Part shown: positions 1 through 64,000 of the stretch, one piece after another | Layout of the letters: each line of letters begins with the position of its first letter | Numbering within the stretch: position 1 is the first letter of the stretch | NCBI RefSeq assembly: GCF_013340205.1 | Contig: NZ_BJTG01000004.1 | Coordinates: forward strand, 372,001 to 436,000 | Direction: 5' to 3' | Origin: Anaeromyxobacter diazotrophicus | Lineage (GTDB): Bacteria > Myxococcota > Myxococcia > Myxococcales > Anaeromyxobacteraceae | DNA length: 64,000 nucleotides | Notes under the pieces: generated by a model | What the model saw: the letters and a program-made list of their open reading frames with translations, nothing else | Told to the model about the DNA's origin: nothing | The model's database searches: none | Program-made: the position numbers and the translations under genes

Positions 1-747
<747 letters not shown>

Positions 748-774
748 CCTCCCTTGACCCGCAGGGGGGGAAGG

Positions 775-810
775 GCCGGCGAGCGCGACACTCGCCGGCT
801 CTCTCGTTTT
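775..810 (+). terminator. Rho-independent terminator after mdh
   Basis: A perfect 9-bp stem GCCGGCGAG/CTCGCCGGC with a 7-nt loop is followed by TCTCTCGTTTT. It lies 28 bases after the mdh stop and before sucC, so it should separate the two transcripts. Confidence 0.8.
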
Positions 811-866
811 GGGTTAATGAATCGGGCCTCGCGGCGTGCCGGCCGCGGGGAAGGGGATACGGCGCC

Positions 867-2033
<1,167 letters not shown>

Positions 2034-2050
2034 GCGCTCGAGGAGACACC

Positions 2051-3067
2051 GTGAGCATCCTCGTCGACAGGAACACGCGCGTCCTCGTGCAAGGGATCAC
2101 CGGCTCCGCCGGCAGCTTCCACGCCGAGCAGATGCTGGCCTACGGGACGAAGCTGGTGGCCGGCGTCACGCCCGGCCGCGGCGGGACCCGCTTCCAGGGC
2201 GAGGTGCCCATCTTCCACACCGTGCAGCAGGCGGTGAGGGAGACGGGCGCCAACGCGTGTTGCATCTTCGTGCCGCCCCCCTACGCGGCCGACGCCATCA
2301 TCGAGGCCGCCGACGCCGGCATCGAGCTCATCGTCGCCATCACCGAGGGCATCCCGGTGCTCGACATGGTGAAGGTGCGCCGGGACCTGAAGGACCGCGC
2401 CGCGGCGCGCCTCATCGGCCCGAACTGCCCCGGCCTCATCACCCCCGGGCAGTGCAAGATCGGCATCATGCCGGGCCACATCCACCGGCCCGGCCGCGTC
2501 GGGGTGGTGTCGCGCTCGGGCACGCTCACCTACGAGGCGGTGCACCAGCTCACCCAGCTCGGCCTGGGCCAGTCGACGGCGGTCGGGATCGGCGGCGATC
2601 CGGTGCACGGCACGGACTTCGTGGACGTGCTCTCGCGCTTCGAGCAGGACCCCGAGACCGACGCCGTCATCATGATCGGCGAGATCGGCGGCACCGAGGA
2701 GGAGCGCGGCGCCGAGTTCGTGAAGACCAGCATGTCGAAGCCGGTGGTGGGGTTCATCGCCGGCCGGACCGCCCCGCCCGGCAAGCGGATGGGCCACGCC
2801 GGCGCGGTCATCTCGGGCGGCAGCGGCACCGCCGAGGCGAAGCTCGAGGCGATGCGCGCGGCCGGGATCACCGTCTGCGACGGCCCGCACCTGCTCGGCA
2901 AGACGATGAAGGACGTGCTGGACCGGCGGGGCGCGCGGCCGCGCGCGGCGCCGGTCCGGACCAAGACGCGGACGCCGGCCCCATCGCGGGCGGCCGCGCG
3001 CAGCGCCGCCCCCTCGCAGCGCGGAGGGAAGGCCGCCAAGAAGGCGGCCAAGGGCGAGCGCGAGTAG
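2051..3067 (+). CDS. sucD: succinyl-CoA synthetase alpha subunit with basic C-terminal tail
   Basis: CoA-binding alpha chain of succinyl-CoA ligase. The GTG at 2051 has GAGGAGA upstream and opens with a family-typical N-terminus ([17 protein letters not shown]). The phosphorylated histidine lies in [10 protein letters not shown] at about residue 249. The protein is 338 residues, whereas SucD is usually about 290; the excess is a C-terminal tail of about 45 residues rich in Ala, Lys, Arg and Pro (ending [11 protein letters not shown]) that resembles the disordered tails of histone-H1-like bacterial proteins. The catalytic part looks intact. Confidence 0.95.
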
Positions 3068-3154
3068 CCCGGCCCGCGCGCCCGGGAGCGGGCGCCGCGG
3101 CCGGTTCACCCATCGAGCGGCGCGCCCGGCGGGCGGCCCGAGGAAGGAAGCACC

Positions 3155-3592
3155 ATGTCGAAGGAACGCACGCTGTCCATCATCAAGCCCGACGGCGTCG
3201 AGAAGGGCGTCATCGGAAAGGTCATCGGCCGCTTCGAGGAGGAGGGCCTGAAGCCGGTCGCCATCCGGATGGCGCGGCTCTCCCAGGCGGAGGCCGAGGG
3301 CTTCTACGCGGTCCACAAGGCGCGTCCGTTCTTCAAGGACCTGGTCTCGTTCATGACGAGCGGCCCGGTGGTGCTGATGGTGCTCGAGGGCGAGAACGCG
3401 GTGGCGAAGAACCGCGAGGTCATGGGCGCGACCGACCCCGCCAAGGCGGCCCCCAACACGCTCCGCAAGCTGCACGCCTCCAACATCGAGAAGAACACCG
3501 TCCACGGCTCGGACAGCGCCGACAACGCCAAGGTCGAGATCGCCTACTTCTTCCCCGAGACGGCCATCAGCGCGTACGAGTGGAAGCGGTAG
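3155..3592 (+). CDS. ndk: nucleoside diphosphate kinase
   Basis: Transfers the gamma phosphate of ATP to nucleoside diphosphates; cytosolic. At 145 residues it has normal length and covers the whole family: [10 protein letters not shown] at the N-terminus, the substrate-loop region [15 protein letters not shown], and the catalytic histidine in NTVHGSDS at about residue 117. AGGAAGGAAG lies just before the ATG. It follows sucCD, the source of nucleoside triphosphate in the TCA cycle, and may be co-transcribed with it across an 87-base gap. Confidence 0.97.
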
Positions 3593-3669
3593 CCTCCTCG
3601 CCGCGCGGCGGGCGCCTCCCCCATTCCGGGGGGCGCCGGTCCCGGCACCCCCGGCAGCAGCGGCTCGTA

Positions 3670-3729
3670 ATGCGGCGGTTTTCCTGGCCTTTGCGGGTCT
3701 GGAAAGCCGCCGTCCCGTCCGCCGGTTAA
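3670..3729 (+). other. possible 19-residue leader ORF with overlapping hairpin
   Basis: A short ATG frame (MRRFSWPLRVWKAAVPSAG) overlaps an 11-bp stem with a 16-nt loop (3674-3684 pairing with 3701-3711, one G-U pair). It is followed 10 bases later by the terminator at 3740-3767 and then by the CNNM gene. No clear ribosome binding site is visible. The order short frame, hairpin, terminator, gene resembles an attenuator, but chance is quite possible in this GC-rich DNA. Confidence 0.2.
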
Positions 3730-3739
3730 GATCTTCGTT

Positions 3740-3767
3740 CCCGTCCGGCTCGCGGACGGGCTTTTTC
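3740..3767 (+). terminator. Rho-independent terminator downstream of ndk
   Basis: Perfect 8-bp stem CCCGTCCG/CGGACGGG with a 5-nt loop and the tract CTTTTTC. It lies 24 bases before the next gene start, so it either ends the sucCD-ndk transcript or acts in the leader of the CNNM gene. Confidence 0.82.
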
Positions 3768-3790
3768 GCCGGGCGGAAGGGAAGGAGACC

Positions 3791-5179
3791 TTGGAAGGGA
3801 TGTCGTCATGGGAGCCGGTCGTGGGGCTCCTCCTCATCCTCGCCTCGGCCTTCTGCTCCGGCTCCGAGACCGCCCTCACCGCGCTCGGGGAGCCGCGCGC
3901 GCGCCAGCTGGCCGAGTCGGCCGGCCGGCGCGGCCGCCGGCTGGGGCTGTGGCTCGCGCGCCCGGAGGGCGTGCTCTCGACGCTCCTCGTCGGCAACACG
4001 CTCGTCAACATCGGCGCCGGCGCCATGGCCGGCGACCTGGCGCACCGCCTGGCGGCCTCGCACGCCTGGCCGGACGGCTCGGTGCTGGCGATCGCCACCG
4101 CGCTCACCACCTGCGCCATCCTCTTCGCCGGCGAGATCATCCCCAAGACGCTCGCGAAGCGTCACCCCACGCGCTGGGCGCTCGCCGCCATGCCGGCGGT
4201 CCAGCTCCTCTACTGGGCCCTCTGGCCGGTGACGACCGGCCTCGTCCGGGCCACCAACCGCATCGTGGCGGCCCTCGGCGGGGCCCGCGCGCCGACGCCC
4301 GCCGTGACGAGCGCCGAGATCGAGTACCTCATCGAGATGGGCACGCGCGAGGGCGTGCTCGACGAGGTGAAGGAGGAGCTGCTCAACAGCGTCCTCGAGT
4401 TCGCCGACCGGGTGGTGAAGGAGGTCATGGTGCCGCGCACGCGCATGGCCGCCATCGACCGCGACGCGCCGCCGGAGGAGATCCTGCGCATCGTCACCGA
4501 GAACCCGTACAGCAGGATGCCGGTCTACCGCGACTCGATCGACGACGTGCGGGGGGTGCTGCTCGTGCGCGAGATGGTGCCGGAGCTGGCGAAGAGCCCC
4601 AAGAGCGCGGTGGCGGCGCTCGACCGGCTCATGAAGCCGCCCTTCTTCGTGCCCGAGCAGATGAAGATCTCGCGCCTGCTGAAGGAGATGCAGAAGCGCA
4701 AGACGCACCTCGCCATCGTGGTGGACGAGTTCGGGGGCACGAGCGGGCTCGCCACCCTGGAGGACGTCCTGGAGGAGATCGTCGGCGAGATCCAGGACGA
4801 GGGGGACGTCGAGGCGGCGCCGGTGCGCGAGGCCGCGCCCGGCGTGTACCTGGCGGACGCCGGCGTGCCGCTCCGGGAGCTGGAGGAGTTCCTCAACGAG
4901 CACGCGGAGGGCGAGGGCGACGACCCGGACCACGCCGTGAAGTTCCCCGAGGAGGGCGACTACGAGACGCTGGGCGGGTTCGTCACCGCCACCGCCGGCC
5001 GCGTGCCGCACGTGGGCGCGCTGGTGGCCTGGGACGGGCTCACCTTCACCGTGCGCGGCGGCGACGAGCGGCGCGTCACCAAGGTCGAGATCGCGCGGCG
5101 CCGGGCCCCGGCGGCGGGCGAGCCGGCGCCGGAGCTGCCCGAGCCGGCGCGCCAGGCCGCGGGCGGGCGCCGGGCGTGA
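3791..5179 (+). CDS. CNNM/CorC-HlyC family membrane protein
   Basis: Hemolysin C/CorC-type protein, usually linked to Mg2+/Co2+ transport or tolerance; inner membrane. Of 462 residues, about 1-180 form a DUF21 (CNNM) domain with several hydrophobic segments and the GSETALTA motif. About 205-330 form a CBS pair (VMVPRTRMAAID, FFVPEQMKISRLLKEMQ, VVDEFGGTSGLATLEDVLEEIVGEI), and about 345-435 the C-terminal CorC/HlyC domain. Start: TTG at 3791 is close to AAGGAG; an in-frame ATG at 3800 is an alternative three codons later. The stop overlaps the rlmN start by four bases. Confidence 0.88.
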   Translation: MEGMSSWEPVVGLLLILASAFCSGSETALTALGEPRARQLAESAGRRGRRLGLWLARPEGVLSTLLVGNTLVNIGAGAMAGDLAHRLAASHAWPDGSVLAIATALTTCAILFAGEIIPKTLAKRHPTRWALAAMPAVQLLYWALWPVTTGLVRATNRIVAALGGARAPTPAVTSAEIEYLIEMGTREGVLDEVKEELLNSVLEFADRVVKEVMVPRTRMAAIDRDAPPEEILRIVTENPYSRMPVYRDSIDDVRGVLLVREMVPELAKSPKSAVAALDRLMKPPFFVPEQMKISRLLKEMQKRKTHLAIVVDEFGGTSGLATLEDVLEEIVGEIQDEGDVEAAPVREAAPGVYLADAGVPLRELEEFLNEHAEGEGDDPDHAVKFPEEGDYETLGGFVTATAGRVPHVGALVAWDGLTFTVRGGDERRVTKVEIARRRAPAAGEPAPELPEPARQAAGGRRA

Positions 5180-6309
5180 CGGAGCGCCTCCCCGACCTGC
5201 GCGCCTTCCCGCTGCCCCGCCTGGCGGCGGCGCTGGAGGCGCTCGGCGAGAAGCCGTACCGGGCGCGCCAGCTCTTCCGCTGGCTGCACCAGAAGGGCGC
5301 CGCCTCGTTCGACGAGATGACCGACCTCCCGCGCGAGCTGCGCGCGCGGCTGGCCGAGCGCTTCGCGCTCCTCACCCTCGAGCGCGCGGAGGAGCACCGC
5401 TCCTCCGACGGCACCATCAAGTGGAAGTGGCGCACGGTCGACGGGCGCTTCATCGAGTCGGTCTACATGCCGCACACGGGGAACGACGACGAGGAGGGCG
5501 AGGGGCCGAAGAACCGCGAGCGCCGCACGCTGTGCGTGTCGACGCAGGTGGGCTGCGCGGTCGGCTGCGTCTTCTGCATGACCGGCACCATGGGGCTGTC
5601 GCGGAACCTCGGGCCGGGCGAGATCGCCGATCAGGTCCACCGCGCCAACCGGCGCCTCCTCGAGCTGGGGGAGGGGGAGGGGCCCCGCCCGCTCACGAAC
5701 CTCGTCTTCATGGGGATGGGCGAGCCGCTCCACAACTTCGAGAGCCTCAAGCTCGCGCTCGAGCTGCTCCTCTGCGAGGACGGCCCGAACTTCTCCCACC
5801 GCCACGTCACCGTCTCCACCTCGGGCCTCGTCCCGCAGCTGCGGCGGCTCGGGGAGGAGACCTCGGTGAAGCTGGCGGTGAGCCTCAACGCCACCACCGA
5901 CGCGCAGCGCGACGCGCTCATGCCGGTGAACCGGCGCTACCCCATCGCCGAGCTGCTCGCGGCCTGCCGCGCCTTCCCCATGAAGCAGGGGCGGCGCATC
6001 ACCTTCGAGTACGTGCTGCTCGGCGGCGTGAACGACGGCGACGACGACGCCGAGCGGCTGGCGCACCTCCTGCGCGGCCTCCCGGCCAAGGTGAACCTCA
6101 TCCCCTACAACGCCAACCCGGGCCTCGGCTTCGCCGCGCCCGCGCCGGCGCGGGTCGAGGCCTTCCGGGACGTGCTCCTGGCGCGCCAGGTGACGGCGGT
6201 GGTGCGGAAGAACCGCGGCCAGGACATCGCGGCGGCCTGCGGCCAGCTGGCCGCCGAGGGCGGCCCCGGCGACCCCCGCCGCCGGCGCGGCCCGGCCGCC
6301 TCGCCGTAG
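5176..6309 (+). CDS. rlmN: 23S rRNA A2503 / tRNA A37 C2-methyltransferase (radical SAM)
   Basis: Dual-specificity RNA methyltransferase RlmN, making 2-methyladenosine in 23S rRNA and some tRNAs. The 377-residue protein carries the radical-SAM cluster motif CAVGCVFC, the family segments KWKW, TLCVSTQVGC, NLVFMGMGEPLHN and VSTSGLVPQLRRL, and a late Cys in AACGQLA. The N-terminal YRARQLFRWLHQKGA helical domain is also typical. Start: the GTG overlaps the preceding stop (GTGA), implying translational coupling. The C-terminus ends in a short Pro/Arg-rich tail. Confidence 0.94.
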   Translation: MTERLPDLRAFPLPRLAAALEALGEKPYRARQLFRWLHQKGAASFDEMTDLPRELRARLAERFALLTLERAEEHRSSDGTIKWKWRTVDGRFIESVYMPHTGNDDEEGEGPKNRERRTLCVSTQVGCAVGCVFCMTGTMGLSRNLGPGEIADQVHRANRRLLELGEGEGPRPLTNLVFMGMGEPLHNFESLKLALELLLCEDGPNFSHRHVTVSTSGLVPQLRRLGEETSVKLAVSLNATTDAQRDALMPVNRRYPIAELLAACRAFPMKQGRRITFEYVLLGGVNDGDDDAERLAHLLRGLPAKVNLIPYNANPGLGFAAPAPARVEAFRDVLLARQVTAVVRKNRGQDIAAACGQLAAEGGPGDPRRRRGPAASP

Positions 6310-6409
6310 CGGCCGCCGGGCGGCGCTCGGAGGCCCGGCGCCCGGGAGGTGACGGGGGGCGGCCGGCCCTGCTACAACCCGCGGCGCCCTTCCCAGGAGC
6401 CCCCTCGCC

Positions 6410-7348
6410 ATGTCCCTGCTCGTCGTCGGCTCGATCGCACTCGACTCGGTGGAGACGCCCTTCGGGCGCCGCGAGGACGTGCTGGGCGGCTCGGCCACCT
6501 ACTTCTCCACCGCGGCCAGCTTCTTCGGCCCGGTGCGCCTCGTGGCCACCGTCGGCGAGGACTTCCCCGCCGAGCACGTGCGCTTCCTGGAGGAGCGCGG
6601 GGTGGACCTGGCGGGCCTGGAGCGGCGCGCCGGCCGGACCTTCCGCTGGAAGGGGCGGTACGCCTTCGACCTCAACACCGCCCACACCCTCGAGACGCAG
6701 CTCAACGTCTTCGGCGACTTCCAGCCCGAGCTGCCGGCGGCCTACCGCGACTCGCGGTACGTCTTCCTGGGCAACATCGACCCGGACCTCCAGCGGCGCG
6801 TGCTCGACCAGGTGAAGGCGCCCCGGTTCGTCGCCTGCGACACGATGAACTTCTGGATCGACTCCAAGCGCGAGAGCCTGCTCAAGACGCTGCGCCGGGT
6901 CGACATGCTGTTCGTGAACGACGCCGAGGCGCGGCAGCTCGCCGGCGAGCACAACGTGGTCAAGGCGGCGCGGCGCATCCTGGGCTTCGGGCCGCGCGCG
7001 GTGGTCATCAAGCGCGGCGAGTACGGCGCGCTCTTCTTCGCCGGCGACCACGTGTTCTCCGCCTGCGCCTACCCGCTCGCCTCGCTCTTCGACCCCACCG
7101 GGGCCGGCGACAGCTTCGCCGGCGGGTTCATGGGATACCTGGCGCGCAGCGGCCGCGAGGCGCCGGACGTCCTGCGGCGCGCCATCGTGACCGGGAGCGT
7201 GCTCGCCAGCTTCGCCGTCGAGCAGTTCTCGCTCGACCGGCTGGCCACGCTGGCGCACGACGAGATCCGCGGCCGGTACCGCGAGCTGCTCCAGCTCGCG
7301 CACTTCGACGAGCTCGAGGCCGACCTGTTCGACGGACTCCGGCGTTGA
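6410..7348 (+). CDS. PfkB family sugar/nucleoside kinase
   Basis: Ribokinase/PfkB-type ATP-dependent kinase of 312 residues; the substrate cannot be told from sequence. Seen: N-terminal SLLVVGSIALDSV, the glycine pair in VLGGSATYFSTAASFFG that binds substrate, and the second PfkB signature DPTGAGDSFAGGF at about residues 228-240 with the catalytic Asp of GAGD. No clear transport or catabolic partner sits beside it. The metallophosphoesterase begins 73 bases downstream on the same strand. Confidence 0.85.
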   Translation: MSLLVVGSIALDSVETPFGRREDVLGGSATYFSTAASFFGPVRLVATVGEDFPAEHVRFLEERGVDLAGLERRAGRTFRWKGRYAFDLNTAHTLETQLNVFGDFQPELPAAYRDSRYVFLGNIDPDLQRRVLDQVKAPRFVACDTMNFWIDSKRESLLKTLRRVDMLFVNDAEARQLAGEHNVVKAARRILGFGPRAVVIKRGEYGALFFAGDHVFSACAYPLASLFDPTGAGDSFAGGFMGYLARSGREAPDVLRRAIVTGSVLASFAVEQFSLDRLATLAHDEIRGRYRELLQLAHFDELEADLFDGLRR

Positions 7349-7421
7349 CCGGCCCGGCCGCGCCCGGCTACGATCGCCCGTCCGGCCCGTACCCGCCGCA
7401 CCCCCGGCCCGGCGGCCGCCG

Positions 7422-8156
7422 ATGCGCATCGCGATCCTGAGCGACATCCACGCCAACCTCGAGGCGCTGGTCGAGGTGGAGGCGGCGCTCGGGCGGCTGG
7501 CGGTGGACCGCGTCGTCTGCACCGGCGACGTGGTCGGCTACGGCGCCAGCCCGAACGCCTGCTGCGAGCGGATCCGCGACCTCGCCTCGATCACCCTGCT
7601 CGGCAACCACGACGCGGCCGTGGCCGGGCGGATGGAGTACGCCTACTACTACGACGCCGCCCGGCAGGCCCTCGACTGGACGGCGCAGCAGCTCGACCCC
7701 GACCACCTCGCCTGGCTGCGCTCGCTGCCCTACACGCACCGGGTGGACGACGTCGCCTTCAGCCACGGCTCGCCGGTGCTCCCCGGCGAGTTCGAGTACG
7801 TCTTCGCGCTGGAGCAGGCGCAGGAGCTGGTGGCCCACCAGGCGCGGCTCGCCCCGGTCACGTTCATCGGCCACTCACACCTGTGCAAGGCGTTCGCGCT
7901 CGACCGGCACGGCCAGGTGGCGGAGGTGTCGGCGCCCGCGCTCGTGCTCGACCCCGACCGCCAGTACATCGTGTCGGTGGGCTCGGTCGGCCAGCCCCGC
8001 GACTACGACAGCCGCGCCTGCTTCGTCACCTACGACACCGAGGCGCGCCGGGTCGAGTACCACCGCGTCTCGTACGACATCGCCACCGCCGCCCGGCGCA
8101 TCTTCGACGCCGCGCTGGCGGAGAACTTCGGGAAGCGGCTCTTCCTCGGGGTGTAG
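7422..8156 (+). CDS. metallophosphoesterase, YfcE/DR1281-like (calcineurin-like fold)
   Basis: 244-residue dimetal phosphoesterase. The five metal-binding blocks are visible in order: LSDIHAN near residue 7, GDVVGYG near 36, LGNHDAA near 65, FSHGSP near 110, and GHSH near 149. Proteins of this compact type act on nucleotides or phosphodiesters, but no substrate can be named. It ends just before the convergent PQQ-like gene; only 22 bases separate the two stops. Confidence 0.86.
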   Translation: MRIAILSDIHANLEALVEVEAALGRLAVDRVVCTGDVVGYGASPNACCERIRDLASITLLGNHDAAVAGRMEYAYYYDAARQALDWTAQQLDPDHLAWLRSLPYTHRVDDVAFSHGSPVLPGEFEYVFALEQAQELVAHQARLAPVTFIGHSHLCKAFALDRHGQVAEVSAPALVLDPDRQYIVSVGSVGQPRDYDSRACFVTYDTEARRVEYHRVSYDIATAARRIFDAALAENFGKRLFLGV

Positions 8157-8178
8157 CGCCCCGCGCCGCCGCCCGCGC

Positions 8179-10449
8179 CTAGTCGATCACGCTGAGGTGC
8201 GACGCCAGGCGCGCGGCGAAGAGCGCCCCCTCGGCGTCGAGCGCCCACAGGTCGAGCTCGGCGCTGGCGGCGAGGCGCGCCGGTGCGCCGAGGCGGGCGT
8301 GTCCGAGCGGGCGGCCGGTGGCGAGCTCCAGCGCCGCGACGCCGTCCCCGGGCACGAGCGCCACCCCGCGCGCCGCGAGCGGCGGGACGTTGACCTCCGG
8401 CGGGGCCGCCGGCTCCTCCGCCCTCGACCAGAGCGCGGCGCCGGCGCGGTCGAGGGCGAGGCACGCCCCCGCGCCGGTCTTGACGAGGAGCCCGCCCGCG
8501 GTGGGCGCCAGCGCCACCGGGCCCGGCCCGAGCGGCGGCGCGTCCTCCCAGGCCAGGGCGCCGGCCGGGTCCACCGCCGCCACCACCGGATCGCCCGCCA
8601 CGAGGCCGGGGACCCCCAGCAGCCCCGCGAACGGCACCAGCGGGCCGGTTGGGGTCGCGTCGAGCGGCACCTCGAAGCGGCGCCGCCCCGTCGCCGGGTC
8701 CAGGGCGAGGAGCGTGCCCCCGAGGTCGGTGACGCAGAGCGCGAGCAGCGCGCCGGCGTGGAGCCCGGGCGCGGCCGCCAGCGGCCCGGGGAGGCGCACC
8801 CGCCAGGTGGCGCGGCCGCTCGCCGCGTCCAGGGCGTAGAGGAACCCCGCCGCGCTCCCCACCACCGCCAGTGGCCCGGCGGCGGTCGCGCGCAGCGCCC
8901 GGGCGGCGGGCGGCGCGGCGGTCCAGAGGACGCGCCCGGTGCCGGGCTCGAGCGCGGCGACCGACTCGCGCCCCACCCACAGCGCGACGCCGCCGGCGAG
9001 GCGGACCACCGCGGTCCCGCCCTCCGGTAGCTCCGCCACCGCCCGGGTCCACCGCTCGCGTCCGCTGCCGGCGTCCACCTGCGCCAGGCGCGCGCCGTCC
9101 TCGAGGTGTAGGACGCCCTCCTCGAGCCACGCCTGGCGCGCCCCGGGCCCGGTCCACCGCTCCGCGCCCGTGCGCGGGTCGAGCGCCAGCACCGCCGAGG
9201 CGCCGGCCGCGAGGACCAGGCCTCCCTCGAGCGCGAGGCCGAACCCCGCCGGCGCGCCGACGTCGCCGCGGAAGAGCTGACGGAACGAGAGCCGCCGGAC
9301 CTGCCCCGGCCCGAGCGGCGCGCGCGGGAGCCGGCGCGCGCGCCGCGAGCGCACCCGGCCGCCGGCGGCCGCGGCGGCGAGGCGGTCGCCCTCGAGGAGC
9401 TCCTGCACGTGCGCCAGGCGCTCGGCGGCGAGGGCGCGGAGCTCCGCCACCCAGCCGTTCTGCGCCTGCCAGGGGTTCCGGCCCGCCGCGACGCCGCAGA
9501 AGTCCACCGCCGCCTCGAGCAGCGCGCGGGCCAGGAGGAGCGGCGGCGCCGGGTGAGCGGGTCCGCCGGCGCGGGCGAGGGTCCCTGCGGCGAGGTCGCA
9601 GCGCAGGGCGACCGTCCCGTGCCGGCCGCGCCCGGCGAGCGAGAGCGGCGCGGAGCGCTCGCTCCGGCGCACCGCGTCGGCGAGCCGGCCGGCGAAGGCG
9701 GCCAGGTCGCGGAGCACCAGGAAAGGCGGCCCGTCGAGGGTCGCGACCTCGCGGCCGTCCGAGCCGCGCAGGACGACGCGGCCGGGGGCGAGCAGCGAGC
9801 CGAGGTCCGGCCCCGGGCCGCGGTAGGTCGCGAGGAGCCCCTCGTCGTCGCGCAGCTCGAAGGCGCAGGTCGGCGCGCCTCGCCGGCGCCGGGCGCGCGG
9901 CCCCGCGGAGGCGCTCCCCGCCGCGGGCGAGGGCTCGGGGGCCGGCCGCGCGGCGTCGAGGCGGGCCGCGAGCTGGCGGAGGTCCCCGCCCAGGCCGGCG
10001 CCGCCCGGCCCGCCGAGCGCGCCGAGCTCGTCGCCGAGCGCGCGGGCGGCGTCACGCGCGGCGCGCGCCAGCTCCGGGAGCTCCACCTCGACGTCGCGCG
10101 CCAGCACCCGGGCCGGGCGATCGAGCGCCACCACGGTGAGGAGCGCGTCCGCCCCGCGGCGGGCGAGGACCAGCTCCACGCTGCCCTCGCTGAAGTGCAC
10201 CTCGGCCCGCGGCGCCCCGGCCAGCAGCCGCAGCACCGCCTGGCCGAGGGCGGCGACGCCGGCCAGGAGCGTCCCCTCGGCGCGCCCGGCCGCGATGTCC
10301 ACCCCGTCCACCTCGAGCGCCAGCGCGTCGACCGCCTCCGCGGCCGCGAGCCGCGCCGCCGCGCGGCCGCGCGCGAAGGCAGCGCGCAGCGAAGGGTCCT
10401 CTTTCCAGGAGCTTCCGAGCCGGATGCGGAACACGGGGCCCAGCGTCAT
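8179..10449 (-). CDS. PQQ-binding-like beta-propeller repeat protein
   Basis: 756-residue protein of unknown function. The C-terminal ~390 residues contain repeated WD/PQQ-type blades with the pattern A-V-L-A-L-D-P-x-T-G (VLALDPRTGAERW, ALDAASGRATWRV, LLALDPATGRRRF, ALDRAGAALW), predicting an 8-bladed propeller. The N-terminal ~370 residues are Ala/Arg-rich and helical. No signal peptide is evident at either start, so it may be cytosolic. Start: the ATG at 10449 is preferred, since an upstream frame to 10515 would run through the predicted promoter of the divergent gene. Assembly, scaffold or quinoprotein roles cannot be distinguished. Confidence 0.72.
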   Translation of the reverse strand: MTLGPVFRIRLGSSWKEDPSLRAAFARGRAAARLAAAEAVDALALEVDGVDIAAGRAEGTLLAGVAALGQAVLRLLAGAPRAEVHFSEGSVELVLARRGADALLTVVALDRPARVLARDVEVELPELARAARDAARALGDELGALGGPGGAGLGGDLRQLAARLDAARPAPEPSPAAGSASAGPRARRRRGAPTCAFELRDDEGLLATYRGPGPDLGSLLAPGRVVLRGSDGREVATLDGPPFLVLRDLAAFAGRLADAVRRSERSAPLSLAGRGRHGTVALRCDLAAGTLARAGGPAHPAPPLLLARALLEAAVDFCGVAAGRNPWQAQNGWVAELRALAAERLAHVQELLEGDRLAAAAAGGRVRSRRARRLPRAPLGPGQVRRLSFRQLFRGDVGAPAGFGLALEGGLVLAAGASAVLALDPRTGAERWTGPGARQAWLEEGVLHLEDGARLAQVDAGSGRERWTRAVAELPEGGTAVVRLAGGVALWVGRESVAALEPGTGRVLWTAAPPAARALRATAAGPLAVVGSAAGFLYALDAASGRATWRVRLPGPLAAAPGLHAGALLALCVTDLGGTLLALDPATGRRRFEVPLDATPTGPLVPFAGLLGVPGLVAGDPVVAAVDPAGALAWEDAPPLGPGPVALAPTAGGLLVKTGAGACLALDRAGAALWSRAEEPAAPPEVNVPPLAARGVALVPGDGVAALELATGRPLGHARLGAPARLAASAELDLWALDAEGALFAARLASHLSVID

Positions 10450-10475
10450 GCCCGCGGGAGGCCGCGGTTTCAACG

Positions 10476-10504
10476 TTGACAGCCGAGCAGTCGGGCTCCA
10501 CACT
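10476..10504 (+). promoter_or_regulatory. sigma-70-type promoter for the HARE-HTH gene
   Basis: TTGACA, 17 bases, CACACT, ending 67 bases before the ATG at 10572. It lies in the divergent intergenic region; the -35 is perfect and the -10 is weak but resembles others in this window (CATACT, TAAACC). Confidence 0.55.
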
Positions 10505-10571
10505 GTCGAGCTCACCTAAGGCCCGAAAGGGCCAAGAGATTTCACCTGGGCACGACACGCATAGGGAAGAC

Positions 10572-12389
10572 ATGACTTTCACCGAAGCCGCCATCGAGGT
10601 GCTACGGCGCGAGGGAAAGCCGCTCCACTTCAGGAAGATCGCCGAGATCGCGGTGCGTGAGAACCTGCTCGACCACGTCGGGAAGATCCCCGAGGAGGTC
10701 ATGGGCGGGCAGCTCACGACGCACTGCAAGCTCCCGCACGCCGACCGCAAGGTCCTGGCGGTGCAGGCCGGCACCTTCGCCCTGGTGGAGTGGGGCCTCG
10801 ACGAGGATCCCGCCGGCCTCGACAACATGATCGAGGCGCCGCCCGAGGCGGAGCTGCCGTACCGGCCGCGCGAGCGGCACCCGACGCCCTCCCGCGAGAT
10901 CGCCCGCAGCACGGGCCGCGGGGAGGGCCGCGCCCGCCGCCGCGAGGAGGGCGAGGAGCGGCGCGGCCGCCGCTATCCGCCGCCGGCGGAGGTGGCCTAC
11001 GAGATCCTGGCCGGCGCCGACCGGCCGCTCACGCTGTCCGAGGTCGCCTCGCAGGGGGCCGAGCGGCTCCTCATGCCCGACGCGTTCGTGCGCGACACGG
11101 CGGCGCTCGCCGCGGCGCTGGCGGAGGACAACCGCCGCCGCGACGCGGCCGGGCGGCGCCCGCTCTTCGCCGTCGACGGGGAGCAGGTGTCCTTGGCCGC
11201 GCAGCCCGAGCCGGGCGAGCGCGCGGCGCAGCCCATGGCGGCGGCCGCCGCCCGGCCCGCCTCGGCGACCGAGCTGCGCAAGGCGGCGCTGGGCGCGCTG
11301 CGCCGGCGGCTCCGCGAGTGCGACGCGCCGACGCTGGAGCACGTGGTGGCTGCGCTCCTCGAGCGCATGGGCCTCCGCGAGCTCAAGGTCGCGAAGCGCG
11401 GCCGCGATCACGTGGTCTACACCGGCCGGCGCAAGCTCGGGCTGCTCGAGGTGCGCCACTGCGTGCGCATCCTGCGCAGCGGCGACCCCGGCCGCCGCGA
11501 GGTGACCGAGGTCCGCCGCGACGTCGGCAACTACGGCGCGCAGGTCGGGGTGGTGGTGTCGGCCGGCGAGCCGGCGCGCGAGGCGCGCGGCGAGGCCACG
11601 GCGGCGGGGCAGCTGCCGGTGCTGCTCCTGTGCGGCGAGGCGCTGGCCGAGGCGCTCTCCGAGCACGAGGTCGGGTGCCGGCCGATCGTGGTCCCCGAGG
11701 TGGACGAGGCGTTCTTCCGGACCGCCGCGGAGGCGGCGCAGACGGAGGAGGCCGCCCGGCGCGCGCGCCGCGAGGAGCGCGACCGCAGGGAGGGCCGCGA
11801 GGGGCGGGAAGGCCGGGAGGAGCGCGACCGCCGCGACGGGCGCGAAGGCCGCGAGGAGCGCGGGGAGCGCGAGGAGCGCGAGCCGCCCGCCGCCGCCGAG
11901 CCCGCCGAGCGCGAGGTCTCCGCCGAGCGCGAGGTGCCGGCCACCCGAGCGCCGGCCGCGGCGCGGGGAGAGGCCCCCGCCACCCCGGCGCTGGAGGTCT
12001 CCATCGAGCGCGCCCCGGCCGCCGCGAGCGCCCTCGGCGAGCCCGAGGGCGACGAGGAGGAGGAGGGGGACGAGGAGGGCGCCGAGGAGGCGGCCGCTCC
12101 GGCCGGCGCGGCGAGCCCCGAGGGCGAGCGCACCGGCGAGGGGCGGCGCCGCCGCCGCCGGCGCCGCCGGCGTGGGGGACGCGGCCGCAACCGCGAGGCG
12201 GGCGCCGCGGCGTCCGGCCCCGGCGGCGCTCCCGCCGCCGCCTCGAACGAGCCGACCGCGGGGAGCGCCGAGCCGCCGCCCGAGGTGGGCGCGGCCCCGG
12301 CCATGCCGGCCCCGGCGGCCGCCGAGCCCTCCGCGCCCGCGCCGTCGGCCGCGCCGCCTCCGGACGCGCCGGAGGGAGGCGAAGGCTGA
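10572..12389 (+). CDS. HARE-HTH protein with degenerate Mrr-like domain and Arg-rich tail
   Basis: 605 residues. About 1-75 form a HARE-HTH winged helix (TFTEAAIEVLRREGKPLHFRKIAEIA). About 135-210 look like a second, weaker winged helix (AYEILAGADRPLTLSEVA). About 235-375 match the Mrr/restriction-endonuclease fold: LEHVVAALLERMGL, then GRDHVVYTG, LLEVRHCVRI and VGVVVSAG. The usual catalytic (D/E)xK or QxK is EVR here, so nuclease activity is doubtful. About 390-605 are low-complexity: alternating Glu/Arg repeats, Ala/Pro/Glu, then a near-uninterrupted Arg run (12149-12185) as in RNA- or DNA-binding tails. A GGGAAGA ribosome site precedes the ATG. HARE-HTH domains are associated with chromatin or DNA-modification proteins; function is inferred only. 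Confidence 0.75.
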   Translation: MTFTEAAIEVLRREGKPLHFRKIAEIAVRENLLDHVGKIPEEVMGGQLTTHCKLPHADRKVLAVQAGTFALVEWGLDEDPAGLDNMIEAPPEAELPYRPRERHPTPSREIARSTGRGEGRARRREEGEERRGRRYPPPAEVAYEILAGADRPLTLSEVASQGAERLLMPDAFVRDTAALAAALAEDNRRRDAAGRRPLFAVDGEQVSLAAQPEPGERAAQPMAAAAARPASATELRKAALGALRRRLRECDAPTLEHVVAALLERMGLRELKVAKRGRDHVVYTGRRKLGLLEVRHCVRILRSGDPGRREVTEVRRDVGNYGAQVGVVVSAGEPAREARGEATAAGQLPVLLLCGEALAEALSEHEVGCRPIVVPEVDEAFFRTAAEAAQTEEAARRARREERDRREGREGREGREERDRRDGREGREERGEREEREPPAAAEPAEREVSAEREVPATRAPAAARGEAPATPALEVSIERAPAAASALGEPEGDEEEEGDEEGAEEAAAPAGAASPEGERTGEGRRRRRRRRRRGGRGRNREAGAAASGPGGAPAAASNEPTAGSAEPPPEVGAAPAMPAPAAAEPSAPAPSAAPPPDAPEGGEG

Positions 12390-13264
12390 AGGTCCAAGCC
12401 CCGCTCGCTCTGCTGACCCTGGCGCTGGCCGCTTGCCACGCTCCGCCGCGGTACGCGGTGGAGCGGGTGGTGGTCTCGGGGTCCGAGGCGGCGCAGCTGC
12501 TCGAGTCGGCGGGCGTGGCGCCGGACCGGCTGGCCGAGGCGGCCCGGCGCGGCCTGGCCGCGGCGCCCGGCTTCGCCGTGGGCCCCGCCCGCGACGGCGA
12601 CCGGCGGCTGCTGGTCCAGCTCACGGTGGAGCGCGCCGAGGCGTTCGGCGGCGGGCCGGGCGCGGGGGCGGTGGCGCAGGTCGCCGTGTCCCTCGAGCTG
12701 ACCTCGGCCGACGGCGAGCCGTCCCGGCGCGAGGCGGGCGCCGCCGCCGAGCCGCTGTCCGACGGCCCCGCGGCCCTGCGGGTGGCGCTGGAGCGCGCCG
12801 CGACGGCCGCGGTCGACAAGGCGGTGGCGGGGGTGGCGCTCCAGCTCGGCGCCGAGCGCAAGAGCTCGCCGGAGCTGGTGCGCGACCTCACCTCGCCGGA
12901 CGCCCCGGTGCGCGATCGGGCGGTGCGGACGCTGGCGGACCGCGGCGCGCGCGAAGCGGTCCCCGCCCTCATCGAGCGCCTGCACGACTCCGACCCGGCG
13001 GTGGTCGAGCGCGCCATCGGCGCGCTGGCCCAGCTCCACGACCCCCGGGCCGCCGCGCCGCTCATCGCGCTGGCGCGCCACCGGGACGGCGCCTACGTCG
13101 CGCAGCTGGCGCGCCTGCTCGGCGACGTGGGCGGGCCGGACGCGCGCGCCTGGCTCCTCACCATGTCCTCCGGCCACCCGGACGACGCCGTCCGCGGCGC
13201 GGCGCGCGCGGCCCTCGCCGAGCTGTCGGAGCGCGAGCGACAGGCGCGGGCCGATCCCAGGTAA
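12386..13264 (+). CDS. HEAT-repeat lipoprotein, probable CTG start
   Basis: 292-residue exported protein. A lipoprotein signal (KVQAPLALLTLALAAC, lipobox LAAC) begins immediately after a CTG codon that overlaps the preceding stop as CTGA; no ATG, GTG or TTG lies upstream in frame near the signal, and the next GTG (12458) would destroy it. I therefore choose CTG at 12386, with GGAGGGAGGCGAAGG upstream. The C-terminal third has HEAT-like repeats (SPDAPVRDRAVRTLADRGAREAVPALIERL, then a second and third unit), suggesting protein contacts in the periplasm. Function unknown. Confidence 0.68.
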   Translation: MKVQAPLALLTLALAACHAPPRYAVERVVVSGSEAAQLLESAGVAPDRLAEAARRGLAAAPGFAVGPARDGDRRLLVQLTVERAEAFGGGPGAGAVAQVAVSLELTSADGEPSRREAGAAAEPLSDGPAALRVALERAATAAVDKAVAGVALQLGAERKSSPELVRDLTSPDAPVRDRAVRTLADRGAREAVPALIERLHDSDPAVVERAIGALAQLHDPRAAAPLIALARHRDGAYVAQLARLLGDVGGPDARAWLLTMSSGHPDDAVRGAARAALAELSERERQARADPR

Positions 13265-13273
13265 GATGCGCCC

Positions 13274-13849
13274 GTGAACCGCTCGCTCGCCATCCTCGCG
13301 CTCGCTGCCGGCCTCGCCTGCGCGCACGCCCCGGCCGGCCCCCAGGCGCCCGCGCCCGGGCCGGGGCCCGCCGACTACTTCCCGCTCGCGGTGGGCAACG
13401 CCTGGACCTACCGCGACCGCTCGCCCCAGCAGCCGGACGCCGTGCAGCGCACCGTCCGCATCGTCCAGCGCGATCGCGACGGCTACTTCGTGGACGATCA
13501 GCGCGGCGCCCTGCGCGCCGACGCCGACTGCCTCCACGACCGGGCGCGGCGGCTCCTCTGCAAGCCGTTCGCGCCGGGGGCGACCTGGTCCTCCGTGGTC
13601 GGCCCCTCCACCACCGAGCGGTACGAGATCGCCGGCGTGAACGAGACGGTGGCGGTCCCGGCGGGCACGTTCCAGGGGTGCGTGCGGGTCCGCGCCCGGG
13701 TGCGCGGCGGCGGGGTGGAGCAGGTGGCCGAGCAGAGCTACGCGCCTGGCGTGGGGCTGGTCCGGCTGGAGACGTTCGTGGTGGTGAACGGGGTGGCGCG
13801 CCCCCAGGTGCGCGGCGAGCTCGAGTCCTATCGGCTGACGGGGAGGTAG
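13274..13849 (+). CDS. lipoprotein of unknown function
   Basis: 191 residues from a GTG at 13274, nine bases after the HEAT-lipoprotein stop, so the two are likely one operon. The N-terminus is a lipoprotein signal (LAILALAAGLAC). The mature part has the pattern FPLAVGNAWTYRD, which recurs in small secreted or lipid-anchored proteins of many bacteria, and alternating beta-strand-like segments. Two Cys (about residues 82 and 92) might form a disulfide. No enzyme motif seen. Confidence 0.75.
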   Translation: MNRSLAILALAAGLACAHAPAGPQAPAPGPGPADYFPLAVGNAWTYRDRSPQQPDAVQRTVRIVQRDRDGYFVDDQRGALRADADCLHDRARRLLCKPFAPGATWSSVVGPSTTERYEIAGVNETVAVPAGTFQGCVRVRARVRGGGVEQVAEQSYAPGVGLVRLETFVVVNGVARPQVRGELESYRLTGR

Positions 13850-13855
13850 CGGTCC

Positions 13856-15169
13856 ATGCGTGAGGTGGGCATCGGGGTGGCGGGCTTCGGCACGGTGGGG
13901 GGCGGGGTGCTCTCCATCCTGAGGCGCCACCAGCGCGAGATCGAGGCGCGCCTCGGGGCGCGCATCGCCGTGCGCAAGGTGGCGCTGCGGGATCTGGAGA
14001 AGGATCGCCCGATCGAGGTCGACCCGGCGGTGCTGACCACCCGCACCCAGGACCTCCTCGACGACCCGCGCATCGAGGTGGTGGTGGAGCTCATCGGCGG
14101 CACCGGCGAGGCCTTCGAGCTGGTGAAGGGCGCGCTCGAGCGCGGCAAGCACGTCGTCACCGCCAACAAGGCGCTGCTCGCCACGCGCGGCGAGGAGCTG
14201 TTCCGGATCGCCGCCGACAAGGGCGTGGACGTCTACTACGAGGGGGCGGTCTGCGGCGGCGTGCCGGTGATCCGCACGCTGCGCGAGGCGCTCGCCTCCG
14301 ACCGCATCACCTCCCTGCACGGCATCGTGAACGGCACGACCAACTACATCCTCTCCGCCATGGCCGAGCAGGGCGAGCCGCTCGCCAAGGCGCTCGCCGA
14401 GGCGCAGCGGCTCGGGTTCGCCGAGGCCGACCCGACGCTCGACGTCTCGGGCGGAGACGCGGCGCAGAAGCTCTGCGTCCTGGCGCAGCTCGCCTTCGGG
14501 GTGCGGGTGCGGCCCGAGGAGGTCCTCACCGAGGGCATCCTCGGGCTCGAGCCGGAGGACTTCGCCTGGGGGCAGAAGTTCGGGTACGCGCTCAAGCTGC
14601 TGGCCGTGGCGCGCCGGGTCGAGACCGACGGCGGCGGCGAGGACCTCGTCGAGGCGCGCGTCCACCCGGCCTTCATCCCGGCCGGCTCGCTGCTGGCGCG
14701 GGTCCGCGGCGCGTTCAACGCCGTGCTGCTCCGCTCCGACGCGCTCGGCCCCTCGCTCCTCTTCGGGCAGGGGGCCGGGGCCATGCCCACCGGCAGCGCG
14801 GTCGTCTCGGACATCATCGACCTCTCGCGCAACATCCTGGCCGGCAGCCCGGGCCGCGTCCCGCTGCCGCCCGCCGAGTCGCCCGTGCAGCTGCGGCCGC
14901 ACGCCGAGATCCGGTGCGGCTACTACCTGCGCTTCACGGTGAAGGACGTGCCGGGCGTGCTGGCCCGCATCGCCACCACCCTGGCGCGGCGCCACATCTC
15001 CATCGCCGCCGTGCAGCAGCACGAGCAGAGCGAGGAGGGCGGCGCGGTGCCGCTCGTCATCGTCTCGCACCGCGCGCGCGAGGCGGACGTCCAGGCGGCC
15101 ATCGCCGAGGTGGACGCCTACGACACCACCGAGGCCAAGACGCGCCTCATCCGCATCGAGTCGGTGTAG
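13856..15169 (+). CDS. hom: homoserine dehydrogenase
   Basis: NAD(P)-dependent reduction of aspartate semialdehyde to homoserine, toward threonine, methionine and isoleucine. 437 residues: nucleotide fold 1-130 (GVAGFGTVGGGVL, VVTANKALLA), catalytic domain with YYEGAVCGGVPVIRTLRE, IVNGTTNYIL and the signature AEADPTLDVSGGDAAQKL, and a C-terminal ACT domain (about 355-437: FTVKDVPGVLARIATTLA) that normally mediates threonine feedback. The ATG is six bases after the previous stop. Length and motif order are complete. Confidence 0.96.
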   Translation: MREVGIGVAGFGTVGGGVLSILRRHQREIEARLGARIAVRKVALRDLEKDRPIEVDPAVLTTRTQDLLDDPRIEVVVELIGGTGEAFELVKGALERGKHVVTANKALLATRGEELFRIAADKGVDVYYEGAVCGGVPVIRTLREALASDRITSLHGIVNGTTNYILSAMAEQGEPLAKALAEAQRLGFAEADPTLDVSGGDAAQKLCVLAQLAFGVRVRPEEVLTEGILGLEPEDFAWGQKFGYALKLLAVARRVETDGGGEDLVEARVHPAFIPAGSLLARVRGAFNAVLLRSDALGPSLLFGQGAGAMPTGSAVVSDIIDLSRNILAGSPGRVPLPPAESPVQLRPHAEIRCGYYLRFTVKDVPGVLARIATTLARRHISIAAVQQHEQSEEGGAVPLVIVSHRAREADVQAAIAEVDAYDTTEAKTRLIRIESV

Positions 15170-15190
15170 CGGGGGCCTCCCTTGGTCGCG

Positions 15191-15592
15191 ATGCAGCTGC
15201 GCGTCATCTACGGCGACACCGACCAGATGGGCGTCGTCTACTACGCGAACTACCTCCGCTTCTTCGAGGCCTCGCGCAACGAGTTCATCCGCGCCAAGGG
15301 GCTGCGCTACCGCGACTTCGAGGAGCGCTACGGCCTCATGCTGCCGGTGGTGGAGGCGTCGGTGCAGTACCGCCAGCCCGCCCGCTACGACGACCTCCTC
15401 ACGATCGAGGCCACGCTCTCCGAGGCGCGGCGCGCCTCGGCGCGGTTCGACTACCGGGTGCTGCGCGAGGGCGAGCTGCTCGCCACCGGGCACACGGTCC
15501 ACGCCTGCGTGGACCCCGGCGGCAAGGTCCGCCGCATGCCGCCCGAGCTCCTGGCGCGCCTCGGCGCCGGCGAGCCGGCCGGCGCGGCTTAG
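15191..15592 (+). CDS. acyl-CoA thioesterase, YbgC/FadM family (hotdog fold)
   Basis: 133 residues. The 4-hydroxybenzoyl-CoA thioesterase-type active site is clear: GDTDQMGVVYYANYLRFFEASR with the catalytic Asp. The rest (YRQPARYDDLLTIEATL, LREGELLATGHTVHACVD) follows the hotdog fold to the end. Start: ATG at 15191 is chosen; an in-frame TTG at 15182 would add three residues and neither has a convincing ribosome site. Such enzymes hydrolyse short or aromatic acyl-CoA and in some bacteria act with the Tol-Pal system, but no tol genes are visible here. Confidence 0.88.
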   Translation: MQLRVIYGDTDQMGVVYYANYLRFFEASRNEFIRAKGLRYRDFEERYGLMLPVVEASVQYRQPARYDDLLTIEATLSEARRASARFDYRVLREGELLATGHTVHACVDPGGKVRRMPPELLARLGAGEPAGAA

Positions 15593-15612
15593 CTTCGAGA
15601 GGAGAGGATTCC

Positions 15613-16056
15613 ATGGCCGGCACCACCCAGGAGATCGTCATCGCGGCCCCCCCGGAGCGGGTCTTCGACGTCATCGCGGACTACCAGCGCTACCCCGAGT
15701 TCGTCCCGGCCGTCAGGTCCTGCCGCCCGCGGCGGCAGGGGAGCGTGGTCGAGGTCGACTTCGAGGTCGACCTGGGCGTGAAGCGCATCCACTACACGCT
15801 GCGGCACGTGGAGGAGCGGCCGCGCACCGTGAGCTGGTCGCTCGTCGCGAGCGACTGGATGAAGCTCTCGAACGGGGCCTGGCGGCTCGAGGCCCAGCCC
15901 GGCGACCGGACGCGCGCGCTCTACACGGTCGAGGTCCAGATCGCGAAGCCGCCGCTCATCCCCCAGAAGCTGGTGGACCGCGTCACCGACGAGCTCACCC
16001 GCGTGCAGCTCCCGCGGACGCTCGCGGCGTTCAAGCAGCGCGCCGAGCAGGCGTGA
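15613..16056 (+). CDS. SRPBCC/COQ10-like (START-type) protein
   Basis: 147 residues from ATG at 15613 behind GAGAGGA, 20 bases after the thioesterase gene. The N-terminal EIVIAAPPERVFDVIADYQRYPEFVPAVRSC is the hallmark of the polyketide-cyclase/COQ10 lipid-binding family (RatA, Coq10-like). The fold binds hydrophobic ligands in a helix-grip pocket. Cytosolic, no signal. Ligand unknown; quinone or lipid binding is a family-based guess. Confidence 0.85.
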   Translation: MAGTTQEIVIAAPPERVFDVIADYQRYPEFVPAVRSCRPRRQGSVVEVDFEVDLGVKRIHYTLRHVEERPRTVSWSLVASDWMKLSNGAWRLEAQPGDRTRALYTVEVQIAKPPLIPQKLVDRVTDELTRVQLPRTLAAFKQRAEQA

Positions 16057-16234
16057 GCGTTCCTTACACGGACCGCTGGCCCCCGCCTGTCCCGCCGTTG
16101 CCAAACGGGTAGGGCCGAGGGAGACTCCCGCCCAGGTCGCGCGCGCTGGCGCCGCAGCGGAGCGCGATTTAAGTGGAAAGGGAACGACGCCGGCGCGGAG
16201 CCGGCCCGGCGAGGACGCGGGGAACTCGAGCACC

Positions 16235-16411
16235 ATGCTGGACGCCTTCATCATCGAGGAGATCAAGCGGCAGGAGCGCGAACGCGCCGCCGACGATCGC
16301 CCGGTCGTCCAGCTCCCGGTCCCGGAGCCGCCCGCTCCTGCGCACCACGACGACGACCGGCCCGGAGACGGCGGGGGCGGCGGCGTGGTGATCATCGACT
16401 ACGCGGGTTGA
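16235..16411 (+). CDS. 58-residue conserved-looking small protein
   Basis: ATG at 16235 with GGGGAACTCGAG upstream, TGA at 16409. The protein begins MLDAFIIEEIKRQERER, continues with a Pro-rich middle (VVQLPVPEPPAPA), an acidic/Gly patch, and ends GVVIIDYAG. Amphipathic charged start, proline linker and short hydrophobic end are a very regular architecture, and I recall similarly organised small proteins (MLDAFIIEEI... ending V-I-D) from other deltaproteobacteria, though I cannot verify this. It lies alone between the SRPBCC gene and enolase. Function unknown. Confidence 0.7.
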   Translation: MLDAFIIEEIKRQERERAADDRPVVQLPVPEPPAPAHHDDDRPGDGGGGGVVIIDYAG

Positions 16412-16497
16412 AGCCTCCCCGGTGGGCTCGCCCCGCCTCGGCTCCCTCGTCGCGGGCGCCCGCTCGTGCGGCGCCGCGCGGCCGGCGGTGAAATCCG

Positions 16498-16526
16498 TTG
16501 ACGCGCGGTGGCCCCTTCGCCACAGT
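16498..16526 (+). promoter_or_regulatory. sigma-70-type promoter for enolase
   Basis: TTGACG, 17 bases, CACAGT, ending 52 bases before the eno ATG. The -35 is strong and the -10 weak. Confidence 0.45.
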
Positions 16527-16572
16527 CGGCACGCACCGCACCCACACCCCCCGACCACCGAGAGGAGCCTGA

Positions 16573-17868
<1,296 letters not shown>

Positions 17869-17944
17869 GATCGCGGGAGCGGGAACCGGGCCGGAGCGCG
17901 GTGGCCGACCCCGCGCCCCGCCTCACCCGTGAGGATGCGGCGCA

Positions 17945-19388
<1,444 letters not shown>

Positions 19389-19463
19389 CGGGCGAGGGGC
19401 GCCCCTCACTCCGACGGTCGATCGTCGCAGAGCTGCCCCGCCCGGCCTCGCGAAACGCTGCCA

Positions 19464-19703
19464 GCGGTTCCGAGCGGGCGGCGGGGTGGCCCTCCGGCGT
19501 CGCTCCGGACGACCTACCGGGTTCGTACGGCGGCCGGGCCAGAAACGCGCGGAGGCCGGGCAACGCATCGTGCCGCGCCGACACGGCGCCCGAGGTCCGC
19601 GCGCCGGCGCGGCACCGGCGTTGCTGACGGCAGTACGGCGGGCGGGAGTCTCACGCAGGTCGACCTCCGCTCCTTCGGAGGGCCGCCCCGCCGCCCGCTG
19701 GCG
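19464..19703 (+). repeat. inverted duplication, copy A
   Basis: Shares collinear blocks with copy B at 19879-20122 on the opposite strand: GCGGTTCCGAGC (19464), GGTGGCCCTCCGGCG (19485), GCATCGTGCCGCGCCG (19565), CGCCGGCGCGGCACCGGCG (about 19602) and TCACGCAGGTCG (19651). Block spacing is 80 and 86 bases here against 80 and 84 in copy B. Between the blocks the copies differ by many substitutions and small indels. Confidence 0.7.
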
Positions 19704-19878
19704 GGCGTTGCCGTCCGCAGGTCGGGGTCGCTCTCGTCACTGTTGCGGTCGAGGTCGCCAGGGGCCCTGCTCACCTCGACGCCCACGTTCTCCGTGGCGT
19801 ACCGCAGGGCGGGGAGCCACTCCCGGCACGCTGCATCTCGCCTCACACGAGCGCCCCCCCCCGCTCGCGCGGACGGCC

Positions 19879-20122
19879 CCGTCCGCCGCGGGGCGGCAGG
19901 GTGGCCCTCCGCCGGAGCGCAGGCCGACCTGCGTGAGGATCCGCTCGATCGACGGGCGCTGCACCGCCGGTGCCGCGCCGGCGCGCGTTCCCCGAGCGCC
20001 TCGGCGGCGCGGCACGATGCGGTGCAAGCCGTCGAGCGTTTCTCGAACGGTGGCCGGATCTGATCGGCAGGTCGTTGCCGAGCACCGCCGGAGGGCCACC
20101 AGGACGCCCTGCTCGGAACCGC
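19879..20122 (-). repeat. inverted duplication, copy B
   Basis: Reverse-strand counterpart of copy A, separated from it by about 175 bases. Read on the minus strand it starts near 20122 (GCGGTTCCGAGC) and runs through GGTGGCCCTCCGGCG (20100-20086), GCATCGTGCCGCGCCG (20020-20005) and TCACGCAGGTCG (19936-19925). In one frame it encodes PSIERILTQVGLRS, faintly like the C-terminal part of IS91-type transposases; this resemblance is weak and should not be trusted alone. Confidence 0.7.
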
Positions 20123-20168
20123 CCCGCGTGCGGAGCCAGCGTACGCAGCCCGCGTACGAACCGCGAAT

Positions 20169-20189
20169 CGACGGCGGGCCCCGCCGTCG
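20169..20189 (-). terminator. GC hairpin directly after the rhodanese gene
   Basis: Perfect 9-bp stem CGACGGCGG/CCGCCGTCG with a 3-nt loop, beginning one base after the rhodanese stop. There is no T-tract, so it is a possible 3' end or RNA-stabilising hairpin rather than a classical terminator. Confidence 0.35.
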
Positions 20190-20190
20190 G

Positions 20191-20589
20191 TCAGGCGCCG
20201 CCCTTCACCACCGGCCTGCCCTGCTTCACCCAGCCGGTGATCCCGTCGGTCATGACGAACAGGCGCGTGTAGCCGAGCTTCGCCGCCTCACGGGCGGCGC
20301 CATGGCTCGCCATTCACTTGGGGCCGGAGCAGTAGAAGACGAGCCGCGTCGCCTTGTCCGTGGGCAGGAGGGTGTCGAGCGGGCGGTTGCCGACGTGCAC
20401 GGCGCCCGGGAGGTGGTACCGCTCCCACAGCTCGTCGATGTTGACGTCGTAGACCTTCACGTCCTTCGCCTTCATCATCCGCTCCACCTGCGCGGCGCTC
20501 ACGAGCTGGAACGGCTCGCTGGCGCGGGGCAGGGAGGGGAGGGCGAGGGCCGCCAGCGCGAGCGCGGCGGCGAGGCGGAAGCGGATCAT
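20191..20589 (-). CDS. periplasmic rhodanese-like protein, candidate selenoprotein (in-frame UGA at codon 92)
   Basis: Reading from ATG 20589 (AGGAGAAG eight bases upstream) gives a signal peptide (IRFRLAAALALAALALPSLPRA), then a rhodanese domain: VYDVNIDELWERYHLPGAVHVGN and the active-site loop LVFYCSGPK with catalytic Cys87. Codon 92 is TGA (20316-20314). The same frame then continues for 40 residues of good rhodanese sequence (MASHGAAREAAKLGYTRLF, DGITGWVKQGRPV) to a TGA at 20193-20191. Periplasmic rhodaneses usually have Cys at this spot (FYCxxPKC). A SECIS-like hairpin follows and a tRNA-Sec gene is in the window. Total 132 residues with Sec. It is 49 bases downstream of moaA on the same strand. 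Alternative: a recent TGC-to-TGA nonsense mutation leaving a 91-residue stump. Confidence 0.72.
20274..20309 (-). promoter_or_regulatory. candidate bacterial SECIS element
   Basis: Starting four bases after the UGA on the minus strand: lower stem CGAGC/GCTCG (5 bp), internal loop CATGG versus AA, upper stem CGCCGCC/GGCGGCG (7 bp, perfect), apical loop CGUGA. The apical loop begins 21 bases after the UGA and has G at its second position followed by U. The published bacterial SECIS model asks for a short apical loop with a G among the first two bases, about 16-37 bases from the UGA, so this fits. Confidence 0.6.
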
Positions 20590-20638
20590 GCGTCTTCTCC
20601 TGTGCAGCACGGCTCGAAGGTCCTGGCCCGCCAGGGCG

Positions 20639-21628
20639 TCAGCCGCCCGTCCCGATCATGGGGAGGAGCCGGCCGCGCCCGGCGGCCATGTCGTGGCGGT
20701 CGCCCTTCGCGAGCAGCGCCTCGCGGATGCGCTCCGCCACCTGGGCGTCGTCGCCCTGCGCGAGGAGCGGCAGGAGCTCCACCCGGTCGCGGCCGCCCAG
20801 GCAGGCGCGGAGCGCACCGTCGGCCCCGACCCGCACGCGGTTGCAGTCCTCGCAGAAGCTCTCGGTCATGGCCCCGATGAAGCCGACGAGCCCCTCGAGG
20901 CGCCCGGCGCCCTCGCCCGACTCGCCACGCATGTGGCGGGCCGGCCCCCAGCCGCGCGTCGCGTCGGGGGTGAGCCGGACGCCCTGCGCCCCGAGCAGCG
21001 CCTTCACCTCGGCCATGGGCACCGGCTCGCCCTCGCCGAACGGCATGAGCTCGATGAAGCGGGCGATGGCGCCCTGCCGCCAGGCGAAGCGCGCCAGGTC
21101 GCCCAGCTCGTCCTCGTTGAAGCCGCGCACGACCACCGCGTTCGTCTTCACCGAGGCGTAGCCGGCCCGGCCGGCGGCGGCCAGGCCCTCCAGGATCCGC
21201 GGGAGGGAGGCGGCGCGGCCGGAGAGGTGGGTGAGCCGCTCGGGCCGGAGCGTGTCGAGGGAGACGTTGAGCCGGAGCACCCCCGCCGCGCGGAGCGGCC
21301 CCGCCAGCCGGTCGAGGAGCTGGCCGTTGGTGGTGAGCGCGATCTCCCGGATGCCCGGGACGGCCGCGATGTCCGCCACCACCTCCAGCAGGTCGGGGCG
21401 CAGGGTCGGCTCGCCGCCGGTGAGCCGCACCCGCTCGACGCCGAGCCCGGCGAAGATGCGCACCAGCCGGGCGACGGCCTCGCGCGGGAGCCCGTCCCCG
21501 GCGCGGTGCGGGTGGGGCGAGCAGTAGCTGCACGCGAAGTTGCACGCCTCGGTGAGCGACAGGCGCAGGTAGCGGATGCGCCGGCCCTGCCGATCGGCGA
21601 GCGGCGCGCCGGAGGCGGGCGCGGTCAC
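20639..21628 (-). CDS. moaA: GTP 3',8-cyclase (molybdenum cofactor biosynthesis protein A)
   Basis: Radical-SAM enzyme of the first step of molybdenum cofactor synthesis. 329 residues: N-terminal cluster motif [35 protein letters not shown], then the C-terminal cluster [10 protein letters not shown]...CL and the C-terminal double glycine GTGG that MoaA needs. Start: GTG at 21628 overlaps the stop of the upstream HD-GYP gene (GTGA). No other moa/moe genes are in the window. The next gene downstream is the candidate Sec-containing rhodanese. Confidence 0.94.
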
Positions 21629-22764
21629 GGGCTGCCCCCGGCCGCCGCGGCGAGCGCGTCCGGCCGGCGGAGCGCCTCGAGCACCCCCCCGTCGAGCGAG
21701 AGGAAGGCCTCGGCGCAGCGCGGGTCGAACTGCGTCCCGGCGTAGCGCCGCACCTCCTCGCGCGCTTTCTCGAGCGGCCCCCCGCGCCGGTAGGGCCGGT
21801 CGCTGGTGATGGCGTCGAGCGTGTCGGCGATGGCGAAGATGCGGGCGCCGAGCGGGATCGCCTCGCCGGCGAGGCCGTGCGGGTAGCCGCGGCCGTCCCA
21901 GCGCTCCTGGTGCGCCAGCACGATGCGGGAGGGCACCTCGAGGAACGGGATGGAGCGGAGGATGGTGTGGCCGATCTCGGGGTGCCGCCGCATCTCCTCC
22001 CACTCCTGCGGCAGGAGCTTCCCGGGCTTGAGGAGGATGGCGTCCGGGACGCCGATCTTGCCGATGTCGTGGAGCAGCGCGCCGCGGGCGATGTCCGGCA
22101 GGTCGGCGGCGGGGAGGCCCATCCGCTCGGCGATGGCGAGCGTGTAGCGCACCACCCGCTGCGAGTGGTCGGAGGTCTCGTGCTCGCGGGCGTCGAGCGC
22201 CGCCACCAGGGCGTAGAGCGTGCTCGCGTAGGCCGACTCGATCTCGCGCAGCGCCTTCGAGAGCTCGGCCGTCTTCTCGCGGACGCGCCGCTCCAGGCTG
22301 GTGCGGTAGCGGTGGCGCGCCAGCTCCAGGCGGCGCTTGGCGAGCGCGCGCTCGATGGCGCGCACGAGGTCGAGCAGCTGCGGCGGCTTCGCCAGGCAGT
22401 CCGACGCGCCGCGTCGCAGCCCCTCGACCACCGCCTCGGTGTCGCCTCGCCCGGTGAGGAGGATGACCGCCGTGGAGGGCTGGTCCGCGCGCAGCCGGTC
22501 GAGGAGCTGGAGCCCCTCTTGCCGCGGCGTGTCGACGTCGCACAGCACGAGGTGAAACTCGCCCGCCTGGGCCAGCGCGAGCGCCTGCTCGGACGTGCGG
22601 GCGCACGCACAGACGTAGCCCTCCTGGACCAGCACCGCTGCGACGGCGTCGCGGGCGGCGGCGTCCTCGTCGACGAGCAGGATCCGGGTGGGCGCGGCGG
22701 GCGCGTCGCTCCCGGCCAGGACCTCGCGCGGAGATCCCGGGCGCTGGGCGATGGAGGGGCTCAC
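21625..22764 (-). CDS. response regulator with HD-GYP phosphodiesterase domain
   Basis: 379-residue two-domain regulator. About 27-145: receiver domain ([10 protein letters not shown], phosphoacceptor Asp in [14 protein letters not shown], conserved Lys in LAKPP). A coiled linker ([19 protein letters not shown]) leads to an HD-GYP domain, about 185-365: [86 protein letters not shown] proteins degrade cyclic di-GMP. GTG at 22764 is the likely start; no histidine kinase is adjacent. Confidence 0.92.
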
Positions 22765-22905
22765 GCGGCGCGACCATACCACAACCCCTGGGAACCCGAG
22801 GGAAGGGGGGCGGCGGCGCGCGCGCCGGCTATATCTTCTCCCACGCGCTGGGCCCGCGCCGGGCGAGGGACAATCCCCGCCACGCGTGCTACATCGCCGG
22901 GACCC

Positions 22906-23937
22906 ATGGACCGAACGCCTCACAGGAGCCTCAGCTTGCCCGTGGTCCCGGCCGAGGGAGAGGTGCGCGATCGCCGCGAGCTCGCCGCCCGGATGCGGGA
23001 CGGCGGGCTCGCGATCGACGCGCGCAAGCCGCCCTGGCTGCGCGTGGGCGTCCCCGGCGGTGAGCGGTACCAGCGCGTGCGCGAGACCCTGCGCGGGCTG
23101 CGCCTCCACACGGTCTGCCAGGAGGCGCACTGCCCCAACGTGGCGGAGTGCTGGGGTGGCGGCACCGCCACCGTCATGCTCATGGGCGACGTCTGCACCC
23201 GCGGCTGCCGCTTCTGCAACGTGAAGACGGCGGCGCACCCGCCGCCGCTCGACCCCGACGAGCCGCGGCACCTGGCCGAGGCGATCCGCCAGCTCCAGCT
23301 CGACTACATCGTCGTGACGAGCGTCGACCGCGACGATCTCCCCGACGGCGGGGCGGGCCACTTCGCGGACGCCATCCGCCGCCTGAAGGAGATCCCCCGG
23401 CTGCTGGTCGAGGTGCTGACGCCCGACTTCCGCGGCGACCCGGAGGCGGTCCGGACGGTGGGGCGGGCCGCGCCCGACGTCTTCGCGAACAACCTCGAGA
23501 CCGTGCGCCGGCTCACGCCGGTGGTGCGCGACCAGAAGGCCGGATACGACCAGACGCTCGCGGTGCTGGCGCGCATGAAGCGCGAGTTCCCCGCGCTCGT
23601 CACCAAGTCCTCGCTCATGGTGGGGCTGGGCGAGACCGAGGCCGAGATCGAGGAGGCGCTGCGGGACCTGCGCGGCGCGGGCGTCGAGATCGTGACCTTC
23701 GGGCAGTACCTGCGCCCCTCCGCCTGGCACCTGCCGGTGCAGGAGTGGGTGACCCCGGAGCGGTTCGAGGCGTACCGGCGCATGGGCGAGCGGCACGGGT
23801 TCCGCTACGTGGCGAGCGGCCCGCTCGTGCGCTCCAGCTACCGGGCGGCGGAGCTGTTCCTGCGGGGCGAGCTGGCGGCGCGGCAGGCGCGCGGCGGCGG
23901 CGGAGGCGAGTCATGCGGCGTGAGCCCCGAGACGTGA
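22906..23937 (+). CDS. lipA: lipoyl synthase
   Basis: Radical-SAM enzyme inserting two sulfurs into protein-bound octanoyl groups. 343 residues. Auxiliary cluster [12 protein letters not shown] and radical cluster [11 protein letters not shown] are both complete; also [43 protein letters not shown] and the terminal Ser-containing RSSY motif. ATG 22906 fits the family start. The last 25 bases overlap the following E1-alpha gene in another frame. The operon that follows encodes a lipoate-dependent complex and LipB, so this is the local lipoylation system. Confidence 0.96.
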
Positions 23938-25118
23938 GCCCCCTGGCGCGCCGGCGGGGCGCGAACGGCAGCGCCGCGCCCACCGCGCCCCCGGCGGCGG
24001 TCCCCGAGGCGGAGGCGTACCCGCTCGCGCGCGTGCTGCGCGACGACGCCACCGCCGACCCGGCCGAGGTGACGCTCTCCGACGCCGAGCTGGTCGCGCT
24101 CTACCGCTGGATGGTGCTGAACCGGCAGCTCGACGAGCGCATGGTCGGCCTGCAGCGGCAGGGGCGCATCGGCTTCTACATCGGGTCGATCGGCGAGGAG
24201 GCGGCGGTCTTCGGCACCGCCAGCGCCATGGCGGAGCAGGACTGGATCTTCCCCTGCTACCGCGAGCACGGGGCGGCGCTGCTGCGCGGCCTCCCGCTCG
24301 CGACCTTCGTCTGCGACCTGCTCGGCAACGCCGGCGACGCCATGCTCGGGCACCAGATGCCCTGCCACGAGGCGTGGCGGCCGGGGCGGTTCGCCTCCAT
24401 CAGCTCCCCCATCGGCACCCAGATCCCGCAGGCGGTGGGCGCGGCCTGGGCGGCGCGCATCCGGCGCGAGGAGATGGTCTCGCTCGTCTACTTCGGCGAG
24501 GGGGCCACCAGCTCGAACGACTTCCACACCGGCCTCAACATCGCCGGGGTGCACAAGGTGCCGGTCGTCTTCGCCTGCCGGAACAACGGCTGGGCGATCA
24601 GCGTGCCGCGCGAGCGGCAGACGGCGGCGGCCACCATCGCCCAGAAGGCGGTCGCCTACGGGCTCCACGGCGAGCGCGTGGACGGGAACGACGTCCTGGC
24701 GGTGCACGCCGCCACCCGCCGCGCCCGCGAGCGCGCGCTGCGCGGGGAGGGGCCGAGCCTGCTCGAGCTCGTCACCTACCGGCTCGAGGGCCACTCCACC
24801 TCGGACGACCCGCGCGCCTACCGGCCGCCCGAGGAGGTCGAGCCGTGGCGGAAGAAGGACCCGCTCCTGCGCCTCGAGGCCTTCCTCGTGAAGCGCGGCG
24901 CGCTCGACGCGGCGGCCGGGGCCCGGCTCGCCGCCGAGGCGCGCGAGCAGGTGCAGCGCGCGGTCCAGGAGGCGGAGGCGCACCCCGCGAAGCCCCCGCT
25001 CGAGACGATGTTCGAGGGCGTCTACGCCGAGCCGCTCCGGCCGCAGCGCGAGCAGCTGGAGGAGCTGCGGCGGGCGCTCGCCGACGACCCGCGCGTCGCC
25101 GGCGGGCGGGGGACGTGA
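23913..25118 (+). CDS. 2-oxoacid dehydrogenase E1 alpha subunit (branched-chain type)
   Basis: 401 residues, thiamine-diphosphate-dependent decarboxylase subunit. The ThDP motif is [15 protein letters not shown]...[12 protein letters not shown] rather than GDG, CRNNG and the MPCHE segment are like branched-chain 2-oxoacid dehydrogenase E1 alpha rather than pyruvate dehydrogenase. ATG 23913 behind GGCGGAGGCGAG overlaps lipA by 25 bases. Branched-chain specificity would fit iso-fatty-acid synthesis in myxobacteria, but pyruvate use is not excluded. Confidence 0.88.
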
Positions 25119-25126
25119 GGCCGCCC

Positions 25127-26101
<975 letters not shown>

Positions 26102-26121
26102 CGGCCGCCGAGGTCCCTCGC

Positions 26122-27405
26122 ATGACCTTCAAGTTCATCCTGCCGGACATCGGCGAAGGGGTGGTGGAGGCGGAGGTCCAGCAGTGGTTCGTCAAGCCCG
26201 GCGACCACGTGGTCGAGGACCAGCCGCTCGTCGAGGTGATGACCGACAAGGCCACCGTGACGCTCCCGTCCCCGCGCCGCGGCACGGTGACGAAGCTCCT
26301 CCACCAGCCGGGTCAGGTCGCGAAGGTGCACGAGCCGCTGCTCGAGCTGGTCGAGGACGTGAAGCCGTCGCAGGAGCCGTCGGTGATGGCCCCGGCGCAG
26401 GAGGAGGCCGCGCCGGCGCAGGAGGCCGGGGCGGCGCCGCCGGCGGCCCCGGCGGAGCGGTCGGGGCGCAAGGTCCTGGCCGCCCCGGCGGTCCGCGCCA
26501 TGGCGCGTCAGCTGGGGGTCGACCTGGGCCTCGTCCACGGCAGCGGGCCGGGCGGCCGCGTCCTCAAGGACGACGTGCACGGCGCCCGCAACGGCCACGC
26601 CCACCCGCCGCCCGAGCTCACCGCCCCCGCGGCGGTGCCGCAGCGGCCGGCGCCCTTCGCCGAGCAGCTCCCGGAGCAGGCGCCGGTGAAGCAGGTCTCG
26701 CACGGCGACGAGGTGGTGCCGGTGCGCGGCATCCGCCGGCGCATCGCCGAGCGGATGGCGCAGTCGAAGCGCACCGCGGCCCACTTCACGTTCGTGGAGC
26801 AGGTCGACGTGAGCGACCTCGTGAAGGTGAAGGACCGGATCGCCGCCAAGGCGCGCGAGGAGGGGGTGAAGGTCACCTTCCTCCCCTTCATCGTGAAGGC
26901 GGTGGTGGCGGCGCTGAAGAAGCACCCCTGGCTCAACGCCGTGCTCGACGAGGCGCGCGGCGAGATCCGGCTCCGGCGCGAGTACCACATCGGCATCGCC
27001 TCGGCGACCGAGCACGGGCTCACCGTGCCGGTGGTGCGCCACGCGGACAAGCTCTCGCTCATGGCGCTGGCGCGCGAGATCGAGCGGCTGGCGGCGGAGA
27101 CCAAGGCGGGCAAGGTCCGGCCGGAGGACCTCTCCGGCTCCACCTTCACCATCACCAGCCTGGGCGCGCAGGGCGGCCTGTTCGCCACCCCCATCATCAA
27201 CTTCCCCGAGGTCGGCATCCTCGGCGTGCACCGGATCCGCCCGACGCCGGTGGTGAAGGACGGCCAGATCGTCGCGCGCGACATCATGAACGTGTCGCTG
27301 TCGTTCGACCACCGGGTGGTGGACGGCCACGTCGGCGCGGCCTTCGCCTACACGGTCATCGGCTACCTCGAGGAGCCCGACCTCCTCTTCATGGACATGG
27401 TGTAG
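26122..27405 (+). CDS. dihydrolipoamide acyltransferase E2
   Basis: 427 residues. About 1-78: one lipoyl domain with the lipoylated lysine in MTDKATV. About 115-155: peripheral-subunit-binding domain (APAVRAMARQLGVDLGLVHGSGPGGRVLKDDV). About 200-427: catalytic domain with VPVRGIRRRIAERMAQSK, HFTFVEQVDVSDLVKVK, the active-site SFDHRVVDG near the C-terminus. Ala/Pro-rich linkers separate the domains. One lipoyl domain and the sequence style are closest to branched-chain E2. It follows E1 beta by 20 bases. Confidence 0.92.
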   Translation: MTFKFILPDIGEGVVEAEVQQWFVKPGDHVVEDQPLVEVMTDKATVTLPSPRRGTVTKLLHQPGQVAKVHEPLLELVEDVKPSQEPSVMAPAQEEAAPAQEAGAAPPAAPAERSGRKVLAAPAVRAMARQLGVDLGLVHGSGPGGRVLKDDVHGARNGHAHPPPELTAPAAVPQRPAPFAEQLPEQAPVKQVSHGDEVVPVRGIRRRIAERMAQSKRTAAHFTFVEQVDVSDLVKVKDRIAAKAREEGVKVTFLPFIVKAVVAALKKHPWLNAVLDEARGEIRLRREYHIGIASATEHGLTVPVVRHADKLSLMALAREIERLAAETKAGKVRPEDLSGSTFTITSLGAQGGLFATPIINFPEVGILGVHRIRPTPVVKDGQIVARDIMNVSLSFDHRVVDGHVGAAFAYTVIGYLEEPDLLFMDMV

Positions 27406-27410
27406 CGCTG

Positions 27411-28664
27411 GTGTCCCCCCGGCGCGGCGGCGGCGCCCGGGCCGCGCTCCTCGGGCTGGCGCTCGCCGGCGCCTGTGCCCGGAGCGGCTCGCCCGCGGCG
27501 GGCGCGAGCGCGGCGGACGCGGGCTCCGGCGACGGCGGCAAGGGCCCGGGGGCGCCGGCGGAGCTCGGGCCGGGCGGCGACACGGTGTGGCTCGCCACCC
27601 TGGCGGGCCCCTACGCGGACCTGGCCCAGACGGTCGCGGCCGACCCCGGCGGCGGGACGGTGGTCGCGGCCGCGCAGGGCACGGCCTCGGGGAGCGACGC
27701 GCTCACCGTGCTCCGGCTGGGGCCGGACGGCGCCGTCGCGGAGCGCCGGACCTTCGGGCCGGCCGCGTGCAGCCTGGCGGCCTCCGTGCTCGGCGTCGCG
27801 CCGGACGGCACCGCCTTCCTCCTCGCCGCCACCGCCTGCTCGGCCACCGTGCCGGGCCTCGGGACGGGCGCGCTCATGCCGTCGGGCACGCTCCTCGCGC
27901 TCGCCCCCGGCGGCGGCGCCGGCGCGGCGGTGCCGGTCGCGGGCGGTCCGGCGCGCGGGGGCGCGACGGACGCGCAGGGCCGGCTGGCCGTGCTCACCGG
28001 GGCGGCCGCGGGGGTCGCGGTGCTGGCGGCGGACGGCGTCCCCGCCTGGCAGGTGGCCGTGCCCGGCGCCCTCGCCCTGGCCGCGCTGCCCGGCGGCGGC
28101 GTCGTGGTGGGAGCGGCGCCGGCGGGCGCCTCTCCCGCGCTGGTCGCCCTCGACGCGGCCGGCGCCGAGCGGTGGCGCCGGGAGCTGCCGGCCGGCTTCG
28201 ACCTGCGCCACCTCGCGGCGCTGACCGACGGCGCGGCGGCGGCGACCGGCGTCCTCTCCGGCGCCGCGACGTTCGGCGCCGGGCAGGGCGGCGCCGCGGG
28301 CGAGCGGCGGCAGGTGGTGCTGGCGGTGGAGCCCGACGGCACCCCGCGCACGCTGGCCGAGCTCGCCGACGCGAGCGCGAACGACCCGGTGGTGCAGGTC
28401 GCCGCGCTGCCGCACGGCCGGGCCGTGCTCTTCGGCTTCCCCGGCTGCGACCGCCTGCGCGGGCTCACCCCGCAGCTCGAGCCGGTGTGGGCGCGGACGC
28501 TCGACGCGGGCTGCGGCGCGGCGGCGCTCGGGGCGGCGCTCACCCCCGCCGGGCAGCTCGTGGTGGTGGGCGCCTTCCGCGGGCAGGCCGACTTCGGCGG
28601 GGGGCACGGGGCGGCGGCGCAGGGCGCGCTGCAGGACGGGTTCGTGCTCGGCCTCGCGCCCTGA
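27411..28664 (+). CDS. lipoprotein with propeller-like repeats
   Basis: 417 residues from GTG 27411, five bases after the E2 stop. N-terminal signal with lipobox LAGAC, Ser/Ala/Gly-rich linker, then repeated short strands (VAPDGTAFLLAA, LAALPGGGVVVGA, VALDAAGAERWRREL, ALTPAGQLVVVGAFRGQADFG) of the kind seen in bacterial proteins with beta-propeller repeats. Six Cys occur in pairs that could be disulfides. It is inserted between E2 and lipoamide dehydrogenase and has no evident relation to them. Confidence 0.7.
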   Translation: MSPRRGGGARAALLGLALAGACARSGSPAAGASAADAGSGDGGKGPGAPAELGPGGDTVWLATLAGPYADLAQTVAADPGGGTVVAAAQGTASGSDALTVLRLGPDGAVAERRTFGPAACSLAASVLGVAPDGTAFLLAATACSATVPGLGTGALMPSGTLLALAPGGGAGAAVPVAGGPARGGATDAQGRLAVLTGAAAGVAVLAADGVPAWQVAVPGALALAALPGGGVVVGAAPAGASPALVALDAAGAERWRRELPAGFDLRHLAALTDGAAAATGVLSGAATFGAGQGGAAGERRQVVLAVEPDGTPRTLAELADASANDPVVQVAALPHGRAVLFGFPGCDRLRGLTPQLEPVWARTLDAGCGAAALGAALTPAGQLVVVGAFRGQADFGGGHGAAAQGALQDGFVLGLAP

Positions 28665-28693
28665 CGGCCGGGCGGGGTGGCCGCGCGGTTTCC

Positions 28694-28722
28694 CTTCCCG
28701 GGCCGGCCGCGGCCGTTATATT
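28694..28722 (+). promoter_or_regulatory. possible promoter for lipoamide dehydrogenase
   Basis: A good -10 (TATATT, 28717-28722) with a weak -35 (CTTCCC) 17 bases away, 40 bases before the ATG. It would give lpd its own transcript. Confidence 0.3.
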
Positions 28723-28762
28723 CGGCGCGACCCTGATCTCTCTCTCCCGGAGGGGAGCGCAC

Positions 28763-30208
28763 ATGGCGACGAAGACCTACGACGCGGTCGTGATCGGCTC
28801 GGGCCCCGGCGGCTACGTGGCCGCGATCCGCCTCGGCCAGCTGGGCAAGAAGACCGCGCTCGTCGAGAAGGAGGCGCTGGGCGGCGTCTGTATCAACTGG
28901 GGGTGCATCCCGTCCAAGGCGCTCATCGCCGCCGCCAACCTGGTCGAGGACCTGCGCGGGGCGGCGGAGCGGGGGATCACCTCCGAGCCGAAGCTCGACA
29001 TCGCGAAGCTGCGCGAGTTCAAGGACGGGGTCGTCAAGAAGATGGTCGGCGGTATCCAGGTCCTCGAGAAGGGGAACAAGGTCGACGTCATCCAGGGCAC
29101 CGCCACCTTCGTCGGGCCGAACGCGGTGGAGGTGGACGGCGGCGGCGAGAAGACGCGCCTCGAGGCGGCGGCGTTCATCGTCGCGACCGGCGCCCGCCCG
29201 GTGCAGATCCCGGGCTTCGAGTTCGACGGCAAGGACGTCTGGAGCGCCAAGGAGGCGGTGGATCTCCCCGAGGTCCCGAAGCGCCTGGTGGTCATCGGCG
29301 GCGGCATCATCGGCCTCGAGCTCGGGACCGTGTACGCGAAGCTGGGCTCGAAGGTCACCGTGGTGGAGGCCTTGCCGACCATCCTCACCGGCGTCGACCC
29401 GGAGGCGGTGCGGCTCGTCCAGAAGAGCCTGAAGCAGCGCGAGGTCGCCATCCACGTGAACGCCAAGGCGAAGGGGCTCGAGCGCAAGGGCGGTGAGCTC
29501 GTGGTGAAGGTCGAGGTGGACGGGAAGGAGCAGGCGATCCCGTGCGACAAGGTGCTGGTCGCGGTCGGCTTCCGGCCCAACAGCGAGGGGATCGGCCTCG
29601 ACAAGGCGGGCGTGAAGGTGGGCCCGAAGGGCTTCGTCGAGGTGAACGACCGCATGCAGACGAGCGCGCCGTCCGTCTACTGCATCGGAGACCTGTGCGG
29701 CCCTCCGCTGCTCGCCCACAAGGCGTCGAAGGAGGGTGAGATCGCGGCCGAGGTCATCGCCGGGCACAAGTCGGTGCGCGACTGGGTGTCGATGCCGGCG
29801 GCGATCTTCACCGATCCCGAGGTCGCGACGGTCGGGCTCTCGGAGGAGCAGGCCAAGGCGCAAGGGTACGACCCCATCGTCGGAAAGTTCTTCTTCAGCG
29901 CGCTCGGGCGCGCCGTGGCCATCGCGCACACCGACGGCTTCGTGAAGGTGGTGGGCGATCGCGAGTCGAAGCTCCTGCTCGGCGCCACCATCGTCGGCCC
30001 GGAGGCGTCGGACCTCATCGCCGAGGCCGCGCTGGCGCTGGAGATGGGCGCCTACCTCGAGGACGTGGGGCTCACCGTCCACGCCCACCCGACCTTGCCG
30101 GAGGCCTTCATGGAGGCGTGCAAGGGCGCGCTCGGCGAGGCCATCCACCGGGTCAACGCGCCGGAGCGGCCGCGGAAGGAGCGCTCCGGGGCGGCGGCGC
30201 AGGCGTGA
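28763..30208 (+). CDS. lpdA: dihydrolipoyl dehydrogenase
   Basis: FAD-dependent E3 that reoxidises dihydrolipoamide of 2-oxoacid dehydrogenases. 481 residues: FAD motif VIGSGPGGYVAAIRLGQLG, redox disulfide GVCINWGCIPSK, NAD fold VIGGGIIGLELGTVYAKLG, second FAD site YCIGDLCGPPLLAHKASKEG, and the C-terminal catalytic His-Glu pair in HAHPTLPE. GGAGGGGAG precedes the ATG. The redox loop has Ile-Asn-Trp where many homologues have Leu-Asn-x; otherwise standard. Confidence 0.95.
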   Translation: MATKTYDAVVIGSGPGGYVAAIRLGQLGKKTALVEKEALGGVCINWGCIPSKALIAAANLVEDLRGAAERGITSEPKLDIAKLREFKDGVVKKMVGGIQVLEKGNKVDVIQGTATFVGPNAVEVDGGGEKTRLEAAAFIVATGARPVQIPGFEFDGKDVWSAKEAVDLPEVPKRLVVIGGGIIGLELGTVYAKLGSKVTVVEALPTILTGVDPEAVRLVQKSLKQREVAIHVNAKAKGLERKGGELVVKVEVDGKEQAIPCDKVLVAVGFRPNSEGIGLDKAGVKVGPKGFVEVNDRMQTSAPSVYCIGDLCGPPLLAHKASKEGEIAAEVIAGHKSVRDWVSMPAAIFTDPEVATVGLSEEQAKAQGYDPIVGKFFFSALGRAVAIAHTDGFVKVVGDRESKLLLGATIVGPEASDLIAEAALALEMGAYLEDVGLTVHAHPTLPEAFMEACKGALGEAIHRVNAPERPRKERSGAAAQA

Positions 30209-31317
30209 GGACCCTCGCCGTCCACAAGCTCGGCCGCGTCGAGTACGAGGACGGGCTGCGGCTCATGGCGCTCGCCGGCGAGGCGGTCCGCGCCGGCCAG
30301 CCGGCCGCGACCGACCACCTCTTCCTGGTCGAGCACCCGCCCGTCCTCACCCTGGGCCGCAGCGCCGAGCAGAAGAACGTCCTCGCCTCGCCGGCGTGGC
30401 TCGAGCAGCAGGGGTTCGAGCTGCACCCGACCGACCGCGGCGGCGACGTCACCTACCACGGACCGGGCCAGGTGGTGGCCTACCCGGTGGTCGACCTCTC
30501 CGACCGCCCCGACGTGCGCAAGTACGTCGGCGCGCTCGAGGAGGCGATGATCCGCACCTGCGCCGACCACGGGATCGCGGCGGGGCGGCACGAGGAGCAC
30601 CGCGGCGCCTGGGTGGGCCGGAAGAAGATCGGCGCCGTCGGCGTGCACCTCGCCCGCTGGATCACCTCGCACGGGCTCGCCTTCAACGTCGCGCCGGACC
30701 TGATGCACTTCCAGGTGATCGTCCCCTGCGGCATCTCCGATCCGCGGCTCGGGGTGACGAGCCTCGCCGCGGAGCTCGCGGGGCAGGGCCGCGCGGCGCC
30801 GCCGCTCGCCGAGGTGGAGGAGCAGCTCGCCGCGCACCTCGCGGTGCTCCTCGGCCGCCGCCGCGAGGACCGGGCGCCGGATCTGCGCACCGCGTCGGTG
30901 GTCCCGCTGGGCGCGGACGGCCGGGTGCTGCTCCTGCGCCGGTCCGAGGCGCGCGGCGGCTTCTGGCAGCCCGTCACCGGCCGGCTCGAGCCCGGCGAGT
31001 CGCCGGAGGCCGCGGCCAGGCGCGAGCTGCTCGAGGAGACCGGGGCCGACGCGCCGGTCGAGCCGCTCGGCTATCGCCACGGCTTCGCGATCGAGCCCGG
31101 GCTGTGGCGCGGGGCGCCGCCCGGCCTGGCGGTGGCGGAGGAGACCGCCTTCGCCGCCCGCCTCCCGCCCGGCTTCACCTGCCAGCTCTCCGACGAGCAC
31201 GCGGAGCACGGCTGGTTCACGCCCGCCGAGGCGCTGGCGCGGCTGCGCTACGCCGGCCTGCGCCAGGCCGTGCGGCGCGCCACCCGCCGGGGCAGCGCGG
31301 GCGAGCGGGTGCCCTGA
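30205..31317 (+). CDS. lipB: LipB octanoyltransferase fused to a Nudix hydrolase domain
   Basis: 370 residues from GTG 30205, overlapping the lpd stop (GTGA). About 1-215 is LipB: VEHPPVLTLGRSA, TDRGGDVTYHGPGQVVAYPV, RGAWVGRKKIGAVGVHLARWITSHGLAFNV, VPCGISDP with the catalytic Lys and Cys. About 225-365 is a Nudix domain with the complete box GRLEPGESPEAAARRELLEETGA and a YfcD/MutT-type arrangement (VVPLGADGRVLLLRRS). LipB moves octanoate from ACP to lipoyl domains. The Nudix half may act on CoA, NAD-type or dinucleoside phosphates; its substrate is unknown. Lipoate supply genes lipA and lipB flank the E1-E2-E3 genes. Confidence 0.9.
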   Translation: MRTLAVHKLGRVEYEDGLRLMALAGEAVRAGQPAATDHLFLVEHPPVLTLGRSAEQKNVLASPAWLEQQGFELHPTDRGGDVTYHGPGQVVAYPVVDLSDRPDVRKYVGALEEAMIRTCADHGIAAGRHEEHRGAWVGRKKIGAVGVHLARWITSHGLAFNVAPDLMHFQVIVPCGISDPRLGVTSLAAELAGQGRAAPPLAEVEEQLAAHLAVLLGRRREDRAPDLRTASVVPLGADGRVLLLRRSEARGGFWQPVTGRLEPGESPEAAARRELLEETGADAPVEPLGYRHGFAIEPGLWRGAPPGLAVAEETAFAARLPPGFTCQLSDEHAEHGWFTPAEALARLRYAGLRQAVRRATRRGSAGERVP

Positions 31318-31381
31318 TCGCCCCGAGCGCGCCGACGACGGGCCTCGACGCTCCGCCCGCGGTCGGCTAGCGTTCCCGCTC

Positions 31382-32917
31382 GTGAAGATCGCGATCTACG
31401 ACGCCACCCTCACGGAGGGGACGCGGCAGGCCGGGGTGCAGCTGTCGGTCCGCGACAAGCTCCGGGTGGCCCTGCGGCTCGCCGAGCTGGGGGTCGCCTT
31501 CGTCGAGGGCGGCTGGCCGGGCGCGCGCGGAGACGCCGAGATCTTCCGGGAGGCGCGGCAGCTCGAGCTGGGCGGCGCGCGGCTGTGCGCCTGCGCCACC
31601 CTCCAGCCCGGCGGCCGGGGGGGTAGCGAGCTGCGGGCGGCGCTGCGCTCCGGCGCCCCCGCGATCACGCTGCGCGTCCCGCTGGCCTCCGGCCGCCGCG
31701 CCGCGGCGGGCTGGCGCGGCGCCCTCGCGGCGGCGGTGAAGGCGGTGCGGCGCGACGGGCGCGCCGCGATCGTGGACCTCGACGGGTTCTTCGACGCCCA
31801 GCGCCAGGGCGGCGCGGCGGCGCTCGGCGCGGTGGAGGCGGCCGCGCGGGCCGGGGCGGAGGTGATCCTCCTCGGCGACGTCCGGGGCGGCGCGCTCCCG
31901 TCCGAGATCGAGGCGGGGGTGGCGGCGGCGCGCCGCGCGGCGGGCGCGGCGGCGATCGGGATCCGGGCCCGCGACGACGCCGGCCTGGCGGTCGCGAACA
32001 GCCTGGTGGCGGTGGGGAAGGGCGCGTCGGTCGTCGCCGCCACCGTGAACGGGTACGGCGAGCGGTGCGGCGCGGCCGACCTGGTGGCCGTCGCCGCGGC
32101 GCTGGAGCTCAAGCTCGGGCACCAGGCGCTCGCGGCCGGACAGCTCCGGCGGCTCACCTCGCTGGCGCACTTCGTGGCGGAGCTGGTCGATCGCGAGCCG
32201 TCGCGCGACCAGCCCTACGTCGGCCAGGACGCCTTCGCCGGCGGCGCGGACGAGCTCGCGCCGCACGTCGACCCCGAGGCGGTGGGCAACCGTGCCGGGC
32301 CGGCCATGGCCGACGAGCGGGGACACCCGGGGGCGCTGCGGGTGGCGCGCGCGCTCGGGCTGCCCGCGCGCGGCGAGCGCGACGCGCGCCAGGTGCTGGA
32401 GCGCCTCGCCGCCTGGGAGCGGCGCGGCTTCCGGTACGAGGGCGCCGAGGCGAGCTTCGACCTCGTGCTGCGGGCCCTGGCCGGCCGGCGCCGCGAGTAC
32501 TTCCGGGTGCTGGCGTACCGCGTGCTCGACGTGCACCGGGAGAAGCGCGGGTTCACCGAGGCGACCGTGGAGCTCGCGGTGAGCGGCGAGCACGTCCACG
32601 CGGCGGCGCTCGGCGTCGGCCCCGTGAACGCCCTCGACCAGGCGCTCCGCAAGGCGCTCGAGCTGCACTACCCCGAGCTCTCCAGCATGAAGCTCGTGCA
32701 GTCGCGCTCGAAGAGCCTCGCCACCGACGTGGGGACGGCCGGGGACGTGCGGGTGCTGGTGGACAGCGCCGACGCTCGCGACCACTGGGGCACGGCCGGG
32801 GTCTCGGACAACCTGCTCGACGCCTGCCGGCAGGCGCTGGTGGACGCCATCGAGTACAAGCTCGCCAAGGACGACGTCGCGCCGCATCCCCGGCGCGCGC
32901 GCCCGCGGTCGCGGTGA
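31382..32917 (+). CDS. citramalate/2-isopropylmalate synthase family protein, catalytic residues lost
   Basis: 511 residues from GTG 31382, aligned by eye along its whole length with CimA-type citramalate synthase. Retained: FVEGGWPGA, VNGYGERCGAADL, YEGAEASFDLVLRAL, GPVNALDQALRKALELHYPEL, DHWGTAGVSDNLLDACRQALVDAIEYKL (the last two in the C-terminal LeuA-dimer domain). Changed: DTTLRDG is DATLTEG, the metal-binding HTHND is RARDD, and the FAHKGGVHVSA region is FAGGADELAPHV. So the catalytic Arg, the metal Asp and both metal His are gone. It is probably not a synthase; a regulatory or other role is open. Confidence 0.8.
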   Translation: MKIAIYDATLTEGTRQAGVQLSVRDKLRVALRLAELGVAFVEGGWPGARGDAEIFREARQLELGGARLCACATLQPGGRGGSELRAALRSGAPAITLRVPLASGRRAAAGWRGALAAAVKAVRRDGRAAIVDLDGFFDAQRQGGAAALGAVEAAARAGAEVILLGDVRGGALPSEIEAGVAAARRAAGAAAIGIRARDDAGLAVANSLVAVGKGASVVAATVNGYGERCGAADLVAVAAALELKLGHQALAAGQLRRLTSLAHFVAELVDREPSRDQPYVGQDAFAGGADELAPHVDPEAVGNRAGPAMADERGHPGALRVARALGLPARGERDARQVLERLAAWERRGFRYEGAEASFDLVLRALAGRRREYFRVLAYRVLDVHREKRGFTEATVELAVSGEHVHAAALGVGPVNALDQALRKALELHYPELSSMKLVQSRSKSLATDVGTAGDVRVLVDSADARDHWGTAGVSDNLLDACRQALVDAIEYKLAKDDVAPHPRRARPRSR

Positions 32918-32948
32918 CGGCGGAGCGGACCTTGCATCGCGCGGCGGG

Positions 32949-33350
32949 ATGGCCCGCCGGCTCGCCCTCGCCGCCCTCTGCCTCCTGTCCCTCGCGCCCA
33001 GCGTGTGGCGGCTCTTGCAGGCGCGCCAGGCGCCTCCGCCCGCGTGCGCGCCGGTGGGGCGCGGCGTCGCGCCGCGCCACTGGGTAGGCTGCCCGGCGGA
33101 CGAGGGTCCGCCCCGCGAGCTGACCGGCCGCGAGCGGCTCCTCTCGGGCCTGCCGGTCCCCCTGAACGACGCGACGCCGGAGGACCTGGCGCCGGTGCCG
33201 GGCTTCACGGCGCGCCTCGCCGCCGAGGCCGTGGCGGACCGCGCCCGGCGCGGGCCGTTCACCAGCCTGGACGACCTCACCCGGGTGCGGGGGATAGGCC
33301 CGGGCAGGCTGGCCAAGGCCCGGCCCTTCCTCGCGCTGGGAGGGCGGTAG
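32949..33350 (+). CDS. helix-hairpin-helix (ComEA-like) protein
   Basis: 133 residues. N-terminal hydrophobic segment (LALAALCLLSLAPSVWRLL) acts as signal or anchor. The C-terminal ~60 residues hold a pair of helix-hairpin-helix motifs: LNDATPEDLAPVPGFTARLAAEAVADRARRGPFTSLDDLTRVRGIGPGRLAKARPFL, matching the ComEA DNA-binding domain. A role in DNA uptake or binding outside the cytoplasm is inferred from the family; no other competence gene is near. Confidence 0.8.
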   Translation: MARRLALAALCLLSLAPSVWRLLQARQAPPPACAPVGRGVAPRHWVGCPADEGPPRELTGRERLLSGLPVPLNDATPEDLAPVPGFTARLAAEAVADRARRGPFTSLDDLTRVRGIGPGRLAKARPFLALGGR

Positions 33351-33396
33351 GCGGGGGCCGCCAGCCGAGCTATCCTCCCGGCCCTGGAGAGGATTC

Positions 33397-35034
33397 GTGC
33401 TCATCCGCTGTGAGAAGTGCTCCACCGTCTACGAGCTCGACGACGCGCTGCTGCCGCCGGAGGGCGCTCCGGTCCAGTGCAGCCGGTGTCAGTACGTGTT
33501 CACGGCCCGGCCGGAGCGGCCGCAGCCGGCCGGGGGGGAGGGGAAGGCGCCGGGCGGGGGGGGGAGCCCGGGCACGACGGCGAAGCCGGAGGCGACCGCG
33601 AAGCCGGACGCGACCGCGAAGCCGGACGCGACCGCGAAGCCGGACGCGACCGCGAAGCCGGCTGCGACTGCGAGACCGACCGCGACCGCGACGGCGAGTG
33701 AGACCGCTCAACCGACCTCGACCTCGACCTCGAGCCGGACTGCGACCGCGAGCCCGAGCCAGAGCCCGAGCCCGGAACCTGGGTCGGCCGCAGGCGCGAG
33801 CGAGGCCGGGGAGCTCGGGGGGAAGTCGATCCCGCCGGACGAGAGGGCTGGAGAGCCGGCCTCGGCGCCCCCGCCCGCTCCGCGGTCGGCCGCAGCTCCC
33901 GAGGTCCGGTCCGCCCCCGCGCCGCCCGCCGCGGAGCCCGCGCCGGTCGAGGCGCCGCGCTTCACGGCCGACGGCCGCCCCATCCGCAAGGTCCCGTTCC
34001 CGGAGGAGGACGTCACCGCCAGCGGCCCGCGCCCGGTCATCGCCCGCGCGCCGGGGGGCGTCCTGCCGCGGCGCGGCCCGCGGGCCGGCGGCCTCCCGCT
34101 CGTGCCGATCGCGGGTGTGCTCGTCGCCGTGGCCGTGCTGCTCCTCGCCTGGCGCCTCTACCCACGGCGGCCCGATCCGGACGCAGCGGGCCGGCTCGCG
34201 GAGGGGCTGCAGCTCCTCCTCCGCGACGACCGCGGCAGCCTCACCCGCGCCATCCTGGCGTTCGACGACGCGGCGCGGGCCGACGAGCGCCAGGTGGACG
34301 CGAGGGCGGACCGGGTGCTGGCGCGGGCGCTCCTGCTCGGGCTGGTGCAGGGCGAGGCCGCGCGCCTCGAGGTGCGCCTCGCCGCGCGCCGGGCCGAGCG
34401 CGCCCGCACCGAGGCGCCGGTGGGCCCGCCGGTGCCGGAGCTGGCGGAGCAGATCGACGCGCTCGAGGCGCAGCGCGAGGTCGTCCGGGGGCGGCTGCGG
34501 GAGCTGGAGGGCGTGGCGGCGACGGACCTCGCCTCCCTGCAGCGGGGAGACGCGGCGCGCCCCTCGGTGCAGCGGGCCAGGGCGGTGCTCGAGGCGTACG
34601 CCACCGATCCCGCGCGCGCCGCCGAGGCGGTGCTGCGCGATCGCCCGGCGCGCGGCAAGGACCCCTGGCTCGACCTCGCCGTCGGCGCGGGCGAGACGCG
34701 CGCGGTGAGCCCGGAGCTGCGCGCCGAGGGGGTGGCGCGTCTCGAGAAGCTGGTGAAGGCGCACCCGGAGCTCTTGCGCGCGCGGCTCGCGCTGGCCGAG
34801 GCGCTGGCGCGCGCCGGGAAGGTCGAGGCGGCCGTGGCCTCGCTCGACGCCCTGCTCGCCGCCAACCGCGACCACGAGGACGCCCGGGCGCTGCGCGCCG
34901 AGCTCACCAGCGGGGACGCCCGCGGAGGCGCGGCGGCGCCGGTGCCGGGCGCGCGGGTGCCCGCCGGCTCGCCGCCTCCGGAGGCGGCGGCGCCTCACCC
35001 GCGGAACGAAAGTTCTCAGGCCTCTCCTCCCTGA
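33397..35034 (+). CDS. zinc-ribbon (MJ0042-type) protein with repeat linker and TPR-like C-terminus
   Basis: 545 residues from GTG 33397. About 1-38: zinc ribbon CEKC...CSRC with CEKCSTVYELDDALLP and CQYVF, the MJ0042 pattern common in myxobacterial membrane proteins. About 60-150: low-complexity Thr/Ala/Ser/Pro linker including six 18-bp repeats. About 225-245: one transmembrane segment (LPLVPIAGVLVAVAVLLLAWRLYP). The remainder is helical with TPR-like units (LRARLALAEALARAGKVEAAVASLDALLA). Topology: zinc ribbon in the cytoplasm, helical domain in the periplasm. Function unknown. Confidence 0.8.
   Translation: MLIRCEKCSTVYELDDALLPPEGAPVQCSRCQYVFTARPERPQPAGGEGKAPGGGGSPGTTAKPEATAKPDATAKPDATAKPDATAKPAATARPTATATASETAQPTSTSTSSRTATASPSQSPSPEPGSAAGASEAGELGGKSIPPDERAGEPASAPPPAPRSAAAPEVRSAPAPPAAEPAPVEAPRFTADGRPIRKVPFPEEDVTASGPRPVIARAPGGVLPRRGPRAGGLPLVPIAGVLVAVAVLLLAWRLYPRRPDPDAAGRLAEGLQLLLRDDRGSLTRAILAFDDAARADERQVDARADRVLARALLLGLVQGEAARLEVRLAARRAERARTEAPVGPPVPELAEQIDALEAQREVVRGRLRELEGVAATDLASLQRGDAARPSVQRARAVLEAYATDPARAAEAVLRDRPARGKDPWLDLAVGAGETRAVSPELRAEGVARLEKLVKAHPELLRARLALAEALARAGKVEAAVASLDALLAANRDHEDARALRAELTSGDARGGAAAPVPGARVPAGSPPPEAAAPHPRNESSQASPP
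33580..33687 (+). repeat. 18-bp tandem repeat, six units, inside the zinc-ribbon gene
   Basis: Consecutive 18-base units like GCGAAGCCGGACGCGACC; three are identical and the others differ at one to six positions. They encode AKPEAT, AKPDAT x3, AKPAAT and ARPTAT, an in-frame linker. Unit number could vary between strains. Confidence 0.9.
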
Positions 35035-35110
35035 CGGGGCTCGCGGCGCCCGGAAGGGCGCCCGCGCGCGCCGCGGCGCGGTGGCCCGCCGCTTGCTGTC
35101 CTTCGGGCGC

Positions 35111-36316
35111 ATGGAGCTGCTGGTCCTCGCCTGCCTGGGCCTCGTCGCCTACAGCTACCTCGGGTATCCGCTGGTGCTCGTCGTCTGGACGGGGCTCCGG
35201 GAGGCGGTGAGCGGCGCCCGGTTCCTCGCCGGCGGGCCCGACCGGCGGTCGCGGCGGCGCGACGACCGCTGGCCCTCGATGACCGTGGTGGTGGCGGCGC
35301 ACGACGAGGAGACCTGCATCCGGCAGAAGGTCGAGAACTGCCTCGCGCTCGACTACCCACCGGAGCTCCTCGACGTGGTGGTCGGGTGCGACGGCTGCAG
35401 CGATCGGACCGCGGAGCTGGCGCGGGCGGCCGGCGGCGCCCGCGTCACGGTGGTCGAGGCGCCGCGCGCCGGGAAGGCGGCCGTGCTGTCGCGCCTCGTG
35501 CCGAGGGCGCGGGGCGACGTGGTGCTCCTCACCGACGCCAACACCCTGCTCGAGCGCGGTGCGGCCAAGGCCCTGGCGCGCCACTTCCAGGATCGCTCGG
35601 TGGGCGCGGTGGTCGGCCGGCTGCGCCTCTACAACCGGGTGAAGCGCGACTACCAGGAGAGCCTGTACTGGAAGTACGAGACGGTCCTCAAGTACCACGA
35701 GGGCAAGCTCGGCTGCGTGCTGGGCGCGAACGGCGGGCTGTACGCGGTGCGCCGGCTGCTCTTCCGGCCGCTGCGCGAGACCACCATCATCGACGACTTC
35801 GTGGTGCCGATCCGCATCGCGGCGCGCGGCTGGCGGATCCCCTACGACCCGGAGGCGGTCGCGTACGAGGAGACCACCGAGGAGGTCGCGGCCGACTTCG
35901 CGCGGCGGGCGCGGATCGGGGCCGGGGACTGGCAGGCGCTGGCGCTGGTGCCGGAGGCGCTCGACCCTCGGCTCGGGTTCCTGCCCTTCGCCTTCGTCTC
36001 GCACAAGCTCCTGCGGTGGCTCGCGCCCTTCCTGCTCGCGGCGGCGCTGGCCGGCTCGCTCGCGCTGGCCGTCACCGGAGGCCTCGCGGCCAGGGCGCTG
36101 CTCCTCGCCCAGCTCGCGTTCTACGGGCTGGCGCTGGCGGGCCGGCGTCGCCCGTCCGGCCCGTGGCGCCGGCCTGCCGCCCTGGCCTGGTACTTCGTCT
36201 CCATGAACGCGGCGCTGGCGGTGGGGCTGTGGCGGTTCGTGAGCGGCACCCAGCGCGCCGCCTGGAGCCGCACGCGCCGGGCGGCGCCCGACGTGCCGGG
36301 GGTGCCGACGGCCTGA
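35111..36316 (+). CDS. membrane glycosyltransferase, family 2
   Basis: 401 residues from ATG 35111 (in-frame GTG at 35081 would add ten residues). An N-terminal membrane segment, then GT-A domain: MTVVVAAHDEE, VVGCDGCSDRTAEL, LLTDANTLLERGA (metal DxD equivalent), LGANGGLYAVRR, DDFVVPIRI, EETTEEVAADFARRARIGAGDWQAL (acceptor-side QxxRW-like region). Two to three C-terminal membrane segments follow. Layout resembles processive polysaccharide synthases such as PgaC/IcaA; the sugar is unknown. Confidence 0.86.
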   Translation: MELLVLACLGLVAYSYLGYPLVLVVWTGLREAVSGARFLAGGPDRRSRRRDDRWPSMTVVVAAHDEETCIRQKVENCLALDYPPELLDVVVGCDGCSDRTAELARAAGGARVTVVEAPRAGKAAVLSRLVPRARGDVVLLTDANTLLERGAAKALARHFQDRSVGAVVGRLRLYNRVKRDYQESLYWKYETVLKYHEGKLGCVLGANGGLYAVRRLLFRPLRETTIIDDFVVPIRIAARGWRIPYDPEAVAYEETTEEVAADFARRARIGAGDWQALALVPEALDPRLGFLPFAFVSHKLLRWLAPFLLAAALAGSLALAVTGGLAARALLLAQLAFYGLALAGRRRPSGPWRRPAALAWYFVSMNAALAVGLWRFVSGTQRAAWSRTRRAAPDVPGVPTA

Positions 36317-36349
36317 CCCGCCGGGCCCGAGGCGCGGTACGCTGCGCCC

Positions 36350-37954
36350 ATGACCCCCGATCTCCTCGTCCTCGGGACCATCCACACGCTCGATCCGGCG
36401 CGCCCGCGCGCCGAGGCGCTGCTCGCCAGGCACGGCCGCGTCCTGGAGCTGGGGAGCGCCGCCGCCTGCCGCGCGGCCGCCGCGCCGGGCGCGCGCGTGC
36501 TCGACCTGGCGGGGGGCTCGGCCGTCCCGGGCCTCGCCGACGCCCACGGCCACGTGCTGCTCCACGCCCGCTCCCTGGAGGAGGTGAAGCTCTCCGGCGC
36601 GCGCGACGAGGCCGCCTGCGCGGCCCTCGCGGCGGAGCGGGCGCGCGCGCTCCCGCCGGGGAGCTGGGTGCGCGGCCGCGGCTGGGATCAGAACCGCTGG
36701 CCCGGCGGCGCCTTCCCGGGCCTCGCCGCGCTCGACGCCGCGGTGCCCGACCACCCGGTGCTCCTCGAGCGGGTGGACGGCCACATGGCGTGGGTGAACG
36801 GGCGGGCGCTCGCCCTGGCCGGGATCGGGCCCGGCACGGCCGACCCTCCGGGCGGCCGGATCGCGCGGGACGAGCGAGGCCGCCCCACCGGCCTGCTCGT
36901 GGACGCGGCGCAGGACCTCGTCCACGGGCGCATCCCGCACCCCTCGGCGCGCGAGGTGGAGCGCCTGCTCCGCCTGGGCCTCGCCGACCTGGTCCGGCTG
37001 GGGCTCACCGCCGTCCACGACGCCGGCTGCACCTCCTCGGTGCTGCGCTGCTACGCCGGCCTGGCCGACGGCGACGCGCTGCCGCTCCGGGTGTACGCCA
37101 TGATCGACGGCGGCCAGCCGGAGGGGGCGCTGCGCGCCGAGCTGGCGCGCTGGTCCGCCACGCCGGCCATCGGCCGCCTCGACGTCCGGGCCGTGAAGCT
37201 GTTCGCCGACGGCGCGCTCGGCAGCCGCGGCGCGGCGCTCCTCGACGGCTACGCCGACGACCCCGGGAACCGCGGGCTGTTCCTCACGCCGCCGCAGGCG
37301 CTGCGCGCGCGGCTCGAGCTGGTGGCGGGCGGCGGCTTCCAGCCCGCCGTCCACGCCATCGGGGACGCCGCCTGCCGCGAGGTCATCGCCGCGCTCGTCG
37401 AGCTGGGCCGCGAGCACGACCTGTCCCGGCTCCGGCCGCGGGTGGAGCACCTGCAGCTCGCGCGCGCGGAGGACCTCGACCACATGCGCGAGGCGTGCGC
37501 CGTCGCCTCCATGCAGCCGCTCCACGCGGTGAGCGACGCCCCCTGGGTCGCCGCGCGGCTGGGCGGGAGCTCGCCCGCGCTCGCCGGCGCCTACGCCTGG
37601 CGGCAGGTGCTGGCGCGCGGCATCCCGCTCGCGCTCGGCTCCGACTTCCCGGTGGAGAGCCCGGACCCGCGGCTCGGGCTCCGCGCCGCCGAGCTGCGCC
37701 GGCCGGCCGGGGCCGCGGAGCCCTGGCACCCGGCCGAGCGGCTCACGCGCCTCGAGGCGCTGCACGGGTTCACCTGGGGCCCCGCCTTCGCCTCCTTCGC
37801 GGAGGGGCGGCGCGGCGTGCTGCAGCCGGGCGCCGACGCCGACCTGACCGCCTTCGGCGGCGACGTCCTCGAGGTCCCGGCCGAACGGCTCGGCCAGCTC
37901 CCCGTCGTCGCCACCGTGGTGGGCGGGCGGGTGGAGCACGGCCGCGTGTCCTAG
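36350..37954 (+). CDS. amidohydrolase family 3 (YtcJ-like)
   Basis: 534 residues. N-terminal composite beta sandwich (DLLVLGTIHTLDP, LDLAGGSAVPGLADAHGHVLLH with metal HxH), a central barrel with GVRGRGWDQNRWPGG, VKLFADGALGSRGAALLDGY, VHAIGDAACREVIAAL, RVEHLQLAR and SDFPVESPDP with the metal Asp. These are the marks of the YtcJ group, metal-dependent hydrolases of unsettled substrate. No signal peptide. Confidence 0.87.
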   Translation: MTPDLLVLGTIHTLDPARPRAEALLARHGRVLELGSAAACRAAAAPGARVLDLAGGSAVPGLADAHGHVLLHARSLEEVKLSGARDEAACAALAAERARALPPGSWVRGRGWDQNRWPGGAFPGLAALDAAVPDHPVLLERVDGHMAWVNGRALALAGIGPGTADPPGGRIARDERGRPTGLLVDAAQDLVHGRIPHPSAREVERLLRLGLADLVRLGLTAVHDAGCTSSVLRCYAGLADGDALPLRVYAMIDGGQPEGALRAELARWSATPAIGRLDVRAVKLFADGALGSRGAALLDGYADDPGNRGLFLTPPQALRARLELVAGGGFQPAVHAIGDAACREVIAALVELGREHDLSRLRPRVEHLQLARAEDLDHMREACAVASMQPLHAVSDAPWVAARLGGSSPALAGAYAWRQVLARGIPLALGSDFPVESPDPRLGLRAAELRRPAGAAEPWHPAERLTRLEALHGFTWGPAFASFAEGRRGVLQPGADADLTAFGGDVLEVPAERLGQLPVVATVVGGRVEHGRVS

Positions 37955-38004
37955 GGACGCGCCGGCAGGCGAGGGGCCCGGTCCATCACCAGCATGACAG
38001 GTGG

Positions 38005-38298
38005 ATGGACTTCGCGCTCTTCACGCTCCTCGGCCTCGCCGTCGCGTTCGGGCACCTCTGGCTGCCGGGCGAGCACCGCGTCGGACCCGCGTCGGCCTTC
38101 ACGCTGGGGGTGACCGGCGCCTGGGGCGGCGCGACGGTCGCCGGCGCCTTCGTCCCTGGGATGCTCTCGTCGCTCTCGTCCGGCCTCGCGACCGCGGGCA
38201 GCCTCGCCGGCGCGGTGGGTGCGATCGCGTTCATGGAGGTGGTGACCGACCGCTACCTGCGGCACCACCCGGACGAGGCGACGCGCGCGCCTTGGTGA
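38005..38298 (+). CDS. small membrane protein, possibly YeaQ/GlsB-like
   Basis: 97 residues from ATG 38005 with ACAGGTGG upstream. Three hydrophobic segments, glycine-rich (LGLAVAFGHLWLPG, FTLGVTGAWGGATVAGAFV, LAGAVGAIAFMEVV), resemble the size and layout of YeaQ/YmgE-type transglycosylase-associated proteins, but similarity is weak. Located 50 bases after the amidohydrolase and convergent with the NlpC-like gene, whose stop is three bases away. Confidence 0.6.
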   Translation: MDFALFTLLGLAVAFGHLWLPGEHRVGPASAFTLGVTGAWGGATVAGAFVPGMLSSLSSGLATAGSLAGAVGAIAFMEVVTDRYLRHHPDEATRAPW

Positions 38299-38301
38299 GG
38301 C

Positions 38302-39102
38302 TCAGCGCCGCCGGAGCAGATCCGAGACGCTCACGACCAGGCTGCCGGCGGGGACGGCGCGTGCGCCGACGCGCAGCGCGTCGTTGATGTGCTTGCCGGT
38401 GGCGGGGTCGTCGCTCCGGGACGGGTAGGCGAGGTTGAGCCGCACCGGCAGCACCCCGCGCGCGACCCGGTGGAGGACGACGGCCGTGCCGTCCGCCTCC
38501 GCGCGCTCGACGACGCCGACGTGGACGGGCGGCCCACCCGGGCGATCGGCGAGGAAGACCAGATCGCCGGCGGAGGGGGTGCGGGTGGGGAGGAGGGCGC
38601 CGCGCGCCTGGGCGAGCGCGTGCAGCGCCGCCGCGTCGCGCGCCTCGGCGGGGAGCGGCCGCCCGGCGCGCGCGAAGGCCGCGCGCGCCAGCGCCGCGCA
38701 CCCGGGCCCGTAGTCGACGCCCGCGAGCACCACCTGCCGCTGCCCGACGAGCGACGAGACCGCCTTGACCGCCGCCGCCACGTCCGGCGCGGTCGCGGTC
38801 GCCGTAGCGGTCCCAGTCGAGGTCGAGGTCGAGCTCGCAGTCGAGGTCGCAGTCGAAGTCGACGTCGCAGTCGAGGTCGAGGATCCCATCTGCCTCGCCC
38901 CGCGGACCGTGGAGAGGGGCCGCGCCTCCGCCTTCGCCGGTGCGAAACCGGAGTCCGGGCCGGTGCTCCTTGCGAGAGCACCGGCCCGGTTCTCCTGGGC
39001 GGGCGGGGGCAGGCTGTGACGGCGCGTCCAGGTCGGCGTCCCCGCGCACGCCTGGAGGAGGAGCGCGAGGCCGACGGCGACGCTGGAGCGAGAGGCCGTC
39101 AT
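38302..39102 (-). CDS. NlpC/P60-like lipoprotein
   Basis: 266 residues. Lipoprotein signal with lipobox LLQAC, then an extended Thr/Ser/Ala-rich linker built from hexanucleotide repeats (about residues 73-105), and a C-terminal ~150-residue domain with the order of an NlpC/P60 cysteine peptidase: nucleophile in DYGPGCAALARAAF, GDLVFLADRP, HVGVVERAE with the catalytic His. It would cut peptidoglycan peptides at the outer membrane or cell surface. Convergent with the small membrane gene. Confidence 0.75.
   Translation of the reverse strand: MTASRSSVAVGLALLLQACAGTPTWTRRHSLPPPAQENRAGALARSTGPDSGFAPAKAEARPLSTVRGARQMGSSTSTATSTSTATSTASSTSTSTGTATATATAPDVAAAVKAVSSLVGQRQVVLAGVDYGPGCAALARAAFARAGRPLPAEARDAAALHALAQARGALLPTRTPSAGDLVFLADRPGGPPVHVGVVERAEADGTAVVLHRVARGVLPVRLNLAYPSRSDDPATGKHINDALRVGARAVPAGSLVVSVSDLLRRR
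38790..38880. repeat. hexanucleotide repeat tract in the NlpC-like gene
   Basis: Imperfect six-base units (GTCGAG, GTCGCA and variants; GACCTC/GACTGC/GACCGC on the coding strand), encoding Ser-Thr/Ala-Thr. The same hexamers recur in the zinc-ribbon gene at about 33700-33780. Confidence 0.8.
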
Positions 39103-39200
39103 GCCGCGATGCTACCCAGCCGCGCGCGCGCGTCCATTTTTGTGTCGCGAAACGTGCGGGCGCTTGGTTTCCGCGGCGAGGTGCGGCTACATGGCGAAGC

Positions 39201-40439
39201 TTGGCCTCCCTGCGCCAGACCGCGCGCGCGGCGATCCTCGGCCTCCCTGGCCTGTTCTGGGTGCTCTGGGGAGGCCTCCTCGTCAACCGCGCGGCGTCGT
39301 TCGTGGCGGCGCTGCTCGGGATCTACCTCGTGCGCGAGCGCGGGTTCGGCGCCGCCGAGGCCGGGCAGGTCGTGTCGCTGTGGGGCGCCGGGTTCATCGT
39401 GGCGGGCCCGCTCGGGGGCCTCCTCGCCGATCGCATCGGGCGCCGCCCCGTCATGCTCGCAGGGCTCCTCTGCGGGGCGGCCGCCGTCGGCGCGCTGGTG
39501 GTGGCGCGCTCGCCGGCGCTGCTCGCGCTGCTCGCGTTCCTCTCCTCGGCGGCCGGAGAGCTCTACCGCCCCGCCGCCCACGCGGCCCTCACCGACGTCG
39601 TGCCGGTCGCGGAGCGCGCCCGCGCATGGGGCCTCGTCTACTGGGCCGTGAACTTCGGCATGGCGGTGGGGCTGCTCCTGGCGGCGATCGTGGCCGAGCG
39701 GAGCCTCGGCGCGCTCTTCCTGGCCGACGCCGGCACCACGCTGCTCTTCGCCGGGCTCGTCGCGGCGCGGGTCCCGGAGACCCGGCCGGCGGCGGTCCGG
39801 CACGAGCCGGCGCTGGCCGGGCTCGCGCGCGTCCTGCGCGACCGCGCCTTCGTCGTGTTCCTCGGGCTCTACCTCGCCTCGCTGGTCGTGTTCACCCAGT
39901 GGCAGCTCGGGCTGCCGCTCGACATGGCCGCGCACGGGCTCGGGCCGAGCGCGTTCAGCGTGCTCCTCGGCCTCAACTGCGCCGGGGTGGTGCTGCTCCA
40001 GCCGCTGCTGGGCGCGCGGCTGCGCGGGCACGACCCGAGCCGGCTCCTCGCCGCCTCGGCGCTCCTCTTCGGCGCCGGCTTCGGGGTGAACGCGCTCGGA
40101 GGCGGCCTGCCCGTGTACGCGCTCGGGACCGCCTGCTGGACCGTCGGCGAGGTGGTGGGCTTCCCGGCGGCGGCGGCGCTCGTCGCCGACCTCGCGCCGG
40201 TGGAGCTGCGCGGCCGGTACCAGGGCGCGTTCTCGATGAGCTGGGGCGTGGCCTTCACCCTCTCGCCGGTGCTGGCCGGCCAGGTCGTGAGCCGGCTGGG
40301 CGGGCGGGCGCTGTGGCTCGCCTGCCTCGCCATCGCGGTCGCGGTCGCGCTCGGCTACCTCGCCACCGGCGAGGAGCGGCGGCGGCGGGTGGCCGAGGCG
40401 CGGCGGAGCGCCGATCCGGCTGTCAGCCCGGGCGGTTAG
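39201..40439 (+). CDS. MFS transporter
   Basis: 412 residues with about 12 hydrophobic segments; inner membrane. The loop 2-3 motif GGLLADRIGRRPVMLAG is the classical MFS signature, with RGRYQGAFSMSWG at the equivalent site of the second half. Start: TTG 39201 gives an N-terminus just ahead of the first membrane segment; upstream in-frame sequence is Arg-rich and unlike a transporter. Drug-efflux-like in style, substrate unknown. Confidence 0.85.
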   Translation: MASLRQTARAAILGLPGLFWVLWGGLLVNRAASFVAALLGIYLVRERGFGAAEAGQVVSLWGAGFIVAGPLGGLLADRIGRRPVMLAGLLCGAAAVGALVVARSPALLALLAFLSSAAGELYRPAAHAALTDVVPVAERARAWGLVYWAVNFGMAVGLLLAAIVAERSLGALFLADAGTTLLFAGLVAARVPETRPAAVRHEPALAGLARVLRDRAFVVFLGLYLASLVVFTQWQLGLPLDMAAHGLGPSAFSVLLGLNCAGVVLLQPLLGARLRGHDPSRLLAASALLFGAGFGVNALGGGLPVYALGTACWTVGEVVGFPAAAALVADLAPVELRGRYQGAFSMSWGVAFTLSPVLAGQVVSRLGGRALWLACLAIAVAVALGYLATGEERRRRVAEARRSADPAVSPGG

Positions 40440-40456
40440 GGTGGTGCTCGCCCGCC

Positions 40457-42640
40457 ATGTCCCGCCGCTATGAGCTGAAGCCCGCCGCCCGGCCGAAGGG
40501 TGCGCTCCACTACGCCGGGCTCCTCAACGAGGAGCAGCAGGCGGTCGTCGAGGCCGGCGGCGGCCCCATCCTCGTCATCGCCGGCGCCGGCTCCGGGAAG
40601 ACCCGCACCCTCACCTGGCGGGTGGCGCGGCTGCTCCACGAGGGCGCCGCGCCCGAGTCGATCCTCCTGCTAACCTTCACCAACAAGGCGGCGCGCGAGA
40701 TGCTGCGCCGGGTGGAGGAGGTGGCGCGCACCGACACCCGGCAGCTGTGGGGCGGCACCTTCCACCACGTCGCCCACCGGGTCCTGCGCGAGCACGCCCC
40801 CGCGCTCGGCTACGCGAAGGGCTACTCCATCCTCGACCGCGAGGACGCGAAGGACGTCATGAGCGCCGCCATCGCCGACTGCGGCCTGGCCGTCGGCGCA
40901 CGGCGCTTCCCCAAGGCGGACGTGGTCGTCGACCTCGTCTCGATGGCGGTGAACACCCAGACCCCGCTCGCCGAGGTGCTCGCCGACCAGCGCCCGCAGT
41001 TCCTGCCGCTCGCCGACGACGTCCTGCGGGTGGCGCGCCGCTACGCCGAGCGCAAGCAGGCCATCAACGCGATGGACTTCGACGACCTGCTCATGAACTG
41101 GAAGGTGCTGCTGGTCGAGCACGAGCCGGTGCGGCGGCTCCTCGCCGAACGCTTCCAGCACGTGCTGGTGGACGAGTACCAGGACACGAACAAGCTGCAG
41201 GGGGACGTGGTGGACCTCCTCGCCGGCGCCAACCGCAACCTGTGCGTGGTGGGCGACGACGCCCAGTGCATCTACGGCTTCCGCGGCGCGCACTTCCAGA
41301 ACATCCTCGGCTTCGAGGAGCGCTACCCGGACGCCCGGCGCTTCGACCTCACCGTCAACTACCGGTCCACGCCGCAGATCCTCGAGCTCGCCAACGCCTC
41401 CATCGCCTACAACGTGAAGCAGTTCGAGAAGGCGCTCACCAGCGTCCGGCCCGACGGCGCGCTGCCGGCGCTGGTGCCGTGCCGGGACGTGCAGCAGCAG
41501 GCGGAGTTCGTGGCGCAGCGCATCCTCGAGCTGCGCGACGAGGGGGTGCCGCTGCCGGAGATGTGCGTCCTCTACCGCGCCCACCACCACGCGATGGAGA
41601 TCCAGTTCGAGCTGGCGCGGCGGGGCATCCCGTTCGTCGTCCGCTCCGGGGTGCGCTTCTTCGAGGCGGCGCACATCAAGGACGTCCTCGCGCACCTGCG
41701 CTTCGCGCAGAACCCGGGCGACGAGCTGGCGCTGAAGCGCGCGCTCCGGCTCGCGCCCGGCATCGGCAGCGCCACCGCCGACGCGGTGTGGAGCGCGCTC
41801 GCCGCCCGGCGCCGGGGCGGGGAGGGGGGCGTCGACGAGCTGCTCTCGCCCGACGTGGCCGGGCACGTCCCGCCCAAGGGGCGCGCCGGCTACCGGCGCC
41901 TGTGCGACCTGTTGCGGAAGCTCGCCCGCGCCCCCACCTCCGACCTGCCCGGCGAGGCCATCGAGCTCGTGCTCGCGGAGGGGTACGAGGAGCGGCTCAA
42001 GGCCGAGTTCGTGAACGCCGACTCGCGCCTCGAGGACCTCCGGCAGCTCGCCGAGTACGCCCGCGGCTACGAGGGCACCGAGGCGTTCCTCTCCGAGATC
42101 GCGCTCCTCAGCGAGCTCTCCGCCGAGACCGTCTCCGAGGGGGTTGAGCCGGACGAGAAGCTGGTGCTCTCGAGCGTGCACCAGGCGAAGGGGCTGGAGT
42201 GGCGGGCGGTGTTCCTGGTGTGGCTCGCCGACGGCCGCTTCCCGAGCGCGCAGGCGCTCCGCGACCGCGACGGCGAGGAGGAGGAGCGGCGCCTCTTCTA
42301 CGTCGCCTGCACCCGCGCCAAGGACGAGCTCTACCTCTGCTTCCCCATCATGGCCGCGCCCCGCGACCGGGAGCGGGTGGTGCTGAAGGCCTCCCGCTTC
42401 GTGGAGGAGCTGCCCGGCGAGCCGCCGGTGTACGAGCGCTGGCAGCTCGACGAGCCCGCCGCGGTGCCCGCCCTGCCGGCCGCGAACGACCCGGCCGCGC
42501 TGCCCTCCGGCGTGGCCGGCACCGAAGGCGCGCGCGTCATCCCGCTCCTGTTCGGGAAGGCGCCCGAGCCCCGGCCGCCCGCAGGCGGGGAGGGGCCGGG
42601 GCCGGACGACCCGGAGGGCGGCGACGACGTGCCGTTCTGA
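40457..42640 (+). CDS. UvrD/PcrA-type superfamily 1 DNA helicase
   Basis: 727 residues. Motifs in order: Q-motif LNEEQQAVVEAGGGP, Walker A GAGSGKTRT, LTFTNKAAREM, Walker B VDEYQDTN, GDDAQCIYGFRGA, LTVNYRST, VLSSVHQAKGLEWRAVFL, YVACTRAKDELYL. This is a 3'-5' helicase of repair or replication-conflict pathways. It is compact and lacks the UvrD C-terminal UvrB/RNAP-binding region; the tail is Pro/Gly/Asp-rich. UvrD, PcrA and Rep are not distinguishable here. Confidence 0.92.
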   Translation: MSRRYELKPAARPKGALHYAGLLNEEQQAVVEAGGGPILVIAGAGSGKTRTLTWRVARLLHEGAAPESILLLTFTNKAAREMLRRVEEVARTDTRQLWGGTFHHVAHRVLREHAPALGYAKGYSILDREDAKDVMSAAIADCGLAVGARRFPKADVVVDLVSMAVNTQTPLAEVLADQRPQFLPLADDVLRVARRYAERKQAINAMDFDDLLMNWKVLLVEHEPVRRLLAERFQHVLVDEYQDTNKLQGDVVDLLAGANRNLCVVGDDAQCIYGFRGAHFQNILGFEERYPDARRFDLTVNYRSTPQILELANASIAYNVKQFEKALTSVRPDGALPALVPCRDVQQQAEFVAQRILELRDEGVPLPEMCVLYRAHHHAMEIQFELARRGIPFVVRSGVRFFEAAHIKDVLAHLRFAQNPGDELALKRALRLAPGIGSATADAVWSALAARRRGGEGGVDELLSPDVAGHVPPKGRAGYRRLCDLLRKLARAPTSDLPGEAIELVLAEGYEERLKAEFVNADSRLEDLRQLAEYARGYEGTEAFLSEIALLSELSAETVSEGVEPDEKLVLSSVHQAKGLEWRAVFLVWLADGRFPSAQALRDRDGEEEERRLFYVACTRAKDELYLCFPIMAAPRDRERVVLKASRFVEELPGEPPVYERWQLDEPAAVPALPAANDPAALPSGVAGTEGARVIPLLFGKAPEPRPPAGGEGPGPDDPEGGDDVPF

Positions 42641-42682
42641 CGGCGCGCCGGCGCCAGCAGCGCCCTCCCGGGCCGCGGTCAC

Positions 42683-43729
42683 TCACCGCGCGCGCTTCGC
42701 ATTCTGGCGCTCGCGCTGCTCGATCTGGAGCCGCACCTGCTTCACCCACTCGAGCGAGGCGCGCTCCTCGGCGGTGATCCCCGCCGCGCTCGCCTCGCCC
42801 ACCGCGGCCGCCTGCCCGCCGTGCCGCGCCCGCTCTTGGTAGCGGAGGAAGTTCGGGATGGCGATCGCCGCCAGGATGCCGATCATGGCGACCGCGAAGA
42901 GCGGCGCCGCCGCGGGCCCGCCCGCGAGCCCGCCCACCACCGGCGACACGAGCCACGCGAGCGGGTGGCGCCGCACGCCCGCGCTCGCCTGCGCCTGGGA
43001 GACCTGCTGCAGCGCGACGACCCGCTTGCACAGGTAGGGGTGGGTCGCGGAGAGCTCCAGCGCCGCCATCCAGAAGCCGCCGGTCTCGCTGTGCTGGGCG
43101 GTGAAGGCGCCCAGGTCGGCGCGGCTCGCCACGCGGCCACCGGCGGCCAGCACCAGCAGCGCGCGGGCGGCCTGCTCGAGGTCGCCCGCCACCCTGAGCC
43201 CGCACCGGTCGGCGGTGTACTCGCGCGCGCGGCTGTAGGCTGCGCCGAGCCAGGGGACGAGGTGGAACGGGAGCAGGAAGGTGCTCCAGCGGAGGTGGCC
43301 GGCCGCGAGGTGCCCGACCTCGTGCCCGACGAGGAAGTCGAGCTGCCGCGGGTCCTGGCACTGGTCGAGGAGGTCCGAGAGCAGGATGACGAAGCGGCGC
43401 GAGAAGAGCCGGGTGGCGAAGGCGTTGAGCGCGCCGCCGCCCTGGACGACGTAGACCTCGGGCGCCCCGTCCAGCCCGAGCCGCTCGGCGGCCGCCTTCA
43501 CGCTCGCGTGCACCTCCGGCAGCTGGCGCTCGGAGACACGCACCCCGTTGCCGCGCACGTGGGCGAGGAACAGCGCCCGCGCCGCCAGCACGAAGAGGCC
43601 GATGAGCGCTCCGTAGAGGAGGCCGACGATCGACACCACGAGCGCGGTCCACGCGAGGCCCGAGAACACCGCGCCCAGCTTGAACAGGGTGCGCTCGCGA
43701 GGCAGCTGCAGGCTCGAATCGAAGGCCAT
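42683..43729 (-). CDS. M48 family metallopeptidase with a type IV pilin-like membrane segment
   Basis: 348 residues. Two N-terminal membrane segments, then the zinc site HEVGH in FLVGHEVGHLAAGH with downstream Glu in AREYTADRCGL, as in HtpX/Ste24-type membrane peptidases that act on membrane proteins. Unusual is the stretch around residues 277-300, FAVAMIGILAAIAIPNFLRYQ, nearly the conserved hydrophobic N-terminus of type IV pilins, but internal and without the GF/E processing site. The last ~45 residues are helical and charged. Divergent from the Hsp70 gene. Confidence 0.88.
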   Translation of the reverse strand: MAFDSSLQLPRERTLFKLGAVFSGLAWTALVVSIVGLLYGALIGLFVLAARALFLAHVRGNGVRVSERQLPEVHASVKAAAERLGLDGAPEVYVVQGGGALNAFATRLFSRRFVILLSDLLDQCQDPRQLDFLVGHEVGHLAAGHLRWSTFLLPFHLVPWLGAAYSRAREYTADRCGLRVAGDLEQAARALLVLAAGGRVASRADLGAFTAQHSETGGFWMAALELSATHPYLCKRVVALQQVSQAQASAGVRRHPLAWLVSPVVGGLAGGPAAAPLFAVAMIGILAAIAIPNFLRYQERARHGGQAAAVGEASAAGITAEERASLEWVKQVRLQIEQRERQNAKRAR

Positions 43730-43924
43730 GGTCGTCCCCTCCCAGGGAGAGCTCGTGGGTGTGACGGCGGGTCCTATCACGGAGCGTGACGAGGCCGGCG
43801 GCCTTTCGCGCGGGCGGCGGTGTGGAGACAGGCCCCGAGGTGGTTGCCGTCGCTGCACGGGCCCACAGGCGCGCCGGCCCCGGGGCCGAGCGCGGGGCCC
43901 GGGGGTTCGTGCTACACCTGGCGC

Positions 43925-45541
43925 ATGGCCGGCGCGCCCCCTCGCGAGAAGCCCATCCTCGGCATCGACCTCGGCACCACCAACACCTGCGTGGCGCACG
44001 TGCGGAACCGCATCCCGCGCGTCGTGCCCACCGACAAGGGCAGCCTGGTCCTGCCGAGCGTGGTGGCGCTCTCCGACCGGGGCGAGTTCCTGGTGGGCGG
44101 CGTCGCCAAGGACCAGATGGTCACGAACCCCAAGAAGACGATCTACGGGGCGAAGCGGCTCATCGGGCGCAAGTTCAACTCGGTGGTGGTGCAGGAGCTG
44201 CGCAGCTACTACTCGTACGACATCGTCGAGGGGCCGAACGGCGAGGCGGCGGTGGCGCTGGGCGACGAGGTCCGGACGCTGCCGCAGGTCTCCGCGCTCG
44301 TGCTGGAGCACGTGAAGAAGATCGCCGAGGCGTTCCTCGGCCGGCCCATGGGCGAGGCGGTCATCTCGGTGCCCGCCTACTACAACGACAACCAGCGCCA
44401 GGCGGTGAAGGAGGCGGGGCGGCTGGCGGGCTTCGAGGTGAAGCGGATCGTGAACGAGCCGACCGCCGCCGCGCTCGCCTACGGCTTCAACCGCGGGCTC
44501 GACCAGAAGATCCTGGTCTACGACCTGGGCGGCGGCACCTTCGACGTCTCGGTGCTGCAGCTCAACGGCAACGTCTTCGAGGTGCTCGCCACCGGCGGCG
44601 ACACCTTCCTCGGCGGCGCAGACTTCGACAACCGCATCATCGACTACGCGCTGGAGGCGTTCTGGCGCGACCACAAGATCGACCTGGCCGGCTCGCCCAT
44701 CGCCATGCAGCGCATCAAGGGCGCGGCCGAGGCCGCCAAGATCGACCTCACCCTCATCCCGCACGCGTCGCTCGAGCTGCCCTTCATCGAGGAGAAGAAG
44801 GGCCGGCCGCTCGACCTGCGCCTGCCGCTCTCGCGCTCGCAGCTCGACGAGCTCACCGTCGACCTCGTCGACCGCACCTTCCAGATCTGCGACCAGGTGC
44901 TGGCCGAGAAGGGCCTGCAGCCGTCGCAGATCGACGAGATCATCCTGGTGGGCGGCCAGTCGCGGATGCCGCTCGTGCAGGAGAAGATCCGCCAGCACTT
45001 CGGGAAGCCGCCGCGCAAGGGCGTCCACCCCGACGAGTGTGTCGCGCTGGGCGCGGCGCTGCTCGGCGACTCGCTCGACCAGATCGACTCGGTGACGCTG
45101 GTGGACGTGCTCTCCATGCCCATCGGGGTGGGCACGCCCCAGAACCGCTTCCGCCGCCTGCTCGAGAAGAACAACGCCATCCCGTGCTCGCGCTCCTTCC
45201 GGCTGCCGCCGCCGCGCGAGCCGGGGCAGCCCATCGAGCTCGACATCTACCAGGGCGACTCGGACGACATCGTCGACGACGAGTTCCTCGGCTCGATCCG
45301 GCTCCCCGCCGCCGCCACCGGCCGCCGCGTGGACTTCAAGCTCGACGAGGAGTGCCTGCTCAAGGTGGTCTTCGACGACCCCGAGCAGGGCATGCGGCAG
45401 GTGGACTTCGCGACCCGCGACACCCCCGAGGCGCTGCGGCGCGCGCTGGCGGAGCGGGCCGCGCGCCACGGCGCCGAGCCGAGCGACCCCGAGGTGCGGC
45501 GCGGCGGCGGGCTCTTCGGCTGGCTGCGGCGCGGCGCCTGA
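43925..45541 (+). CDS. Hsp70/DnaK-like chaperone without the helical lid
   Basis: 538 residues from ATG 43925. Actin-like ATPase 1-~390: [70 protein letters not shown] beta-sandwich substrate domain follows (about 405-510: [26 protein letters not shown]), then [10 protein letters not shown]. Canonical DnaK is about 640 residues, so the alpha-helical lid and EEVD-like end are absent. Followed 11 bases later by an SCP2-like gene and then by a coil protein; possibly one operon. Confidence 0.87.
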
Positions 45542-45552
45542 GGCGGTGCGGC

Positions 45553-45981
45553 GTGCTCTTCCCCTCGCGGCCCTGGGTCGAGGCGGTGGTCGAGGCGGCG
45601 AACCGTCAGCCCGCGCTGGCGCAGGCGCTCGCGGGGCTGGGCGCCGACCTGGCGGCGGTGGTGGAGCCGGAGCCGCCGCACCTGCCGCGCGCCTTCGCCG
45701 TGTACGGGCGGCAGGAGCGCGGCCGGATCGCCGTGGTGCGCGTGCTCGCCGACGAGGACGAGCTGTGGGAGCTCGCGCCCGCCTACGTGGTGCGCGCGAG
45801 CTACCGCGTCTGGAAGGCGCTCCTGCGCGGCGAGGACCCCGTGCGGGCGGCGCTCAGCGGCCGCGTCCGGGTGGAGGGCGACCTGCAGGCGCTGGTGCGG
45901 CGGGCCGGTTATCGTCCTCTCGTCGACGCCGCGCTGGCGAGCGTCGCCACCGAGTTCGTCGACGAGGGGAGGACGCCTTGA
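45553..45981 (+). CDS. SCP2-like sterol/lipid-binding domain protein
   Basis: 142 residues from GTG 45553. The C-terminal part (YVVRASYRVWKALLRGEDPVRAALSGRVRVEGDLQALVR) has the pattern of SCP2-type domains (hydrophobic strand, short helix, then a D-G-D-L-like turn). Lipid binding is inferred from that pattern. It lies between an Hsp70 variant and a coil protein, and its stop overlaps the start of the latter (TTGA). Confidence 0.65.
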   Translation: MLFPSRPWVEAVVEAANRQPALAQALAGLGADLAAVVEPEPPHLPRAFAVYGRQERGRIAVVRVLADEDELWELAPAYVVRASYRVWKALLRGEDPVRAALSGRVRVEGDLQALVRRAGYRPLVDAALASVATEFVDEGRTP

Positions 45982-46289
45982 GCAAGGGGATCGCGGGAGG
46001 GCTCCTGGAGCAGGGCGCGCGGGCGGTGAGCCGGGCCGCGGGCGCGGTCCTGTCCGACCCGCGCGGGCAGGAGGCGGTGGCGCGCGCGGTCGGCCTCGCC
46101 CAGCGCGGGCTGCGGACGTTCGAGGCCGTCCAGGAGCGGGCGCTGCACGCCGCCGGCCTGGCCGCGCGCCCCGACTACCACGAGCTCCGCAAGCAGGTGG
46201 CGCGCCTCAAGCGCAAGGCGCGGGAGCTCTCCGAGAAGCTCGAGGCGGGCGGCGGCGCCGGTCCTGACGACGGCGACGGTTCACGTTGA
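45978..46289 (+). CDS. small coiled-coil protein
   Basis: 103 residues from TTG 45978 overlapping the previous stop. Ala-rich helical N-terminal two thirds (ARAVSRAAGAVLSDPRGQEAVARAVGLAQRG) and a C-terminal coil ELRKQVARLKRKARELSEKLE, then a Gly/Asp tail. The layout recalls phasin-like or polyhydroxyalkanoate-associated helical proteins, but no family is clear. Its end overlaps the -35 box of the tRNA-Val promoter. Confidence 0.62.
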   Translation: MSKGIAGGLLEQGARAVSRAAGAVLSDPRGQEAVARAVGLAQRGLRTFEAVQERALHAAGLAARPDYHELRKQVARLKRKARELSEKLEAGGGAGPDDGDGSR

Positions 46290-46315
46290 CACCCCGGGGC
46301 CCTCGTCGGCATACT
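46286..46315 (+). promoter_or_regulatory. sigma-70-type promoter for tRNA-Val
   Basis: TTGACA, 18 bases, CATACT, 21 bases before the tRNA 5' end. Confidence 0.6.
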
Positions 46316-46336
46316 CCGCCCCCGTTTTCTCAGTCA

Positions 46337-46408
46337 GGGCGCTTAGCTCAGCGGTAGAGCACAGCCTTCACACGGCTGGGGTCGCAGGTTCGAAACCTGC
46401 AGCGCCCA
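46337..46408 (+). tRNA. tRNA-Val (anticodon CAC)
   Basis: 72-base cloverleaf: acceptor GGGCGCT/AGCGCCC, D-arm AGCTCAGCGGTAGAGC, anticodon stem CAGCC/GGCTG with loop TTCACAC, T-arm GCAGG-TTCGAAA-CCTGC. CCA is not encoded, as the sequence after the discriminator A is CTC. Confidence 0.95.
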
Positions 46409-46412
46409 CTCT

Positions 46413-46460
46413 GAAGGGCCGGTGGTTCCGGAGCGATCCGGGGCGGCCGGCCCTTCGTGT
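46413..46460 (+). terminator. terminator after tRNA-Val
   Basis: Stem GAAGGGCCGG/CCGGCCCTTC (10 bp, perfect) with a 24-nt GC-rich loop followed by GTGTTCC, five bases after the tRNA. The T-tract is weak. It also lies beyond the stop of the converging histidine kinase. Confidence 0.65.
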
Positions 46461-46486
46461 TCCTGGCGAGGCGCGCCGCCCGCCCG

Positions 46487-47653
46487 CTACGCCTCGAGGA
46501 GGAGCTCGAACCAGGTCCCGTCGGCGGCCGAGGTGGTGAAGCGCACCCTCCCGCCGAGGAGGCGCTCGCCGAAGAGCTTCATGGAGTAGGTCCCGTGGCC
46601 GCGTCCCTCGCCGCGCTTGGTGGTGAAGTGACGCTGGAAGATGCGCGGCACGACGGCGGCCGGGATCGCGCCGGGGTTCCAGACGCGAAACGCGACGGCG
46701 TCCTGCAGCCGGTCGACCACCAGGCGGACCGTCCCGCCGCGCGGCGTCGCCTCGAGCGCGTTCACGACCATGTTCACGAGGACGTGCTGCAGCGGCGCGG
46801 GGTCGGTGACGACCGCCAGCCCCTCCGGCGCCGCGCCGAGCGCGAGGCGCCGGCCCTCGTGCGCCGGGTGGCCGGTGACGGTGCGCCGGACGAGGTCGAG
46901 CGCCGCGGCCACCGGCACCGGGCGCCGGCTGGCGGCGTACGCGCCGGGCTCGCCGCGGGTCATGGCGCGCTGCAGGTGGACCTCGCGCACCAGGTGCTCG
47001 CTCAGGACCACGACGTCGTCGGCCGCCTCGACGGCCTCGCCGGGGTCGAGCGGATCGCGGAGCACCTCGCCCGCCGACTTGAGCCCGATGGCCAGGTTCG
47101 CGAGGTCGTGCAGGAAGACGCGCTCGAGCTGCGCCCGCTGGCTGGCCCGGGTCACGTCGACGAGCGAGACCACCGTGAACCGCGCCCCCTCCAGCTCGAG
47201 CGGCGCGGCGCGCGCCCGCAGCTCGAGGTGTTCCTCCGCGCCGGCCCAGCGCCGGGCCAGGTGGCAGGTGCGCTCCTCGGCGCGGCCGGCCCGCCCCGCG
47301 ATGAGGAGGGCGACGGCCTGGCCGCACGAGGCGCAGGCGCGCCCCGTGCCGCAGCCGTCGGGGCCGTCGTCCGCGTGCGCGCAGGCGAGCGCCTCGCCCG
47401 GGCGCAGCCCCAGCACGTCCTCCGGCCGCTCCACGCCGGCGAGGCCGAGGTAGGCGGCGTTGACGGCGACGATCTGGCGATGCCCGTCGAGCACCACCGC
47501 CGCCGCGCCGCTGGCCTGGAGGAGCGCGGTCAGGAGGGGCGTCCGGGCCGCCTGGGCCAGCTCCGCCGCCAGCGCCGCGGGGTCGGTGCGCCCCGCGGGC
47601 AGGTAGCGGGTCGGAGCACCGCCGGAGCCGTCGCGTCCCGCCGCGTCGTCCAT
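46487..47653 (-). CDS. PAS-domain sensor histidine kinase
   Basis: 388 residues from ATG 47653. About 45-165: PAS domain (LLQASGAAAVVLDGHRQIVAVNAAYL) carrying four Cys in CAHADDGPDGC...CASCG, as seen in other cytosolic PAS kinases, perhaps a metal or redox site. About 190-260: dimerisation helix with His in FLHDLANLAIGLKSAGEVL. About 270-385: ATPase, with the N box VLVNMVVNALEATP, G1/G2 boxes around RGEGRGHGTYSMKLFGERL. No membrane segment, no cognate regulator adjacent; probably an orphan cytoplasmic sensor. Confidence 0.87.
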   Translation of the reverse strand: MDDAAGRDGSGGAPTRYLPAGRTDPAALAAELAQAARTPLLTALLQASGAAAVVLDGHRQIVAVNAAYLGLAGVERPEDVLGLRPGEALACAHADDGPDGCGTGRACASCGQAVALLIAGRAGRAEERTCHLARRWAGAEEHLELRARAAPLELEGARFTVVSLVDVTRASQRAQLERVFLHDLANLAIGLKSAGEVLRDPLDPGEAVEAADDVVVLSEHLVREVHLQRAMTRGEPGAYAASRRPVPVAAALDLVRRTVTGHPAHEGRRLALGAAPEGLAVVTDPAPLQHVLVNMVVNALEATPRGGTVRLVVDRLQDAVAFRVWNPGAIPAAVVPRIFQRHFTTKRGEGRGHGTYSMKLFGERLLGGRVRFTTSAADGTWFELLLEA

Positions 47654-47807
47654 GGGTGAAGATGATAGCGGGTCCTGCGGCGCGCGGATGCCCCCTGCTC
47701 GCGGGCGCCGCGGGCGGGCGCGCACCGCGCGCAGGGGACGCCGGCGGCGCGGGGCGATCGACCCCACAGCGCCGCACAGCGCCCCACGGCGACCGCGCTC
47801 GCCTTCC

Positions 47808-50408
47808 TCAGCGCGCCGCGCGCGTCACGACCAGCGCGCGGTCTCCGGCGCCGCCGTCCTCCAGCGCCTCGATCTCGCGCTCGGCCGGCGACGCCAGCGC
47901 GAGCTCCCGGACGGTGGCGTCCGACAGCCGCAGGCGGTAGACGCCCGGGCGGACGCCCTCGAACGCGTACCAGCCGTCGTACGAGGTGCGGGCGCGCCCG
48001 GCGACCTCGCCGGCGGCGTCGAGGAGCAGGACCTCGGCGCCCTCGAGCGGCCGCTGCGCGCGCCGCTCGCGCAGGGACACCGTGCCCTCCACCACCGCGG
48101 TCGGGATCACCGGGAGGTCGGCCAGCTGGCTCTTGCCGGGCCGGGCGAGCACCGTCAGCCCGCCCGCGCCCGCCTTCCACTGCGGATCCTCGAGCGCCGC
48201 CTCGTCCACGGCGACCTCGACCGGCTGGTAGGCCGGGAGCTGGCGGAGGAAGGCGACGCCGCGCGCGTCGGTCGCGGGGCCCGCCGCCGAGCCGTTCACG
48301 AGCAGGCGCGCGCCGGGGATGACCGGCTCGCCCGGGTCCAGCCGCCCGTTGCCGTTCCGGTCGAGGAACACCCGCGCCGAGAGCGCCCCCGCGCCGGCGG
48401 CGGGCTGCGCGTCGGCCACGAGCCCGCCCTCGCGGGGCTCGCGGGTGAGCGAGAAGAAGAGCTGCGTGCCCACCACGACCTCGCCGGTGGTCGAGAGCGA
48501 GGCCGCGACCTGCAGCCCGAACGCCCCGAGCGCCTTCACCGCCGCGAGCACGAGCCGCTCGTCGCGGCTCTGCGGGAGGGAGACGACGCCGCCCTGGAGC
48601 AGCACCTCGCCGAGCTGCCGCTCCACGCGCAGGTCGAGCAGCTCGAGCCGGCGGGCGGGGTGGAGCTCCCACAGCGCCTGGCCGCTCACCGCGAGCGCGC
48701 CGAACCGCCGGCTGAAGCGGGTCACCGCCTCGGTCAGCTCGAAGCCCTGGAGCGACACCCAGCGCAGCGTCTGGCTGAAGGCGGTGCGCCCCACGGTGGC
48801 CGAGACGCGCCCGTTCACGGTGTCCTCGCTGGCGCCCGACCGGAGCGTGTCGCGCTGCAGGTCGAGCGCGAGCGCGAGCGGCACCGCCGCGGGGGCCACC
48901 GCGTCGAGGCGCGCGGTCGCGCGCCGCACGAGCGGGTCTGCCCGGGCCGGGAGCAGCTCGCTCGTGAACGAGCTCGCGAGCAGCTCCGACAGCCGGACGT
49001 TCACGCCCCCGAGGCGCGTCAGGAGCGCCAGCTCCGCCAGCCGCCCGGCGTCGGAGGCCACGTCCAGGTCGGCCTGCAGGAAGAGGCCGCCCAGGGCGGC
49101 GCGCAGCCCCGCGAAGGCGAAGCCCTTGCTGGCGAGCCGGTACGGCACCACCGCCGCGCCGCCGGCCAGGGAGAGGTGCCGGCCGAGGCCGGCGTCGAGG
49201 AGGGCGCTCGCGCGCAAGCAGCCCGCCCCGTCCCGCTGCGCCGACACGCGGTAGCGGACCTCGCCCGGGCTCGTCATCGTGGGCCCGAAGAACAGGCTGC
49301 GCGCCTCCTCGCGGCGCTCGCCGAACGGGCCGTGGAAGACCAGCCGGTACTCGTTCTGCCCGAGCAGGAGCGGCAGCTCGTCGAAGGCGTACGTCCCGTC
49401 GGGACGCGCCGCCTGGTACGCCACCAGCGCGCCGTTCTGGTACAGCTCCACGTCCCAGCCCGGCCGCAGCGCGCCGCTCAGGCTGTAGCGGTCGAACGCC
49501 CCGGGGAGGCCGAGCGGGTAGTTGGTCACCGTCGCGCCGAGCCAGCGCGGGTCCGCGGAGGAGACGTTGCGCAGCCCGGGCACCAGCACCGCGCCCACGC
49601 CGGCGTAGCGCGCCGCGAGCGGCCCGAGCAGCCGCCCGTCCGGATCCGAGCGCGCCAGCGTGGGGCGGAGGTCCACCGCGTCGCGCCCGTTCGACAGGCC
49701 GGCGTAGAGCGACGCCTCGGCGCCGGCCAGGTCGCCGGCCGCGAAGGTGGTGGAGCGGAGCGACGTCCGGGCGCCGGGGCGGTCGTGGCGGACCTCGGCC
49801 GAGAGCGTCTGGTCGACCGACGGAAAGGCGACGAGCGCGCGCTCGTCCTCGAGCCGCGCCGCCCCGGGCTCGCGCGGCCCGCGCCGGGCGAGCTGGGCCG
49901 CCAGCGCCTCGCGCTCGAGGCGCGCCTGCACCGGCAGCGGCTCGAGCGCGGTCACCTCCAGGATCTGCAGCTCCGGCTTCACCTCGAGCTTCACCGACAG
50001 CCACCGCTCCAGCAGCGGGAGCGCGACGTAGACGTCGTCGTCGCGCGCCTCGAGGAGCGCCGGGTCGGTGGGCTCGACGCGGTCGCCGAGCGTCACCCGC
50101 CCGGGCGCGAGCCGGAAGGTCCGGCGCTCGTCGAGCACGAACCCCTCCGCCAGGTCGGGGAAGGGCAGCGCGTGGATGTCCAGGGAGAGCGCCTGCGCGA
50201 GCTGCAGGAGCGGCAGGCGGACGCCCTGAGCCGTCGCGTAGGCAGGGAGCCCGTCGCACACGACGAGCCCGCCGAGGTGCACCTCGAGCAGCAGCGCCTC
50301 CTCCCGCGGCGGCCGGGGGGCGCCCCGCGCCGGCGCCGCGGCGGCGAGCGCCAGGGCCGCGCCGAGCGCCCACGCCCCGCTGCGCAGCCTGGCGGGGAGG
50401 TGGGGCAC
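47808..50408 (-). CDS. pilus outer membrane usher (alternative/CS1-like)
   Basis: 866 residues with a signal sequence (ALALAAAAPARGAP). N-terminal domain (LEVHLGGLVVCDGLPAYATAQGVRLPL), then a long region of amphipathic strands typical of a beta-barrel (about 230-640), and a C-terminal part with FLDRNGNGRLDPGEPVIPGARLLVNG and a later carboxypeptidase-regulatory-like domain (LEGAEVLLLDAAGEVAGRARTSYDGWYAFEGVRPGVYRL). Directly follows the chaperone gene; together with the two pilins it makes a complete secretion and assembly unit. It is unlike FimD-type gamma ushers. Confidence 0.78.
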   Translation of the reverse strand: MPHLPARLRSGAWALGAALALAAAAPARGAPRPPREEALLLEVHLGGLVVCDGLPAYATAQGVRLPLLQLAQALSLDIHALPFPDLAEGFVLDERRTFRLAPGRVTLGDRVEPTDPALLEARDDDVYVALPLLERWLSVKLEVKPELQILEVTALEPLPVQARLEREALAAQLARRGPREPGAARLEDERALVAFPSVDQTLSAEVRHDRPGARTSLRSTTFAAGDLAGAEASLYAGLSNGRDAVDLRPTLARSDPDGRLLGPLAARYAGVGAVLVPGLRNVSSADPRWLGATVTNYPLGLPGAFDRYSLSGALRPGWDVELYQNGALVAYQAARPDGTYAFDELPLLLGQNEYRLVFHGPFGERREEARSLFFGPTMTSPGEVRYRVSAQRDGAGCLRASALLDAGLGRHLSLAGGAAVVPYRLASKGFAFAGLRAALGGLFLQADLDVASDAGRLAELALLTRLGGVNVRLSELLASSFTSELLPARADPLVRRATARLDAVAPAAVPLALALDLQRDTLRSGASEDTVNGRVSATVGRTAFSQTLRWVSLQGFELTEAVTRFSRRFGALAVSGQALWELHPARRLELLDLRVERQLGEVLLQGGVVSLPQSRDERLVLAAVKALGAFGLQVAASLSTTGEVVVGTQLFFSLTREPREGGLVADAQPAAGAGALSARVFLDRNGNGRLDPGEPVIPGARLLVNGSAAGPATDARGVAFLRQLPAYQPVEVAVDEAALEDPQWKAGAGGLTVLARPGKSQLADLPVIPTAVVEGTVSLRERRAQRPLEGAEVLLLDAAGEVAGRARTSYDGWYAFEGVRPGVYRLRLSDATVRELALASPAEREIEALEDGGAGDRALVVTRAAR

Positions 50409-50414
50409 GCGTCC

Positions 50415-51245
50415 TCAGCGCAGCTCGAGGGTGGCCTCCGCGAGCGGCTTCGCCCGGGTGGGCTCCTCGCGGAAGGTGACGCGCAGCGGACCGGGGCCCG
50501 GGGCGGCCTCGAGCGGCACGCGGGCGCGGCGCGAGCGGTTCGGGACGTAGACGGCGACGCCGCGCAGCTTCCCGACGCTCCGCTCGAGGCCGCCGGGGGC
50601 GGGGGCGAACACCTCGAGGTCGCCGTAGACCGAGCGCTCCCCGTCGCGCCGCAGGGTCACGGCCAGCGCGGGGGCGCCTCCGGCCGGCCGCTCCACCTGG
50701 AGCTCCTCGATCGCCAGCGTGGCGGCGAGCGGCCCCTGGCGCACGATGACCGGGATCGAGGCCCCGACCAGCGCCTCGAGCTGGACCGAGAACCCGCCGG
50801 CCCGCGGCTGGGCCCGCGCCTCGGCCACCCGCTTGAGCAGGAGGTGCGACCGGTACTCGCCGCGCTCGAGGTCGGCCGGCCGGCGCACCTGCACCCGGAT
50901 CACCTGCTCCGCCCCGGGGGCGATCGTGAACTGGTGGGGCGAGAAGCGGAGCAGCGGCGTCGCGAAGCGCTCGCCGGGCGCCGGCTCCGGGGCGGGCACG
51001 AGCTGGCCCACCTCGTCCATGCGCCGCTCCACCAGCGCCACCTGGAACGTCGCCGGCTTCGCGGCCCGGTTCACCACCGTGAGCTGGGCGGCGCGCTGGC
51101 CCGCCGCGAGCACGAGGCGCGTCGGGAAGAGCATGAGCTCCTGGTCGGCGCGGGCGCCGCCGGGCAGGAGGGCCGCCAGCGCCGCGGCCGCGAGGAGCCC
51201 GCGCGCCCTCGCCCTCGCCCACTCCGTCGCTCGCGCCTGCGCCAT
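50415..51245 (-). CDS. periplasmic pilus chaperone
   Basis: 276 residues with signal peptide (GLLAAAALAALLPGGARA). Immunoglobulin-like domain 1 starts LMLFPTRLVLAAGQRAAQLTVVNRAAKPATFQVAL and has PLLRFSPHQFTIAPGAEQVIRVQVRRP, the PapD-type F1-G1 edge. Domain 2 follows (TLAIEELQVERPAGGAPALAVTL) and ends in Arg/Pro-rich strands. It should bind DUF4402 subunits in the periplasm and deliver them to the usher, six bases downstream. Confidence 0.87.
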   Translation of the reverse strand: MAQARATEWARARARGLLAAAALAALLPGGARADQELMLFPTRLVLAAGQRAAQLTVVNRAAKPATFQVALVERRMDEVGQLVPAPEPAPGERFATPLLRFSPHQFTIAPGAEQVIRVQVRRPADLERGEYRSHLLLKRVAEARAQPRAGGFSVQLEALVGASIPVIVRQGPLAATLAIEELQVERPAGGAPALAVTLRRDGERSVYGDLEVFAPAPGGLERSVGKLRGVAVYVPNRSRRARVPLEAAPGPGPLRVTFREEPTRAKPLAEATLELR

Positions 51246-51255
51246 CGTCCGTTCC

Positions 51256-51711
51256 TCACTGGTAGTTGACGGTCACGTCGAACGTGCCCGCGTAGCTGCC
51301 GGGGGCCTGCTGCGCGCCCACGGCGAGCGTCGCCCCGATCGACACCACCTGCGACCCGGCCCCGAGGCTCAGCGTGGCCGGCAGGTAGGTGAACCCGCTC
51401 AGCGCCATGGCGTGCGCGCCGCTCGTCAGCGCCACCGCCCCGTCCGCCGGCAGGGTGAGCCCGAAGCTCAGCCCGGGATCTCCGGTGACCGTGAAGGTCG
51501 CCGCCGCCCCGGGCCTGGCCGACAGGAGCACCACGCCCCCCGTCGCGGCGCGGCTGCCGGTGGGCGAGACCGTGACCGCGCCGCCGCTCCCCGCCGCGAA
51601 CGCGCCGAAGGAGAGCCCCTGCCCCGGAGCCACCGCGATGCCGAGCGCGGCGCCGAGGCAGGGGACGACCACCGCCGCCGCGGCGGCGAGCCAGCGGCGG
51701 CGGGCGGTCAC
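51256..51711 (-). CDS. DUF4402 pilin-like subunit 2
   Basis: 151 residues, GTG at 51711 overlapping the stop of subunit 1 (GTGA). Signal peptide (WLAAAAAVVVPCLGAALG) and the DUF4402 pattern: LSFGAFAAGSGGAVTVSPTGSRAATGGVVLLS, ATFTVTGDP, LTLPADGAVAL, terminal GSYAGTFDVTVNY. The strand order matches subunit 1, with which it shares the G-xx-A-G-S/T-G-G and ATFTVTGD blocks. The near-C-terminal VNYQ is typical for secreted fimbrial subunits. Confidence 0.85.
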   Translation of the reverse strand: MTARRRWLAAAAAVVVPCLGAALGIAVAPGQGLSFGAFAAGSGGAVTVSPTGSRAATGGVVLLSARPGAAATFTVTGDPGLSFGLTLPADGAVALTSGAHAMALSGFTYLPATLSLGAGSQVVSIGATLAVGAQQAPGSYAGTFDVTVNYQ

Positions 51712-52232
51712 TGGTAATCCACGCTCACCGGGAAGGTGCCGGTGTACGCGCCCTGGGCCTGCCCGTTCCCGACCGTGAGCGTCGCGCCCACGGTGAGCGT
51801 CACGCTGCCGCCCGTGATCGTGCCGGTGGTGTCGCTCGTGAAGCTGTCGACGGCCATGGTGTGCAAGGCGCCGTCGGAGAGGGTGACGCTCCCGTCGGCG
51901 GGCAGGGTGACCGTGTACGCCGCGCCCGAGTCGCCGGTGACCGTGAAGGTCGCGGCGCGCGGCGCCGGGGAGGCGAGCGCGATCACGCCGCCCGACGGGG
52001 TGCGGGCGCCGGCCACCGACACGGCGACCGTGCCGCCGGTGCCCGCGACCAGCTTGCCGAACTCGAGGGTCTGGACGGCGGCGATGGCGATGGGCTGCAC
52101 CACCTCCGCGTTCGCCGTGCCGCTGGCGGTGTTGGACGCCGCGGCGGGCAGCGCCAGCAGCGCCGCCCCCGCCGCGATCACCGCGCGGAGCGCCCGGCGC
52201 CGGGCGGGACTCGCAACTCGAAACGTGCTCAT
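51708..52232 (-). CDS. DUF4402 pilin-like subunit 1
   Basis: 174 residues from ATG 52232 behind a very strong ribosome site (GGAGAGGAGG). Signal peptide (AVIAAGAALLALPAAAS), then TLEFGKLVAGTGGTVAVSVAG, RTPSGGVIALAS, ATFTVTGDSGAAYTVTLPADGSVTLS, and terminal GAYTGTFPVSVDYQ. First gene of the operon and, by its ribosome site, probably the major subunit. Confidence 0.87.
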   Translation of the reverse strand: MSTFRVASPARRRALRAVIAAGAALLALPAAASNTASGTANAEVVQPIAIAAVQTLEFGKLVAGTGGTVAVSVAGARTPSGGVIALASPAPRAATFTVTGDSGAAYTVTLPADGSVTLSDGALHTMAVDSFTSDTTGTITGGSVTLTVGATLTVGNGQAQGAYTGTFPVSVDYQ

Positions 52233-52339
52233 GTTGCCTCCTCTCCCCGTTCGCGGGAGTGTGCGTGCGCCTGCGTGCGGGAGGTCCCGGCACGGCGAGG
52301 CCTGGCGCGTGGTCGACACGGCCTCACCTCGACCCTCAG

Positions 52340-52356
52340 TGCAATGAGCGGACCGG
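52340..52356 (-). promoter_or_regulatory. sigma-54-like promoter of the pilus operon
   Basis: Minus strand CCGGTCCGCTCATTGCA: invariant GG and GC at the required ten-base separation and TTGCA intact, against consensus YTGGCACGrNNNTTGCW. It lies about 108 bases before the pilin ATG. Confidence 0.45.
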
Positions 52357-52362
52357 CCCCGA

Positions 52363-52386
52363 TTTCGCCCTGCGTCGAGGGCGAAA
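52363..52386. promoter_or_regulatory. perfect palindrome upstream of the pilus promoter
   Basis: TTTCGCCCT, six bases, AGGGCGAAA. A 9-bp dyad centred about 27 bases from the -24 box; a good candidate operator or activator site. Confidence 0.5.
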
Positions 52387-52567
52387 GGAGGCGCGGGGGC
52401 CCACGAAACGCAGGGTCCGTGCCGGCGGAGGGCCGCGGGTCCTCCGGCACCTGGGTGGCGGATCGACGCAGGCCTCGCCACCCACCGCCAAGGGAGCCTC
52501 GGCCGGGCGCGCAGGGGTCTCGGCGCTGGGGCGCTGGGTCGGCGCCGCGCGGCGACGATGGCGCCGG

Positions 52568-52596
52568 TTGCGGCGGACCTGAGGGAGGGCTTAGGG
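52568..52596 (+). promoter_or_regulatory. possible sigma-70 promoter
   Basis: TTGCGG, 17 bases, TTAGGG, eight bases before the GTG of the following gene. This would leave almost no leader. Confidence 0.3.
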
Positions 52597-52604
52597 TCGG
52601 CGCC

Positions 52605-52946
52605 GTGGCCAGCGCCAGCTCCACGCCCTCGTGGCGGCTCATCTCCGTGCTGCTCAGCACCATCCCGCTCACCCCGGCGCTGGCCGGCACGCTGCACCAG
52701 GCCGCGCTCGAGCTGCTGCGCCGCAACGCCGGCGTGACGCCGGTCGCGGGCGATCTCGTCCAGGGCCGGGTCGTGAACCTCAAGAAGGACCTGCTGCTCG
52801 GCACCATCGGCGGCCCGGCCTTCGAGGCGGAGCTCGAGACGGAGCGCGGCTCGGGCAAGGTGCGCTTCCTCCTCACGCGCGAGGGGCTGGAGGCGGAGCA
52901 GCTCCCCGCGCCGCCCTCGCCGCGCCGACGGCCGCTCCTCAACTGA
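52605..52946 (+). CDS. hypothetical protein, 113 residues
   Basis: Starts at GTG 52605. An early hydrophobic helix (WRLISVLLSTIPLTPALA) suggests secretion or membrane anchoring. The middle has LVQGRVVNLKKDLLLGTIGGPAFEAELETERGSGKVRFLLTREG. No family recognised. Confidence 0.55.
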   Translation: MASASSTPSWRLISVLLSTIPLTPALAGTLHQAALELLRRNAGVTPVAGDLVQGRVVNLKKDLLLGTIGGPAFEAELETERGSGKVRFLLTREGLEAEQLPAPPSPRRRPLLN

Positions 52947-53069
52947 CCGCGCGCCCCGGCGATCGTCCGGCCCCGGTGGCCCCGAAGGGTGCTGCTGTCA
53001 GATCTCGCCCCGCCTCCCGTCCTCTCTCCCGAAGGCGCCGCGCTGGCGCCGGTCGAGGAGAGGGCCACC

Positions 53070-53276
53070 ATGACGAACACCGCCGCCGTCCCCGCCGCCG
53101 AGGTCCCCGCGTTCCACGTCCACGGGCGGATGCCCGCCCTGGTCAAGGGGCTCTGGATCGCCGCGCTGTGCGCCGCGCTCTCGGCTGGATTCCTGTCCCA
53201 GGTGTGGCACGCGCCGAGCGACGCCCAGCTCCACGCGGAGGCCTGCGCGGCGGCGATGCAGGGGCACGCCTGCTGA
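53070..53276 (+). CDS. small single-span membrane protein
   Basis: 68 residues from ATG 53070 with GAGGAGAGGG upstream. One membrane segment (LWIAALCAALSAGFLSQVW) with a C-terminal tail ending in two Cys (EACAAAMQGHAC). The ECF sigma gene begins 48 bases later, so the two may be co-transcribed. It is too short for a typical anti-sigma domain. Function unknown. Confidence 0.6.
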   Translation: MTNTAAVPAAEVPAFHVHGRMPALVKGLWIAALCAALSAGFLSQVWHAPSDAQLHAEACAAAMQGHAC

Positions 53277-53324
53277 GCGAGGCCAGGGTGGCGATCGCCC
53301 ACGCCGGTCCGGTACGCTCGGCCC

Positions 53325-53900
53325 ATGCCGGCCATCGAGCTCGAGGCGCGGGTGAAGGCGCTCGCCGCCCAGGACCCCGCGGCCGCCGCCACCGAGGCGC
53401 TGCGCGGGATCGGCCCGCAGGTGCTCCGCTACCTGCGATCGATCCTCCGCGACGAGGCGCTCGCCGGCGACGCGTTCTCCGAGTTCGCGGAGGACCTGTG
53501 GCGCGGCCTGCCGGACTTCCGCGGCGAGGCCTCGCTGCGCGGGTGGGCCTACCGGATCGCCCACCACGCCGCGCTCGACGTCCGCGGCGAGGCGTGGCGC
53601 AAGCGGGGCCGCCGGCTCGCCACGGGCGAGGCCTCGCGCATCGCGGGCGAGGTGCGCACGCGGACCGCCGTGCGGGTCGAGCAGCGGCGTCAGGCCCTCG
53701 AGAAGCTGCGCGAGGCGCTCTCGGTGGAGGAGCAGTCGCTCCTGGCGCTGCGGGTGGATCAGGAGCTCGCGTGGAGCGAGATCGCGGAGGTGCTCTCCGC
53801 GGACGGTGCGCCCGTCGCGGCGGCGGCCCTCATGAAGCGCTTCGAGCGGCTCAAGGAGCGGCTCGCGACGATGGCGAAGGAGCAGGGGCTCGTCGAGTAG
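53325..53900 (+). CDS. ECF-type RNA polymerase sigma factor
   Basis: 191 residues. Region 2: VLRYLRSILRDEALAGDAFSEFAEDLWRGLPDFRGEASLRGWAYRIAHHAALDV. Region 4: LSVEEQSLLALRVDQELAWSEIAEVL, then LMKRFERLKERL helix-turn-helix. Gene 3' end overlaps the convergent EamA gene by 50 bases. No anti-sigma factor with a ZAS motif is next to it. Confidence 0.88.
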   Translation: MPAIELEARVKALAAQDPAAAATEALRGIGPQVLRYLRSILRDEALAGDAFSEFAEDLWRGLPDFRGEASLRGWAYRIAHHAALDVRGEAWRKRGRRLATGEASRIAGEVRTRTAVRVEQRRQALEKLREALSVEEQSLLALRVDQELAWSEIAEVLSADGAPVAAAALMKRFERLKERLATMAKEQGLVE

Positions 53901-54765
53901 CCGCGGGGCTGGCGCCGGCCGGGCGGGTGGCGAGGAACGAGCCCCCCAGGATGAGCACGAACCCGGCCAGCGTGGCCGCCGTGAAGGGCTCGCCGAGGAG
54001 CAGCACGCCGAGCGCCACCGCCACCGCCGGGTTCACGTACGCCACCACCGTCGCGCGTACCGGGCCGATCTCGGCGATGAGCTCGAAGAAGATGACGAAG
54101 GCGAGCGCGGTGCAGATCGCCCCCAGCACCAGCACCGACAGGATCACCGCCGGGCCGGGCAGGGTGGCGGGCAGCTGGGCGATCCCGGGCGGCGCGTAGC
54201 CGGCGGCCGCCAGCACGAGCGACCCCGCCACCACCCCGAGCGCGGGCGCGTCCTGCAGCCGCCGGGCGACGATCATGGGGCCCACGGCGTAGCCCAGCAC
54301 CACGAGCACCATCTCGGAGATGGTGCGCAGGTCGGCGCCGGCCGGGTCGAACCCGAGCAGGACCACCAGGCCTACGAGCCCGAGGGCGAAGCCCACCCCG
54401 CGGCGCCCGTCGAAGCGCTCCCGGCCGCCCGTCAGCGTGGACAGGACCGCCCCGACGATGGGCACCGCCGCGACGATGAGGCCCGAGAGCGAGCTCGAGA
54501 GCCGCCGCTCGGCGTCGGAGAGGAAGATCCAGGGGATGGCGATCTCGGCCACCGTGTAGGCGAGGAGCGCGCGCCAGTGCGGGAGGAGCGCCCGGGCCTG
54601 CCCGCGCCGGACCGCCAGCGGCACCAGGATGAGCGCGCCGAGCGCGGTGCGCAGGAAGACGAGGGTGGCGGGCGAGAGGTCGCGCACCGCCACCTTGATG
54701 AGGAGGTAAGGGATCCCCCAGATCACGCACAGCGCCGCGAAGAGCAGCCCGCCCCGCCTCGTCAC
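53851..54765 (-). CDS. EamA/DMT family transporter
   Basis: 304 residues with ten hydrophobic segments in two EamA repeats: VIWGIPYLLIKVAVRDLSPATLVFLRTALGALIL in the first, and LAFVIFFELIAEIGPVRATVVAYVNPAVAVALGVLLLGEPFTAATLAGFVLILGG in the second. Inner-membrane metabolite exporter, substrate unknown. The C-terminal 17 codons are antisense to the end of the sigma gene. Confidence 0.9.
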   Translation of the reverse strand: MTRRGGLLFAALCVIWGIPYLLIKVAVRDLSPATLVFLRTALGALILVPLAVRRGQARALLPHWRALLAYTVAEIAIPWIFLSDAERRLSSSLSGLIVAAVPIVGAVLSTLTGGRERFDGRRGVGFALGLVGLVVLLGFDPAGADLRTISEMVLVVLGYAVGPMIVARRLQDAPALGVVAGSLVLAAAGYAPPGIAQLPATLPGPAVILSVLVLGAICTALAFVIFFELIAEIGPVRATVVAYVNPAVAVALGVLLLGEPFTAATLAGFVLILGGSFLATRPAGASPAATRRAPAPSPSSRAAP

Positions 54766-54885
54766 CGTCGACCTCCGCTCCCGGCGCCGCGCGGCGCGGG
54801 GTCCGTCCGTTTACCGCGCCGCGGCCTCGTCCGCCACCCTCGCGCGCCGCTGGCGCGCCGCCCGCGGTCGCCGTACGCTCGGCGC

Positions 54886-55209
54886 ATGATCTCGCCCCGG
54901 CTCCTCGGCTTCCTCGCCGCGTCGCTCGCCCCGCTCTCCGCCGCCGCCGCGGGCGCGGAGGCGGCGCCGCCCGGCGTGACGCCGCTCCGGCTGCGGCGCG
55001 GCGAGGCGGTGGAGCTGTGCCAGACCGGGACCGTGATCTGCCCGGCGGTGGCGCCCATCTGCGACGACCCGGCGCTGGTCACGTTCGAGCTGACCGGCGC
55101 CGGCCTGCGCTTCCGCGGCGCGAAGGCCGGCGAGACGCTCTGCTCCGTGCGCAGCTCGGGCGGGCAGGGGACGCGCTGGGTCTACCGCGTCACCGTGGTC
55201 GAGCCGTAG
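54886..55209 (+). CDS. secreted hypothetical protein, 107 residues
   Basis: Signal peptide (LLGFLAASLAPLSAAAAGA). The mature part has five Cys (LCQTGTVICPAVAPIC, ETLCSV) around a small beta-rich domain (VTFELTGAGLRFRGAKAGETLCSVRS); two disulfides are likely. No family recognised. Confidence 0.62.
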   Translation: MISPRLLGFLAASLAPLSAAAAGAEAAPPGVTPLRLRRGEAVELCQTGTVICPAVAPICDDPALVTFELTGAGLRFRGAKAGETLCSVRSSGGQGTRWVYRVTVVEP

Positions 55210-55227
55210 CGCGCCGAGCCGCGCCCG

Positions 55228-56769
55228 TCACGGCGCGCGCCCCTCCTCCTCCTCGGGCGCCGGCTCCCGCTCCGCCTGGGCGGAGCGGGGCGGTCCGGCG
55301 GCGATCTCCGGAGGGTGGCGCCGCGCGTCGGCGCGCAGCCTGAAGGCCTGGAGCAGGAGCGCCGCCCCGAGCCAGAGGCCGAGCACGATGGCCGGCGCGA
55401 GCACGACGCGCGGGAAGAGCAGCGCCGCCACCGCCAGCAGCACCAGCGCGGCCCCGGCCGCCAGCACCAGCGTCGCCTCCGCCGGCCCGAGCACGCGGTA
55501 GCCGCCCAGGGCGGCGCCGACGGTGTTGCCGATGCGGATGGCGCCCGCCGTCTTCACCGCCGAGCCCTCGCGCCGCTGCCGCCGCGGGCGCTCCGGGGGG
55601 CGGGCGGGCCGCGGGTGCAGCGGCCGCAGGCGCGGGCCGAGCACCACCTCGGTGGCGTGCGTCAGGTCCTCCTCGAAGGTGTCCTCCATCTCGCGCGCGA
55701 AGCCCTCGTCCTCCACCGCCACGTCGAGCTCCCAGTTGCCGAGCCAGCTCGCCACGTTGAGGTTCGAGGAGCCGACGCGCGCCCAGCGGCTGTCCGCCAC
55801 CGCCGTCTTCGCGTGGAGCATGGGGCCGTTCCACTCGAACACCCGCACCCCCGCCTCGAGCAGCGGGCGGTAGCCGGCGGTGCCGAGCCGCTTCACCAGG
55901 CCGAGGTCGCTCGAGCCCGGCACCAGGAAGCGCACGTCGACCCCGTCGAGCGCCGCGGCCCGCAGGCTCTGCACGTACACCGGCGAGCCCACGAAGTAGG
56001 CGTCGGTGATCCAGAGCGTCTGGCGCGCGGTGGCCGCGATCAGCTGGTCGAGGCGGAGGAGCCCGGCGGTGGCCGGCTCGGTGCCGATGACCCGCAGCGC
56101 CACCCCGCCCGCCGGCGCCAGCGCCTCCTGGTCCACGAGCTCGCCCGGCGGGAGGGCCGGACCGGCCTCGGCCCAGACGCGGGCGAAGGCGCGGGCCAGG
56201 CCAGCGACCGCCGGACCCTCCACCCGCACGCCGGTGTCGCGCCACGGCGCGAGGCCGCGGGCCGGATCGCCGGCCCAGCGCTCGGCGAGGCAGAGGCCGG
56301 TCACGAAGCCGACGCACCCGTCCACCAGCAGGCTCTTGCGGTGGTTGCGCCGGAGCCAGCCCAGGGGGCGGTCCACGCGGAACGGGTTGAAGCAGCGGAC
56401 CTCGACCCCGCCCGCCTCGAGCCGCCGCCAGAAGCGCCGGCCGGCCTCGCCGCGCGCGCCGAGCCAGTCGTAGAGGACGCGGGTCCGCACCCCGCGCTGC
56501 GCGGCCGCCACCAGCGCGTCCGCGAAGCGGTTCCCCAGCGCGTCGTCGGCGAGGATGTAGGCCTCGAGGCAGATGGATCGCTGGGCCCCCCCGATCGCCT
56601 CCAGCCAGGCGGGGAAGTTCTCGGCCGCGTCGAGGAGCAGCTCGAGGCGGTTGTCCGGCACGAGCGGGGCCCCGGCCGCGCGCGAGAACGCTTGCTCGCC
56701 GGCCGCCCGCAGGTGGTCGCGCGAGTCCCACGGGGCGCGCCCGGCCGCCCAGCTCGCCTGGAGAGGCAT
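55228..56769 (-). CDS. phospholipase D / cardiolipin synthase-like protein
   Basis: 513 residues from ATG 56769 (an in-frame start at 56856 would add 29). Two HKD motifs: HRKSLLVDGCVGFVTG and HAKTAVADSRWARVGSSN, plus NLNVASWLGNWELDV, as in cardiolipin synthase ClsB. Two C-terminal membrane segments (about 410-465) are unusual for ClsB, which is more often amphitropic. Divergent from the methyltransferase. Confidence 0.86.
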   Translation of the reverse strand: MPLQASWAAGRAPWDSRDHLRAAGEQAFSRAAGAPLVPDNRLELLLDAAENFPAWLEAIGGAQRSICLEAYILADDALGNRFADALVAAAQRGVRTRVLYDWLGARGEAGRRFWRRLEAGGVEVRCFNPFRVDRPLGWLRRNHRKSLLVDGCVGFVTGLCLAERWAGDPARGLAPWRDTGVRVEGPAVAGLARAFARVWAEAGPALPPGELVDQEALAPAGGVALRVIGTEPATAGLLRLDQLIAATARQTLWITDAYFVGSPVYVQSLRAAALDGVDVRFLVPGSSDLGLVKRLGTAGYRPLLEAGVRVFEWNGPMLHAKTAVADSRWARVGSSNLNVASWLGNWELDVAVEDEGFAREMEDTFEEDLTHATEVVLGPRLRPLHPRPARPPERPRRQRREGSAVKTAGAIRIGNTVGAALGGYRVLGPAEATLVLAAGAALVLLAVAALLFPRVVLAPAIVLGLWLGAALLLQAFRLRADARRHPPEIAAGPPRSAQAEREPAPEEEEGRAP

Positions 56770-56896
56770 CCCCCGAGTTGTAACCCGGCCGCTCGCTGCC
56801 GGCGCGGAGTCCATCGAAGGAACGTCCCCGCACCCGGCGGCCCCGACGGGGGCCACTGCCCGTCAAGTCGCGCACCGGACGGCGGGGAGGCGCATC

Positions 56897-57562
56897 TTGC
56901 ACGCCGTGCCACGCCCGAACGACGCCCCGGCCCCCCGCGGCGGCCTGCCCGCGAGCTGGAAGGCGCTCGCCATTCGCCACTACCACGAGCGCGCGGTGCG
57001 GTACGAGGAGCGGGTCTCGCGCGGGCTGCTGGCGAGCCTGCGCTGGCGGGAGCGCGAGGCGGTGCTGCGGCTCGCCGACCTGGCCTCGCCGGCGCGGCGC
57101 ACCGTCGTCGACGTCGGCTGCGGGGGAGGGTTCTTCGCCCGCGCCGCCAAGCGGGCGGGGATGTGGGTGCACGCCGTCGACGCCGCCGCCGGCATGGTGG
57201 AGCTCGTCCGGCCGGACGTGGACCTGGCCGAGGTCGCGGACCTCGAGACGTTCGACCCCCCGCGGCGCTATGACCTCGTCATCTGCTGCGGCGCGCTCGA
57301 GTTCGTGGCGAGTCCGGGGGAAGCCGTCGCGCGCCTGTGCCGCCTCTGCGCGCCCGGCGGCCGGCTCGTGCTGCAGGTGCCGCGCGAGAGCGCCGGCGGG
57401 CGCTGCTACCGCCTGCAGAAGCGCTTCGAGGGCCTCCGGACGGTCCTCTACCGGCGCGACGCGCTGGTGGCGGAGGTGGCGGCGCACGGTCTCGCCCCCG
57501 CTGGCGAGGCCTTCCCGCTGCCGTACAACATGGTGGTCGCGTTCGACGCGCCTGGGTGCTGA
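56897..57562 (+). CDS. class I SAM-dependent methyltransferase
   Basis: 221 residues. SAM-binding motif VVDVGCGGGFFARAAKRAG, then VHAVDAAAGMVELV, YDLVICCGALEFV, LCAPGGRLVLQVP. TTG at 56897 is chosen because GGGGAGG lies six bases before it; GTG at 56906 is an alternative. Methyl acceptor unknown. Confidence 0.82.
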   Translation: MHAVPRPNDAPAPRGGLPASWKALAIRHYHERAVRYEERVSRGLLASLRWREREAVLRLADLASPARRTVVDVGCGGGFFARAAKRAGMWVHAVDAAAGMVELVRPDVDLAEVADLETFDPPRRYDLVICCGALEFVASPGEAVARLCRLCAPGGRLVLQVPRESAGGRCYRLQKRFEGLRTVLYRRDALVAEVAAHGLAPAGEAFPLPYNMVVAFDAPGC

Positions 57563-57650
57563 GCGACATGGGGCGGTCCGCGCGCCACCCATAGGAGGCT
57601 GGCGCGACGCCCCTTCCCGCTGGCGGCGTAGCGATTCCGTGGCTTCCAGC

Positions 57651-57667
57651 CCGGCACGGGGTTCGCA
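57651..57667 (+). promoter_or_regulatory. sigma-54-like promoter of the chemoreceptor gene
   Basis: CCGGCACGGGGTTCGCA: GGCACG in the -24 box matches fully and GCA in the -12 box matches, with one mismatch in TTGC (TCGC). 109 bases before the ATG. Confidence 0.4.
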
Positions 57668-57775
57668 AAGAGGCACCGCTGTCGTCGGTCCAGACGACAC
57701 AGCTGCGGCTGAGCGGGCGTGGCGGCGTCGAGCTCGACGCAGCGCGCGCCGGCAGCCGGACGAAGGCGGAGCGAG

Positions 57776-59845
57776 ATGCGCACGACTGGAAAGATCATCG
57801 TCCTCGGGGTCGGGGCCGCGGTCCTGGTGGGAGCCGGCCTCGGCCTCTACATGGTGAAGCTCAGCGCCGACGACACCGACGTCCGGATCGCGGAGCTGGA
57901 CCGGACGCTGCGCGAGAACTTCGACCGCAACGCGCGCCTGCAGGTCGAGCAGGCGGTCTCGATGCTCCAGCAGATCGTGGACCGCGCCAATCGCGGGGAG
58001 CTGTCGCAGGAGCAGGCGAAGCTCATGGGCGCCGACTTCCTGCGCAAGCTCCGGTACGACAAGGACGGCTACTTCTGGGCCGACGACTACGACGGCGTGA
58101 ACGTCGTCCTGCTCGGCAGGGCGGACGAGGGGAAGAGCCGGATCGACAAGCCGGACGCGAAGGGCAAGCGGTGGGTCCGGGACTTCCTCTCCAACGGGCG
58201 GTCCGGCGGCGGGTACACGGACTACTACATGGTGCGGCAGGAGGGCGGCCCGCAGCTGCCGAAGCGCGCCTACACGCTGGCCTTCGCCCCATTCGGCTGG
58301 GTCGTCGGGACGGGGAACTACGTCGACGACATCGAGGTGGCGGTGAGCGCCAAGCGGGAGGCGGCGCTCGCGGCGCGGAGGACCCAGCTCGTGGCCATCG
58401 CGCTCATGGTGCTCCTCACCACGGCGCTGGTCGCGGGCGTGGCCGTCGTCCTCGCCCGCTCCGTCGCGCGCCCGCTGACGCGGGTGGCGGACGAGGCGCG
58501 GCGGGTGCAGCGGGCCTTCGCCGAGGGCCGGCTCTCGACGCGGGCCGACGCCGCGGCGATCCACCCGGAGTTCCGCCCCATCCTCGAGGGGATGAACCAC
58601 GCCCTCGACACCGTCTTCGTGCCGTTCTCGACCATGACGGAGTACGTCGAGCGGATCTCGCACGGCGACATCCCGGAGCGCCGGACGGCCGAGGTGCACG
58701 GCGACGTGGTCGCCATGCAGGCGTCGCTCAACCGCTGCATCGACTCGGTCCGGGCGCTGGTCGCGGACGCGAACGCGCTCGCGCGGGCGGGCGTCGCGGG
58801 GCAGCTCGAGACCCGCGCCGACGCCGCGCGCCACGAGGGCGAGTTCCGCAAGGTGGTCGAGGGCGTGAACGCCACGCTCGACGCGGTGGTGGGGCCGATG
58901 CGGGAGTCCTCGCGGGTGCTGGAGCAGCTCGCGGGCCGGGACCTGCGCGCGCGCGTGAAGGGCGAGTACCAGGGCGAGCTGGCGCGCATGAAGGAGGCGG
59001 TGAACGGGACGGCGGAGGCGCTGCACCAGGCGCTGGCGCAGGTCGCCCACGCCGTCGACCAGGTGTCGTCGGCGGCGGGGCAGATCGCGGCCTCCAGCCA
59101 GACCGTGGCGTCGGGCGCCTCCGAGCAGGCGAGCTCCCTGGAGGAGACCTCCTCCAGCCTGGAGTCGATGGCGATGATCACGAAGCAGGCCGCCGACAGC
59201 GCCCAGCAGGCGAACGGCCTCGCGGAGCTCGCCAAGGCGGCGGCGACGGAGGGCGGCGCCGCCATCGAGCAGATGTCGGGCGCGATGGCGAAGATCAAGG
59301 CCTCGGCCTCGGGCACCTCGCAGATCATCAAGGACATCAACGAGATCGCGTTCCAGACCAACCTCCTCGCGCTCAACGCCGCGGTGGAGGCGGCGCGCGC
59401 CGGCGAGGCCGGGCGCGGCTTCGCGGTGGTGGCGGAGGAGGTCCGGTCGCTGGCGCTGCGCTCGAAGGAGGCCGCCAACAAGACCGAGGACCTGATCCGC
59501 GACTCGGTGAGGCAGGCGGGCGAGGGCGAGCTGACCGCGAAGCACGTGGCCGAGGTCCTGGCCGGGATCTCGACCTCCGTGTCGAAGGTGACGGACATCG
59601 TGGCCGAGATCGCCGCCTCCGGGAAGGAGCAGGCCGCCGGCATCGACCAGGTGACGAGGGCGGTGGAGCAGGTGAACCAGGTCACGCAGCAGAACGCGGC
59701 CAACTCCGAGGAGTCGTCCTCGGCCGCGGCGGAGCTCTCCGGTCAGGCCCAGGAGCTGGCGGCGATGGTGGGGATGTTCCAGCTCGAGCGCGCGGCCGCG
59801 GCGGCGCCGCGCCGGCGCGCGCCGGCGACGGAGGCCCGCGCGTAA
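57776..59845 (+). CDS. methyl-accepting chemotaxis protein with single Cache domain
   Basis: 689 residues. Membrane segment 7-27, periplasmic single-Cache domain about 35-195 ([31 protein letters not shown]), membrane segment about 200-225, HAMP and helical region about 225-420, then the signalling domain with the hairpin tip [44 protein letters not shown]. Long HAMP-like repeats between the membrane and signalling domains are visible ([30 protein letters not shown]). No che genes are in the window. ATG 57776 behind GGCGGAGCGAG. Confidence 0.93.
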
Positions 59846-59852
59846 GGCTGGG

Positions 59853-59951
59853 TGGCGGTAGAGCAGGGGAATCGAACCCCCCGACAGCGCCGTTCAGCAC
59901 CATCCACCGGTTTTGAAGACCGGGCCCGGCACCAGCCCAGGACGCTCTACC
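59853..59951 (-). tRNA. selC: tRNA-Sec (anticodon UCA)
   Basis: 99-base tRNA, 5' end at 59951. Acceptor stem of eight pairs (GGTAGAGC/GCTCTACC), anticodon stem CCGGT/ACCGG with loop CTTCAAA (U33, UCA), long variable arm with GTGCT/GGCGC pairing, T stem of five pairs (GGGGG-TTCGATT-CCCCT) directly abutting the acceptor, giving the 8/5 helix of bacterial tRNA-Sec. D region CCTGG...CCGGG. Encoded GCCA at the 3' end, as in Escherichia coli selC. It decodes UGA as selenocysteine with SelA, SelB and SelD, which are not in the window. Confidence 0.95.
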
Positions 59952-59958
59952 GCGGTCG

Positions 59959-59987
59959 GGTTTACGCGGTGCGCCGGGCACGGTCAA
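59959..59987 (-). promoter_or_regulatory. sigma-70-type promoter for selC
   Basis: Minus strand TTGACC, 17 bases, TAAACC, seven bases before the tRNA 5' end. Spacing to the start of the tRNA fits a directly initiated tRNA transcript. Confidence 0.6.
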
Positions 59988-60021
59988 GCATCCGCCCTTA
60001 TCTGAAGGGGCGGGGCGGCCG

Positions 60022-61308
60022 GTGCCGACGACCAACTACATCGCGCTCGCGATCCCCTTCTTCCTCCTCCTCATCGGGGTCGAGCTGCTCGCGGCGCGGG
60101 CCCGCCGGCGCGCGGTCTACCGCCTCGCGGACGCGCTGGCGGACCTCGGCTGCGGGGTCGGACAGCAGGTGGTGCTCGTCTTCGCGGGCGCGGCGCTGCT
60201 CGCCGCCTACGCCTGGCTCTATCAGCACGCGCGGCTCGTCACCTTCCGGCCCGGGAGCGGCTGGCCCTGGCTCGTCGCCTTCGTCGCCGTGGACGTCGCC
60301 TATTACTGGTGGCACCGTCTCTCGCACGAGGTGAACCTGCTCTGGGCCGCCCACGCCGTGCACCACCAGTCCGAGGACTACAACCTCGCGGTCGCGCTCC
60401 GGCAGTCCGTCCTGACGAGCTTCACCTCGCTCCCGTTCTACCTGCCGATGGCGTTCCTGGGCGTGCCGACGGCGGTCTACGCCACCAGCGTGGCGGTGAG
60501 CACGCTCTACCAGTTCTGGATCCACACCGAGCTGGTGGGGAAGCTCGGGCCGCTGGAGCGGGTCCTCAACACGCCCTCGCACCACCGCGTCCACCACGCG
60601 GTGAACCCGCAGTACCTCGACAAGAACTACGGGGCGATCCTCATCGTGTGGGACCGGCTCTTCGGCACCTTCCGCGAGGAGCGCGCGCCGGCGGTCTACG
60701 GCACGACCAAGCCGCTCGCGAGCTTCAACCCGGCCTGGGCGCAGGTGCAGACGTGGTTCGAGATCGCCGAGAAGGCGCGGGCGCTGCCGCGCCGCCGCGA
60801 CCGCCTGCGCCTGTGGCTCGCCTCGCCCGCGGTGGACCCGCTCGGACGCCCGGCGCCCACCGAGGAGGCGCTGCGGGCGCGGCCGCGCCACGACGTCCTG
60901 CTCGCCCCGGCGCTGCAGGGCTACGCCCTCGTCCAGTTCGCGCCGCTGGTGGCGGCCACCTTCGTCATGCTCCTCGCGCAGGACACCGCGCCGAGGGGCG
61001 CGCTGGCCGCCGCGGGCGCGCTCGCGCTGTGGACGCTCGCCTCGCTGGGCGGCCTCCTCGATCGGAGGGGCTGGGCGTGGCCGGTGGAGGGGGCGCGCCT
61101 GCTGGCGGTGGGCGCCGCGCTCGCGGCGGCGCGGCCGCTCGGGACCGCGGCCAGCGTCGCGGCCGGCGCGGCCTGGGCGGCGGGGAGCGCCCTGTGGCTC
61201 GCCCGGGCGGCGCGCGCTCAGCCCGGCGGGACCGACTCGTCGGCGCCGGTGCCGCGCGTCTTGGACGGGCGGGCGCCGGCGGCCGGCGGGGCGTGCTCCT
61301 CGCCGTAG
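60022..61308 (+). CDS. fatty acid hydroxylase / sterol desaturase family protein
   Basis: 428 residues from GTG 60022. Di-iron histidine boxes are visible: HRLSHE, HAVHHQSE, H in WIHTEL, HHRVHH. Several membrane helices surround them, and the C-terminal ~130 residues add four more. Resembles alkylglycerol monooxygenase and sterol desaturase-like proteins. The last 91 bases overlap the convergent nucleotidase gene. Lipid substrate unknown. Confidence 0.85.
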   Translation: MPTTNYIALAIPFFLLLIGVELLAARARRRAVYRLADALADLGCGVGQQVVLVFAGAALLAAYAWLYQHARLVTFRPGSGWPWLVAFVAVDVAYYWWHRLSHEVNLLWAAHAVHHQSEDYNLAVALRQSVLTSFTSLPFYLPMAFLGVPTAVYATSVAVSTLYQFWIHTELVGKLGPLERVLNTPSHHRVHHAVNPQYLDKNYGAILIVWDRLFGTFREERAPAVYGTTKPLASFNPAWAQVQTWFEIAEKARALPRRRDRLRLWLASPAVDPLGRPAPTEEALRARPRHDVLLAPALQGYALVQFAPLVAATFVMLLAQDTAPRGALAAAGALALWTLASLGGLLDRRGWAWPVEGARLLAVGAALAAARPLGTAASVAAGAAWAAGSALWLARAARAQPGGTDSSAPVPRVLDGRAPAAGGACSSP

Positions 61309-62882
61309 GGCGCCATCCGCAGCATGAGCCGCTCGTGCGGCATGGCGGCCCGGAGCGCGCGCAGGTACTGCATGGGCGAGTAGAAGACGAAGTTCGAGAC
61401 GCGGCTCGTGTAGATGCAGGCGTAGTCCTCGATCTGCTCCCCGAAGCGCGAGTTCTCGTTCCCCTCCTTGAAGGTGAGGCCCCAGTACTTGTTGAAGCCG
61501 AGCTCGACCGCGCGCTCCAGCTCCCGGACGCGCGCGTCGGCGTCGCGCACCGCGCGCCGCAGCTGCTCCAGCTCGTGCTTCATCTCGCGCCGCTCCGCCT
61601 CGACCTGCGTCCGGGTCGCCGGGTCGCGCGCGTCGCGCTCCAGCCGGCGGTCGAGCGCGTTGAGGCCTGCCTTGCGGACCGAGATCTCGTCGTCGAGCCG
61701 CGCCCGCAGCTCCTCCAGCCGCGCCATCTCCTCCAGCGAGGGCGAGCTCTTCTCGAGCCAGGCGAGCTCCGCCTCCAGCTCCGGCACGATCATGCAGGTG
61801 CGCCAGAGCGAGCTCTTCCGGGAGCGGAGGATGTCGCCGTAGATGTGGTCGCCCACGTAGAGGACCCGGTCGCCGCCGATCCCGCCCAGCCGCTCGAACG
61901 CGTGCAGGCTGCCGCCCTGGTAGACCACCCCGCGCTCGAGGGCCGCCGCCGGGCCCAGCACCTCGCCGCGCGCCGAGAGCTGCAGCACCGGCCGCTCCTC
62001 CGAGAACCACCCCGGCTTCTGCGCGCCGGTGAGGATGACGTCGAAGTAGTTCTTCCAGCTCGGGTACTCGGGCAGGACGCCGTCGAGGATGAAGCTCATC
62101 ACCGCCTCGGTGTAGTCCGCGAACGAGTTGGTGAGGAGGAACAGCTTCTTGCCGCCCGAGCGCAGCTTGTGCAGCGCCGGGCCGAGCTCCAGGTCCTTCA
62201 CCAGGAACCGCGGCAGGTCGGCCTTCACGATCTGCTTCAGCGTGTCGTCGCGGTGGACGGTGTCGATCGAGTTGCGGATGTCGTCGTACAGCTTGGCGTA
62301 GGGCACGCGCTCGCCGCGCCCCTCCAGGCACTCGATGATCTCGGCGAAGAGGCACGCCTCCGGCAGCGCGAACAGCGTGTCGATCCAGGCGAAGCGCGGC
62401 AGCGAGAGGTGGATCTTCTCCTCGCGGTAGAGGCGCTTCACCTCCTCGTAGGGGAGGACGCGCTTGCCGTGGTAGGCCCGGCCGCAGTGGTTGTGCCGGT
62501 CCATCTTGAAGATGTTCCCGGCCTGCTTGTCGACCACCAGGCCGCGGATGACGAAGTCCGGATCGTAGGCGAGCCCGGCCAGGACCTCCGGGTAGCCGAG
62601 GTGGTCGATCATCCTCCGCGTGGTCATGCGGAAGGCGAGCTCCTCGAGCTGCCGCAGGTGGTACATCGCGAGCGTGTAGTCCATGTCGAAGCCGACCACG
62701 TCGATCTTGTCGAGCCGCAGGTTGCGGTTGACGAAGATCTGGCGGGCGAACGGCACCTCGCGGACGGGCAGGCGATGCCGCTCGAGCAGGGCGGTCACCT
62801 CCGCGTCGCGGTAGCTGTCGCCCGCGGGCTCGTCGGCTTCCTGGCGGGAGCTTCGATCGAGTCGTCGCATCCCACCGGACAT
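61218..62882 (-). CDS. HAD-IG family 5'-nucleotidase
   Basis: 554 residues. HAD motif I FDMDYTLAMY, motif II LTNSF, motif III Lys in VILTGAQKPGWF and YVGDHIYGDIL (motif IV). An insert coiled coil (about 415-490: ARLDDEISVRKAGLNALDRRLERD). Matches the cytosolic purine 5'-nucleotidase NT5C2-like HAD-IG group. Start ATG 62882; a second ATG is four codons later. The 3' end overlaps the hydroxylase gene by 91 bases. Confidence 0.9.
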   Translation of the reverse strand: MSGGMRRLDRSSRQEADEPAGDSYRDAEVTALLERHRLPVREVPFARQIFVNRNLRLDKIDVVGFDMDYTLAMYHLRQLEELAFRMTTRRMIDHLGYPEVLAGLAYDPDFVIRGLVVDKQAGNIFKMDRHNHCGRAYHGKRVLPYEEVKRLYREEKIHLSLPRFAWIDTLFALPEACLFAEIIECLEGRGERVPYAKLYDDIRNSIDTVHRDDTLKQIVKADLPRFLVKDLELGPALHKLRSGGKKLFLLTNSFADYTEAVMSFILDGVLPEYPSWKNYFDVILTGAQKPGWFSEERPVLQLSARGEVLGPAAALERGVVYQGGSLHAFERLGGIGGDRVLYVGDHIYGDILRSRKSSLWRTCMIVPELEAELAWLEKSSPSLEEMARLEELRARLDDEISVRKAGLNALDRRLERDARDPATRTQVEAERREMKHELEQLRRAVRDADARVRELERAVELGFNKYWGLTFKEGNENSRFGEQIEDYACIYTSRVSNFVFYSPMQYLRALRAAMPHERLMLRMAPYGEEHAPPAAGARPSKTRGTGADESVPPG

Positions 62883-62968
62883 TAACCCTCCGCGGGCCGG
62901 GCCACCATTCCACCGCGGCGGGGGCCACCTTTCTTTACAGGCCCCCGGCGCTCGGGCAGGCTCCCGCC

Positions 62969-63184
62969 ATGCCGCGCCGGGCCGTGACGACCGGGGAGCT
63001 CCTGGCGCGGATCGCGGCGCTGGAGGAGCGCGTCGCCCGCCTGGAGGCGAAGCGCGCGCCGCCGGGCGACGGACGGGCCTCGTCGCCGCCGCGGCGGACG
63101 GGCCTGCGCTGCCCGGGCTGCGGGCTGCCGTTGAAGAAGCGGCGCGGCCGCTGTGCCGAATGCGGCCGGCCGCTCGAGCCGTGA
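62969..63184 (+). CDS. small coil plus zinc-ribbon protein
   Basis: 71 residues. N-terminal coiled coil (TGELLARIAALEERVARLEAK), Pro/Ser linker, and a C-terminal zinc ribbon CPGCGLPLKKRRGRCAECG. Convergent with the XRE gene. No family name known. Confidence 0.65.
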   Translation: MPRRAVTTGELLARIAALEERVARLEAKRAPPGDGRASSPPRRTGLRCPGCGLPLKKRRGRCAECGRPLEP

Positions 63185-63204
63185 AGCAGGTCGCTGCGGG
63201 GTCG

Positions 63205-63480
63205 CTACTCCGCGCACAGGTCGCGCGTGGAGACGCCGAGCGCCCGTGCGATCGCGACCACGGTGGTGAACGGAGGGTTGCGCCCGCCGCGCTCGATGAG
63301 GCTGACGTAAGCCACGGAGAGCGCCAGGGAATTCGCGAGCATCTCCTGGGTGAGACCGCGCTGGTGACGGATGGAGCGGACCTTCTCGCCGAGCTTGCGG
63401 AGCACCTCGCGGCGCGGATCGCGCGGGGGCTTCGCCTTGCTCGTCCTTCTGGGAATCCTCGTCTTGAGAGCCGTTTGCAT
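63205..63480 (-). CDS. XRE-family transcriptional regulator
   Basis: 91 residues. Helix-turn-helix (LGEKVRSIRHQRGLTQEMLANSLALSVAYVSLIERGGRNPPFTTVVAIARALGVSTRDL) preceded by a basic N-terminal tail (KTRIPRRTSKAKPPRD). Cro/C1-type DNA binding; no ligand domain. Targets unknown; the divergent M16 peptidase gene is a possible one. Confidence 0.85.
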   Translation of the reverse strand: MQTALKTRIPRRTSKAKPPRDPRREVLRKLGEKVRSIRHQRGLTQEMLANSLALSVAYVSLIERGGRNPPFTTVVAIARALGVSTRDLCAE

Positions 63481-63612
63481 GACCTCGGGGGTCCCGCGAA
63501 AGGACGCGGGGTGCGTCCCCTATAACTGATTTTTTACATCCTCGCAGCAAGCGGGCGCGCGTTGGACGGCGTCGCGGCCGGCCACTATCTTCCAGCCCGC
63601 GAAAGGAGCCCC

Positions 63613-64000
63613 GTGCCGCGCACGCCAGCAGGCCCCATCCTCGACCTCGATCGCATCGTCGCCCGCCAGCTCCCGAACGGCCTGCGGGTCCGGCTCCTCG
63701 CCGACCCGACCGTGCCGACGGTGAGCTACTACACGTTCTTCCAGGTCGGCTCGCGCAACGAGCGGCTCGGCACGACCGGGATCAGCCACCTGTTCGAGCA
63801 CATGATGTTCAACGGCGCCGCGCGCTACGGGCCGAAGGAGTTCGACCGCGTGCTCGAGTCGCGGGGCGGCAGCTCCAACGCCTACACCTCGAACGACGTC
63901 ACCGCCTACTACGAGGACTTCGCCTCCGACGCGCTCGAGACGGTGGTGGACCTCGAGAGCGACCGCATGCGCTCGCTCGCGCTCACCCCCGAGACGCTGG
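63613..64000 (+). CDS. M16 family (insulinase-like) peptidase, 5' part
   Basis: Starts at GTG 63613 with AAAGGAG upstream; runs off the window end after 129 codons. Zinc motif HLFEHMMF (HxxEH) and the following N-terminal M16 blocks (SSNAYTSNDVTAYYEDF, DLESDRMRSL) are clear. Family members are periplasmic or cytosolic pitrilysin-like peptidases. No signal sequence is visible in this start; an upstream in-frame start is not evident. Confidence 0.9.
   Translation, partial: MPRTPAGPILDLDRIVARQLPNGLRVRLLADPTVPTVSYYTFFQVGSRNERLGTTGISHLFEHMMFNGAARYGPKEFDRVLESRGGSSNAYTSNDVTAYYEDFASDALETVVDLESDRMRSLALTPETL

Follow-up and report, generated by a model that had tools for sequence, protein, structure and literature searches.

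The locus

The window, by which we mean the whole 64,000-nt stretch of Anaeromyxobacter diazotrophicus DNA analysed here, carries on its minus strand (20191..20589) a gene for a predicted Sec-containing, exported rhodanese of a single domain. The gene starts with an ATG at 20589-20587, upstream of which lies the ribosome-binding-site region TGCACAGGAGAAGACGC (20590..20606, minus strand) with an RBS-like GGAG, and it terminates with a TGA at 20193-20191. Between these two points its codon 92 (20314..20316, minus strand) is likewise a TGA, read here as a predicted selenocysteine (Sec92) from the exchange of Cys and UGA among homologues. The frame stays open for 40 codons between UGA92 and the terminator. 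The UGA is preceded by FYCSGPK, that is, by the rhodanese loop FYC-SGPK-U, whose catalytic Cys87 (TGC, 20329..20331, minus strand) is invariant in an alignment of 21 rows. The original prediction had described an otherwise intact signal-peptide rhodanese with TGA as codon 92, 40 further residues, and a UGA five residues after the catalytic Cys87, and the gene agrees with it in the residues as well as in the spacings; the strand, which it left unstated, is the minus strand.

Standard ORF calling halts at UGA92 and returns an ORF of 98 aa from an upstream GTG. Read to its terminator, the gene encodes 132 residues with one predicted Sec in a CxxxxU motif. The Pfam model PF00581 matches the protein with 51.5 bits against a gathering score of 22.2 (E 1.4e-13), and an AlphaFold2 model, for which 21 sequences of the window and the loci were used, shows the rhodanese fold (pLDDT 91), with GlpE, YgaP and Wolinella Sud among its Foldseek matches. 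From its signal-peptide-like N-terminal stretch, MIRFRLAAALALAALALPSLPRAS, the protein is most likely exported; N-termini elsewhere in the family likewise have a signal peptide or, in some relatives and by inspection, a lipobox-like start.

Cysteine and UGA share one alignment column

Of the best matches to the window rhodanese in 99 genomes from its own order, many contain an internal TGA, one per gene and in the same alignment column; carriers of the UGA gene include G019 and G004. From the loci of the genome search, 80 named contig loci and further fetched stretches we pooled 149 distinct sites, at which the column is TGA in 54, TGC in 81 and TGT in 14, under a search pattern limited to U or C. 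Because this pattern could not reveal any other residue, the count was repeated without any constraint on the column. It then covered 156 rhodanese sites, homologous or neighbouring, and gave 97 Cys, 55 UGA and four Arg. The four Arg sites (e.g. VVYCFSGARSKRAA) are classical CX4R rhodaneses, members of another family that occur in the same loci. A looser start of the motif yielded 101 C, 56 U and 13 R, and the R examples printed were again of the classical CX4R type. Since the Arg sites of the free count belong to these classical rhodaneses, the column in the family of the window rhodanese, as aligned, is Cys or UGA once they are set aside. Aligning the Cys homologues, a check proposed with the original prediction, places their Cys exactly at the UGA column. 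Cys forms were seen in Myxococcota, Acidobacteriota, Balneolota, Pseudomonadota, Elusimicrobiota, Planctomycetota and Nitrospirota.

A sequencing error behind UGA92 is untenable, because 54 distinct sequences share the UGA column. Reassignment of UGA to Trp or to another amino acid was also considered and rejected, given that the family column holds only Sec or Cys and that UGA terminates other genes.

In a tree of the 149 sites, computed with the column masked, at least 13 changes between Sec and Cys are required, five of which are forced by well-supported branches; the tree rests on few columns and has many open forks. In one genome (L062) a UGA and a Cys paralogue of the rhodanese stand side by side, at ~5660 and ~6240, within about 600 bp. 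A second subfamily of UGA rhodaneses, with the motif FYCRGxGU-x-LS, was found at L036, L037, L184, L192 and L193; it belongs to the bacterial family of the window and lies off the tree group of the window gene itself.

A hairpin downstream of UGA92

Immediately downstream of UGA92 lies a hairpin of the bacterial SECIS type (20274..20309, minus strand). Its lower stem of 5 bp pairs CGAGC (20309-20305) with GCUCG (20278-20274), and above an internal loop follows the apical stem-loop (20281..20299, minus strand), in which CGCCGCC (20299-20293) pairs with GGCGGCG (20287-20281) over 7 bp and encloses the loop CGUGA (20292-20288). The lower stem begins 4 nt after the UGA and the loop 21 nt after it, so that the two-tier structure of 5 bp, internal loop and seven perfect base pairs drawn in the original prediction is recovered in full. 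A SECIS element is expected to present a G in its loop, to hold this loop 16-37 nt from the UGA and to be kept only in UGA genes; the window hairpin has CGUGA at 21 nt, and its apical stem follows the UGA genes of the family, as set out below.

The predicted folding energy is -23.0 kcal/mol (z -2.0) for the 45 nt from the UGA and -26.4 kcal/mol (z -2.2) for 58 nt. Measured against a null of synonymous codons, the window hairpin alone, lying in GC-rich sequence, is not significant (p ~0.06 for energy, 0.13 for pairs). Because the hairpin of this one gene is within reach of codon choice, the case for a SECIS element rests on the comparison across the family.

For covariation we used 35 distinct UGA sequences, a manual selection out of the 54 that reduces the number of near-copies; in four of the 35 the hairpin is in another register. 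Standard pairs fill 87.8% of the apical stem in this set, against 78.3% after shuffling and 25.7-66.1% when the stem is slid by 1-3 columns. Compensatory changes occur in five of the seven apical pairs, and the covariation score is 0.235 against 0.108 after shuffling. The lower stem is poorly conserved, with 64.6% of its cells paired, and in some relatives the fold is weakly predicted.

The decisive contrast is the one with the Cys genes, in that an excess of stacked pairs over the synonymous-codon null is confined to the UGA genes. An apical stack of at least 6 bp is present at the hairpin position in 89% of UGA genes and in 3% of Cys genes; the stack is 6.70 bp against 4.55 bp under the null in UGA genes, and 3.45 bp against 3.49 bp in Cys genes. 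This test at a fixed place is more informative than a free-energy test, and its signal is one of groups, single sequences being rarely significant (4%). The general minimum-free-energy test is weak, with p <0.05 for individual sequences in 13% of the UGA and 9% of the Cys set, the groups nevertheless differing overall. The loop codon of the UGA genes is CGU, GGU, CGG, GUC or AGG, with GGA and GUG as single exceptions, and all of these contain G; Cys genes have AAG, CGC, GAG and others at this place.

The terminal UGA (20193-20191), which has a hairpin of 9 bp behind it, was also tried as a Sec codon. Reading on past it gives a sequence unlike the homologues, however, and this UGA is therefore taken as the stop. 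The 9-bp hairpin directly after it and a 7-bp hairpin beyond (20140-20193, minus strand) could represent a terminator without a T-run.

Selenocysteine machinery

A tRNA-Sec gene with anticodon UCA, as the original prediction had counted on for the window, lies at 59853..59951 on the minus strand; it is recognized by ARAGORN and by the Rfam model RF01852 (76.3 bits against a gathering score of 47). The search of the genome for selA, selB and selD, likewise proposed beforehand, found all three: selA in two pieces that share a frame (523 bits in all), selB with 337 bits and selD with 395 bits (G000:C2:35154-36080). The selD gene has an in-frame UGA of its own at GAGUACK, followed by a hairpin, and by its sequence is an internal comparison for the presumed decoding of UGA in this genome.

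Across the relatives, selA scores above the cut-off in all nine tested genomes with the UGA form and in none of the six tested genomes that have the Cys form and lack the UGA form (G028, G029, G042, G043, G076 and G085). The Cys form can also occur alongside the machinery: two of its carriers, G060 and G096, have a strong tRNA-Sec. For six UGA genomes (G023, G039, G047, G049, G053 and G055), several of them incomplete assemblies, the scores of a filtered tRNA-Sec search did not clearly exceed ~50 bits; selA is present in all six.

Relation to known rhodanese selenoproteins

Five forms of rhodanese selenoprotein have been listed, including form 1 (UxxS, WP_010941598, a rhodanese-like selenoprotein predicted by bSECISearch), form 3 (CxU, NF041203) and form 5 (TsoB, UxxxxU, NF045694) (PMC13188914). 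The window site, U-M-A-S, itself has the UxxS pattern of form 1. FYC-x4-U-x-x-S also occurs in tandem rhodaneses from the phylum to which genome G099 belongs, presumably Desulfobacterota, and on the strength of these proteins and of the UxxS motif the window Sec site is probably the form 1 site. The tandem proteins differ from the window rhodanese in their length of about 440-510 aa and in their second domain. Tandem-domain rhodaneses with a C-x4-U site occur at L125-L136 in genomes of this phylum, and those Cys or Sec examples that were translated further (L095, L107 and L204) begin with a CXXCH motif.

The closest parallel is TsoB. Six TsoB genes read FYU-AGL[AT]-U-VRSDSAARVA, and the alignment shows that their predicted second Sec coincides with UGA92 of the window. 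TsoB differs, however, in having Sec also at the catalytic position, where the window protein has Cys87, and in its size, with frames of about 580-620 aa (model 572) that include a DsbD-like part, compared to 132 residues in the exported, single-domain window protein. With one Sec, 132 residues and a score of 46.7 bits where the cut-off is 805, the latter is not a member of TsoB, which is nonetheless its best match in NCBIfam release 20.0, where no model scores above its cut-off (cut-offs checked on the window protein). The rhodanese_LYCAU model NF041203 (form 3) likewise describes a small rhodanese-related (seleno)protein, but one in which Sec follows the catalytic Cys by two residues (CxU) instead of five (CxxxxU), and the window protein reaches 44 bits against its cut-off of 115. 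GlpE, the YgaP domain and the Wolinella polysulfide-sulfur transferase Sud (PDB 1GMX, 5HBO and 1QXN) share the fold, with TM up to 0.73 when normalised by the query, in contrast to a sequence identity of ~16-26% and the lack of selenocysteine.

As Sec at the same rhodanese position is already known from TsoB (PMC13188914), the novelty is smaller than the original prediction implied: the window gene is a new small exported member among known rhodanese selenoproteins and not a new principle. What is new, as judged from the genes, is the predicted family of single-domain exported C-x4-U rhodaneses, which is widespread in Myxococcota. It is covered by no model of NCBIfam release 20.0, as far as the window protein represents it, and no rhodanese is among the 11 selenoproteins that were listed in 2006 for Anaeromyxobacter dehalogenans (PMC1794560); both observations suggest that annotation pipelines tend to truncate the gene at its UGA. 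One Sec site appears to link the window family with the TsoB-type and the tandem rhodaneses. Together with close pairs of Sec and Cys forms, even adjacent ones as at L062, this shared site offers small enzymes in which the effect of selenium on rhodanese chemistry could be tested. The finding should help annotators as well as those who study rhodanese chemistry, and it will be of little surprise to specialists.

Predicted decoding of UGA92 and a possible redox role

That UGA92 is where homologues have Cys and would be decoded as Sec, the central claim of the original prediction, is supported by the Cys/UGA column, the hairpin of the UGA genes, the presence of selA, selB and selD, and a downstream sequence that has not decayed. 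We regard this decoding as almost certain, while the physical insertion of Sec is something we infer. Taken as a whole, it is highly probable that the locus encodes an exported single-domain rhodanese in which SelB and tRNA-Sec insert Sec at codon 92 under the direction of the adjoining downstream SECIS hairpin, with a proposed redox chemistry of Cys87-x4-Sec92.

In this proposed active site, Cys87 would act as in rhodaneses generally and accept a sulfane sulfur, the donor being thiosulfate, polysulfide or a persulfide. Sec92, which takes the place of the homologues' Cys where the active-site loop ends, would then attack the persulfide of Cys87, sulfide would be released and a Cys-Sec selenylsulfide would form, which a periplasmic thiol/disulfide partner would reduce. 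The net result would be a redox rhodanese, either a sulfane-sulfur reductase or a persulfide transferase, and not a plain sulfurtransferase. We give even chances to the specific step assigned to Sec92, the resolution of the persulfide on Cys87. More tentative is the wider suggestion that the family constitutes a widespread, unannotated group of exported redox rhodaneses in which a Cys-x4-Sec selenylsulfide cycle serves to reduce either sulfane sulfur outside the cytoplasm, as polysulfide or persulfide, or selenium species found there. If so, its repeated switching between Sec and Cys would make it a good system for measuring what Sec contributes to a rhodanese.

The alternative that survives best accepts the selenoprotein and differs in the role of Sec92, which might be structural or position the substrate in an ordinary sulfurtransferase, or else serve an enzyme that handles oxyanions of selenium or tellurium. 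Position 92 does terminate the rhodanese loop, and in other rhodaneses a Ser or Thr there hydrogen-bonds the persulfide. The family column, however, is Cys or Sec and not Ser or Thr, and in TsoB even the catalytic Cys is replaced by Sec, so that Sec is possible at the two active-site positions alike; this argues for redox chemistry over a structural role. A role in oxyanion chemistry has a precedent in the ext cluster of Geobacter, which combines the rhodanese lipoprotein ExtH with a selenoprotein cytochrome and has been linked to the reduction of selenite and tellurite (PMC5877670, PMC6148476). No obvious neighbours of the ext cytochrome type were seen at L204, the sole UGA rhodanese locus of the Desulfobacterota type that was read at length. 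We consider this group of alternatives a reasonable competitor, though on balance a somewhat improbable one.

Readthrough of UGA92 outside the Sec pathway, by near-cognate suppression or with another amino acid, is very improbable. It draws on the fact that Sec insertion in the window organism is deduced from sequence, but it does not account for a column that, left free, holds only U or C in the family (the Arg sites being classical rhodaneses), for a SECIS-type hairpin in the UGA and not in the Cys genes, or for the co-occurrence of selA with the UGA form in the tested genomes. Still less credible is a true stop at UGA92, leaving a pseudogene or a truncated protein of 91 residues with the downstream frame as a remnant: UGA is normally a stop in this genome, a mere 40 codons follow, and ORF calling by standard rules ends there, but the UGA column is common to 54 distinct sequences whose Cys homologues are in frame throughout, the UGA genes are as conserved after the UGA as before it (mean pairwise identity 55% in the 36 residues after and 53% in the 20 before), and truncation would remove from the modelled rhodanese fold the helix 94-104, the strand 110-113 and the helix 116-122. 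Relatives with the same UGA but a decayed downstream sequence, which the original prediction had named as counter-evidence, were not what we found, as these genes keep both the downstream sequence and the hairpin.

Genomic neighbourhood

The neighbours of the rhodanese gene in the window are moaA (20639..21640, start approximate, minus strand; TIGR02666 with 288.6 bits, above cut-off), which lies co-directionally upstream with a gap of 49 nt to the rhodanese ATG, and thiC (17952..19388, plus strand). By inspection, a ThiC-like gene also adjoins the rhodanese at L011, L013, L014, L015 and L018, and in another family the neighbours resemble a transporter and an acetyltransferase. None of these neighbours (moaA and thiC here, transporter and acetyltransferase elsewhere) indicates a sulfur-redox pathway.

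Between thiC and the rhodanese gene lie two inverted copies of a palindromic dispersed repeat of ~250 bp, at 19470-19730 on the plus and 19869-20116 on the minus strand. The repeat is MITE- or REP-like, and about 30 long copies with 73-100% identity are found elsewhere in the genome.
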